From Clostridia bacterium (GTDB lineage: Bacteria > Bacillota > Clostridia > Christensenellales > Borkfalkiaceae): DNA of 40,098 nt. The stretch is from assembly GCA_017457225.1 (NCBI GenBank), contig JAFTHW010000031.1, forward strand, positions 1-40,098, written 5' to 3'. The position numbers and the translations under genes were made by a program. Under the pieces are notes generated by a model that saw only the letters and a list, made by a program, of their open reading frames with translations, searched no databases and was not told the origin of the DNA. Position 1 is the stretch's first letter; each line of letters opens with the position of its first letter. Below, piece after piece: positions 1-40,098 of this stretch.

Positions 1-2
1 AT

Positions 3-80
3 GGCGGGTGTAGCTCAGTTGGTTAGAGCGCCAGATTGTGGCCCTGGAGGTCGTGAGTTCGATTCTCGTCGCCCGCCCCA
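3..80 (+). tRNA. tRNA-His (GTG)
   Basis: Cloverleaf with the acceptor arm at 4-10 pairing with 70-76, an extra G-1 at position 3 opposite C77 (diagnostic of tRNA-His), encoded CCA, and anticodon loop TTGTGGC giving anticodon GTG. The 31-39 pair of the anticodon stem is an A-C mismatch. First of four tRNAs in one cluster; its promoter would lie before the window. Confidence 0.95.
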
Positions 81-97
81 TTCTTTTTTCGCAATAT

Positions 98-173
98 TGG
101 GGTGTCGCCAAGTGGTTAAGGCACCGGATTTTGATTCCGGCATTCGTAGGTTCAAATCCTGCCACCCCAGCCA
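98..173 (+). tRNA. tRNA-Gln (TTG)
   Basis: Acceptor TGGGGTG pairs fully with CACCCCA, anticodon stem CCGGA/TCCGG carries loop TTTTGAT (anticodon TTG, reads CAA), T loop is TTCAAAT, and CCA is encoded. It lies 17 nt after tRNA-His, so the two are probably co-transcribed. Confidence 0.96.
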
Positions 174-199
174 AAAGCGGCACAACAAATACAACTTAT

Positions 200-275
200 G
201 GCCCATTAGCTCAGTAGGTAGAGCACTTGATTTTTAATCAAGGTGTCCGGAGTTCGAGCCTCCGATGGACCACCA
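200..275 (+). tRNA. tRNA-Lys (TTT)
   Basis: Anticodon arm CTTGA-TTTTTAA-TCAAG gives anticodon TTT. T loop is TTCGAGC and CCA is encoded. The acceptor stem GGCCCAT/ATGGACC has one non-pairing position, C3 against A70 (window 202 and 269), which is unusual for an otherwise perfect tRNA. Confidence 0.93.
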
Positions 276-279
276 ATAT

Positions 280-355
280 GGATGATTAGCTCAGCTGGTA
301 GAGCAACTGACTCTTAATCAGTGGGCCCAGGGTTCGAGTCCCTGATCGTCCACCA
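280..355 (+). tRNA. tRNA-Lys (CTT)
   Basis: Anticodon arm ACTGA-CTCTTAA-TCAGT gives anticodon CTT (reads AAG). Acceptor GGATGAT pairs with ATCGTCC (one G-T) and CCA is encoded. It lies only 4 nt after the TTT isoacceptor, so both lysine codons are served by adjacent genes. Confidence 0.95.
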
Positions 356-363
356 CAAAAAAT

Positions 364-387
364 GCACCCTTTAGGGTGCTTTTTTTG
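364..387 (+). terminator. Intrinsic terminator of the tRNA cluster
   Basis: Perfect 6-bp hairpin GCACCC-TTTA-GGGTGC followed by a run of eight T, directly after the last tRNA. Confidence 0.92.
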
Positions 388-679
388 CGATATAGGGCAG
401 GGACGAAACCCTGCAAGGATTCGGAAAATCTTTGATTTCCTTTGAGCAAAGCAAAAGCCCCCTGATCATCCAAAATAGTAGCACTATTTTGTCAAAACCA
501 AAAAGAAAATCATTTATTTCTTCTTGAAAAATAAAATAATCGTGCTATTGCCAAAACTTTTCCGCCTTTAAACGAAATGTTTACCCGGAGTTTAATCCAT
601 CAAAAAACGCCTCTATTGAGGCGTTTTTCATAGTCGAATAGCATTATGATTATTTCATAACAATATTATATACCTTATT
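388..679. other. Non-coding gap with tRNA-like remnant and hairpins
   Basis: No convincing gene. It holds a 13-nt near-copy (one mismatch) of the 3' end of tRNA-Lys(CTT) at 460-472 (original at 340-352). This runs directly into a perfect 9-bp inverted repeat with a 3-nt loop at 471-491. Next comes an A/T-rich stretch and then a terminator at 605-628. It may be the scar of an old insertion at the tRNA or a decayed tRNA. Confidence 0.5.
605..628. terminator. Bidirectional intrinsic terminator
   Basis: Stem AAACGCCTC/GAGGCGTTT with loop TATT, T-rich on the plus side and A-rich on the other, so it can end transcription in both directions. It probably terminates the minus-strand cupin operon. Confidence 0.8.
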
Positions 680-1009
680 TTACTGTTGGGGAACGACTGC
701 GTAAAAACACAAATCTTCGTCCCCAATGTTGAGGAGCGCGTGTTCGCTCCCTTTCGGACAATAATGGCAATCTCCGCTAAAAAGGAGTTCTTCCACTCCG
801 TCGCAAATCGCTTTGCCTTTTCCCGAAAGAATAAAGATAATTTCCGAAGACGGAAGGTGTCGATGCAAACCAATGGTGGCACCAGGTACGAGTTTACCGC
901 GTAAAATCTTGTTTTTCTCATCCACGTACATTCTCGCATTCAAAGCGCCTTGACCGCCGTAAAAACTTTGCAATTCCGTTTCTTTGAGTTCGTCCAATTT
1001 AATAATCAT
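680..1009 (-). CDS. Small cupin-domain protein
   Basis: 109-residue single-domain cupin. Cupin motif 1 is visible as G-A-T-I-G-L-H-R-H-L-P-S-S-E with both metal-binding histidines and the glutamate, and motif 2 as GDCHYCPKGSEHALLN with the third histidine. Such proteins bind a divalent metal in a beta barrel; many are small enzymes or sensors, and the substrate cannot be inferred. It starts 30 nt after the flavin reductase gene on the same strand, so the two form an operon transcribed from the promoter at 1640-1668. Length is normal for a stand-alone cupin_2 protein. The family is clear; the function is unknown. Confidence 0.9.
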   Translation of the reverse strand: MIIKLDELKETELQSFYGGQGALNARMYVDEKNKILRGKLVPGATIGLHRHLPSSEIIFILSGKGKAICDGVEELLFSGDCHYCPKGSEHALLNIGDEDLCFYAVVPQQ

Positions 1010-1039
1010 AACTTCTTGATCTACTCTCTTTTGAATCGT

Positions 1040-1603
1040 TTACTGTTTTAACTGCAACCCGTCCGAAAAGGCGTTGCCGACTTTTTCGCCCAGTTTATAA
1101 TAACCGTGCGTATCGCAATCGTAACAAATGGGATCGAATTTCGTTAAATCAATCTTTCCGTTGGCGTCCAAAATACGTTCGTCCACGCTGACGTTTACTA
1201 CTTCTCCTACGCAAATCTCCCTTTCAGTATCATAACTGACAAGCTTGCACTCTAAAACCAACGGAAGTTCCTCGATGATCGGAGCGTTTACAAATTCGCT
1301 TTTCTTGATCGTCCAACCCGTTTTTTCGAGTTTATTGGGTACGTCGTTTGCTGAAACCACTCCCACATAATCGGCAGGAACGACGTTTTTCGCATCGGCA
1401 ATCGCCACCGTAAACGCCTTGGTTTTTAATAGATTCTTTACTGTTTTATGATCCGAACTCAAACAAATGGACACTTGCGCAGAATCGCAAACCGTGCCCC
1501 ACGCCGCGTTCATCGCATCGGGGGCTCCGTTTTTGTCGTAGGTACCGATAATCAAAACGGGCAACGGATAAATATACGCTTTCGCTTTTAAATTTTTTCT
1601 CAT
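1040..1603 (-). CDS. Flavin reductase-like FMN-binding protein (flavoredoxin family)
   Basis: 187 residues matching the flavin-reductase/flavoredoxin domain. The N terminus (Y-P-L-P-V-L-I-I-G-T-Y, then N-A-A-W-G) forms the usual FMN-binding split barrel, followed by an S-x-x-H-K-T segment. Family members bind FMN and move electrons between NAD(P)H or reduced donors and acceptors in anaerobes; the partner here is unknown. The start is supported by AGGAG 8 nt upstream and a strong promoter at 1640-1668. First gene of a two-gene operon with the cupin, divergent from the hydrogenase operon, which may hint at a shared redox theme (inference). Confidence 0.9.
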   Translation of the reverse strand: MRKNLKAKAYIYPLPVLIIGTYDKNGAPDAMNAAWGTVCDSAQVSICLSSDHKTVKNLLKTKAFTVAIADAKNVVPADYVGVVSANDVPNKLEKTGWTIKKSEFVNAPIIEELPLVLECKLVSYDTEREICVGEVVNVSVDERILDANGKIDLTKFDPICYDCDTHGYYKLGEKVGNAFSDGLQLKQ

Positions 1604-1639
1604 TGTGATTCTCCTAATATATTTTAATAAGTTGTATTT

Positions 1640-1668
1640 ATTATAACACCCTTTTTCCCGTTCGTCAA
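1640..1668 (-). promoter_or_regulatory. Sigma-A-type promoter of the flavin reductase-cupin operon
   Basis: On the minus strand: TTGACG, 17-nt spacer, TATAAT. Predicted transcription start is near 1633, about 30 nt before the ATG. Confidence 0.88.
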
Positions 1669-1773
1669 GGGTTTGGTAAAAACAATCTTTTCGTTAAATA
1701 CTCCAAACTGTTTGATAAGATAAAAATTTATCGATTTAACGATTTGAAAATGGTTTTATGCCTTTTCAAGTGT

Positions 1774-1802
1774 TTGTGATTGAAAGGAAAATATGATATA
1801 AT
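1774..1802 (+). promoter_or_regulatory. Sigma-A-type promoter of the hydrogenase operon
   Basis: TTGTGA, 17-nt spacer, perfect TATAAT at 1797-1802. Transcription would start near 1809, leaving an A/T-rich leader of about 55 nt that ends in a strong AAGGAGG before the ATG at 1864. Confidence 0.78.
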
Positions 1803-1863
1803 AAAGAAGTATGATGAATCTATACTCTATATCATAATTTATTCTACTATTAAGGAGGCTATT

Positions 1864-2355
1864 ATGGCTCATTTGCAAGCGGCGGCTGTTCAAAAGATCT
1901 GCGAAATTTGCGACAGATACGCCAACGATAAAACTCCGCTTATGATGATTTTAAGCGATATTCAGAAAGAATACGGCTACATTCCCCTTGAAGTTCAAGA
2001 GCTTGTTTCCGAGAAAACCGGAATTTCGGTTGCCGATATTTATGGCGTCGTGACATTCTACTCTTTCTTCTCTTTGACTCCCAAGGGAAAATATGTCATC
2101 GGCGTATGCCTTGGAACGGCTTGTTACGTCAAAGGCGCGCAGCAGGTTCTCGATAAATTCGCGGAACTTATCGGTATTAAACCCGGCGAAACCTCTGCGG
2201 ACGGATTGTTTACCTTGGACGCTTTGCGTTGTATCGGCGCTTGCGGTATCGCTCCTGCCGTTACGATCAACGGAAAAGTATACCCGAAACTGACCGTAGA
2301 CGCTATTCCCAAAATAGTAGAAGAATATAAAGCTATGGAGGCAACCAACCAATGA
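1864..2355 (+). CDS. hydC: NADH-dependent [FeFe] hydrogenase, NuoE-like [2Fe-2S] subunit
   Basis: 163-residue thioredoxin-fold [2Fe-2S] protein of the NuoE/HndA/HydC family. The cluster ligands are visible as C-L-G-T-A-C followed about 36 residues later by C-I-G-A-C; the N terminus has the usual helical domain. In electron-bifurcating hydrogenases this subunit passes electrons in the NADH-oxidising module. An in-frame upstream ATG at 1780 exists, but ATG 1864 has AAGGAGG at the right distance and gives the normal family length. Its stop overlaps the next start (ATGA), so translation with hydB is coupled. First gene of the hydC-hydB-hydA operon. Confidence 0.93.
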   Translation: MAHLQAAAVQKICEICDRYANDKTPLMMILSDIQKEYGYIPLEVQELVSEKTGISVADIYGVVTFYSFFSLTPKGKYVIGVCLGTACYVKGAQQVLDKFAELIGIKPGETSADGLFTLDALRCIGACGIAPAVTINGKVYPKLTVDAIPKIVEEYKAMEATNQ

Positions 2356-4235
2356 TCAAGAATTTTGACGAATTGAAACAAATGAGCGCAAAATGCGCGT
2401 CGTGTCTTGATGCAAAGTTTACCGGAAACGACGGAAAACGCCACATCGTGCTTTGCGGCGGTACAGGCTGTCTTTCTTCCAGAGCCGACGAAATTACGGC
2501 TGAATTCAACAAATTAGTAAAAGAAAAGCAGCTCGAAGACAAAGTGACTGTCAACCAAGTAGGTTGTTTCGGGTTCTGTTCTCAAGGTCCGTTCGTAAAA
2601 ATTTATCCCGAGGATACGCTCTATCGTCTGGTCCAAGTTGAAGACGTTCAGAAAATTATGGAAAAAGATATTCTCGGCGGCGAAGTCATTGAAGAATTAC
2701 TGTACGTTGATCCCAATACGGCGGAAAAAGTCACCAAACAGGAAGATATCAATTTCTATAAAAAACAAGTCCGCATCTCCTTGCACGGTTGCGGAAGCAT
2801 TAACCCCGAAAAAATCGACGAAGCGATCGGCGCAGGAGCTTTCCAAGGTCTTGCAAGAGCGCTTCAAATGGATAGAGCCGAGGTTATTCAGGAGGTCTTG
2901 GAATCGGGACTCCGCGGACGCGGCGGCGGCGGTTTCCCCACGGGTAGAAAGTGGCAGTTTGCCTACGCGCAACCTGATGGAGAAAAATACGTCGTATGTA
3001 ACGGCGACGAAGGCGATCCCGGCGCGTTTATGGACAGATCCATTTTGGAGGGCAACCCTCTTGCCGTGATCGAAGGTATGATGATCGCAGGCTACGCGAT
3101 CGGCGCGCAAAACGGTTATTTCTACGTCCGCGCAGAATACCCCATCGCGGTCAACAGACTGAAGAACGCCATCGAACAAGCGGAAAGCCTTGGACTGTTG
3201 GGAGATAACATTCTCGGAACGGATTTCTCGTTTAGAGTTCATCTCCGTCTTGGCGCAGGCGCATTTGTTTGCGGCGAGGAAACGGCGCTTTTGAACTCGA
3301 TCGAAGGTCAGCGCGGTATGCCACGTCCCCGTCCTCCTTTCCCTGCAGTGAAAGGTCTTTGGGATAAACCTACCATCATCAACAACGTAGAATCACTTGC
3401 TTGCGTTCCTTATATTTTAAGAGAGGGAAAAGAAGCGTTCGCAAAATACGGTACGGAAAAATCCAAGGGCACGAAAGTGTTTGCGCTCGGCGGGAAAATT
3501 AACAACGTCGGACTCGTGGAAATTCCGATGGGTACGACTTTGCGCGAACTGATCTACGACATCGGCGGCGGAATCCCCGACGGAAAGAAGTTCAAAGCAA
3601 TTCAAACGGGCGGTCCTTCGGGGGGTTGCTTGACCGAAGAAGATTTGGATACTCCTATCGACTTTGATAACCTCGTTGCAAAAGGTTCAATGATGGGCTC
3701 GGGCGGCGCAATCGTTATGGACGAAGACAACTGTATGGTTGACGTTGCAAAATTCTATATGGAATTCATCTGCGACGAGTCCTGCGGCAAATGTACGCCT
3801 TGCCGTATCGGTACGAAGAGAATGCTTGAAATCCTGACCAGAATCACGGATGGAAAAGCAACGATGAGCGATTTGACCGAACTCGAAGAATTGGCGGAAA
3901 ACATTAAAACGAACTCCCTTTGCGGCCTCGGACAAACAGCCCCCAATCCCGTATTATCGACGCTTAAACACTTCCGCGACGAATACGTTGCGCATATCGT
4001 CGACAAGAAATGCCCCGCGCATATCTGTAAAAATTTGATGCAATACGTCATCGAGCAAGATAAATGTTTCGGTTGCGGCGTTTGCGCGAGAGCGTGCCCA
4101 GTGAACGCGTTCGTGAAGACGGATTACGTAGCGCCCGGGAAACGCTTGCCTGCATACGCAGTCGATCAAACGAAATGTATCAAGTGCGGTATGTGTATCG
4201 CAAGCTGTAAATTTAAGGCAATCGTAAAGAAATAA
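2352..4235 (+). CDS. hydB: NADH-dependent [FeFe] hydrogenase, NuoF-like FMN/NADH-binding subunit
   Basis: 627 residues, typical of HydB/HndC. Order of domains: an N-terminal thioredoxin-like [2Fe-2S] domain (C-G-G-T-G-C ... C-F-G-F-C), the NuoF core with the glycine-rich NADH site GLRGRGGGGFPTGRKW and FMN-site segment NGDEGDPGAFMDR, a [4Fe-4S] site (C-G-K-C-T-P-C ... C), and two C-terminal ferredoxin-type clusters (CFGCGVCARACP and CIKCGMCIASC). It oxidises or reduces NAD(H) and exchanges electrons with ferredoxin and the H-cluster subunit. It overlaps hydC by 4 nt and is followed by hydA after 15 nt. Confidence 0.95.
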   Translation: MIKNFDELKQMSAKCASCLDAKFTGNDGKRHIVLCGGTGCLSSRADEITAEFNKLVKEKQLEDKVTVNQVGCFGFCSQGPFVKIYPEDTLYRLVQVEDVQKIMEKDILGGEVIEELLYVDPNTAEKVTKQEDINFYKKQVRISLHGCGSINPEKIDEAIGAGAFQGLARALQMDRAEVIQEVLESGLRGRGGGGFPTGRKWQFAYAQPDGEKYVVCNGDEGDPGAFMDRSILEGNPLAVIEGMMIAGYAIGAQNGYFYVRAEYPIAVNRLKNAIEQAESLGLLGDNILGTDFSFRVHLRLGAGAFVCGEETALLNSIEGQRGMPRPRPPFPAVKGLWDKPTIINNVESLACVPYILREGKEAFAKYGTEKSKGTKVFALGGKINNVGLVEIPMGTTLRELIYDIGGGIPDGKKFKAIQTGGPSGGCLTEEDLDTPIDFDNLVAKGSMMGSGGAIVMDEDNCMVDVAKFYMEFICDESCGKCTPCRIGTKRMLEILTRITDGKATMSDLTELEELAENIKTNSLCGLGQTAPNPVLSTLKHFRDEYVAHIVDKKCPAHICKNLMQYVIEQDKCFGCGVCARACPVNAFVKTDYVAPGKRLPAYAVDQTKCIKCGMCIASCKFKAIVKK

Positions 4236-4250
4236 AAGGAGGAGAACATT

Positions 4251-6017
4251 ATGGCGAAAGTGAATATTAAAATTGAAGGCATTCCCTTTGAAGTAGAAGC
4301 CGGTTTAACCATTTTGGAAGCGGCAAAAGCTTGCGGTTTCGAAATCCCCTCCCTTTGCGCTTTCAATCACGGCGAATGCTCAAAAGGCTCGTGCCGTGTG
4401 TGTCTTGTAGAAGCTACGGGCGCGCGCGGATTGGTAGCCTCTTGCGTATATCCCGTTGCAGAGGATATGGAAATTACCATTTCTTCCCCGAAGGCAACGG
4501 CGGCAAGAAGAACTTCGGTAGAACTTCTTCTTTCCAACCACAACAAAAACTGTCAACAATGCGAAAAGAACGGGAAATGCGAACTGCTCCACGTAGCCAA
4601 AGTTACGGGCGCAAGAGACGATATGTATCAAGGGGAACAAACTCCTACGACGCTGGACAGACTCACTCCCTCTATTGTCAGAGATACTTCCAAATGCATT
4701 CTTTGCGGCAGATGCGTGGAAAGATGTAAAAATGCGCACGGATTGGGTATTTTGGGTTTTGAAAAACGCGGCTTTAACACGATTGTTTCTCCTGCGGAAA
4801 ACAGAAGCTTTGCCGATTCCCCTTGTATCCTTTGCGGACAATGCGTAAGCGTTTGTCCTACGGGTGCATTAATGGAAGTTTCCGAAATCGATAAAGTAGA
4901 CGCGGCGATGAAAGCCGGTAAGTTTGTCGTCGTACAAACCGCGCCTGCGGTGAGAGCAGCGCTCGGCGAGGAATTCGATATGCCGATCGGAACGCGTGTA
5001 ACGGGTAAAATGGTAGCGGCGCTCAGACGCCTTGGCTTTAAAAAAGTTTTCGACACCAACTTTGCCGCAGATCTCACGATTATGGAAGAAGCAAGTGAGC
5101 TTTTGGATCGAATCCAAAACGGTGGAAAACTCCCGATGATTACGTCTTGTTCTCCCGGTTGGGTAAACTACGCGGAATACAATTACGGCGAACTGTTGCC
5201 CCACCTCTCCTCTTGCAAATCCCCTCACGAAATGTTTGGCGCGATTTTGAAGAGCTATTACTGTGAAAAGAACGGAATTGATCCCAAAGATATGTTCGTC
5301 GTATCCATTATGCCTTGTACGGCAAAAAAATACGAAAAGGACAGACCCGAGCTTTCCGTAAACGGAATCGCAGACGTTGACGCAGTTTTGACCACGAGAG
5401 AGCTCGGCAAACTGATCAAGCGTTCGGGAATTCAATTCACCAAACTTCCCGACGAGGAATTCGATAACGACGTAGTCGGCGATTACACGGGCGCAGGCGT
5501 TATCTTCGGAACAACGGGCGGCGTTATGGAAGCGGCGCTCCGTACCGCGGCATTCAAACTCACGGGCGAGGAATTGAACTCCGTGGATTTAAAAGAAGTC
5601 AGAGGCTTTAACGGCATTAAAGAAGCGACTTATAACCTTGGCGGTATGAACGTGAAAGTGGCGGTTGCGCACGGTATGAAATACGCGAAAGTGTTGCTCG
5701 ATCAAATCAAAGCAGGCACGAGCGAATATCATTTTATCGAGATTATGGGTTGCCCCGGCGGTTGTATCGCAGGCGGCGGTCAACCGTACGTAAGACCTTG
5801 CTTCCTGCCCAATGAGGACGCGAATATTTTGGATACGTATAAAGCGAAGCGAGCAGCAGCGCTCTATACCGAAGACGAGTTGAGAACGATCCGCGTTTCC
5901 CATAAGAACCCGCAGATCATCGAGTTGTATAATTCCTATCTGGAAAAACCCAACTCCCACAAAGCGCACGAATTGCTGCATACCACTTATACAGCAAGAG
6001 AAAAATTTAAAAAATAA
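4251..6017 (+). CDS. hydA: [FeFe] hydrogenase catalytic subunit (HydA/HndD type)
   Basis: 588 residues. N-terminal plant-type [2Fe-2S] domain (C36, C43, C48, C65 region), a His/Cys cluster (HNKNCQQCEKNGKC), two [4Fe-4S] ferredoxin motifs (CILCGRCVERC, CILCGQCVSVC), then the H-cluster domain: L1 TSCSPGW (298-304), L2 MPCTAKKYE (354-362), L3 EIMGCPGGCIAGGGQP (497-512), and a C-terminal small-subunit-like tail. It makes or consumes H2 in the cytoplasm. With HydB and HydC it forms the trimeric type able to couple NADH and ferredoxin to H2. L1 has Ser where the canonical motif has its second Cys (S301). AGGAGG precedes the ATG. No maturation genes (HydE/F/G) lie in the window. Confidence 0.95.
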   Translation: MAKVNIKIEGIPFEVEAGLTILEAAKACGFEIPSLCAFNHGECSKGSCRVCLVEATGARGLVASCVYPVAEDMEITISSPKATAARRTSVELLLSNHNKNCQQCEKNGKCELLHVAKVTGARDDMYQGEQTPTTLDRLTPSIVRDTSKCILCGRCVERCKNAHGLGILGFEKRGFNTIVSPAENRSFADSPCILCGQCVSVCPTGALMEVSEIDKVDAAMKAGKFVVVQTAPAVRAALGEEFDMPIGTRVTGKMVAALRRLGFKKVFDTNFAADLTIMEEASELLDRIQNGGKLPMITSCSPGWVNYAEYNYGELLPHLSSCKSPHEMFGAILKSYYCEKNGIDPKDMFVVSIMPCTAKKYEKDRPELSVNGIADVDAVLTTRELGKLIKRSGIQFTKLPDEEFDNDVVGDYTGAGVIFGTTGGVMEAALRTAAFKLTGEELNSVDLKEVRGFNGIKEATYNLGGMNVKVAVAHGMKYAKVLLDQIKAGTSEYHFIEIMGCPGGCIAGGGQPYVRPCFLPNEDANILDTYKAKRAAALYTEDELRTIRVSHKNPQIIELYNSYLEKPNSHKAHELLHTTYTAREKFKK

Positions 6018-6026
6018 TCCAAAAGA

Positions 6027-6058
6027 AAAAGCGGCTGTGATCAAACAGTCGCTTTTTT
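6027..6058 (+). terminator. Intrinsic terminator of the hydrogenase operon
   Basis: Stem of about 12 bp (AAAAGCGGCTGT against ACAGTCGCTTTT with one G-T) followed by T residues, 10 nt after the hydA stop. It abuts the 3' end of the convergent gene and can serve both strands. Confidence 0.9.
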
Positions 6059-6060
6059 AA

Positions 6061-6774
6061 TTACTTTTCTTTTTTAATTTCCCTTTTCGTCGCTTTTCGC
6101 AAAACCTGCTTCACTGTCTTGGGATTATAGGGAGCAGTCCGTTCCTCAAAATCTTTTACGCTGTCAACGTACACGATTTGTTCACGATTATGTCTGCCCA
6201 TACACACCCAGACGTAATCCCCTTTCTCCACCGTTCCCGACGGATCTAAATACCAATAATTACAGCCTCTGTATCCTCTCGGACTCACACCAACAAAATG
6301 GTATTGCCCGCTACCGTGTAAATTTCGAGCAAAAACTTCGTCGTATTCCGCTCGAATTTCTGTCGCAAACTTTTCAATCTCCTCGCGATGAAACATAAAA
6401 GAATATACACCGCCTAAAAACTTCTTTTCTTGGGAGCGCATCAATAACCGTACGATCATAATACAGTCGTTCTTGCGACGTTTTTCTCGCTCTACCTCAT
6501 TCCCGTTGTCCGTATGCGGATACAGATCGACGGCAAGCCCCGCCTTTTCAAAGGACAGGTTGTACTCTTTCCCGTACGCGCCTGCCAAAAGTCGGAACAT
6601 CGCAACGATCCACTCGTTCAACTCCTCACGAGAAATCGTTTCGTCTATGCAGGAATAACGTACGTATTCGTTCTGCACGGAAAGCTCCGTCCTTGCCCAA
6701 AAGGAATTTAAACTCCCAATGTTCGGCAAAATCGAAAGCGCAAATTCCGTTCCTTGTAAATACATCTTCGCCAT
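6061..6774 (-). CDS. Hypothetical protein, two-part architecture
   Basis: 237 residues, no signal peptide or membrane segment; not confidently recognised. The N-terminal half (to about residue 85) has the feel of WapI-type immunity or related small beta/alpha domains, with an acidic helix (TISREELNEWIVAMFRLL). The C-terminal half (about 150-237) contains G-D-Y-V-W-V-C-M-G-R followed by a basic tail with P-Y-N-P-K-T-V-K-Q-V-L. I have seen that pattern in uncharacterised Clostridia proteins, where it resembles a small beta domain. The start has AGGA upstream; a second ATG lies three codons in. Flanked by terminators on both sides (6027-6058, 6788-6817), so it is monocistronic. Function unknown. 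Confidence 0.75.
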   Translation of the reverse strand: MAKMYLQGTEFALSILPNIGSLNSFWARTELSVQNEYVRYSCIDETISREELNEWIVAMFRLLAGAYGKEYNLSFEKAGLAVDLYPHTDNGNEVEREKRRKNDCIMIVRLLMRSQEKKFLGGVYSFMFHREEIEKFATEIRAEYDEVFARNLHGSGQYHFVGVSPRGYRGCNYWYLDPSGTVEKGDYVWVCMGRHNREQIVYVDSVKDFEERTAPYNPKTVKQVLRKATKREIKKEK

Positions 6775-6787
6775 TTTAGTTTCCTAT

Positions 6788-6817
6788 AAAAAACCGACTG
6801 TCGCGCAGTCGGTTTTT
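6788..6817 (-). terminator. Intrinsic terminator after the parvulin-like lipoprotein gene
   Basis: Stem AAAACCGACTG/CAGTCGGTTTT with a short loop and T tails on both strands, between two minus-strand genes. It most likely ends the operon reading from mfd/lipoprotein. Confidence 0.9.
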
Positions 6818-6838
6818 CTTGTTTTCATTCGTTAAAAA

Positions 6839-9046
6839 TTACAGCCCCATCAAATCAGCGTATCTAGAAGTATATAACGTTACGCTGCCTTCCGCATTGT
6901 AAGTCTCCAAGATTTCCTGTTCCACTTCGCTCGTATAGGTTGCTTTCAAGGATTCATAGAAGAGGTTGGAGAACGTACCTTTCACGTCCTTTTCTTGCGC
7001 ATTGTAACCCTCGTAAACTTCTCCGTCGTAAACGAACGAACAGTAGATGATATGCCAGCCGTAATCGGAAGGACATACAACGTACGAGCCAACGCCGTTC
7101 TTCACAGCGATCTGCGCCGCATACTCGAACTCATCAACGAAATTCGTAGTCTTCGTTACCGCATAACCCATATACGTATTCAAACAACCCGTATCCGTAC
7201 TATACGCAAACATCAATTCGTTTATTGCAGACAAAGCCGCGTAGGACTTATTCTTTACGCCGTTCTTTTCTGCGTTGAAGTAGTCGTCCGCTTTCCATTC
7301 GCTTGCAAGCCCTTCTACCGAACCCATATAGTAAATGAAATCATTGAAGTTCTTAACCTTGCCTTTCTTATCCACGTATTCGTGGTTGTAATCGTTCGAT
7401 GCGTAGGTCGAAGTCCAAACACTTCCGTCTACCTGCTTCGCAACTTCGTTTGCAACGTCGCCCGTTACCGCATAGTCGAGATATTCTTCCATTTCATTGA
7501 TAAACTCATCAATGCTACCGATGGTATAAGGACTACACTTGTAACCGCCATCTTCCAAAACGTCTACCGTACCATTGTAAGGGTATGCGCCCAAATATTG
7601 AGTCAACGATTCGTATTTACCGTTTTCACCGGCATTGCTTAAGTTGTTTTCAAAGAAGAGGTAGTTCTTTTCCCCTGCTTCGATGTTGTTAAGAATATTG
7701 GCATTCTTATAATAATCGCCGGTCGCTTCAAACGCGTAATCTTCGTTTTCGTGTTCGCTGAACCAATAATTACGAAGATCTTTCGCCGTGATGTTCGACA
7801 ACAATTCTTTACGATAGTTAAACAGCTCGTTCTTGGACATATTCTTGTTCTGCGCCGCCGCATATGCCAATTCCTGACTTGCCGAGAACGGAAGCAAAAT
7901 GTTATACACAAAACCCGCGCCCTGCGTACCGTACAACACGAACGAATCGTCGGAAACGCCGTCAAGAGCCGTGCTGAATGCGGAAGAATCGTTCGTATAA
8001 GAATATTCCTGAGCCGCCTTAATATCGTTGTATTTTTTCGTTACGTACTGATCGTAGCCTGCAAGATTGTTGATTGCGTCTTCCTGCAAATCTTCATAGT
8101 ACTTGTTGATAAGCGATTGCTCCAACTGCGAAACGAGCTCGATGAAATAATAATCCAATTCACTGATCACCGTAGCGTCTTCGTCGTCCGCCAATAAGCT
8201 GTACGCTCTCAAGTTGCTCAAGAATGCGTTGTACGCTTTTTGTCTGGTTGCTTTCGTCGAGCCGTCCAATTTTTCGTACTCGCCGCATTCGCCGACGTCG
8301 TTTCTACCGGTGTAAACGTCGTAGTTCAATTTACCATCCTTTACAGGATAATAATTGCCTTCCGTTTTTTCCGTATTGACATTGGTAGGCGTCACACGGC
8401 TTTCGTGTTCTTCGTGTTCATCTTCCTTTACGTCGATGTACGAAGATTCTGAAGAATCAATCGTATTGTTCATCGATTTCTTAAGAGTGTAAACCGTATA
8501 ATCGTACAAGGAGTTATCCGTACCGTTTTCCGTCAGGAAATATTTCAACGTCAACATTTCGGGGTGCGCCGTCAAAAGAGCCTGTTCCTTTTCCGTCCAA
8601 GAAGAGTCTGCTTTTTGCGCCGCAACGTACGCCTTACACTCTTCAACGCTCAAGCCCTGCGACAAATAATAAGCTACCGCGTGCTGCACCATAACCTTTC
8701 TGTTTACGAGGCTGTTGATCAGCATTTCAAATACTTGCGCGGAGGTATAACCGTACTGCATATACGTAGAGCCTACGCTGAGGAAAGACGAAACCAAGTC
8801 ACGCTTGGGAACGTCCGTTTTCAAAGCAACAGTTTGTCCGTCATTGATGATCTCCGCAACTTTCGACGCATACGCGCTATATTGCGTATCCTCTTCCAAC
8901 GCCTTGGAAATATTGACGGTCGCCACGATCTGGTTTAAGTCTGCTTCCGAATTCGTCTGAATAAAGTTACAGCCCGCGCCGCCGATTGCCAAAGCAAGTC
9001 CTAAAAATAATGCCGCTGCTTTTTTCGTTGTCTTTTTCTTATCCAT
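6839..9046 (-). CDS. Parvulin-like (PrsA/SurA-type) foldase lipoprotein
   Basis: 735 residues. Lipoprotein signal: basic MDKKKTTKK, hydrophobic stretch, lipobox A-I-G-G-A-G-C with Cys26 as the lipidation site. The C-terminal part has S-D-Y-G-W-H-I-I-Y, the characteristic end of a rotamase/parvulin domain, so it is probably an extracytoplasmic folding factor anchored to the membrane. The long middle is Tyr/Asn/Asp rich and much larger than classical PrsA (about 290 residues). The start is ATG 9046, with GGAGAG upstream and a signal peptide directly after it; an in-frame start at 9112 would put 22 hydrophilic residues before the signal. It has its own promoter at 9131-9159. Family assignment rests mainly on the C terminus. 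Confidence 0.78.
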   Translation of the reverse strand: MDKKKTTKKAAALFLGLALAIGGAGCNFIQTNSEADLNQIVATVNISKALEEDTQYSAYASKVAEIINDGQTVALKTDVPKRDLVSSFLSVGSTYMQYGYTSAQVFEMLINSLVNRKVMVQHAVAYYLSQGLSVEECKAYVAAQKADSSWTEKEQALLTAHPEMLTLKYFLTENGTDNSLYDYTVYTLKKSMNNTIDSSESSYIDVKEDEHEEHESRVTPTNVNTEKTEGNYYPVKDGKLNYDVYTGRNDVGECGEYEKLDGSTKATRQKAYNAFLSNLRAYSLLADDEDATVISELDYYFIELVSQLEQSLINKYYEDLQEDAINNLAGYDQYVTKKYNDIKAAQEYSYTNDSSAFSTALDGVSDDSFVLYGTQGAGFVYNILLPFSASQELAYAAAQNKNMSKNELFNYRKELLSNITAKDLRNYWFSEHENEDYAFEATGDYYKNANILNNIEAGEKNYLFFENNLSNAGENGKYESLTQYLGAYPYNGTVDVLEDGGYKCSPYTIGSIDEFINEMEEYLDYAVTGDVANEVAKQVDGSVWTSTYASNDYNHEYVDKKGKVKNFNDFIYYMGSVEGLASEWKADDYFNAEKNGVKNKSYAALSAINELMFAYSTDTGCLNTYMGYAVTKTTNFVDEFEYAAQIAVKNGVGSYVVCPSDYGWHIIYCSFVYDGEVYEGYNAQEKDVKGTFSNLFYESLKATYTSEVEQEILETYNAEGSVTLYTSRYADLMGL

Positions 9047-9130
9047 AAAATCTCTCCGATTTTTATCCTGCGTTAGCGTGCGTTGCAAAACGACGTACTC
9101 CGCCTCTTCCATTACACGCTATCAATCTAT

Positions 9131-9159
9131 ATTATAACCGATTTTTCATAAAATCGCAA
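9131..9159 (-). promoter_or_regulatory. Promoter of the foldase lipoprotein gene
   Basis: Minus strand TTGCGA, 17-nt spacer, TATAAT; the predicted start near 9124 leaves a leader of about 78 nt. It sits immediately after the mfd stop. Confidence 0.8.
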
Positions 9160-9170
9160 ATGTTTTTCTA

Positions 9171-12100
9171 CTATAAACCGTTAAAAGTTAAAGCAAATTT
9201 TAAAAATTTCGTCATTTTTGCCATTAGATGCGCCGAATCGCGCGTTCCGGAAAACTCAATCACGGGCGCTTCCGTCATATTGAAACGGACGTCGTCTTTG
9301 TATTTGTCCATCGCCGCCAAAACTCCTTTAGAGCCGATCGACTCCAACGACGGGAACTGCAACGAGCCAAGCGCACCCGAAACCGCAATTTTTTCCACGT
9401 TGAATTTTGCAGCGTAATTTTTAAGCACGGCAATAACCATCAAATTCTCCGTCGCCTTAGGCACGTCGCCGTACGTTTCGGTAAGCGAAGCGTACACGCG
9501 CTTATAATCCGCCACCGAAGAAATTTCCGCAATCTGTTTATAACAATCCAATCTGCCAGCGGAGGACTCCACGTATTTTTCGGAAATATACGCGTTGGCG
9601 CGAATATCCAATTCCGCGGTCGTTTGCCGTTCGCCCGTCAACTCTTCTTTTAAGAGTTTGGAATACAATTCGTAACCCACTCTGTCCATATGCCCGTGCT
9701 GTTCCGCGCCGAGCACGTTCCCCGCGCCGCGAATCTCTAAATCTCGCATCGCGAGTTTGTATCCCGATCCTAGTTCAGTAAACTCCATAATCGCCTTGAG
9801 TCTTGCCGAAGCGTTCGACGTCATCACTTTTTCCGCTTTGAACGTAAAATACGCATACGCCAATCTAGAGCTCCGCCCCACGCGTCCACGGAGTTGATAA
9901 AGCTGAGAAATTCCCAAACGGTCGCTGTCGATAACGAGAATGGTGTTCGCATTCGGCAAATCAATCCCGTTTTCAATGATTGTCGTCGTAATCAGTACGT
10001 TGGATTTTCCGCTGTAAAAATCGTACACTGCGTTTTCGAGAACGGTTTTGTCCATTCTACCGTGCGCCACCGAAACCGTTGCTTCGGGTATGATCTGTTT
10101 AATCCTCGCCGCGAACGTAAAAATACTCTCCACTTTGTTATAGAGAATAAACACTTGACCGTCACGGGACAATTCCCGTATGCACGCGTCTCGGATCAAC
10201 GTTTCCGTTTCCTCCACAACATAGGTCTGCACGGGCAAACGTTCCCCCGGCGGAGTTTGAATCGTCGAAATATCCCGTATTCCCGAAAGGGACATATGCA
10301 ACGTTCGGGGAATGGGAGTCGCCGTCATCGTAAGACAGTCGATATTTTTTCGTAAATGTTTGATTTTTTCTTTATGTTCTACACCAAACCGCTGTTCCTC
10401 GTCCAATACAAGCAATCCTAAATCTTTGAACTTAACGTCAGAGGAAAGCAAACGGTGCGTACCGACTACGAGATCGATGCTTCCGTCGGCAAGTCCGTCC
10501 AAGATCCTGCGCTGTTCTTTGAGCGTATTGAAACGGTTTAAACAAGCCACGCGAACGCCGAACTGCGAAAATCTCGCGCAAGCCGTATTGAAATGTTGAC
10601 TGCTCAAAACGGTACTCGGACACATCAAAGCCGCTTGTTTCCCCGCCAACACACAAAGATATACCGCGCGGAACGCAACCTCGGTTTTACCAAACCCCAC
10701 ATCGCCGCAAAGCAAACGGTCCATCACTTTATTCGACGACATATCTGCCTTGATCTCTTCCACCGAGCTTGCTTGATCGGGAGTTAAATCATACTCGAAC
10801 GCATCTTCGAACTCCCGCATAAACACTTCGTTCTCTGGGAAAGGATACCCCGTATTTTCCGCTCGTTCAGCGTATAACCGCTTTAAGTCAAACGCCAATT
10901 TTTTAAGGGACGCTTTAACCCTCGCTTTGACTCGCTCAAAATCCGCGCCACCGATTTTACTCAACGTAGGAGCGGCGTCGCCAACGTACTTGGACAGGGA
11001 ATCCATACTTTCCGCAGGAACGTATAACATATCTCCGTCTTTATACGAAACCGCGACGTATTCTTTCGTACCGTCCGTCGTTTCGATCTTTTTCATTCCC
11101 ACGGCTTTTCCGATACCGTGCGTTTCGTGGACGACGAAATCCCCGACTTCGGGCGCGGAGAACATATCACCGCGTTTGCGACGGAGCCTTTTGTTCGTGA
11201 TCGTTTTCGTGTATAAATCCCCTGCCCCTAACACGGCGAGCTTGCATTCGTGCAGGACCATACCCTTATCCAATTTTCCCTCGGATATGCAAACTCCTGT
11301 AAACTCGGATAAGGAGTCGGGCAACTTAACGGTGGAAATATACTCTTCGGCAAGGCTTTCCGTCATTTTGACCGCGCGGGATTCTTCGCCGCAATAGAGC
11401 ATCACTCGATATCCGCCGCGAAGCCAATTTTGAATATCCGTCACAAGCGCAGAGAGTCCGTTCAAATACCTCGCCGTCGGCGTAAACTTGAAATTGTAAA
11501 TTTTTAAGGGCTGGAAAAAGAACGGGTTGCCTGTAAACACCTGCAACGCAACCCGACGTTGGTGCAAGATTTTCTCTAAAAACTCGGCTTTTTCTATATA
11601 CTGTTTGCGAGTAAACTCAAACGCTTCTCCGCCTGATTTTAAACGGTGAAACCGTTCCTCGTGCTCCTTGTATAAGGCGTTGAATTTATCCCAAAGTTCT
11701 TTCCCTTCGTCAAAGACCAAAACGGCGTTGTCGGGCAATACCGAAAATACATCCGTCGCATTCTCCAATAAGGGCATCACGTACGACGAATCGGGAATCT
11801 CCATCGAAAGAATTTCGTCTTTGATCTCCGTTCCTCTTGCGTACGCTTCGGAAGTCGTAAATTTTTTCACTCCGTCCGTCAAAGCCTTTTCTATACGAGC
11901 TTTATCCAACTCCGAAACCACGACGTCGGTCGCCGAAAGCACGGTGAGTTCTTGGACAGTGGAAAGCCGATTGCCCGTGACAAAATCGTAGGGTTTGATC
12001 TTCTCTACCGAATCCCCGAAAAAATCTATTCTGACGGGATTTTCCGCGTTCACGGGATAGATGTCGAGAATATCGCCGCGGAGCGCAAATACGCCTTTCG

Positions 12101-12578
12101 TTTCCACTTCAAACGCGCGAACGTAGCCCATTCTCGTAAGCGTTTGCGGTAGAGTAGAAAAATCAAACTCCTCCCCTTCTACAAACGTGAGCGTAGGTAA
12201 GGATTTGGGGAACAGTTGAATCAGCGAGTCAATTTCCGCCGTAATAACGGGACAACCGTTCTGCATTGCATAAATGCCGTTTAAACGACGGAAAAGCGAA
12301 TCCTTGGACAACGCCTTTCGATACGTCAAAACTTCGTCTTTCGCCGACAGCGTTTGCGTTTGCTTTCCCGTGAGCGCCGCAATATTTTCCGCCGCTTTCC
12401 GAGCGGAGTTTCCGTCCGCCGTCACGTAGACGACGGGATAGGGAATCAACCCTGCCAATAAATATTTTAAAGAATCGGAAACGCCGAAAACCGCCGTAGG
12501 CGTACCACGGCGGATATCTTCTGCGAGCAAGGGATACTCCCCTCCTAAATTTTCAAACGTGAAAAAGTCCGATTTCAT
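9171..12578 (-). CDS. mfd: Transcription-repair coupling factor Mfd
   Basis: 1135 residues, the normal size. N-terminal UvrB-like region (F-A-L-R-G-D-I-L-D-I-Y-P), RNA-polymerase-interaction domain (GDFVVHETHGIGKAVGM), then a RecG-like translocase: Walker A CGDVGFGKTEVA, D-E-E-Q-R-F-G-V Walker B, motif III TATPIPRTLHMSL, and motif VI in QLRGRVGRSS. It removes RNA polymerase stalled at DNA lesions and recruits UvrA. It follows pth by 12 nt and belongs to the prs-pth-mfd group. The Shine-Dalgarno is weak, so translation may be coupled to pth. Confidence 0.97.
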   Translation of the reverse strand: MKSDFFTFENLGGEYPLLAEDIRRGTPTAVFGVSDSLKYLLAGLIPYPVVYVTADGNSARKAAENIAALTGKQTQTLSAKDEVLTYRKALSKDSLFRRLNGIYAMQNGCPVITAEIDSLIQLFPKSLPTLTFVEGEEFDFSTLPQTLTRMGYVRAFEVETKGVFALRGDILDIYPVNAENPVRIDFFGDSVEKIKPYDFVTGNRLSTVQELTVLSATDVVVSELDKARIEKALTDGVKKFTTSEAYARGTEIKDEILSMEIPDSSYVMPLLENATDVFSVLPDNAVLVFDEGKELWDKFNALYKEHEERFHRLKSGGEAFEFTRKQYIEKAEFLEKILHQRRVALQVFTGNPFFFQPLKIYNFKFTPTARYLNGLSALVTDIQNWLRGGYRVMLYCGEESRAVKMTESLAEEYISTVKLPDSLSEFTGVCISEGKLDKGMVLHECKLAVLGAGDLYTKTITNKRLRRKRGDMFSAPEVGDFVVHETHGIGKAVGMKKIETTDGTKEYVAVSYKDGDMLYVPAESMDSLSKYVGDAAPTLSKIGGADFERVKARVKASLKKLAFDLKRLYAERAENTGYPFPENEVFMREFEDAFEYDLTPDQASSVEEIKADMSSNKVMDRLLCGDVGFGKTEVAFRAVYLCVLAGKQAALMCPSTVLSSQHFNTACARFSQFGVRVACLNRFNTLKEQRRILDGLADGSIDLVVGTHRLLSSDVKFKDLGLLVLDEEQRFGVEHKEKIKHLRKNIDCLTMTATPIPRTLHMSLSGIRDISTIQTPPGERLPVQTYVVEETETLIRDACIRELSRDGQVFILYNKVESIFTFAARIKQIIPEATVSVAHGRMDKTVLENAVYDFYSGKSNVLITTTIIENGIDLPNANTILVIDSDRLGISQLYQLRGRVGRSSRLAYAYFTFKAEKVMTSNASARLKAIMEFTELGSGYKLAMRDLEIRGAGNVLGAEQHGHMDRVGYELYSKLLKEELTGERQTTAELDIRANAYISEKYVESSAGRLDCYKQIAEISSVADYKRVYASLTETYGDVPKATENLMVIAVLKNYAAKFNVEKIAVSGALGSLQFPSLESIGSKGVLAAMDKYKDDVRFNMTEAPVIEFSGTRDSAHLMAKMTKFLKFALTFNGL

Positions 12579-12590
12579 TCTTGTTTCGTT

Positions 12591-13151
12591 TTAATTAAAC
12601 CTCGTCATTACCATTTCAATCGAAGTACCGCGCGCGAACTCCGCCGCCGCTTCCCCCGCCTTTTTACAAGCGGTCATAAACAATTCGTAGTCCTCTTTCC
12701 GAACTTCTGCGAGTACGTAATTGATAATGGGAATATCCACCGCTTCGTCGCGAATCCCGATACGGATCCTTGCAAAATCCTTTAAACCCGTTTCCCCGAT
12801 GATACTGCGCATACCGTTATGCGTGCCTGCGCTGCCGTTTGCGCGGATGCGGACTTTCCCTTTCGGGAGATCGTAATCGTCATAAATAACGAGCAGTTTA
12901 TCCTCCGCAATTTTATATTTCGCCATAAGCTGTTTAACAGCTCTTCCCGAATTGTTCATATACGTTAAAGGACGGGCAATGATCACTTTTTCCCCGCCTA
13001 CGTACGCTTCCGCCACGGAAGCCTCGCACTCGGTTTTTTTGAATTTAGCGCCTAAAATCTCCGCGACGTCTCCAACGCAGATATAGCCCATATTATGAAA
13101 CGTTTTTTCGTATTTTTTCTCGGGATTTCCGAGCCCGACGATCAGATACAT
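12591..13151 (-). CDS. pth: Peptidyl-tRNA hydrolase
   Basis: 186 residues with the family start M-Y-L-I-V-G-L-G-N-P, catalytic His19 in FHNMGY, and the tRNA-binding segment R-P-L-T-Y-M-N-N-S-G. It hydrolyses peptidyl-tRNA released from stalled ribosomes. AGGAG lies before the ATG. It sits between prs and mfd, the same gene neighbourhood as in Bacillus (spoVC). Confidence 0.97.
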   Translation of the reverse strand: MYLIVGLGNPEKKYEKTFHNMGYICVGDVAEILGAKFKKTECEASVAEAYVGGEKVIIARPLTYMNNSGRAVKQLMAKYKIAEDKLLVIYDDYDLPKGKVRIRANGSAGTHNGMRSIIGETGLKDFARIRIGIRDEAVDIPIINYVLAEVRKEDYELFMTACKKAGEAAAEFARGTSIEMVMTRFN

Positions 13152-13170
13152 AGTTTACTCCTGTGATAAA

Positions 13171-13197
13171 ATTGCCGCCGCAATAGGCGACGGCAAT
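13171..13197 (-). terminator. Hairpin between prs and pth (weak terminator or attenuator)
   Basis: 7-bp arms ATTGCCG/CGGCAAT with further inner pairing, followed on the minus strand by only three or four T. It probably causes partial read-through from prs to pth. Confidence 0.5.
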
Positions 13198-13214
13198 GTT
13201 TTCTTTCGTTTGGA

Positions 13215-14159
13215 TTAGTCGTAGAGTTTCGACATAGGCTTGTCAAGATATACGTTCTCGATTGCCGCCGCGAAAATGTCCGCAACGGACAGTACGTTGA
13301 ACTTGTCGATCTTCTTTTCATCGGGAAGATGAATGGTATCCAGCATAACGAGATTGGTAATTGCGGAATTTTGCAATCTTTCAATCGCGGGACCGCTAAG
13401 CACTGCGTGCGTACAACCTGCGTACACTTCGATCGCGCCTGCGTCTTTGATCGCTTGCGCGCCTTGGCAAAGCGTACCTGCCGTATCGATCATATCGTCA
13501 ATCATAAGACATCTCTTGCCGCTTACGTCGCCGATGATATTCATAACTTCCATCACGTTTGCCTTGGGACGACGCTTGTCGATGATCGCAAGAGGCACGC
13601 CGAATTTTTCAGCAACTTTTCTCGAACGCTTTACACTGCCCATATCGGGAGCAACAACTACGTCGATATTGCCCCGCTTTGCAAAGTGATTGTAAAGGGT
13701 AGGCCCGCCGAGCAGATTGTCTACGGGAATATCGAAGAAACCCTGAATTTGATCTGCGTGAAGATCCATCGTCAAAACGCGATCCGCGCCTGCTTCCGTG
13801 ATCAAATTCGCCACGAGCTTTGCCGTGATGGGATCACGGGAACGAGCTTTTCTATCCTGACGAGCATACCCGAAATAAGGGATAACCGCCGTGATACGAC
13901 CAGCCGAAGCACGCTTCGCCGCGTCGATCATAATCAAAAGCTCCATAAGATTGTCGTTTACGGGAGAACAAGTAGACTGAATGATGAATACGTCTCTACC
14001 GCGGACCGTTTCCCCGATATGTACGCTAATTTCACCATCGGAGAACGTGCAAACTTCGATATCACCGAGCTCGGTATTGAGCTTCTTTGCAATCGCTTTT
14101 GCCAATTCGGGATTAGAGTTACCGGAAAACAACTTGATTTCATTACCGTGCGTTATCAT
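13215..14159 (-). CDS. prs: Ribose-phosphate pyrophosphokinase
   Basis: 314 residues. The class I PRPP synthase signature is visible: [20 protein letters not shown], the flexible-loop and ATP site [21 protein letters not shown], and the ribose-5-phosphate loop DDMIDTAGT. It makes PRPP from ribose 5-phosphate and ATP for nucleotide, His and Trp synthesis. The ATG at 14159 is chosen over an in-frame TTG at 14168, because AAGGAAGG lies 9 nt before the ATG and directly abuts the TTG. Preceded by a leader of about 145 nt from the promoter at 14311-14339. Confidence 0.97.
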
Positions 14160-14310
14160 ATGTAACAACCTTCCTTAATTTTTTGCCGCCTCGCATTACG
14201 CTTTTCCGCTATAATCCAAGCGCGGATTTTTTCTAAATCGCATTCTCATCGGGCGCCCGCCCAATTCCCCCGTCCCAATCATTGCCGAAGCATTTTTTCA
14301 GGACATAATT

Positions 14311-14339
14311 ATAATACCTTTTTTCTTCATTTAAGTCAA
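14311..14339 (-). promoter_or_regulatory. Promoter of the prs operon
   Basis: Minus strand TTGACT, 17-nt spacer, TATTAT. The long GC-rich leader that follows (to 14160) contains the palindrome-like GGGCG/CGCCC and could fold, but matches no riboswitch I recognise. Confidence 0.75.
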
Positions 14340-14391
14340 CTAAATATGCAGCGTTTTGGATTTTCTTTCTCGAAATTTTTCTTTTTCGGGG

Positions 14392-14901
14392 TTACTCCGT
14401 TTCCATTGTCGATTTTTTCTTGAGCTGTTTTTCCTCTTTTTGCTTATTCCGCATAGAAGTAAAAAACTCGGTCAACAGGGACGAACACTCCTGTCCCAAC
14501 ACTCCTCCCGTAACGATAGTTGTATGATTGAGAAGATTGGCTTCCGCAAGCTCAGTCGTCAACGACCTGCCCTTTTGTTCATACGCGCCGAAATATATTT
14601 TGTCCACTCTTGCGTTCAAACAAGCTCCCATACACATCGGGCAAGGCTCTAACGTTACGTACAATTCGCAATTCTCGGGCAAACGCCAAGAATGAAATTT
14701 TTTACACGCCTTATCGATCGCCATCATTTCCGCGTGCGCCGACGCAAGCTGTAATTTCGTGCGACGGTTATAACCGCGCGCCACCACTTTATCTTCGTAC
14801 ACCACAACCGCTCCGATGGGGACTTCCCCCTCGGACAAACCGCGTTTTGCCGCTTTAATCGCCGCGCGCATAAATTTTTCTTCTCTCGTGAGTCTTTTCA
14901 T
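14392..14901 (-). CDS. tadA: tRNA-specific adenosine deaminase
   Basis: 169 residues of the CMP/dCMP deaminase fold. Zinc site and catalytic glutamate are H56-A-E58, with P-C-P-M-C (C87, C90) as the remaining ligands. It converts the wobble adenosine of tRNA-Arg(ACG) to inosine. The start is ATG 14901; the frame is open further upstream, but that part lies inside the M14 peptidase gene. The ATG overlaps the peptidase stop by ATGA and has GAGAGGA upstream. The Lys/Glu-rich C-terminal tail is slightly longer than usual. Confidence 0.95.
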   Translation of the reverse strand: MKRLTREEKFMRAAIKAAKRGLSEGEVPIGAVVVYEDKVVARGYNRRTKLQLASAHAEMMAIDKACKKFHSWRLPENCELYVTLEPCPMCMGACLNARVDKIYFGAYEQKGRSLTTELAEANLLNHTTIVTGGVLGQECSSLLTEFFTSMRNKQKEEKQLKKKSTMETE

Positions 14902-15731
14902 AATCCATTCCTCTCCCGCCCGTAAGCGACCGATAAATCGTATAACGCGTAGCGGTTTCTCTCCCATATATTGCAAAGCCCGCTCTCGCACAAAGGATGC
15001 GTGAAATAATCCGCGCCCGCCTCGATTGTAAACGCAGGTATTTTCAGCGTCTGAATACACCAATCCTTGTACCCGCCCACACTGCCTTTCGCATAGCAGA
15101 GCGGATACCCCGTGGACGTAGATAAAGCAACCGCCAAAGCTTTATCCCGTCCGCATACGCGCAAAGATTGAGAAAAGTACCAATAAATTTCTTCGCCTTT
15201 CGTGTGATAACTGACCGTATAATCGGGTCGAATGCTTTGCGTGAAGCGTCGAAGCGCCCGACTCTCCGGTTCGGAAAACGGTCGCCGACCGATATAATTC
15301 TCCGCCCCTGCCGTATGAACGTTTTTCACTCCCTTTCCCCAATCGGCGTCGAAATTTACATTGAGATCCACCCCTCGACCGTTAGCTTTCCATAAGGAGA
15401 AATCTTCTCCGTCATTCCATTGGAGCAAGCGCTCCCGATCGCGTTTCTTTGGAACGCTCTCCAAGCCCTTTTCTGACAAAAGACAACCGTCGGGATTGAT
15501 GAGCGGAATAAACCACATACTCCCCTTTTTTACCCCAACCGAATACTGTTTTAAAGCGAGTCTTGCCGTAATAAATTCCCTGCCGTGGATAGCGTATTGC
15601 GCGATCCCGACGGGAGAACCGCTCCCGACTTGAAAGGCGTATAGATTTCTCCCGAAAACACTCTTGCCTATTATTCTCTTCTTCGTCGTTACACTCTCGT
15701 AAAATTCCGAAACAATCTGATAAATATCCAC
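14898..15731 (-). CDS. M14-family zinc carboxypeptidase/endopeptidase
   Basis: 277 residues. M14 zinc ligands H49-G-R-E52 and H176 (S-Y-H-T-K-G), and the catalytic Glu237 in T-I-E-A-G. N-P-D-G (79-82) is present. The usual N-R dyad (G-V-D-x-N-R-N) reads N124-V125-N126, so the Arg that holds the substrate carboxylate is missing. No signal peptide. Firmicutes homologues act on gamma-D-glutamyl peptides of the wall or on small peptides; the exact substrate is unknown. It begins with GTG and no clear ribosome site; an in-frame stop (TAG) three codons upstream leaves no better start. It overlaps tadA by 4 nt. Confidence 0.88.
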   Translation of the reverse strand: MDIYQIVSEFYESVTTKKRIIGKSVFGRNLYAFQVGSGSPVGIAQYAIHGREFITARLALKQYSVGVKKGSMWFIPLINPDGCLLSEKGLESVPKKRDRERLLQWNDGEDFSLWKANGRGVDLNVNFDADWGKGVKNVHTAGAENYIGRRPFSEPESRALRRFTQSIRPDYTVSYHTKGEEIYWYFSQSLRVCGRDKALAVALSTSTGYPLCYAKGSVGGYKDWCIQTLKIPAFTIEAGADYFTHPLCESGLCNIWERNRYALYDLSVAYGRERNGL

Positions 15732-15771
15732 GCGATACTATACGCGAACAGAGGAAAAAAGTTTCCTACTC

Positions 15772-16209
15772 TTATTTGTGATATGTCGAGCCGGCATTGA
15801 TCATAAACGCGCGGTAGACCTGTTCAGCAAGAATCACACGCATCAGTTGATGGGGAAACGTCATATCCGAAAAGGAAAGTTTATAATCGGCTGCATCTTT
15901 CACCCGATCGGATAATCCGCACGACGAGCCGATCACGAACGTCACGTCGCTGCCTGCATCCGTTTGCGTTTTCAATTTCTCCGCCAACGCTTTGCTGCTG
16001 AGTTTCTTCCCCTCCACCGCAAGCGCGATGACGTACCCTTTACACGCGCGGAGAATATCCGCCGTTTCCGCCTCGGGATTGATCCCCTCCGCGATCTCTT
16101 TGATCTCCACTTTCGCAAAACGGGACAAACGCTTGACGTACTCCGCCACCGCCTCCCGATAGAAACTCTCTTTGATTTTCCCAACCGTTACGAAATAGAT
16201 CTTTTGCAT
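15772..16209 (-). CDS. rlmH: 23S rRNA pseudouridine-1915 N3-methyltransferase RlmH
   Basis: 145 residues. SPOUT methyltransferase with the SAM-binding knot F-V-I-G-S-S-C-G-L-S and the family C terminus ending Y-H-K, after F-P-H-Q-L-M-R-V-I-L-A-E-Q-V-Y-R-A. Slightly shorter than the usual 155-159. The start is ATG 16209, one nt after the CPBP stop with GGGGAT as ribosome site inside the preceding gene, so translation is coupled. Confidence 0.95.
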   Translation of the reverse strand: MQKIYFVTVGKIKESFYREAVAEYVKRLSRFAKVEIKEIAEGINPEAETADILRACKGYVIALAVEGKKLSSKALAEKLKTQTDAGSDVTFVIGSSCGLSDRVKDAADYKLSFSDMTFPHQLMRVILAEQVYRAFMINAGSTYHK

Positions 16210-16210
16210 A

Positions 16211-17173
16211 TCAAATCCCCATAAACAACGCACTGACCCAAGTTACCGTACATACGACGATCCCAACCGCCGCGCATAAAAAGAAGCGTCTTTTTAACGT
16301 CCTTTCCTCTTCCCAATCTTTTACTTCTTCCAAGATCGATTTTTTATCGACGAATATAAGATAGATAAGAGATCCGAGCAGACAAACCGCCGAAACGGAC
16401 AAAATCGTGACGTAAACGGGAGTCGGGAATGCCGTAACCCCGAACTTTTCCAATGTCAAAATCAGCGCGTTATTGATAAAATGCGAAAATACCGTCGGGA
16501 GAATACTGCCCGAACGTACGGCCACGAGCGCAAACGCCGCGCCGCAAAAAAACTGATATACCGTCTGCGCGGGATTTTGATGGTACAGCGAAAACAACAA
16601 ACCGCACAGTAGAATCGCGCCCGCTTCGCCGAATACTTTCAATCCGTTCAATACAAAACCGCGAAAAATCACTTCTTCAAATATAGCGGGAAGAAGGGCT
16701 ATGACCAGCAACACGCCCACAATTCCGAAACCGTTCATAGACGGGAGTTCAATCGGATCGCTAACGTAGCCGAAATTGCCGAGCAATTCTAAAAACAGAG
16801 TATTGAGCTCGGAAAAAGACAACAACCCCACTTGCAAGATAAACGCCACAAGAAAATACTTCCAATGACAGCGCTGGTTTTCCGCCGTTTCTTTCACAGG
16901 AATTCCGCTCCGCCGCCATTGCCAAAACGCGATCAGAAAGAACGCAATGGGCGTTACGAGATAGGAAATATACAAATACCAATCTTTTCCCTCTGCGTTT
17001 TCCAAATCCGCGCCGAACAAGGGAAGAAAAATCGTAACAAGCAAAAAGATCACGGTAGGCAATACCGCGCTCAACGAATATACGAGCCCTCCGTCTTTCG
17101 CAGGCTCCCATTCCCCGAACAAAGACGGAAGCGCCGTCCCATTCGTTTGATTGTTTCCTCTCGATTGCTTCAT
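16211..17173 (-). CDS. CPBP-family intramembrane metalloprotease
   Basis: 320 residues, about eight hydrophobic segments. The CPBP/CAAX protease motifs are E166-E167-V-I-F-R171, F-S-L-Y-H198, and H231-F-I-N-N235, forming the intramembrane active site. Bacterial members process peptides or act in self-immunity; the target here is unknown. The ATG at 17173 is 6 nt after a TATAAT box, so the transcript may be leaderless; a GTG at 17239 lies inside the terminator of sigF and is unlikely. Followed without a gap by rlmH. Confidence 0.9.
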   Translation of the reverse strand: MKQSRGNNQTNGTALPSLFGEWEPAKDGGLVYSLSAVLPTVIFLLVTIFLPLFGADLENAEGKDWYLYISYLVTPIAFFLIAFWQWRRSGIPVKETAENQRCHWKYFLVAFILQVGLLSFSELNTLFLELLGNFGYVSDPIELPSMNGFGIVGVLLVIALLPAIFEEVIFRGFVLNGLKVFGEAGAILLCGLLFSLYHQNPAQTVYQFFCGAAFALVAVRSGSILPTVFSHFINNALILTLEKFGVTAFPTPVYVTILSVSAVCLLGSLIYLIFVDKKSILEEVKDWEEERTLKRRFFLCAAVGIVVCTVTWVSALFMGI

Positions 17174-17179
17174 AACTTT

Positions 17180-17207
17180 ATTATAACAAATTTTTACACG
17201 TTTGCAA
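17180..17207 (-). promoter_or_regulatory. Promoter of the CPBP protease gene
   Basis: Minus strand TTGCAA, 16-nt spacer, TATAAT, then only 6 nt to the ATG. The spacing predicts transcription starting at or within a base of the start codon. Confidence 0.75.
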
Positions 17208-17210
17208 ACT

Positions 17211-17255
17211 AAAAAACGAACGATCCTGAAAATTTTCACAGATCGTCCGTTTTTT
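17211..17255. terminator. Terminator after the spoIIA operon
   Basis: Inverted repeat of 15-nt arms (AAAAAACG.ACGATC and its complement, one mismatch) around a 15-nt loop, with T runs on both sides. Its end is 2 nt before the sigF stop codon. Confidence 0.88.
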
Positions 17256-17256
17256 C

Positions 17257-17982
17257 TTATCCCGTCAATTTTTCTCGAAATTCTTTGATGATTCGGCTCT
17301 CGATTCGGGAAACCTGTACTTGACTCACTCCGATCTTCTCCGCAACCTCGCTTTGCGTCATATCCCGAAAATATCGCAAAATAATAATTTTTTTATCCCG
17401 ATCGGACAAGGACTCGATCGCCCCTTTTAAGAGCATTTTATCCAACCAATCCTCCTGATTGTCGTTTGCCTGTAACGTTTCGATGAGTTCCCGTTCTTTT
17501 CCGTCTTTAAAATCCGCGCCGCCGTACAATGAAAGAGGCATTTTCGACGAGCCCATCGTGAATACCGTTTCCGCTTCGTCCATACCAAACTTTTCCGCAA
17601 TGACGGAAATGGCAGGCTGCGCACCGTGTTGCAACGTATATTCCTCCACGAAAAGATTGATCTCTTTCGCCGTTTGTTTCATAGAACGGGACACTTTCAC
17701 AGAGCCGTCGTCGCGCATAAAACGCTTGATCTCGCCTGCGATCATCGGGACGGCGTACGTGGAAAACTTGACGCCGAAACGCTCGTCAAAGCCTGCAATC
17801 GCCTTTAAAAAGCCCATACAGACGATTTGGAACAGATCGTCGTAGTCTACCCCTTTCCCAAGATACCGTTTCACGATACATTTCACCAAAGAAACGTTGT
17901 GCTCGATGAGCGTTTCTTTCGCTTGTAAATCCCCGTGTTTAGAACGGCGAATATATTCGATTGTCAGCTTTTCGTCAAGCAT
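17257..17982 (-). CDS. sigF: Sporulation sigma factor SigF (SpoIIAC)
   Basis: 241 residues of the sigma-70 family, B/F/G subgroup. Region 2 reads LFQIVCMGFLKAIAGFD and K-F-S-T-Y-A-V-P-M-I-A-G-E-I with R-F-M-R-D-D-G-S-V-K-V-S-R-S; region 4 ends with the helix-turn-helix MTQSEVAEKIGVSQVQVSRI. It directs forespore-specific transcription after septation. Its start overlaps the end of spoIIAB by 8 nt. Gene order anti-anti-sigma, anti-sigma, sigma could also fit SigB, but the anti-sigma partner matches SpoIIAB closely. Confidence 0.93.
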   Translation of the reverse strand: MLDEKLTIEYIRRSKHGDLQAKETLIEHNVSLVKCIVKRYLGKGVDYDDLFQIVCMGFLKAIAGFDERFGVKFSTYAVPMIAGEIKRFMRDDGSVKVSRSMKQTAKEINLFVEEYTLQHGAQPAISVIAEKFGMDEAETVFTMGSSKMPLSLYGGADFKDGKERELIETLQANDNQEDWLDKMLLKGAIESLSDRDKKIIILRYFRDMTQSEVAEKIGVSQVQVSRIESRIIKEFREKLTG

Positions 17983-18436
17983 TTGCGAGTTCCTTTATCC
18001 CTCCGTTTTCCACCTCGCCGATCTTTTTGAGCATTTCCACGCACGTGCCCTTTCCCTTTTCACTCTCCAAAGAAAAGTCGTCCATAAACGTCTGCATTAT
18101 CGTAAACCCCATACCGGAGCGTTCCTCTCCGGAAAGCGTCGTGTAAAACGGGAGTACCGCTTTCGATAAGTCCTCGATTCCGCAACCGTAATCGGTGATT
18201 CGGATATGTAACGAATTTTCTCCTTGCGCCCGACATTCGATCAAGATCCTGCCCTCTTGACCGCGATCGTATGCGTGCACGATACAATTCGTGACCGCTT
18301 CGCTGACTGCGGTTTTGATATCGGATAACTCCCCTAACGTAGGATTGAGCGAAAGTGCGAATGCCGCCACCGCGCTACGGGCGAAGCTCTCGTTTACGCT
18401 AAGCGCCGCAATTTCCAATTTCATATAATTTTCCAT
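17975..18436 (-). CDS. spoIIAB: Anti-sigma F factor SpoIIAB
   Basis: 153-residue GHKL serine kinase. N terminus E-I-A-A-L-S-V-N-E-S-F-A-R and K-T-A-V-S-E-A-V-T-N-C-I-V-H-A (N box), D-Y-G-C-G-I (G1), and ERSGMGFTIMQTFMDD (G2) track the Bacillus protein closely. It binds SigF to hold it inactive and phosphorylates SpoIIAA. GGAG lies 7 nt before the ATG. Confidence 0.95.
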   Translation of the reverse strand: MENYMKLEIAALSVNESFARSAVAAFALSLNPTLGELSDIKTAVSEAVTNCIVHAYDRGQEGRILIECRAQGENSLHIRITDYGCGIEDLSKAVLPFYTTLSGEERSGMGFTIMQTFMDDFSLESEKGKGTCVEMLKKIGEVENGGIKELANA

Positions 18437-18460
18437 ACCATTCTCCTATATTGATTCTCG

Positions 18461-18769
18461 TCAGATGCGTGGGATCAACGTATATACACCGCTGATCGAA
18501 AGTATTTTATCCGTTGTAAGGGACGGATTGGTTATGTACATAGGAATCCCGAAGCGACGGAATTTTTTATATCTTCCGATCAAAAATCCGATCCCCGTAG
18601 AATCCATAAACGTAACGTTTTTTAAATTGAATACCGCCTTTTCGCTCTGAATATAATCTTCGGCGAATTGATCCGCTTTTCGGCGCGCCTCCACCGCGGA
18701 ATGTTCGTCCAATTCCCCGTCCAGATCGACGTATAACACTTTGTCCGTATATCGGGCGCAAATCTGCAT
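18461..18769 (-). CDS. spoIIAA: Anti-sigma F factor antagonist SpoIIAA
   Basis: 102-residue STAS-domain protein with the phosphorylatable serine in F-M-D-S57-T-G-I-G-F-L-I-G-R-Y. When dephosphorylated it captures SpoIIAB and frees SigF. AGAGGAG precedes the ATG. First gene of the spoIIA operon; 24 nt to spoIIAB. Confidence 0.94.
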   Translation of the reverse strand: MQICARYTDKVLYVDLDGELDEHSAVEARRKADQFAEDYIQSEKAVFNLKNVTFMDSTGIGFLIGRYKKFRRFGIPMYITNPSLTTDKILSISGVYTLIPRI

Positions 18770-18813
18770 AATTTTCTCCTCTTTTTCTTTGCGTTTCGTT
18801 ACGGTTTCATTGT

Positions 18814-18842
18814 AATAAAACCCGCTTAAAATATTTTGACAA
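18814..18842 (-). promoter_or_regulatory. Possible promoter of the spoIIA operon
   Basis: Minus strand TTGTCA, 17-nt spacer, TTTATT. In Bacillus this operon is read by sigma-H; I see no clear sigma-H box here, so the assignment is tentative. Confidence 0.4.
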
Positions 18843-18902
18843 GAGTAATCGAAAAAAATTTTATTTTGTCGAAAAGTTTTTTTGAATTTTTTACAAAAAA
18901 GC

Positions 18903-18931
18903 TTGACTTTTCCTAGTAAATCGTTTATTAT
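18903..18931 (+). promoter_or_regulatory. Promoter of the two-gene tRNA operon
   Basis: TTGACT, 17-nt spacer, TATTAT; transcription would start near 18939, about 30 nt before the first tRNA. Confidence 0.85.
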
Positions 18932-18968
18932 AAATAAGCGTTGTGTGCGACTTCTCGTCGAAACATAC

Positions 18969-19044
18969 GGGCCTTTAGCTCAGTGGTTAGAGCTGTCGGC
19001 TCATAACCGATTGGTCCGCGGTTCGAATCCGTGAAGGCCCACCA
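18969..19044 (+). tRNA. tRNA with CAT anticodon (elongator Met or lysidine-type Ile)
   Basis: Acceptor GGGCCTT pairs fully with AAGGCCC, anticodon loop CTCATAA gives CAT, CCA is encoded. The acceptor does not have the initiator C1-A72 mismatch, so it is not initiator tRNA. Elongator Met and Ile2 cannot be separated safely by eye; the loop and the GGnCCTTTAGCTC start resemble Firmicutes Ile2. Confidence 0.93.
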
Positions 19045-19060
19045 AAATTTAAAAACAAAT

Positions 19061-19137
19061 GGCCCAGTAGCTCAGTTGGTTAGAGCGCCAGCCTGTCACG
19101 CTGGAGGTCGACGGTTCGAGCCCGTTCTGGGTCGCCA
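19061..19137 (+). tRNA. tRNA-Asp (GTC)
   Basis: Acceptor GGCCCAG/CTGGGTC (one G-T), anticodon arm CCAGC-CTGTCAC-GCTGG giving GTC, T loop TTCGAGC, discriminator G and encoded CCA. 16 nt after the CAT tRNA. Confidence 0.96.
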
Positions 19138-19143
19138 TTGTTT

Positions 19144-19162
19144 AAGCCCTTTGGGCTTTTTT
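19144..19162 (+). terminator. Terminator of the tRNA operon
   Basis: AAGCCC-TTT-GGGCTT hairpin followed by T residues, 6 nt after tRNA-Asp. Confidence 0.88.
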
Positions 19163-19181
19163 ATTTTTATATCTTTACGCC

Positions 19182-19215
19182 AAAAATCCCCCACGCTCTC
19201 ACGTGGGGGATTTTT
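19182..19215. terminator. Bidirectional terminator (tRNA operon / cls)
   Basis: 13-bp perfect stem (AAAATCCCCCACG with its complement) around a 6-nt loop, with A and T runs on both flanks. It closes the minus-strand cls operon and backs up the plus-strand tRNA terminator. Confidence 0.92.
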
Positions 19216-19231
19216 ATTATACCTATTCAGC

Positions 19232-20800
19232 TTATAACATCGGCGCAAAAATTCGTACGATCGCGCGGATCGTTCTTTGCAAGATATTCGTCTTTACGTT
19301 TTCGGGAAGAATCTCTATGCTTTTGTCCATCGTATCCAGCATATCTTCTTTCACGTCTTGTAAACACTCCGCTTTATAGAGCCAAACTCCGTTTTCAAAA
19401 TGATGCACAAGGCTTCTGTAATCAAGATTGATCGTACCGATCATAGCGGCTTCATCGTCAAATAAATAGCATTTTGCGTGCACGAATCCCGACTCGTATT
19501 CGTATATCTTCACGCCAGCTTTCATCAACCGCTCGTAAAACGTCTTCGTCATTTCAAAAACGAGCTTTTTATCGGGAATATGCGGAACGATAATCCGCAC
19601 GTCCACCCCTTTGATCGCCGCATTTTCCAGCGCCAAACACATATCGTTGTCAATGATCAAATACGGAGTCATCATATACGCGTACCGCTTCGCGTTCGCC
19701 AACATATCCACGAGCAAACTTTGCGCGACTCGACGGGGATACATCGGACGAGGTCCATCCCCAAACGGGATCAAATATCCCTGCTCTTGGATCTCCGTTT
19801 TCGGGAACAGGATCTCGGCGTCGGGATTGATTGGCAATTCTTTGACGTTGAGTCCGAAATCGATCAAAAACAGCTTAGTCAATTCGTACACGGCTACGCC
19901 CTCCAAACGAATCCCCACGTCTTTCCAATGCCCGAAACGCTGGGTTTTATTTACGTACTCGTCGGCAATATTCACGCCGCCCGTATATCCGATTATCCCG
20001 TCGATCACCGTGATTTTTCTATGCGAGCGATTGTTGAATTCGTTATTTGCTTGCCCTTTCAATCGGGAAAACGGAGTTGCTTTTATCCCAAACGTACCGA
20101 GTTGTTTTGCATAATTCCCGGGAAGCGTACTCATGCACCCCACGTCGTCAAACACCACGCGAACGTCCAATCCTGCCGCCGCTTTTTGCTTGAGAATTTC
20201 AAGGATCGAATTCCAAAACACCCCTTCCTCGATGATAAAATATTCCATATAGATAAACTTTTCCGCGCGCTGTAAATCGGCGAGCAAGCTTTGCCACATC
20301 TCTTCGCCGAGCCGAAAATACGTCTGCTTCGTATCGCGGAATAAATGACCGCCCGATAACGAGCAAAGCAATTTTGCTTGGTTGTAAGCCCCCTCACTCT
20401 CCTCCGACAACGCTTTAAAGTTTTCTTCGTCCTTTTCGGGATAACGCTCGTCGTAAAGCTTTTTCAACCGACGGACGTATTTCTTGCTAAACGACCTCGA
20501 ATAAAAGATAAAGTACAGCATAAACCCGACGACGGGTAGAATGAGTACGAACAACAACCACGGGAGTTTATATTCGGGATTGTCGTTGGACGCAATGATC
20601 TTGATCACGCAAAAGATCTCCGTAGCCCACGCCGCCAAATAGAAATACGGCACGAAATAACAAAGTGCGCCCAAAATTCCGATGATCGACACCACCTCGA
20701 AAATTGTGATCATTACGGCAACAATGTATCGGACGGGAATATAGTTATATTCCCGTTCAATTACTTTCTTCCCTGCTTTATAGGAATGTTTCTTTTTCAT
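19232..20800 (-). CDS. cls: Cardiolipin synthase
   Basis: 522 residues. Two N-terminal transmembrane segments, then two phospholipase-D HKD motifs: H-R-K-I-T-V-I-D with GG-N downstream, and H-A-K-C-Y-L-F-D-D with G-T-I-N-L-D-Y-R-S. It joins two phosphatidylglycerols into cardiolipin at the membrane. The start is ATG 20800, with GGAG at a suitable distance; an in-frame TTG at 20815 overlaps that ribosome site. It lies 53 nt after the coiled-coil gene and is probably part of the operon read from 21564, which would place cardiolipin synthesis under the two-component system next door (inference). Confidence 0.95.
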   Translation of the reverse strand: MKKKHSYKAGKKVIEREYNYIPVRYIVAVMITIFEVVSIIGILGALCYFVPYFYLAAWATEIFCVIKIIASNDNPEYKLPWLLFVLILPVVGFMLYFIFYSRSFSKKYVRRLKKLYDERYPEKDEENFKALSEESEGAYNQAKLLCSLSGGHLFRDTKQTYFRLGEEMWQSLLADLQRAEKFIYMEYFIIEEGVFWNSILEILKQKAAAGLDVRVVFDDVGCMSTLPGNYAKQLGTFGIKATPFSRLKGQANNEFNNRSHRKITVIDGIIGYTGGVNIADEYVNKTQRFGHWKDVGIRLEGVAVYELTKLFLIDFGLNVKELPINPDAEILFPKTEIQEQGYLIPFGDGPRPMYPRRVAQSLLVDMLANAKRYAYMMTPYLIIDNDMCLALENAAIKGVDVRIIVPHIPDKKLVFEMTKTFYERLMKAGVKIYEYESGFVHAKCYLFDDEAAMIGTINLDYRSLVHHFENGVWLYKAECLQDVKEDMLDTMDKSIEILPENVKTNILQRTIRAIVRIFAPML

Positions 20801-20822
20801 AATTGTCTCCGACAAAAGGCTA

Positions 20823-20846
20823 AACCCAACGGTTTTCCGTCGGGTT
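20823..20846 (-). terminator. Hairpin between the coiled-coil gene and cls
   Basis: On the minus-strand RNA, AACCCGACGG pairs with CCGTTGGGTT over 10 bp (one G-U) with an AAAA loop, followed by a poor T tract. It is likely a partial terminator, reducing but not stopping read-through into cls. Confidence 0.6.
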
Positions 20847-20853
20847 ACTCACC

Positions 20854-21165
20854 TTATTTGTTGTTCTTTGCGGTTTCGTAACGTTCGTTCGCCGCCGCCG
20901 TTCTCTCTTTCGCTCTAGCAATCTGGGCTTCTCTTTCTTCCTGCGCTTTTAACGATCTTTCCTCAGGACTCATATGCGCGTCGTCCCAACTCTTTTTCGC
21001 ATCCGCTTTTGCTTTTGCATACGTGTTGCGACCTCTGTTTTCTTCAAAGTTTGCTTTGGATTCCGCTTTCACCGCTTCCAAATTCGCCTTGTCAACCTCG
21101 TGCTGCGCTTTCGCGCTTTCTTTCATATCTGAAAATGCTTTTTTAAAAAATTCTTTTACTCCCAT
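20854..21165 (-). CDS. Small charged coiled-coil protein, function unknown
   Basis: 103 residues, very rich in Ala, Lys and Glu with heptad-like spacing through most of its length (K-A-Q-H-E-V-D-K-A-N-L-E-A-V-K), no Cys, no membrane segment. A strong AAGGAG precedes the ATG. It follows the small membrane protein gene by 20 nt and precedes cls, so it belongs to the predicted stress operon. It might be a soluble helix-rich envelope-stress protein (inference). Not assigned to a family. Confidence 0.8.
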   Translation of the reverse strand: MGVKEFFKKAFSDMKESAKAQHEVDKANLEAVKAESKANFEENRGRNTYAKAKADAKKSWDDAHMSPEERSLKAQEEREAQIARAKERTAAANERYETAKNNK

Positions 21166-21185
21166 CTTTGTATCTCCTTGTTTAA

Positions 21186-21530
21186 TTATTTATTCAACAG
21201 ACTGTCCGAAAGCTCGAAAATCTGTTTAGAATACTTGTTTTTTCTCGATTTTAAAATCGCTTTATAAATTGGATACGTCGTGGAGATCAAAGCGATACCA
21301 ACCACTCCGATCACGACGCCGAGCCCCATACTGCTTCCAATGAGCTTCATCGCCATAGTCATTCCCGTTCCCAATACGAGCGATGAGATTGACCCGTACG
21401 CATACGCGAAGATTTTCGCGGGATGGCGCGCTCTTTTGTCCAATGCTTTCAACTCGTCGAATTTCGTCACCTCGCAAGGCGTATAATTCGCGCGGATTTT
21501 TTCAATGACCGCCGTTTCTGTTTTTATCAT
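21186..21530 (-). CDS. Small membrane protein, paralogue of the gene at 25286
   Basis: 114 residues: a cytoplasmic N-terminal helix (I-E-K-I-R-A-N-Y-T-P), two transmembrane segments, and a basic C-terminal tail K-S-R-K-N-K-Y-S-K-Q-I-F-E-L-S-D. It aligns along its whole length with the 125-residue protein at 25286-25663 (I-R-x-x-Y, Y-P-x-Y, K-Y-x-x-x-I). Start ATG 21530 with GGAG; an earlier in-frame start would fall inside the promoter. First gene after the phased operator-promoter at 21564-21639. Function unknown; similar small proteins occur beside Clostridia ABC and two-component loci. Confidence 0.85.
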   Translation of the reverse strand: MIKTETAVIEKIRANYTPCEVTKFDELKALDKRARHPAKIFAYAYGSISSLVLGTGMTMAMKLIGSSMGLGVVIGVVGIALISTTYPIYKAILKSRKNKYSKQIFELSDSLLNK

Positions 21531-21563
21531 AATATTACTCCTTTCCGTTTCGTTTGTAATAGT

Positions 21564-21639
21564 ATTATACACAAGAAATGTTTAAAAAACGCTAACGTTT
21601 TGTCAATGGTTTGAAAGTGTTTTGTAAACATTTTGTTAA
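21564..21639 (-). promoter_or_regulatory. Operator-promoter with six hexamers at 11-bp spacing
   Basis: Read on the minus strand: TTAACA (21634-21639), TTTACA (21623-21628), CTTTCA (21612-21617), TTGACA (21601-21606), TTAGCG (21590-21595), TAAACA (21579-21584), each exactly 11 bp apart, then -10 TATAAT at 21564-21569. The -35 position (GCGTTT) is poor, as expected for an activator-dependent promoter. Direct repeats of TTnACA-N5 are typical of OmpR/PhoP-family regulators. Confidence 0.82.
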
Positions 21640-21664
21640 CACCGCTTTTTTCTGTTGGCAGGTT

Positions 21665-22486
21665 TTAAACCAGACTCGTTTTCTTCAACACCACATTGCT
21701 AATCGCTCCAAGCCCCACGCTAAACAATCCGCCGCCCACAAAACTTAACAAAACGTTGAGCACTCCCGCATCGAGAGGCGCAACCATAGGCGCAATGTTG
21801 AAGAGGAACATACCCACCCCGAACGATAATAAAATGGAAAGCCATACTTTTTGTTTCGCGATCACGCTCATCAATGCGTAGATAGAAACGAAAATAGGCA
21901 CGAGGAAGATTTTCGCAAGCATACTCGCCACTAAATTCCCGACGTCAAATCCTGTCATTGTAAAGGGAAGTCCTGCAATCGCGCCGCCGAGCATCGAGCC
22001 GACGAAGAACGCCAACAGCATACCCGCGCCGCCCACGAAACATACGACCGTTTTAGAAATTACGTAATCGGTTTTTTGAGCGCGAACGGTAAACAGGTTT
22101 TTCGCGTAACCGCTTCTAAAGTCGTCTCCGATAAACACGCAAACGAGTACGCAAACGGCGAAATACATCATATGGATATTACACATACTGACAAGATCCA
22201 TACTCATTGCCGCGCTTCCTTCGCTCGCTTCTCCGCCGCTCACCGCGCCGAGAATCTGCCATATGTTGTCAAAGCCTTGCATAGGTTCGGACGGTAAACC
22301 CGTTTGCGGATTTACGGTAACCGTACCGTCCATCATCGTAGTCATTACGAGAATTAAAATGGGAACGACAAACGAAATACCGATCATAATATAGAAAAAC
22401 GGAATCGTCAACATTCTTCTCGAGTCTACTTGAAGCATACTCTTCAGTCTTTTGGAAAACGTTTGTTTCTCGAATTTCTTTTCCAT
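21665..22486 (-). CDS. ABC transporter permease (BcrB/LanE-like), second pair
   Basis: 273 residues with six predicted membrane helices; a large outside loop after helix 1 is rich in Met, Gly and Asp. The cytoplasmic segment I-G-D-D-F-R-S-G-Y-A-K-N-L-F-T matches the coupling region seen in the paralogue (I-G-H-D-Y-K-S-G-Y-V-K-Q-L-F-T). These permeases pair with BcrA-type ATPases in peptide-antibiotic or lantibiotic defence. It starts 1 nt after the stop of its ATPase. The substrate cannot be read from sequence. Confidence 0.9.
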   Translation of the reverse strand: MEKKFEKQTFSKRLKSMLQVDSRRMLTIPFFYIMIGISFVVPILILVMTTMMDGTVTVNPQTGLPSEPMQGFDNIWQILGAVSGGEASEGSAAMSMDLVSMCNIHMMYFAVCVLVCVFIGDDFRSGYAKNLFTVRAQKTDYVISKTVVCFVGGAGMLLAFFVGSMLGGAIAGLPFTMTGFDVGNLVASMLAKIFLVPIFVSIYALMSVIAKQKVWLSILLSFGVGMFLFNIAPMVAPLDAGVLNVLLSFVGGGLFSVGLGAISNVVLKKTSLV

Positions 22487-22487
22487 C

Positions 22488-23390
22488 TTATTTCGCCCCC
22501 TTTTGATTCATAAGATCGATGTAGTATTCTTCCAAACCGATTTTTGCCGTTTTGATCTCGGTGATCAAAATTCCATTCTCGTACAAATACGTTACGATCT
22601 CTTCGGGAGTTTTTGCATCATACACACGCAAGTACCCGCTTTCGTCTTCTTCCACTCGGGAATATTTACGCTCGAGCAACCCTTTAGAGTTACGCATATC
22701 TTTTGCTTGGAGCGCAACGAACGTACGACAGCTCGCCTCCAACTCCTCCGCCGTCATTTCGGCGATCATCTTACCGCCGCGAACGATCCCGTAATGGGTG
22801 GCGATCTTTTCAAGCTCCCCTAAAATATGGGAAGAAATAAGGATCGTACTGCCCTTTTTCGCAATATCCACGAGCACTTCTCTCATAATACGCATACCGT
22901 CTGCGTCCAAGCCGTTGATCGGCTCGTCAAGAACGAGTAGTTCTGGATTCCCAAGCAGCGCCATTGCAATTCCGATACGCTGTTTCATACCAAGCGAGCA
23001 ATTTTTATATTTATTTCCCGCCGCGCCTTCCATACGGACAAGCTGTAAGATCTTTCTGATTTCTTGTTCGGGATTGGGAATACATAAATTCGCCGCTTGC
23101 AACATTAAATTATTCCACACGCTGTAATTGGGGAAACAACCGGGATCTTCAATCAATACGCCGATCTTTGCCCGCACGTCCGCATCGGTATAATCCCTAC
23201 CGAACAGCTTGACTTCGCCACCGCTCGGATGAATCAATCCGCAAATGATTTTTTCCGTCGTGGATTTACCACTACCGTTCTCCCCGATAAAGCCGTAAAT
23301 ACTCCCTACGGGTACGGTCATATTTAAGCCCTTTAACGCTTGCTTTTCCCCAAAATTTTTCGTTAAATTTCTAATTTCTATCGCGTTCAT
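22488..23390 (-). CDS. ABC transporter ATPase (BcrA/LanF-like), second pair
   Basis: 300 residues. Walker A G-E-N-G-S-G-K-S-T, signature C-S-L-G-M-K-Q-R, Walker B L-L-V-L-D-E-P, switch His in SSHILGELE, and the long C-terminal tail typical of BcrA-like proteins (E-E-Y-Y-I-D-L). Closely similar to the ATPase at 24205-25122, so the pair arose by duplication. GAGGAG precedes the ATG; it lies 15 nt after the first permease gene. Confidence 0.95.
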   Translation of the reverse strand: MNAIEIRNLTKNFGEKQALKGLNMTVPVGSIYGFIGENGSGKSTTEKIICGLIHPSGGEVKLFGRDYTDADVRAKIGVLIEDPGCFPNYSVWNNLMLQAANLCIPNPEQEIRKILQLVRMEGAAGNKYKNCSLGMKQRIGIAMALLGNPELLVLDEPINGLDADGMRIMREVLVDIAKKGSTILISSHILGELEKIATHYGIVRGGKMIAEMTAEELEASCRTFVALQAKDMRNSKGLLERKYSRVEEDESGYLRVYDAKTPEEIVTYLYENGILITEIKTAKIGLEEYYIDLMNQKGAK

Positions 23391-23405
23391 TTTTCATTTC
23401 TCCTC

Positions 23406-24218
23406 TTAATACACGTCGCTTTTAGAAAGTAGATGCGAACCAAGCACATTATAAATGCCGCACCAAGCCACGGACACAATCAAACATACAAGCACGGTGA
23501 GTATATTACTCGACAAACAAGCGTACACGGACGCGCCGTACAAGAATACGTTCAGAAGAGGCGAATTGCCTGCTGCCGCCGCAATCCCTACGATCAAGAT
23601 CCCCGTACCGAAGAAGAACGACGAAGCTATGGAAATCCCGAAATATTTTCGGAAAATAACGTTCAGGAACGTATATAAACTTGCCCAGCCCAAGCTCATA
23701 ATTATTTTACCGAGTATCGCGCAGATCAACGAGCCGACGTTTACTTGAAAGGAAGTTTTCGCAAAGAGTCCCGCCCCGACGCCGCCAAGCAGATACGTAA
23801 GGCACATACAAGCCATCGCGAACGCGCATACCAAGGTTTTGGAGATCATATAATCTTCCTTTTTTGCGTGCGTGGTGAACAGCTGTTTTACGTAACCGCT
23901 CTTATAATCGTGTCCGATAAAGATCGAAACCATAATTCCGCCGAAAATGAATACCATATTCATATTCGCATATTCGGCAATATCGGAAACCGCATACAAC
24001 GGAGTTTCCGCCGCAACGATATGCCACGTGTTGGTATAAAGCTGTTCCGCTCCTTCCATCCCCATCGTTCCGAGGATCATCGCAGGAATGACCGCGGCAA
24101 TCCCCAAAAAAATATAAAACAACGGCGTATGGAATAAACGGTAAAAGTCTACGCCGAGCATTCCTTTAATCCTTTTCAAAAAGCTCGGAGATTCAAATTT
24201 CAATTCACGCGTTTGCAT
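23406..24218 (-). CDS. ABC transporter permease (BcrB/LanE-like), first pair
   Basis: 270 residues, six predicted membrane helices, paralogue of 21665-22486. Two ATG codons 9 nt apart could start it. AAGGAG is only 2 nt from the one at 24227 but 10 nt from the one at 24218, so 24218 is preferred. It overlaps the end of its ATPase gene by 14 nt, which suggests coupled translation of a heteromeric exporter. Confidence 0.9.
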   Translation of the reverse strand: MQTRELKFESPSFLKRIKGMLGVDFYRLFHTPLFYIFLGIAAVIPAMILGTMGMEGAEQLYTNTWHIVAAETPLYAVSDIAEYANMNMVFIFGGIMVSIFIGHDYKSGYVKQLFTTHAKKEDYMISKTLVCAFAMACMCLTYLLGGVGAGLFAKTSFQVNVGSLICAILGKIIMSLGWASLYTFLNVIFRKYFGISIASSFFFGTGILIVGIAAAAGNSPLLNVFLYGASVYACLSSNILTVLVCLIVSVAWCGIYNVLGSHLLSKSDVY

Positions 24219-25122
24219 AGTCTTCATTCTCCTTTTTACTCATTAGTTCGATATAGTATTCTTCCAAGCCGATTTTGTTCTTTTTGATCTCGCTGACCAC
24301 GTGTCCCCGTTGATACAAGTATTCCACGATTTCCTCCGTATCGTCTACGTCGTACACGCGAACGTAACCGTCTTCCGAGCGGACGCTTTTGAATTTCTCT
24401 TTCAAGACCTTTTCCGCCGCCTGCATGTCTTCGGTTTTCAAAGACGTAAATACGCGCGCCCGCGCTTCCATCTCCTTCGCGCTAAGCTCCTGTATCATCC
24501 TGCCTTGACGGATAATTCCGTAGTGCGTGGCGATCTTTTCGAGTTCGCCCAAGATATGGGAAGAAATGAGCACCGTACAACCGTAGGTCTTGGTGATATC
24601 CACCAAAATCTCGCGCATAATCCGCATTCCGTCCGTATCCAAACCGTTGATCGGCTCGTCCAAGATAAGTAACGCAGGATCACCGAGCAACGCCATCGCA
24701 ATCCCGATTCTCTGTTTCATACCAAGCGAACAGCTTTTGAATTTGATTGTCGCCGAATCTTCCATACGGACGATCTTCAATACGCGGTTAATTTCTTCGT
24801 CAGGATTTTCAATGCCTAAATTGATTGCTTGCATCATTAAGTTTTGATACACGCTCGAGCCGGGAAAACAGCCTGCGTTTTCAATCAACGCGCCCACTCT
24901 CACACGGACTCCCGCATCGGTATAATCTCTACCGAACAGCTTGATTTCGCCTCCGTCGGGTACGAGATGTCCGCAGATCAATTTTTCCGTCGTGGATTTA
25001 CCGCTACCGTTCTCCCCGATAAAGCCGTATATACTGCCTACGGGAACGGTCATATTCAAATGGTTGACCGCATACATACCGCGGAAACTCTTGGAAAGGT
25101 TTCGGATTTCAATAGCGTTCAT
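24205..25122 (-). CDS. ABC transporter ATPase (BcrA/LanF-like), first pair
   Basis: 305 residues with Walker A G-E-N-G-S-G-K-S-T, C-S-L-G-M-K-Q-R signature, L-L-I-L-D-E-P Walker B and the S-S-H-I-L-G switch. First gene of the four-gene ABC operon; AAGGAG lies 8 nt before the ATG and the phased operator-promoter at 25158-25233 lies directly upstream. Likely role: exporting or sensing cell-envelope-active peptides (inference from family and context). Confidence 0.95.
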   Translation of the reverse strand: MNAIEIRNLSKSFRGMYAVNHLNMTVPVGSIYGFIGENGSGKSTTEKLICGHLVPDGGEIKLFGRDYTDAGVRVRVGALIENAGCFPGSSVYQNLMMQAINLGIENPDEEINRVLKIVRMEDSATIKFKSCSLGMKQRIGIAMALLGDPALLILDEPINGLDTDGMRIMREILVDITKTYGCTVLISSHILGELEKIATHYGIIRQGRMIQELSAKEMEARARVFTSLKTEDMQAAEKVLKEKFKSVRSEDGYVRVYDVDDTEEIVEYLYQRGHVVSEIKKNKIGLEEYYIELMSKKENEDYANA

Positions 25123-25157
25123 AAATAAAACTCCTTACTTTTTCAATTTGCAAATTT

Positions 25158-25233
25158 ATTTTACAAGATAAATGTTTAAAAAACGCTAACTTTATGTTTT
25201 TAAAACGTTTTAAATTTGTAAAAGAATTGTTAA
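25158..25233 (-). promoter_or_regulatory. Operator-promoter of the ABC operon, same layout as 21564-21639
   Basis: Minus strand: TTAACA (25228-25233), TTTACA (25217-25222), AAAACG (25206-25211), AAAACA (25195-25200), TTAGCG (25184-25189), TAAACA (25173-25178), all 11 bp apart, then -10 TAAAAT at 25158-25163. The block TTAGCG to TAAACATTT is identical to that in the other promoter, and the -10 sits at the same offset. Confidence 0.83.
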
Positions 25234-25252
25234 AGTAAACTTTTTTATATAT

Positions 25253-25283
25253 AAAAAAGAACTCAGTCGCCTGAGTTCTTTTT
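25253..25283 (-). terminator. Terminator of the two-component operon
   Basis: Perfect 13-bp stem AAAAAGAACTCAG/CTGAGTTCTTTTT with a TCGC loop and T run, 3 nt from the stop of the last gene of the operon. Confidence 0.95.
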
Positions 25284-25285
25284 CT

Positions 25286-25663
25286 TTATTGTATCACTTC
25301 GTCGCAAAGCTGTAATATTTCTTCTCCGTACTTTCGTTTGTTCCTATTTAAAATCCATTGATACAACGGATACGCGCCTATCATAGGGATTCCGCCGAGA
25401 ACCGAAACCGCAATACCCCAAAAGAGTAAATTCCACTCCAAAACCATTGCCATTCCCAATCCGAAAATCAAACATCCTACGATGCCTATAATCAAAGCGA
25501 CGCAGGTTGCGGAATTATATACCTTTGCATTCAAATACCGCAATCTGTCCATTTTCGTTTGAACCTTTTCGGGAGCAACGTATTGTCTTCGGATGCTCTC
25601 TATTTCTTTACGTTCCGACTCCGTAGGCGCCGAATACGTATAATTGAATTCTTTGTTATTCAT
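25286..25663 (-). CDS. Small membrane protein, paralogue of the gene at 21186
   Basis: 125 residues: an amphipathic N-terminal helix (I-E-S-I-R-R-Q-Y-V-A-P-E-K), two membrane segments, basic tail N-R-N-K-R-K-Y-G-E-E-I-L-Q-L. Last gene of the operon that starts with the response regulator; overlaps the previous gene by 8 nt; AAGGAG before the ATG. Having a paralogue in the co-regulated operon suggests an accessory part of the same response (inference). Function unknown. Confidence 0.86.
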   Translation of the reverse strand: MNNKEFNYTYSAPTESERKEIESIRRQYVAPEKVQTKMDRLRYLNAKVYNSATCVALIIGIVGCLIFGLGMAMVLEWNLLFWGIAVSVLGGIPMIGAYPLYQWILNRNKRKYGEEILQLCDEVIQ

Positions 25664-26582
25664 TCCCTTTCTCCTTTCGCAATTCCTTGATTCTCTTGTT
25701 CCCCCGAACGATCATAAATACGCTGAGCACGATACAGCCGCAGCTTACCACGCTGCCCGCTAATGTATTGTATACGGAAATATTCATACCCTCCGTTCCG
25801 AACGTATGCAAAAGCGCTGTTTGTAGAGCCAAAACAGACACCGCCGCTGCCACAAGATTGATCGCGCGGATTCCCTCAATCGTCAAATCGTCCTGACTCT
25901 TTGCCTTGAATACGTTATAAATGGACATCGTTACTTTATAAAATGCGTATGCGGCGTACGCATAGATCGTCCAGCTTGGATACGAAAACGACTGGTCGTC
26001 GAAAATCATTTGCGCGATCGCCGACGACAACACGATGTTGAGCATTAGCAACACCCAACCGCAATTCCGATACTTGAACGCCTGCGCCGTTTCCACGTCT
26101 TCGTCGTTCATCGAACGTTTCCGTCTATGATACAACAACATTCCGCCGCGTAAAACTGCCAAGAATACGTAATATGCCGCGAGCGCGCCGTACCAAATGG
26201 ATTTTTCCATAATCCCCAACACGCCGTTAAACGCGCCGTACGCGATACTGAGCGTAAACGAGCCGATTGCAAATATCACCGTTCTGAACCCGTAATCCCG
26301 CATCATAGCGCCGGTGAACGCGTTCTTTTGCAATCCGTTTTTTACCCCTTCTTTCCATTTTGGAAAAAACAATACGATCGTGTAAACGGTGTACGCCAAC
26401 GTGATTGCCGCCGCCGCAAACAAAGCGTAAGCGACCACCGAAAGCCAACTCTTTTCATAATCCAAAAACAAAATGCCGATCGCTCCGCCAATGGAAAGCG
26501 CCGTGGCAACGTACGCAATCCAGAGAACCAAGCCCGACGGATTTTTTAACTTTTGTAGGAACTTCCGCCAATTAAACTTCAT
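25656..26582 (-). CDS. Polytopic membrane protein of unknown function
   Basis: 308 residues with about eight hydrophobic helices, a basic N terminus (M-K-F-N-W-R-K-F) and a basic C terminus. No catalytic motif seen. It overlaps the histidine kinase gene by 11 nt, so it is co-translated with the two-component system and may be a sensor partner or accessory membrane protein (inference). GAGGA lies before the ATG. Confidence 0.82.
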   Translation of the reverse strand: MKFNWRKFLQKLKNPSGLVLWIAYVATALSIGGAIGILFLDYEKSWLSVVAYALFAAAAITLAYTVYTIVLFFPKWKEGVKNGLQKNAFTGAMMRDYGFRTVIFAIGSFTLSIAYGAFNGVLGIMEKSIWYGALAAYYVFLAVLRGGMLLYHRRKRSMNDEDVETAQAFKYRNCGWVLLMLNIVLSSAIAQMIFDDQSFSYPSWTIYAYAAYAFYKVTMSIYNVFKAKSQDDLTIEGIRAINLVAAAVSVLALQTALLHTFGTEGMNISVYNTLAGSVVSCGCIVLSVFMIVRGNKRIKELRKEKGNE

Positions 26583-27630
26583 TTGCCGTTCCTCTCAACA
26601 CAACGGTAAAGGTACTCCCTTTTCCCGCTTCGCTTTTTACCGAGATCTCTCCGCCGAGAATATCGATCACTCTTTTCACGAGCGCAAGACCGAGTCCGTT
26701 TCCCTCTTGGGAATGGGACGTATCCCCTTGATAAAATTTTTCAAAGATACGCGCCCCCTTTTCGGGAGAAATTCCACAACCTGTATCCGAAACTTTGACG
26801 ACTGCGTCCAAACCCTCTTTTTTGAGCGTAACCTCGACCCTGCCCCCCGTTTCGGTAAATTTTACTGCGTTGGAAAGTAAGTTATTCCAAACCAACTCCA
26901 AAAGCGGCTTTGAGGACGTTATCCACACGTCATCCAAATCACATTCCAACACTAGATTTTTCGTTTCGATGATCTCTTCGTATTGCAAGACGGAAGAGGC
27001 AAGCTCTTCGGTCAAATGCAACGTTTCGTATTCGGGTTTGACTTCTTGATTTTCGAGTTTATTGAGTTTCAAGATATTCGTGATTAAATCGGACAAGCGT
27101 TTGGACGCTTGCGACAACGTTTTTGCATATTTTTTACGCGAGTCGGAATCCAACGTGTCGTCTTGTAACAACGTTGCGTAATTATGAATGATCGTCAACG
27201 GAGTTTTCAATTCGTGAGAAACGTTGGAGATAAAATCGGTTTTTAAAACTTCCGTTTTCCCCAGCTCTGCCGCCAACGTATTCAAGTTTTCCATAATCAC
27301 GTCGTATTCGGTATATTTACCGTACGGACGCGTGATCTCCAAACGTACGGAAAAATCCCCCGACGCTATTTTTTCCGTTGCCTGCAAGATCCGATCTACA
27401 GGTTTGTCGATCATCCATCTCCGCCTAATGATGTCGATCAAGGTACAAGCCCCCGATAAGAGCACGATGACGACGAGCATCAAAAGCGCAATCAGCGGTT
27501 TGTTGTCTGTCTTCTGCGCGATATAATCGTAGAGCATAACCGCAATTTGAATCATCAAAGCGATGGAAACAAAAAACAGCGCCGCGCCCGCAAAGGAGAA
27601 TTTGCTGCTTCTTACGCCGTTCTTCTTCAT
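26572..27630 (-). CDS. Sensor histidine kinase
   Basis: 352 residues. Two transmembrane helices (about 13-36 and 45-68) with a very short extracytoplasmic loop, HAMP-like linker, HisKA with phospho-acceptor His139 in S-H-E-L-K-T-P-L, and HATPase motifs N-N-L-L-S-N-A-V-K-F, D-T-G-C-G-I, F-E-K-F-Y and G-N-G-L-G-L-A-L-V-K. The tiny external loop fits intramembrane-sensing kinases, which usually take their signal from a neighbouring ABC transporter or membrane protein. Start overlaps the regulator stop (ATGA). Confidence 0.95.
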   Translation of the reverse strand: MKKNGVRSSKFSFAGAALFFVSIALMIQIAVMLYDYIAQKTDNKPLIALLMLVVIVLLSGACTLIDIIRRRWMIDKPVDRILQATEKIASGDFSVRLEITRPYGKYTEYDVIMENLNTLAAELGKTEVLKTDFISNVSHELKTPLTIIHNYATLLQDDTLDSDSRKKYAKTLSQASKRLSDLITNILKLNKLENQEVKPEYETLHLTEELASSVLQYEEIIETKNLVLECDLDDVWITSSKPLLELVWNNLLSNAVKFTETGGRVEVTLKKEGLDAVVKVSDTGCGISPEKGARIFEKFYQGDTSHSQEGNGLGLALVKRVIDILGGEISVKSEAGKGSTFTVVLRGTANEV

Positions 27631-28298
27631 TTCAACACCGCCTTATAACCAAGCCCGTGCACCGTCACGATTTCAAAGCCGTCGCACTCCGCCGTCTTTT
27701 CACGGATCTTCGCCATATACACGTCCACCGTTCGAGAAGTCGCGGAAGAATCATAATCCCAAAACTCGTCCATCAACGCCGAGCGAGTAAATGTCTTTTT
27801 CGGATAAGAAAGCAATTTAAAAAGAAGATCGAATTCCCGTACCGTCAGGGCAATTTCTTCCCCGTTGACCGCCGCCAAGCGTTCCTCCGTGTTCATCGTA
27901 AAATTCCCGATGCGAAGCTCTTTCTCCGAATGAATCTTCGCTCGCCGCAAAACCGCCGCGATCTTCATGATCAACTCGTCCACGTCGAATGGTTTCACTA
28001 CGTAATCGTCGATCCCCAAGCTGTATCCGAGCAGTTTTGACGTCTTCTCGTCTTTCGCCGACATAAAAATGATGGGAACGCTTTGATTGAATTTACGGAC
28101 ATTTTCCGCAAAATCGAAACCGTCCATATTCGGCATCATTACGTCCGTCAAAATCAAATCGAAATTGGTCTGTTCCGTTTGCGCCAAGCCCTCCGCTCCG
28201 TCAACGCACGAAATGACTTCATAGCCCTTGCCACGCAAACAGGCGCATACCAAACGATTCAGATCTCTATCGTCTTCTACTACAAGAATTTTTGCCAT
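27627..28298 (-). CDS. OmpR/PhoB-family response regulator
   Basis: 223 residues. Receiver domain with acidic pair near residues 8-10, phospho-acceptor Asp52 (L-I-L-T-D-V-M-M-P), Ser80 and Lys102 (V-V-K-P-F-D). The C-terminal winged helix has T-V-R-E-F-D-L-L and S-R-T-V-D-V-Y-M-A-K-I-R. GGAGAG before the ATG. It is the best candidate to bind the 11-bp-phased TTnACA boxes found upstream of itself, of the ABC operon and of the cls operon. Confidence 0.96.
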   Translation of the reverse strand: MAKILVVEDDRDLNRLVCACLRGKGYEVISCVDGAEGLAQTEQTNFDLILTDVMMPNMDGFDFAENVRKFNQSVPIIFMSAKDEKTSKLLGYSLGIDDYVVKPFDVDELIMKIAAVLRRAKIHSEKELRIGNFTMNTEERLAAVNGEEIALTVREFDLLFKLLSYPKKTFTRSALMDEFWDYDSSATSRTVDVYMAKIREKTAECDGFEIVTVHGLGYKAVLK

Positions 28299-28321
28299 AC
28301 GACTCTCCGCTCTTTTTAACG

Positions 28322-28375
28322 ATTGTAATCTTTTTGTATTAGAATTAAGTTTATGAATTGTAAAAATATTGTAAA
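28322..28375 (-). promoter_or_regulatory. Possible autoregulated promoter of the two-component operon
   Basis: Minus strand TTTACA (28370-28375), TTTACA (28359-28364), TAAACT (28348-28353), 11 bp apart, then a possible -10 TACAAT at 28322-28327 with no good -35. It shares the repeat unit of the two larger operators but not their full array. Confidence 0.55.
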
Positions 28376-28377
28376 AG

Positions 28378-29292
28378 TTAGACTTTTTTCAATTTCTTCG
28401 GAACGATCATTTTGATTTTTGCAGGCAACACTTCGATATGGAGTTTCCCACTCGTCCCCTTTTCACCATCGAAATTCCAAACGACGTCCTCTCCGACGTC
28501 TACGTCAAAACTTGCCCCCTCTAAACAAACGATTCCCTTTCGACTCTTTGCCTTGTAGCCAAACAAAAAGAGTTTCGCAACCGAGAACAACGCCTTGATC
28601 TTATCGAAAAAGTTGGGTTTAATTTTTTGTTGAACGATTGCGACTTCAATCTTACCGTCCTGCAAGCTGGAAAGGCGATTCACTCTGAATCCCGCCACGT
28701 AACGGCTGTTCATAAACGATACGAGTACGCTATGCGTATTTTCCCGATCTTCTTGTCCCTCGCAATCGATCCCGAATACGGAAAAGTGAAGATTTTTTTT
28801 CACGCCTTCTACGAAATACGCAATCCTGCCCACTTGGTTTTTAGAGATTTGCGAGGTGGTATACGTTGCGCTGGTAAACGCGCCCGCCGCAACGACGTAC
28901 ATTACGTAATGATTGTTCGCTTTCATACAGTCCAACCACTCGCGCCGCCCCTCTTGAATCACTTTTAACGCTTTCTTGATATTTTTGGGAATCTTGAGCG
29001 TATGCGCAATGTCGTTGACCGTTCCGCTGGGAATGTATCCGAGTTCCGGCGGATTTTCTAGCGGCGCTACGCCTTGTAACACTTCGTTGAAAGAGCCGTC
29101 GCCGCCGGCAAATACGATCGCGTCGTATTGGGAAGCGACTTCTTTGGCTTTTACCGCTAAATCCCCCGAGCATTTCGTCGCGTACACGTCTACTTCTTCA
29201 TATTTTTCTTTGAGTCCCGCTACGATATAATCCAGTTTTTTGGCAATTTTACCTTTTCCGCTGACGGGATTATAAATAAAAATACATTTCAT
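28378..29292 (-). CDS. Diacylglycerol/lipid kinase family protein (YegS/DagK)
   Basis: 304 residues. DAGK catalytic signature: N-P-V-S-G-K-G near the start, G-G-D-G-S-F-N-E-V nucleotide site, P-S-G-T-V-N-D-I-A. It phosphorylates diacylglycerol or a related lipid at the inner membrane face, feeding phosphatidate back into phospholipid synthesis. GGAG before the ATG; own promoter at 29340-29368. It precedes the response-regulator operon by 79 nt with no clear terminator. Confidence 0.93.
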   Translation of the reverse strand: MKCIFIYNPVSGKGKIAKKLDYIVAGLKEKYEEVDVYATKCSGDLAVKAKEVASQYDAIVFAGGDGSFNEVLQGVAPLENPPELGYIPSGTVNDIAHTLKIPKNIKKALKVIQEGRREWLDCMKANNHYVMYVVAAGAFTSATYTTSQISKNQVGRIAYFVEGVKKNLHFSVFGIDCEGQEDRENTHSVLVSFMNSRYVAGFRVNRLSSLQDGKIEVAIVQQKIKPNFFDKIKALFSVAKLFLFGYKAKSRKGIVCLEGASFDVDVGEDVVWNFDGEKGTSGKLHIEVLPAKIKMIVPKKLKKV

Positions 29293-29339
29293 TTGTTTTT
29301 CTCCGTATAGTTCGGGCGTTCGCCTTACCTTATATAATT

Positions 29340-29368
29340 ATTATACCATATAACTTGCCAGATATCAA
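29340..29368 (-). promoter_or_regulatory. Promoter of the lipid kinase gene
   Basis: Minus strand TTGATA, 17-nt spacer, TATAAT; start near 29333. Confidence 0.85.
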
Positions 29369-29441
29369 GAAATTTACAAAAAATTTTTCCGCATACGTTT
29401 TAAAAAATGCTTCTACGCGCTCAAAATGCTTGCATATAGAT

Positions 29442-29473
29442 AAATACCCCCACGTGACAACGTGGGGATATTT
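29442..29473 (-). terminator. Terminator following the tRNA 3'-end fragment
   Basis: Stem AAATA.CCCCACG/CGTGGGG.TATTT (one mismatch) with a 6-nt loop, located 5 nt beyond the CCA of the tRNA fragment on the minus strand, the usual place for a tRNA terminator. Confidence 0.75.
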
Positions 29474-29478
29474 GTTAG

Positions 29479-29503
29479 TGGCGCAGAGAAAGGGATTTGA
29501 ACC
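29479..29503 (-). other. tRNA 3'-end fragment, likely attachment site (att) of the element to the right
   Basis: Minus-strand 25 nt containing a T-loop (GG-TTCAAAT-CC), the 3' acceptor strand TCTCTGC, discriminator G and CCA. Upstream of GG the T stem no longer pairs, so tRNA identity ends there. This is what remains at the far end of an element that integrated into the 3' end of a tRNA gene (acceptor start GCAGAGA, perhaps tRNA-Leu). The intact gene should lie at the other end, outside the window. A decayed tRNA is the alternative. Confidence 0.65.
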
Positions 29504-29595
29504 TGTGAAACTAACGGCTAAAGACCTTTATTTTCAAGGGATTCAGCTCTCTGTTCCCCAAAAATTCCCCATACAAAAACGAGCCTTGTTCCGTA

Positions 29596-29624
29596 ATTAT
29601 ACCATAAACGTTTAATTTGCGCAA
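29596..29624 (-). promoter_or_regulatory. Outward promoter toward the tRNA fragment
   Basis: Minus strand TTGCGC, 17-nt spacer, TATAAT. The transcript would run from about 29588 through the tRNA 3' fragment to the terminator at 29442, about 145 nt, without a coding sequence. Confidence 0.7.
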
Positions 29625-29934
29625 TCTCTTTTATCCGCCTTTTTGTAGCTTGATCAAAATCGCCGGCGTTTTTTCAATACGTAGATCCTACGAGCAAGCC
29701 GCCCACCGGCTTGCCTTTTGATCCGACCTTCTCCCTGCAGCCTTTTGGCTGCACGTATAAAAAACACCATTTCACTTCTTTGCGCAGAGCGTCATACGAA
29801 AGGACGCGATGCGCTATATTATTATAATATAAATCAATATATATATAGAAGATTTACTACGGCACTTTTTTGAACGATTTGGGGGCGCTTTTTTTTGGCG
29901 GTTAGTTTACCTTTTGCCGTAGAAAAACGAAAAA

Positions 29935-29970
29935 AAGAAAAAACGCCCGGCAAATTCGCCAAGCGTCTTT
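29935..29970 (-). terminator. Terminator of the initiator operon
   Basis: Minus-strand hairpin GCGT..GGC/GCC..ACGC around a 6-nt loop, followed by a T-rich tail. It lies about 85 nt beyond the stop of the replication-initiator-like gene. Confidence 0.75.
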
Positions 29971-30052
29971 TCCTACACACGACAAATAGCGCGGCCCGAT
30001 CCACGCTAATTTTTTCTATATCCAGTTCGCCTACGTCCTACATTGAATTGCT

Positions 30053-31123
30053 TCATTTATCCTGCCTTCGAAGGTGTAGATGGCAGGTACACGGCTTACC
30101 GTTCGGCAGGTATCCGGTATCCTGGCAATCCTTACACAACGAATAGTACGATTGCTTCAGCTTCTCTTCCGAAACGTTGAACCGTTTCATCAGAGTCAAC
30201 CGTTCCTCGACTAAACGTCGTTCCTTCTCAACCAAGATCGGATACGTTGGCAGCTTATCAAACTCTGCCCTTGCGATCTTCGGCGCCATCGCTTGGATCT
30301 CTTCTTCGATCTCACGGATGCGCGGCGCCATAGAATATACCTTCAAACGGTACTTCTCGACGCGACTTTCCATCTCAGCTCGCCGCTGCGCATAATAACG
30401 TTCCCGATCCGCTCGAGCATCTGCAGCGATCGTCGCCTGCGATCTCGTATCCGTCGGTTGTTTTACCTTCTTCTTTTTCCTAAATTTTTCATATTCGTAC
30501 AAATCCCGATTCACGTGGAACGTTGTCAGTTTGTACTTATTGGCTCCCTTATCCTCTTTGCTTCTAAAAATCAGCTTTGCTTTTAAAAGGATCCTGATCG
30601 CCTTTTTGATCGTAGTTTCCGAAAGAGCCAGGAGCTTATGCAGTCTCTTGATCGACGTTTCTACTTTTCCGTCGTTCTTCGGCCGCTTCGCCTGCGTCAT
30701 CATATAGCTCAAGATCAATACCTGAGCTTTGGTTAAACGTCTTTTCTTTTCGGCAATCGTAATGTCCGCTGTATACAAATACAACGGTACTATGTCATAC
30801 GTTCTTCCTGCCTCGCCTATGTACTGAAGCGCCGTACCCGAGCGGTCTCGATCCGACTTCCGAATCAATTCCTTTTCCTTGAGTTGACTTAACGCTGCAG
30901 CAACCGTAGGTCGCGCGATCCCAAATTCTTCGTGGAGCTGATCATAGCTCGTCCAACACGCCGAATTTTCCTTCTTCGGATCCGTCAAACCGAATACGCG
31001 TCCGGCGATCGCACGAGCCGAAGGCGTGACACGTTGACCTTTCTTGCCGATCCGATGCGGAACGCGTGAAAAGGCGCCTTTCTTTTCCTTTGGTAAATTG
31101 TTGCTAATAACCGATACTGACAT
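30053..31123 (-). CDS. Replication-initiator-like protein with winged helices and a DnaI/DnaC-type zinc motif
   Basis: 356 residues. The N-terminal half shows two helix-turn-helix-like regions (around W-T-S-Y-D-Q-L-H-E-E-F-G-I-A-R-P-T-V and I-K-R-L-H-K-L-L-A-L-S-E-T-T-I-K-K-A), as in plasmid Rep and phage replisome organisers. A charged coiled coil follows (about 230-320). The C terminus has C330-x2-C333-x2-T-G-Y ... C345-x-C347, the zinc-like pattern at the front of DnaI/DnaC helicase loaders, but no ATPase domain. A likely job is recognising the origin and recruiting the host helicase loader or helicase (inference). GAGGG precedes the ATG; it starts 7 nt after the small winged-helix gene. 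Confidence 0.75.
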   Translation of the reverse strand: MSVSVISNNLPKEKKGAFSRVPHRIGKKGQRVTPSARAIAGRVFGLTDPKKENSACWTSYDQLHEEFGIARPTVAAALSQLKEKELIRKSDRDRSGTALQYIGEAGRTYDIVPLYLYTADITIAEKKRRLTKAQVLILSYMMTQAKRPKNDGKVETSIKRLHKLLALSETTIKKAIRILLKAKLIFRSKEDKGANKYKLTTFHVNRDLYEYEKFRKKKKVKQPTDTRSQATIAADARADRERYYAQRRAEMESRVEKYRLKVYSMAPRIREIEEEIQAMAPKIARAEFDKLPTYPILVEKERRLVEERLTLMKRFNVSEEKLKQSYYSLCKDCQDTGYLPNGKPCTCHLHLRRQDK

Positions 31124-31130
31124 TTTTCCC

Positions 31131-31379
31131 TCAAGCGTTGATCTCTACAACCGCATCTCCCAATGATATTTTTCGATCCCTGATCTCTAAAATACCGTCT
31201 TTGTGCATCCGTTCTATTGCATATTTGACCGCATTCCTGCTCAAACGCAACGTCTCGGCAATATCCGTATAACTGACGTACTCCTCACTCATACCGATTT
31301 TTTCGGATAAATGACGCAAAACTTTAGCCGACGTCTCGTCAATTTTCTTCAATTTTCCGATCCTGATCGCCTTTTCCAT
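31131..31379 (-). CDS. Small winged-helix DNA-binding protein
   Basis: 82 residues with a clear winged-helix unit: YVSYTDIAETLRLSRNAVKY followed by the wing (G-I-L-E-I-R-D-R-K-I). CGGAGATG precedes the ATG. It probably controls or assists the downstream initiator, with which it forms a two-gene operon. The leader contains four TTTTTG units (31393-31430, plus strand), a possible operator. Confidence 0.8.
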   Translation of the reverse strand: MEKAIRIGKLKKIDETSAKVLRHLSEKIGMSEEYVSYTDIAETLRLSRNAVKYAIERMHKDGILEIRDRKISLGDAVVEINA

Positions 31380-31872
31380 CTTACATCTCCGTTTTTTGCC
31401 GTTTTTGGGGCCATTTTTGACCTATTTTTGCCCCTCGTCACTACGCTCGACACGCTTCGCGGTCTCGCTCTCTGACATAGAAATTCGGCCCGCAGGGGCT
31501 TGATTTTATTGTTCTTGCCGTTCCCTACGTCGCGCGGAATTATGACCGCGTTTTGTGACACCTTTTTTGCGGAAATCCCTCGGGCATTGCATTGTCTAAC
31601 GCACGCGTTACGACAATTGCAATTTGCCCGTTTTTTCGATTTCACGCACTTTACCGTTTCCCAACTCCGCGGCCATAATTCTTTTCCGCGCGACGTACCC
31701 CTTCGGGGGCTTTGTTGGTTCATTTTTGCCCTTCGTTCTTGTTTCTTTCTTCTTCCGCCTACGGCGGAGCTTTTTAAGAATAATCGCCGTACGTGACCTG
31801 TCTTGACGCAATATACAGACTCTATTCATTCCTCTCGGCTTTGTCTCTATTCGAGAGTCCACCTTCTATAAT
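31380..31872. other. Structured non-coding region between the initiator operon and the XRE genes
   Basis: About 490 nt without a convincing gene; open frames here are Arg/Lys-rich and lack ribosome sites. It holds a long imperfect inverted repeat at 31582-31629 (about 20 paired positions with small bulges), a CCCC-TTC-GGGG hairpin (31698-31708), and TCCGCC-TAC-GGCGGA with five T (31754-31775). It is more GC-rich than the flanks. Possible roles are origin, transfer origin or regulatory RNA; none can be shown from sequence alone. Confidence 0.5.
31754..31775 (+). terminator. Terminator-like hairpin
   Basis: Perfect 6-bp stem TCCGCC-TAC-GGCGGA, then GC and five T on the plus strand. No plus-strand gene ends here, so it could end a non-coding transcript. 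Confidence 0.45.
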
Positions 31873-32118
31873 TTGAAACAGCTTTCGTTTTTCCATAGAA
31901 ATTGCCACACCCTTTTCCAGGGAGAAAGATTAAGACAATTACGTCAGGAAAAAGGCTTAACTTTAAGAGAAGTAGCTTTGGCTCTTAACATAAATTTAAT
32001 GACTTATGCCCATTACGAACACGGGGACAGAGAACCGTCGATAGGTATGCTTAAGAGTCTTTGTAAATTTTATGATGTCACGTCAGACTACCTTATAGGA
32101 TTGACTGACAATTATTAA
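31873..32118 (+). CDS. XRE-family HTH regulator, start uncertain (possibly 5'-damaged)
   Basis: Up to 81 residues. A full XRE helix-turn-helix is present: ERLRQLRQEKGLTLREVALA, then M-T-Y-A-H-Y-E-H-G-D-R-E-P-S and the usual L-x-K-L-C-K-F-Y-D-V-T-S-D-Y-L-I-G-L. No ATG or GTG is in frame before the domain. The only candidate is TTG at 31873, directly abutting a TATAAT (31867-31872) and without a ribosome site. It is therefore either expressed from an unusual start or has lost its 5' end. It is divergent from the initiator operon, as a phage-type repressor would be. Its 3' end overlaps the opposite XRE gene by 26 nt. Confidence 0.6.
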   Translation: MKQLSFFHRNCHTLFQGERLRQLRQEKGLTLREVALALNINLMTYAHYEHGDREPSIGMLKSLCKFYDVTSDYLIGLTDNY

Positions 32119-32311
32119 GTTGTAACCGTATAATCTCTTCTGCGCTAACATCAAACAACTCAGCAAGAATAAGAACGTGCTCAAGACTTATTCTGCGTTT
32201 TCCTTGTTCATAACGATATACAGCTTGTACTGTCACATTCAACGCCTGTGCCACTTCGGCGCAGGTTTTATTATTTTGTTCTCGTAATGTTTTTAACGTT
32301 GGTTCTTTCAT
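32093..32311 (-). CDS. XRE-family HTH regulator
   Basis: 72 residues, essentially one Cro/CI-type helix-turn-helix (K-T-C-A-E-V-A-Q-A-L-N-V-T-V-Q-A-V-Y-R-Y-E-Q-G-K). GGGAG upstream of the ATG. It follows the ATPase gene by 29 nt on the same strand and converges with the XRE gene at 31873. It is probably a switch regulator of the element (inference). Confidence 0.85.
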   Translation of the reverse strand: MKEPTLKTLREQNNKTCAEVAQALNVTVQAVYRYEQGKRRISLEHVLILAELFDVSAEEIIRLQLNNCQSIL

Positions 32312-32340
32312 TTGTTTACATTCTCCCTTTTATTTTTCTA

Positions 32341-34638
32341 TCACGCGGCCCGTTTCTCTTGCGATGGAATATTCTTGATCGTTACCTTGGCAGGCTTCCA
32401 ATTCTTATTCCATACCTTAACGTCAAAGTATTTAAATACTTTATCGTAGAAGTGACTTCCTGCTTCCTGCATCATTTCGATCGACGGCATCTTCGACGTG
32501 TACTGCGGTACTTGATTGATTCCGCCCGTCTCCGACGATGCGAACTTCTTCCGATATACGACTCCGAAGAACCCGGTATCGTATACGTCCGAACGTACTT
32601 TCTTTGTCGAAATGTAATATTTACAAGCTTGAGCTTCTTCCAATGTCTCGCCCTGCGAGAACTCGATCAGCTTCAACTCGATCTCGTACGAAGAGAATTG
32701 ATTATAAATCCGAATGTAATGATTGTAAATCAACGAATAGATCCTCAACGCGAGATAATACGCAAGGCCCTTAGATCCGTGACGTGACTTGAAAAAGTCC
32801 GACAGCTTTTTCATTATTTCCGTAGAAACTGCATACAGGAGTTCTCCAAACGCAAAGAACGGCATCTTGATCTTGACCGGCTTTTTCCGTGAGATCTTCA
32901 TCTCGCTGCCAAGCTCTTTGATGTCCGCCTGCAGGGATGCCGCACGTTGCTCGTCCCCAAGGATCCTGAAATACGTCTCGTAATCGATCGTCGTACCGTG
33001 AGATCGCATCTTACCGTCTACAGCCGATAAATCGTTCGTTGCGTTGCATTCGTCCGCGTCCGCTTTTTGGCCACGGTTCGTAATTTGATTCCCGTATTCT
33101 TTCCCCATCTCGGAGATAATTTCCGCGCCGAGCTCCAGGTTGTTGATGTAACGACCGTCCGGATCTTTCTTCTTCCCGAGCCGCGTCATATCGAAGTATA
33201 ACGCGTGAATATATTGACTGTACTTCTCAACCTCGGCAGGATCCCGACGGAAAAAGTCTGCATCCATAAGCGGATAATTTCCGTAGTCTTCCCATCGAAT
33301 ATCCGTTCGGATCGGATAATTGCCTACAAGCAACGGCGTCGGCGCCGTGTATATGTAAAACTCCTCCGCGTATAATTCGATGCAATCAAACAGCTTCACG
33401 ATCCGAAGCTGATCATTGAACGTCAAACCGTACCGTTCGTGATCGTAATCGAAGATAAAATCGTTTCCGGTATACCCAAGACGCTTCAGCTTGTCCAGTT
33501 GCCCTTTTTGCACTTCAGGCAAATAGATCGCCCGGCCGAAGAAATGACTCGCCATCATTGGAATCCACTCTCGAATGAACGCAAGACAGAACACCGGGAT
33601 TTGCTTTCGCATTTTTATGATCGACTGTTCTAACACCGACCAAGAGAACTGAGGAAATTCCATTGATCGATCAAAGGATTTTTTCTTCGCGACCTCTCGA
33701 AATATGATGTTTTGAGAAAGCGCCATATCCGTGATCGCCTGCGTTTTTCCGACGCGCGGAGGGCCCGTTGCCAAGAGATTCCCCGGATGCTCGATTAGAA
33801 AGTCTTTGTTCTTTTCTTCATCGTCCTCTAAACGCGAAAAACCCATTTCTCGACGCCAATGATCGAATATGAGCCATCCGATTATCAGCCATCCGATCCC
33901 TGGAATAAAGTCTACCGCGATCGACGCGTCAATCACGAGCTTTGACGCCTGCACGAAGAGATTCGCAAAGTCCATTGAAAACGGTAGATAAAAAACGAAT
34001 GCTGCAGCTTCTAACGTGATCGTAATGACGTTCAGGTTCCACGCCCAAATCCAACAAAACGAAATGAAATATGCCCGGACGTCTCTCGTAAAGAACGTCA
34101 AGTAGTCTTTGATAAATCCTTTCGCCGGATAATAGAATATATCTTCCATCTTCATCCAAGCTCGAAGCGGCCCACTCTTTCGATTGTGATCCGTATCCAC
34201 CTCGGAATATTTGAGATAAACGACTACTCCCAACGCGATCCCCGGGAGGGATAAAATCAGAAGCGTATAGAGCACGTTATATAATCCGTCTCCGATCGCG
34301 GAAAAATATTTGGAAATATTATCTCCGTCAATAAACAGATTCCCGTAGCTCTTCAGCCACGCCCTAAACTCGCTGCCGGTCGTTGGAAGTATCGTCGTCA
34401 TTCCCGAAGGAAGCTCCGTGACTGTCGGATGAATCAATTCGTGTTTGTCGATAATCCCCATACAATAATATGCGATCGACAACCCAAGATCCTTGATCGA
34501 CTGTACTACGCGCAGCGCCACCGGTTGAAAGCGAAATACGGTAAAGAGTAAAGAGATCGTGATCAACGTAATACTGATGCCGTGATAGATCTTCGTTCGC
34601 GTTGCCGTAAATTCACTTTTCTCGATGCTGTTTGTCAT
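32341..34638 (-). CDS. Membrane-anchored P-loop ATPase, Zot/FtsK-HerA-like
   Basis: 765 residues. Four hydrophobic segments in the first third (about 17-37, 115-142, 190-222, 235-262), then Walker A T-G-P-P-R-V-G-K-T (292-299). A Walker B acid may be D483 (after I-H-A-L-Y-F) or lie in L-E-L-G-A-E-I-I-S-E-M-G-K-E. A later block K-M-R-S-H-G ... I-L-G-D-E-Q-R-A-A-S-L resembles the Q-containing sensor region of Zot and FtsK-HerA ATPases. The N-terminal helices plus cytoplasmic ATPase fit a motor that extrudes DNA or a filament through the membrane. Its start overlaps the tiny TM gene (ATGA). It could also be a conjugation coupling protein; no relaxase is visible to support that. Confidence 0.7.
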   Translation of the reverse strand: MTNSIEKSEFTATRTKIYHGISITLITISLLFTVFRFQPVALRVVQSIKDLGLSIAYYCMGIIDKHELIHPTVTELPSGMTTILPTTGSEFRAWLKSYGNLFIDGDNISKYFSAIGDGLYNVLYTLLILSLPGIALGVVVYLKYSEVDTDHNRKSGPLRAWMKMEDIFYYPAKGFIKDYLTFFTRDVRAYFISFCWIWAWNLNVITITLEAAAFVFYLPFSMDFANLFVQASKLVIDASIAVDFIPGIGWLIIGWLIFDHWRREMGFSRLEDDEEKNKDFLIEHPGNLLATGPPRVGKTQAITDMALSQNIIFREVAKKKSFDRSMEFPQFSWSVLEQSIIKMRKQIPVFCLAFIREWIPMMASHFFGRAIYLPEVQKGQLDKLKRLGYTGNDFIFDYDHERYGLTFNDQLRIVKLFDCIELYAEEFYIYTAPTPLLVGNYPIRTDIRWEDYGNYPLMDADFFRRDPAEVEKYSQYIHALYFDMTRLGKKKDPDGRYINNLELGAEIISEMGKEYGNQITNRGQKADADECNATNDLSAVDGKMRSHGTTIDYETYFRILGDEQRAASLQADIKELGSEMKISRKKPVKIKMPFFAFGELLYAVSTEIMKKLSDFFKSRHGSKGLAYYLALRIYSLIYNHYIRIYNQFSSYEIELKLIEFSQGETLEEAQACKYYISTKKVRSDVYDTGFFGVVYRKKFASSETGGINQVPQYTSKMPSIEMMQEAGSHFYDKVFKYFDVKVWNKNWKPAKVTIKNIPSQEKRAA

Positions 34639-34745
34639 TTTACCCCTTTACCCGTAAATATTACGTACCCAATGAGAACGATCCCTGCGACGTAGAGTAA
34701 ACATCGCAGAACAACGTTCCCATTCTTTTTTAAAAATTTTTTCAT
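34635..34745 (-). CDS. 36-residue single-TM protein
   Basis: Start ATG at 34745, stop TGA overlapping the ATPase ATG by 4 nt, and 17 nt after the stop of the large anchored protein. Sequence character: basic N terminus M-K-K-F-L-K-K-N-G-N, one hydrophobic stretch (V-V-L-R-C-L-L-Y-V-A-G-I-V-L-I-G-Y-V-I-F), basic tail. This matches the size and shape of minor coat or assembly proteins of filamentous phages, but also of many small membrane regulators. The ribosome site is weak (GTAGGT region), so coupling with the upstream gene is likely. The tight packing between two real genes supports it. Confidence 0.65.
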   Translation of the reverse strand: MKKFLKKNGNVVLRCLLYVAGIVLIGYVIFTGKGVK

Positions 34746-34762
34746 TTTTGCTTGACTTTTAC

Positions 34763-37700
34763 CTACTTTTTCCTGCTTGTTCGTTTAACAGTCGTACCGT
34801 CTCTTGGCGAAAAAAGATTCAGTTTCTTTACAAACCATATCGCCAAACAAATAACGATAAACGCTACCACCACCGCCAAAGTAATCTTAGCAGCTTTTAA
34901 CCACTTGGATTCCTTCGCCTTGTCCCACCAATTTTTTACCGCGTCTCCTACGTCTTCCACTTTGTTATCCAAAGCGTCGTCGGTATCGAACGCGTCATCG
35001 GCGCCACCGTTGCTTATGTACGCGTTATCCGACGTACCGTCCAAATAGAAGAAATACGATTGATACGCCGCGTTGTCGTCATCGAATAATTCGCAGAAAT
35101 ACATACCGATATGACCGGCAACGGAGGACAATACCCCCTTCGTTGTCAGATTATCGAAGAATTTATACAACGAGGATCCTTTTACCGTACGTTGATCGAA
35201 AATCGTCATACAACCGTCCCCGGTATTCTTTTTGAACCAATAGTTCAAATCGCTGACTTGTTCCTCGAATACCGCAACGGAGAATAATCCGTACAGCTTG
35301 TCTCGGGGAACGTCGTTTGCATATTGGAAGTATTGTTTCTCTGCCGTATTCAAGAAAAGGATCGACCAATCCTGACCGTATTCCGCGCACCAATCTACGT
35401 AGCTCGTCAAAGGCACTTCGATCTCCTGCGTATTGCCCTCGTAATCGATTTGCTTCAGATATGCTTTTGTATACATGAGATCTATGGTATATTTTGAGAT
35501 CTTATCAAACGTGACGTTAATCTCGTCTACCGTTATGGTATCCCACATACTCACTTCTTTCAGGCCCGTGATCTTTTTCACGTCGGACGTCGATAAATTG
35601 TAAATATCCGGATAATCCGCCAACTTGATCGACGTCGTCAACGTTTTTTTCTCAGCAAACGGCGTATCCTTGTACTGCTCGAAATAGTTGACGGATACAA
35701 GCCACTCGTCCGTATATTCCACGGTAATTGGAAGAACTACCTTTTGTTCGAGAGAGGTATTGACCGTGATCGTCGTCGCTTTATAGTCTTCTTTATTGCT
35801 AATCTGCACCGCATCCGAATCCGACGTAATTCGCGCAACTCGGTATCCACTCGGAACAAAATCAACAAAGTACTCCGCGTTGTATACTAAATTCGCAGGA
35901 TTCAAATCCTTATATGTTACCGTATTGTTATACGTATTTTTAATTTTAAAGATCGTTTTGTACTTGTATTTGACCGTCAACGTGCACGTATAATTCCCCG
36001 AACCGTCGTTTTTCGTCATATTCTTTATGAGATCTACCGGCTCACAATACGTCGCATCTACCATTGACAAATCAATCGCGTTGTTGACGATCTCGCCGTA
36101 GTCTTGCATAAAGTTGGTGTAATTATACGCTTTGAGGTCGGAATACATCATCTTAAACTTTGCCGACGTCGCTCTCTGCTCCGTTATCACTTGATTGGTA
36201 TACCCAAGAATAAGATACCGATAGCAAACCGTATATTCCACGTCCTCTACGACTTCGCCTACTGCCTGCAGATTCAAATGCATTAGACTGTTCTCTTTAC
36301 TATTCGGGAACGTTACCGTCAACGTATCCGTCCCTTTTGTGACTACGATCCCGTCCTGTTCCCCAGTTACGTAAAAGTCCATCTCGCTGAGATCAAATAA
36401 CCATTTCGCAGCATTGTAAAGATTCTCTTCAATGGTTTCGTAATTGTACGTGATCGTCGTTGTCGTATCCCCTACCACTACGTCCGTTCCGTAATAATCC
36501 AAAACAAGATTGTTGTTCAGATCGTTGTTCGTGATGCGCAGCGAAAGATCTTTATACTCGAACTCGCTATACACAACGTCTAACGTTCCCGTTTGAGACG
36601 TCATATCGTAGGCGTATTCAAAATCTTTCGCCTGCAGAATAATACGCTCCCCGGTATTATATACTCTTCCGTCTTCGTAGTAGTTTCCTTTGAAAACCGC
36701 ATTCAACGAAGCGATGTTTTCATAATCCGGCTTGAGATTATACAACGTCTCCAAAACTAACGCCGGCGTAAAGGCGTGTTCTCTCGGGATGTTGAATGAA
36801 TATGTATTCGCTGCAATATGCGCGTACTCATTAACCGTTTTGTAGTTTAACGTTACCGTTACGAACTCCGTCGTAGGCGTGATTTCTGCCGTTTCCTGCA
36901 GCCAAGCTCTACCCGAATCAGTCAATGATAAATCTTGTTGCAAAGCAACAATCGCGAGCATTTGGACCGACCATTCCGAATAGGAATTGGTTTTCTTTTT
37001 TACAAGAGCGCGCGTTGCACTATACACGTCTCCGAGTGACGTTGCTTCATTCGCCTCTCGTTCATCTACTATACTCCCAAAATACGTGTACTTTTTACCC
37101 ACATCTTCAGGGATCGGAATTACGATTTTTGAAATTCCGCCATGGAAATTTATTCTTTTGAAATCACTATACTGGACCGTTGGTTCCGCATTTCGAACAT
37201 CGGAATCCGTAAACCAGTATTGCTTAACCGTAGAATTTGGATCCGTATAATTAGTAGATTGATACGTCGTAGTTCCTACGCTTTGCGTTAAAACAAAATA
37301 CTTTCGATACCACGCCGTTGCGCCGTTTTCAAATCCATCCGCAATTTTATTTGCAGATTGAATTTTTTCCAAATCGCTTTCTGGAATATTAACGATAAAT
37401 TCAAGCCCGTCTTGACTGATCGACGGCGTATTCAGCATACGAAGCACTTCACGATCTCCCTTGCAAAACTCAATCACTTCGTCTTGATACGATCCGTCTC
37501 CTTTTGCTCCTTTATTTGCCAATAACGCATATGCGCTTGTAGTCTCCGACTGCGCATAGGGCAAATCCCCGACTCCCCAACCTTCCCAATCATCATAGAC
37601 TTGCGCCTTGAGCGAGACTTCGTAGCCGAGATCCACTTCTACGACTACCGTAATGATTGCATAACCATACGAATCATAAATGAGGGAGCCATCATATAGG

Positions 37701-38077
37701 GTTATCATATTTCCATAAATACATGTCTCGCTCGATACGAATGGTCCAGTCGTCTTTTCGGAGATCTTTGCATACCCCTTTCTATTGGCTATCGATACAC
37801 CATAATCATTTGCATCTCCTAAGCAAATTATCATATCGTTTTCGCCAATCGCAGATTGGTTTACCCACAATACAAATGACACATAAAAAACGCCAGGAGA
37901 CGGAGCACTGACTTCAGGATCCCCTACAAACATCAACGAATTAGACGTAGCCGTTGCTTCCGCCTTTGCTTTAACCTCTTTTCCTCTTATCGTTAAAAAA
38001 CCGACGAAGAGAAAAATAAACGCAAATATGACGGCGAAAATAACATTTCGCCGATTTTTTATTTGATATGTTTTCAT
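34763..38077 (-). CDS. Large secreted protein with C-terminal membrane anchor (adsorption/adhesin-like)
   Basis: 1104 residues. Start ATG 38077 with GGAG; the N terminus is a signal peptide or anchor (R-R-N-V-I-F-A-V-I-F-A-F-I-F-L-F-V-G-F-L). The body is rich in beta-prone Thr/Val/Tyr segments and Asn-Tyr pairs without recognised catalytic motifs. The end has an acidic Asp/Ala linker (around D-D-A-F-D-T-D-D-A-L-D-N), an amphipathic W-W-D-K-A-K-E-S segment, a TM helix and a basic tail. This topology (secreted, tethered at the C terminus) matches filamentous-phage receptor-binding proteins and also plain surface adhesins. It lies between the giant repeat protein and the tiny TM/ATPase genes in one operon. 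Confidence 0.8.
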   Translation of the reverse strand: MKTYQIKNRRNVIFAVIFAFIFLFVGFLTIRGKEVKAKAEATATSNSLMFVGDPEVSAPSPGVFYVSFVLWVNQSAIGENDMIICLGDANDYGVSIANRKGYAKISEKTTGPFVSSETCIYGNMITLYDGSLIYDSYGYAIITVVVEVDLGYEVSLKAQVYDDWEGWGVGDLPYAQSETTSAYALLANKGAKGDGSYQDEVIEFCKGDREVLRMLNTPSISQDGLEFIVNIPESDLEKIQSANKIADGFENGATAWYRKYFVLTQSVGTTTYQSTNYTDPNSTVKQYWFTDSDVRNAEPTVQYSDFKRINFHGGISKIVIPIPEDVGKKYTYFGSIVDEREANEATSLGDVYSATRALVKKKTNSYSEWSVQMLAIVALQQDLSLTDSGRAWLQETAEITPTTEFVTVTLNYKTVNEYAHIAANTYSFNIPREHAFTPALVLETLYNLKPDYENIASLNAVFKGNYYEDGRVYNTGERIILQAKDFEYAYDMTSQTGTLDVVYSEFEYKDLSLRITNNDLNNNLVLDYYGTDVVVGDTTTTITYNYETIEENLYNAAKWLFDLSEMDFYVTGEQDGIVVTKGTDTLTVTFPNSKENSLMHLNLQAVGEVVEDVEYTVCYRYLILGYTNQVITEQRATSAKFKMMYSDLKAYNYTNFMQDYGEIVNNAIDLSMVDATYCEPVDLIKNMTKNDGSGNYTCTLTVKYKYKTIFKIKNTYNNTVTYKDLNPANLVYNAEYFVDFVPSGYRVARITSDSDAVQISNKEDYKATTITVNTSLEQKVVLPITVEYTDEWLVSVNYFEQYKDTPFAEKKTLTTSIKLADYPDIYNLSTSDVKKITGLKEVSMWDTITVDEINVTFDKISKYTIDLMYTKAYLKQIDYEGNTQEIEVPLTSYVDWCAEYGQDWSILFLNTAEKQYFQYANDVPRDKLYGLFSVAVFEEQVSDLNYWFKKNTGDGCMTIFDQRTVKGSSLYKFFDNLTTKGVLSSVAGHIGMYFCELFDDDNAAYQSYFFYLDGTSDNAYISNGGADDAFDTDDALDNKVEDVGDAVKNWWDKAKESKWLKAAKITLAVVVAFIVICLAIWFVKKLNLFSPRDGTTVKRTSRKK

Positions 38078-38109
38078 ATAATTTCTCCAACGTACTTTAT
38101 TGTTTCCTT

Positions 38110-40098
38110 TTAAGTATTGGAAACAATCTCTACGCCGTTGACTACCCAACGGATATTGCCTACATACAAGCAATACGATCCTTCGCCTTCAGGATGTTCG
38201 ACATTTATAATGAAACCGGATCTCTTTCGCCCATTTTCTTCGTAATCTTTATAAATATCATAAGCCGACATCTCAAAGGTATACCATTGTCCTGGGATTG
38301 CAATAAATGCTTCATCGTTAATCGTTATAGCGCCACTCATTGATTCTAGGTATACGTCCATTTTTACGGTAACGCCTTGATTATAAAACGTAGCCATTTC
38401 GGCCAAGGACAACCCAGGGCAAATATATGCTCCGCTAGATCCTGTAAAATTGCTAGTGTTGGAAATTTTTAAAACATTGGAAACATCGGCATATTCCGTC
38501 ACATATTCCACTTCCGCAATCCCTTCTTCCGTGGAGCCAAACGTTTGAATATTTCTAACCATATCTTCATCGATTTCGTGATATGCAGGCAATTCATAAT
38601 CCGCCCCTCTATTAATTCGGATGTTGCTTAAGTAGTAGCAATAATCCCTCAGTTCCTCTTCATTATCCTCTTGATCAATAACAAGGAAGTAGAATCCCCT
38701 ACTATACGGCAAGCCCAAATTCATATGATCGACCAAATCTGCAAGATCCATTGAAACTGTAAACCAATTAACTTCGTCCGAATGACTTGTTACAAAGGTG
38801 TCCATATAACCGGAATACGAACTCCCTATGTCATACAAACCTAGCGAATACCGCAACATTGTAGAGATCTTCATTTCATCTGACAAAGCACCAATATCAA
38901 TATTTACCGTTGCGTTCGGATATTTTTGCAGGACTTGCTCGTACACCGAAACGTCGTATTTCGGAGTAATATACAATCCGTTATACCCATCTAAATTCGT
39001 ACCGTTCGTCTTAACTTTTATTACACCTTCTCGACCACTGAAATCCGAAAGATACTCAAGCGTTGCTCCTGACGTTTCATCTCCTATACCACTAGAAGTT
39101 GCCGAATAGGCAACTGCGCCATACGCCATCGGCGCCGACGTTTTTTGGTAGTCAAAACTATTCCACGTCAACGCTTCGATCCTAACGTTCGTTACGTAGA
39201 ACGAATAATTGTCCGTTGCATTCAACCCAATGGATACGAAAGATCCTTTCGTAGAACTCACGTTGCCCATATTGTCCCAATTGTCGATCAACGTCGCCAA
39301 AGAGATTTTCAACGTTACCCACTCATTTCCTTCATAGTCAGAAAACCCGTGGTCATACTTATCGTTCGTTTGCAGGATTGTTGCACCGTCTAACTCGTCG
39401 GAATCCCACCATACGTCTACGTTGACCGTCGCCTGAGGGAACACAGCAACGATTTCTTCGTAATACGATTTGTCGTATATTGCCTCGATCACGATACCGT
39501 TGATTTGATCATAATCACTCAGTGTCTTAACTTGATAAACGCCTGTCTCGCCTTCAAATTCGTCCAAATATACGATCTTACCTTTCGATGTCGACTTTAC
39601 GCCGTTGCATACGTAATACACCTTACCTTCACTAATTGCACTTGGAGTATAACTATTGAACCACGCGTTTTCACACTTGTAAATCGAAGGCGGAGTTTCT
39701 TCCGAGGATTCTTCCTCGCTGCTTTCTTCTTCAGAACTCTCTGCAGGCGAGCTTACCACTTTAGAAGATTCTTCGGGATCGAGCGTTTCCTCTTCACTCG
39801 CCGTCGTCTCAAGCGTCAAATCCGCCATATAAATAACGTAATTTCCCGTTACCGTCGCCGTACTGGAGCTAAAGCCTACCAATGCCGCAGACGCTCCGTT
39901 ACCGTCGCCGCCTACGCCTTGTTTATCCCAGTTCGTAAGCAATACCGAAAGCGATACTTCAAACTTTTGCCATACGTTCGCAGTCGTATCCTTTAAATTA
40001 TCTCTATGATACGAAACTTCTTTGTTGACCGTAATTTGGTCTACGCCCATCAAATCTTCCCAATACAGATTGAACGTTACTTTCGCGTTAGGATCAAC
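38110..40098 (-). CDS. Repeat-containing extracellular protein (partial, 5' end beyond window)
   Basis: 662 visible residues; the frame is open to the window edge, so the N terminus is missing. Four tandem beta-sandwich-like repeats of about 150-170 residues are recognisable. Each has P-N-A-T-V-N-I-D type strands, a W-x-T-x-x-x-S-L-x-x-L-x-x-N-W-D type segment, and ends with Y-x-F-Y-V-x-N-V-R-I-E or a variant. This is the look of carbohydrate-binding (jelly-roll) modules. A Ser/Glu-rich linker separates the first and second repeats. It probably binds glycans outside the cell or particle (inference). It sits 32 nt upstream of the anchored 1104-residue protein and likely acts with it. Confidence 0.8.
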   Translation of the reverse strand, partial: VDPNAKVTFNLYWEDLMGVDQITVNKEVSYHRDNLKDTTANVWQKFEVSLSVLLTNWDKQGVGGDGNGASAALVGFSSSTATVTGNYVIYMADLTLETTASEEETLDPEESSKVVSSPAESSEEESSEEESSEETPPSIYKCENAWFNSYTPSAISEGKVYYVCNGVKSTSKGKIVYLDEFEGETGVYQVKTLSDYDQINGIVIEAIYDKSYYEEIVAVFPQATVNVDVWWDSDELDGATILQTNDKYDHGFSDYEGNEWVTLKISLATLIDNWDNMGNVSSTKGSFVSIGLNATDNYSFYVTNVRIEALTWNSFDYQKTSAPMAYGAVAYSATSSGIGDETSGATLEYLSDFSGREGVIKVKTNGTNLDGYNGLYITPKYDVSVYEQVLQKYPNATVNIDIGALSDEMKISTMLRYSLGLYDIGSSYSGYMDTFVTSHSDEVNWFTVSMDLADLVDHMNLGLPYSRGFYFLVIDQEDNEEELRDYCYYLSNIRINRGADYELPAYHEIDEDMVRNIQTFGSTEEGIAEVEYVTEYADVSNVLKISNTSNFTGSSGAYICPGLSLAEMATFYNQGVTVKMDVYLESMSGAITINDEAFIAIPGQWYTFEMSAYDIYKDYEENGRKRSGFIINVEHPEGEGSYCLYVGNIRWVVNGVEIVSNT

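Follow-up and report, generated by a model that had tools for sequence, protein, structure and literature searches.

Two promoters in the 40,098-nucleotide stretch of DNA analysed here (the window) each carry a row of six hexamers, raising the question of which protein reads these rows and what it does there. The window belongs to a 1.38-Mb draft genome, the relatives of which are gut Clostridia that have not been cultured. Both rows lie on the minus strand and are predicted operators with three predicted dimer sites. The first (21579–21639), ahead of the DUFA-S103-CLS operon, runs TTAACA (21639–21634), TTTACA (21628–21623), CTTTCA (21617–21612), TTGACA (21606–21601), TTAGCG (21595–21590) and TAAACA (21584–21579), and is followed by the -10 element TATAAT (21564–21569). 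The second (25173–25233), ahead of a four-gene ABC operon, runs TTAACA (25233–25228), TTTACA (25222–25217), AAAACG (25211–25206), AAAACA (25200–25195), TTAGCG (25189–25184) and TAAACA (25178–25173), with the -10 element TAAAAT (25158–25163). The six-box model R1 scores them in the window at 56.5 and 38.5 bits, respectively. As a sequence-only reading of this DNA had described, the hexamers follow one another at exactly 11 bp, the gap to the -10 element is 9 nt in each promoter, and the -35 is poor in both, the best candidate at 16–18 bp fitting TTGACA at only one of six positions.

The two arrays are real and not a product of chance. Allowing three mismatches at most, a pattern of the four fixed boxes has two matches in the window, compared with none in 100 shuffles. 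A scan of the whole draft genome returns only the same two matches, and the reversed pattern gives none. Scored as a plain chain of six TTWACA hexamers at 11 bp, the arrays reach 30 and 28 of 36, and chains at 9, 10, 12 or 13 bp reach at most 27 anywhere in the window. This chain score by itself sets the arrays apart only slightly within the window, and the case against chance is therefore made by the pattern search and by the relatives.

The surrounding genes also lie on the minus strand. A response regulator (RR, 27627–28298) combines a receiver (PF00072, 98.2 bits) with a winged-helix DNA-binding domain (PF00486, Trans_reg_C, 68.4 bits), both over the Pfam cut-off, and is the proposed ligand of the arrays. 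It is accompanied by a histidine kinase (HK, 26572–27630) with Pfam HisKA and HATPase_c domains and, by eye, two apparent membrane helices separated by a short loop. The 308-residue cassette membrane protein MEM308 (25656–26582) has nothing over the Pfam cut-off and is kept beside RR–HK in relatives, and the 125-residue small membrane protein DUFB (25286–25663) has no family at E ≤ 0.001 but is matched by the DUFA profile, making it a distant DUFA relative. The second array is followed by ABC ATPase ATP1 (24205–25122, PF00005), ABC-2 permease PERM1 (23406–24227, PF12730), ATPase ATP2 (22488–23390, PF00005) and permease PERM2 (21665–22486, PF12730); by eye, the two ATPases and the two permeases look like duplicates. 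The first array is followed by the small membrane protein DUFA (21186–21530), whose start was set at the ATG at 21530, relatives in alignment A1 beginning near the same residue; by S103 (20854–21165), a charged 103-residue protein with no Pfam family; and by CLS (19232–20815), a cardiolipin-synthase-like phospholipase D protein (PF13091, PF13396). Pfam searches with DUFA, DUFB, MEM308 and S103 at loose E values gave nothing useful, and titles and abstracts of the open-licence literature yielded no description of the regulon.

Relatives, including other genera, keep the boxes along with the genes, the opposite of the case that the sequence-only reading had named against itself. Four-box chains at 11 bp occur at 71 of 102 distinct DUFA promoters, 10 of 17 ATP1 promoters and 49 of 110 RR promoters; when the spacing is set to any of the nine other values in the range 7–16 bp, it yields at most one chain. 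The remaining cassette genes have no 11-bp chains (HK 0/102, DUFB 0/116, MEM308 0/82, PERM1 0/15, ATP2 0/15, PERM2 0/16), and S103 has one in 54 promoters, with an array of its own ahead of it in three inspected relatives. These counts exclude RRs below 54% and ABC ATPases below 50% identity, promoters with less than 100 or 110 nt upstream and matches starting after residue 20 or 25 (depending on the collection step), and promoters identical between the two collections. The DUFA relatives collected are the best 80 of 282; nine of 80 regulator loci (L115–L123; identity ≤51%, no cassette) and the RR row G102:C126 were dropped; and kinship is ignored in all counts and tests on relatives.

The relatives' arrays share a fixed 9-nt gap to the -10 element, a sharp upstream end and a conserved ACA box core, and none of the placed promoters has a -35 at 16–18 bp better than four of six. 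Because the -10 element was placed by score and was sometimes wrong (L058, L127, L155 and L185, by eye), we report several box callers. The proximal pair has an exact TTAGCG in 16 of 47 arrays of alignment A3 (L274 left out). The suggestion that the TTAGCG block falls outside the usual two-box site does not stand, as TTAGCG-N5-TAAACA is a weak proximal pair in the 11-bp register; TTAGCG-TAAACATTT as a separate element was rejected on the same ground, since it occupies box register 2-1 counted from the -10 element.

This conservation bears on the thought that the two promoters are only a recent, functionless duplication. They are 77% alike over 79 bp, and the ABC pairs have the look of duplicates, but other genera retain arrays although the spacers have diverged, and arrays also stand at genes on other contigs, which contradicts this explanation and leaves it with next to no probability. 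Among 29 R1-matched loci inspected, picked mainly for being off the regulator's contig, 22 precede DUFA, ATP1 or S103-CLS; of the 29, 22 are on a different contig from the regulator, and 18 of these precede one of the same genes.

A third site, beyond the two promoters of the sequence-only reading, lies at the promoter of the RR gene itself (28337–28375, minus strand). It comprises one strong predicted dimer site (28375–28359), made of TTTACA (28375–28370) and TTTACA (28364–28359), and two poor proximal boxes in register, TAAACT (28353–28348) and CTAATA (28342–28337), with the -10 element TACAAT (28322–28327) again 9 nt past the last box. Relatives support the four-box form. The six-box model R1 gives the site 10.5 bits, a score that an unrelated stretch (10328–10361) reaches as well. 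The core dimer TTWACA-N5-TTWACA has three copies in the genome, one at each of the three locus promoters (RR, ABC operon and DUFA), compared with two places for the reversed control.

Receiver and Trans_reg_C domains in the regulator, together with paired 11-bp half-sites, support the proposed OmpR/PhoP-family operator type, and the adjacent RR, already put forward as the candidate, is its likely ligand. Of 201 family genomes, 53 have strong R1 matches, and an RR ortholog is present in 50 of the 53; this co-occurrence is partly circular, because the loci used to train R1 were linked to the regulator or to DUFA. The strict pattern, run backwards as a control, matches in two of the 201 genomes. 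At E ≤ 1e-5, R1 finds no match in 22 of 72 genomes with an RR ortholog. The three genomes with an array and no detected ortholog are G021, where the contig begins inside the kinase gene; G191, where MEM308, DUFB and DUFA are present; and G048. Of 25 DUFA-type genes that have no tie to the regulator, none has an array (leaving out G051 and G191, which have cassette genes and arrays on the contig, and G163, where DUFA is at the contig start), and the arrays are thus rejected as a part of every DUFA-type promoter. The recognition-helix residues are nearly invariant among the RR orthologs. One further Trans_reg_C protein was found in the draft genome, on contig C31; it shares the DNA-binding family, and it or another regulator might bind the arrays, as the array in G048 would allow. 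Arrays at the window RR's own promoter, their co-occurrence with its orthologs and the array-free untied DUFA-type genes all speak against this, and we consider it improbable. The arrays are very likely, judging from this pattern of association, the operators of the OmpR/PhoB-type RR at 27627–28298.

The half-sites are direct repeats at 11 bp arranged in pairs, as looked for in an RR operator. Box numbers are even in 131 of 135 arrays with the strict caller and 186 of 206 with the loose caller, kinship being ignored, and one clear five-box array was seen (L146). At penalty 3, 7 of 93 arrays have a 10-bp spacing at the dimer border that separates box 4 from box 5, compared with none or one at other positions. 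Among 65 RR/DUFA pairs (loose caller), box numbers are 37 times (4,6), five times (2,4), four times (4,4), three times (2,6) and 16 times otherwise; the DUFA array is longer in 54, equal in eight and shorter in three. In relatives the boxes thus come almost always in pairs, with targets usually one pair above the regulator's gene. The even numbers lend indirect support to the predicted head-to-tail dimer binding of the repeats by the RR. They also weigh against intrinsic DNA bends or UP elements, in which phased A/T runs would act with no specific protein: boxes and spacers are A/T-rich and near helical phase, yet the conserved core is ACA rather than an A-tract, the repeat period is 11 instead of 10, and arrays are missing from the cassettes' other promoters, so that this explanation seems very improbable.

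Building on what the arrays show in their anatomy, on their conservation, their register, their predominantly even numbers of boxes and their link to the RR and these genes, we propose, at a probability of roughly 80%, that the RR loads as head-to-tail dimers, two at its own promoter and three at its targets, and activates an envelope-defence regulon. The phosphorylated RR would take each 22-bp box pair as one dimer, and dimers would fill side by side, the strong distal TTWACA-N5-TTWACA boxes first and then promoter-ward. The last, on the weak boxes (TTAGCG-N5-TAAACA in the window), would cover the missing -35, end 9 nt from the -10 element, contact sigma and start transcription. With three dimers at the ABC exporter and DUFA-S103-CLS operons and two at the RR promoter, the targets should therefore need more active RR than autoregulation does, giving a threshold order in which the own promoter precedes the targets; the signal may be envelope or antimicrobial-peptide stress. 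The same RR could instead repress, its dimers over the -35 blocking RNA polymerase until stress releases them. The proximal pair does overlap the -35 region, but a bare promoter with no consensus -35 should be weak, and the strict 9-nt gap would fit the need of an activator that replaces the -35; we regard repression as unlikely.

A PhoB site, too, takes the place of the -35. In B. subtilis, PhoP and WalR, which govern other regulons, have sites like the window boxes in sequence and spacing, with TTWACA-N5 (or the reverse complement) repeated every 11 bp. The window RR scores below the cut-offs of two PhoB family models (187.5 versus 270 bits and 163.6 versus 296.2 bits) and of the YycF model. 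A Pho regulon was rejected because the PhoB models are not passed; the targets (ABC exporter, small membrane proteins and cardiolipin synthase) include no phosphate genes. According to a review (PMC4415409) and a further paper (PMC6194859) on PhoB, each pho box has two 11-nt direct repeats, loading is hierarchical and cooperative, and the regulator gene is autoregulated; the window system has the same two repeats per site, with autoregulation and cooperative loading predicted here, and its TTWACA half-site differs from the TGTCA described for PhoB. Escherichia coli ArcA is, like the window RR, an OmpR/PhoB-family regulator of 11-bp direct repeats. According to PMC3798270, an ArcA site comprises between two and five repeats, for the most part with 11 bp from one centre to the next, and three repeats are frequent (27 equally spaced sites, compared with 66 of two repeats and 14 of four); added repeats alter footprint length and concentration dependence, and location and architecture vary. 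The window arrays differ from the ArcA sites described there in their mostly even box numbers (2, 4, 6), the fixed 9 nt to the -10 element and a number that differs by gene role. Two or three dimers are hence not unusually long, as had been claimed, and the arrays are a variant and no new kind of site.

The two-component system beside an ABC exporter recalls CprABC/CprRK-type lantibiotic resistance as outlined in PMC5786555. A CprABC-type exporter is one ATPase with two permeases; the window has two ATPase–permease pairs plus MEM308, DUFA, DUFB and a cardiolipin synthase. The best NCBIfam match of the window ATPases is the lantibiotic-protection subfamily TIGR03740, at 207.8 and 197.3 bits against a cut-off of 309.75, and a CprABC-type system was rejected on these two grounds. 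A BceAB-type system was also rejected, because the window permeases have 273 residues and the three BceAB examples given there have one large permease of 626–651.

R1 at E ≤ 1e-5 matched two of 291 class-level genomes, the window's own and G366. Regulator loci in other Clostridia families, read directly, have shorter arrays, mostly two boxes at own promoters and four at some neighbouring genes. Tentatively, operator length might be a conserved dial counted in dimers and changed in whole 22-bp steps, with targets exactly one dimer above the own promoter (usually two versus three in Borkfalkiaceae, one versus two in other Clostridia families), bringing the regulator up first and costly membrane defence after; we consider this doubtful. 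If true, it would supply a ready-made series for dimer number against threshold and steepness. For an uncharacterised Clostridia regulon, regulator, operator grammar and targets are proposed from sequence alone, and because nature offers promoters in which one, two or three predicted dimer sites end at a single fixed position, the old question of what extra RR dimers do for threshold, steepness and timing would become directly testable.

In one relative (L219) the DUFA start lies 64 nt beyond the R1 match, and a weak match in another genome (L249) precedes a gene that by eye looks PstS-like.

Two minus-strand promoters 3.6 kb apart in the window each carry six hexamers at exact 11-bp spacing (21579–21639 and 25173–25233); a −10 hexamer, TATAAT in the first and TAAAAT in the second, comes 9 nt after the last box. 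Re-reading the sequence confirmed the coordinates that a sequence-only reading had given for both arrays, as well as its remark that the −35 is poor, TTGACA being matched at one of six positions at most with spacers of 16–18 bp. A pattern of four fixed boxes with up to three mismatches matches twice in the window and in none of 100 shuffles. It is confined to these two places in the organism's 1,379,883-base draft genome (stated completeness 92%).

Behind the first array, on the minus strand, lie DUFA, encoding a small membrane protein (21186–21530, the ATG at 21530 being taken as start), then S103, encoding a charged protein of 103 amino acids, then CLS, encoding a cardiolipin-synthase-like protein. 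The second array leads into a four-gene ABC operon of two ATPase–permease pairs (ATP1, 24205–25122, with PERM1, ATP2 and PERM2). Upstream of it, in order of transcription, are the genes for the response regulator (RR, 27627–28298), a histidine kinase (HK, 26572–27630), a 308-aa membrane protein (MEM308, 25656–26582) and a 125-aa relative of DUFA (DUFB, 25286–25663). Between DUFB and the second array, inspection by eye revealed a minus-strand hairpin, AGAACTCAG-GCGA-CTGAGTTCT, with a T run (25254–25280) that looks like a terminator and should leave the four ABC genes reliant on the promoter of their own operon. The first array is partly palindromic; on the opposite strand (21576–21635, plus) it also scores 13.6 bits with R1, a sequence-only six-box model built from 47 arrays.

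The RR promoter has TTTACA-N5-TTTACA, then TAAACT and CTAATA in register, 9 nt and TACAAT. The draft genome contains just three copies of TTWACA-N5-TTWACA, one each in the DUFA, ABC-operon and RR promoters; the reversed pattern occurs twice, so the placement of these core dimer sites is telling and their number is not. With the six-box model the RR site scores only 10.5 bits, equal to an unrelated place in the window, and the case for this candidate operator rests on relatives. A diacylglycerol-kinase-like gene (PF00781; 28378–29292, minus strand) lies directly upstream of RR and ends where the RR operator begins.

A clear RR ortholog (at least 257 bits and at least 54% identity) is present in 72 of 201 genomes of the family, and the strict pattern (up to three mismatches) in 11 of 201, including the organism's own, against 2 of 201 for a backwards control. 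The common gene order in 80 loci fetched around RR matches is RR-HK-MEM308-DUFB, often with DUFA next. A DUFA alignment was also scanned against genome_contigs (84,980 species), and the best 80 of 282 relatives were used; these are mostly from uncultured Clostridia, many of them animal-gut by record title, and some bear the names Candidatus Borkfalkia (placed in Christensenellales by NCBI), Gallimonas, Coproplasma and Scatosoma. Among the pooled distinct promoters, window included, a four-box chain at 11 bp (at least 20 of 24 matches) precedes 71 of 102 DUFA, 10 of 17 ATP1 and 49 of 110 RR genes (32 of 41, 7 of 12 and 31 of 71 in the first sample alone). Chains at nine other spacings between 7 and 16 bp number at most one in every promoter set. 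The 11-bp chain was found before 1 of 54 S103 genes and before none of the other cassette genes (HK 0/102, DUFB 0/116, MEM308 0/82, PERM1 0/15, ATP2 0/15, PERM2 0/16).

With the −10 held at 9 nt and boxes numbered from it, placement succeeded for 100 of 102 DUFA, 15 of 17 ATP1 and 94 of 110 RR promoters. Good boxes (at least five of six matches) occupy DUFA positions 1–6 at 0.32, 0.17, 0.59, 0.72, 0.69 and 0.65, falling to 0.01 at box 7, and RR positions 1–4 at 0.16, 0.48, 0.81 and 0.83, falling to 0.00 at box 5; off-register occupancy is 0.01–0.02. This profile points to six boxes at typical targets and four at the RR promoter, both with a sharp end. In DUFA and RR promoters the weaker pair is the promoter-proximal one and covers the place of the missing −35. 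Among the placed promoters the best −35 at 16–18 bp matches at 4/6, a level reached in 8 of 100 DUFA, 1 of 94 RR and 0 of 15 ATP1 promoters. The TTAGCG block, which had been taken as separate from the usual two-box site, is instead this weak proximal pair in register; among 47 aligned arrays, TTAGCG is exact in 16 and that box begins with TT in 41.

Array lengths are mostly even with several callers. When length is read from the good box farthest upstream, DUFA promoters have six boxes in 64 cases, four in 24, two in 1 and an odd number or none in 11 (n = 100); ATP1 promoters have six in 8, four in 5, two in 1 and eight in 1 (n = 15); and RR promoters have four in 71, two in 11, an even number from six to ten in 6 and an odd number or none in 6 (n = 94). 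A strict caller, which cannot return one box, gave even lengths in 131 of 135 calls (DUFA, six in 58, four in 6, odd in 4, with 34 below threshold; ATP1, six in 7, four in 4, odd in 0, with 6 uncalled; RR, four in 43, two in 13, odd in 0, with 54 uncalled). A loose caller gave 186 of 206, with control calls of 0/102 for HK, 3/116 for DUFB and 0/82 for MEM308; several of its listed odd cases contain one spurious extra box, and there is one clear five-box array (locus L146). A six-box fit in which the spacing could vary covered 93 of 119 promoters and forced some shorter arrays to six; the step from box 4 to box 5, a dimer border, slips to 10 bp in 7 of these 93, and the other steps do so in 0 or 1 (penalty 3 or 4) or at most 2 (penalty 2).

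Where RR and DUFA arrays were both called at a family locus (n = 65), the DUFA array exceeds the RR array in 54, matches it in 8 and falls short of it in 3, the RR/DUFA lengths being 4/6 in 37, 2/4 in 5, 4/4 in 4, 2/6 in 3 and other in 16. The difference is mostly a family-wide constant; only the correlation (Spearman 0.40, p 0.001, phylogeny ignored) supports lengths moving together. In a class sample, 17 of 291 genomes, the organism's own included, have an RR match above 257 bits, and 11 of the 16 other RR promoters have two boxes with a −10-like hexamer (at least 4/6) 9 nt beyond them. Four-box sites at the 9-nt distance, one or more per locus, are present at 7 of 16 class loci, compared with an average of 0.1 of 16 over 20 shuffle rounds; two of these sites lie directly before DUFA relatives and three before other small membrane proteins. 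A relation of one dimer to two outside the family is thinly based, because a two-box RR promoter occurs together with a four-box site at only three loci (L280, L289 and L292), a fourth (L281) having a weaker box.

The organism's own genome yielded two Trans_reg_C proteins, RR and one on contig C31. Of the 201 family genomes, 53 have R1 matches (E ≤ 1e-5), and an RR ortholog is present in 50 of these 53; 22 have the ortholog without a match and 126 have neither (Fisher p ~4e-26, with phylogeny ignored and the test partly circular, linked loci having served to train the model). The 29 inspected R1 loci lie before DUFA (14), ATP1 (5), S103-CLS (3) or other genes (7, by eye), and 18 of 22 off RR's contig precede DUFA, ATP1 or S103-CLS. 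The best negative control is DUFA-type genes untied to RR, none of which has an array (0/25, made up of 23 genes in genomes lacking a cassette-type RR plus two second copies in genomes with arrays elsewhere; excluded were G051 and G191, with no RR detected and with cassette genes and arrays on broken contigs, and G163, without upstream DNA). Across 113 family and 16 class-level orthologs, recognition-helix residues Arg189, Val191, Asp192 and Arg199 are invariant wherever covered (112 and 16 rows); Tyr194 is retained in 105/112 and 15/16. On sequence grounds, we consider the anatomy, register and pairing of the boxes, the gene set and the link to RR shown.

Array-less DUFA-type promoters (L252–L276) have a different common element in 20 of 24, counted with a pattern drawn up once the promoters had been inspected: approximately AAAT(A/C)(A/G)ACR, a spacer of ~12–16 nt and TTGTTG or TGTTG, upstream of the −10. 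This element may be the operator through which another regulator acts on DUFA-type genes. In genome G053, with no RR ortholog among the matches listed, TTTACA-like boxes recur every ~10–12 bp (L248, 1917–1991) before a −10 and a gene for a membrane protein of 220 amino acids; this row lacks the weak proximal pair usually present and may belong to another OmpR-type regulator.

We propose that each 22-bp box pair would be taken by one RR dimer, head to tail, as a review describes for PhoB (PMC4415409). Loading would begin at the strong distal pair and finish at the weak proximal pair that covers the −35, where the dimer would recruit sigma. The nearest measured precedent is ArcA, whose sites, in one study, comprise from two to five repeats, spaced 11 bp apart in most cases, and whose weak repeats at some promoters fill at higher concentration (PMC3798270); like the window arrays, they are multiple 11-bp repeats. 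As read from sequence, the arrays are in our view genuine and conserved, and of a kind that is well accounted for; what is new is their length, their mostly even box numbers and the extra dimer predicted on targets. Two dimers at the RR gene versus three at targets would order the response, regulator early and effectors later.

The ABC-2 exporters, the cardiolipin synthase and the short-loop kinase suggest envelope or antimicrobial-peptide stress as the RR–HK signal. The exporters are closest to the lantibiotic-protection type, below the model cut-off, and the outer loop of HK is very short by eye. The regulon may be larger in genome G062, which has eight R1 matches at E ≤ 0.05 and a full six-box array (L242, 79–154) before a gene for a 449-aa acyltransferase-like protein (by eye).
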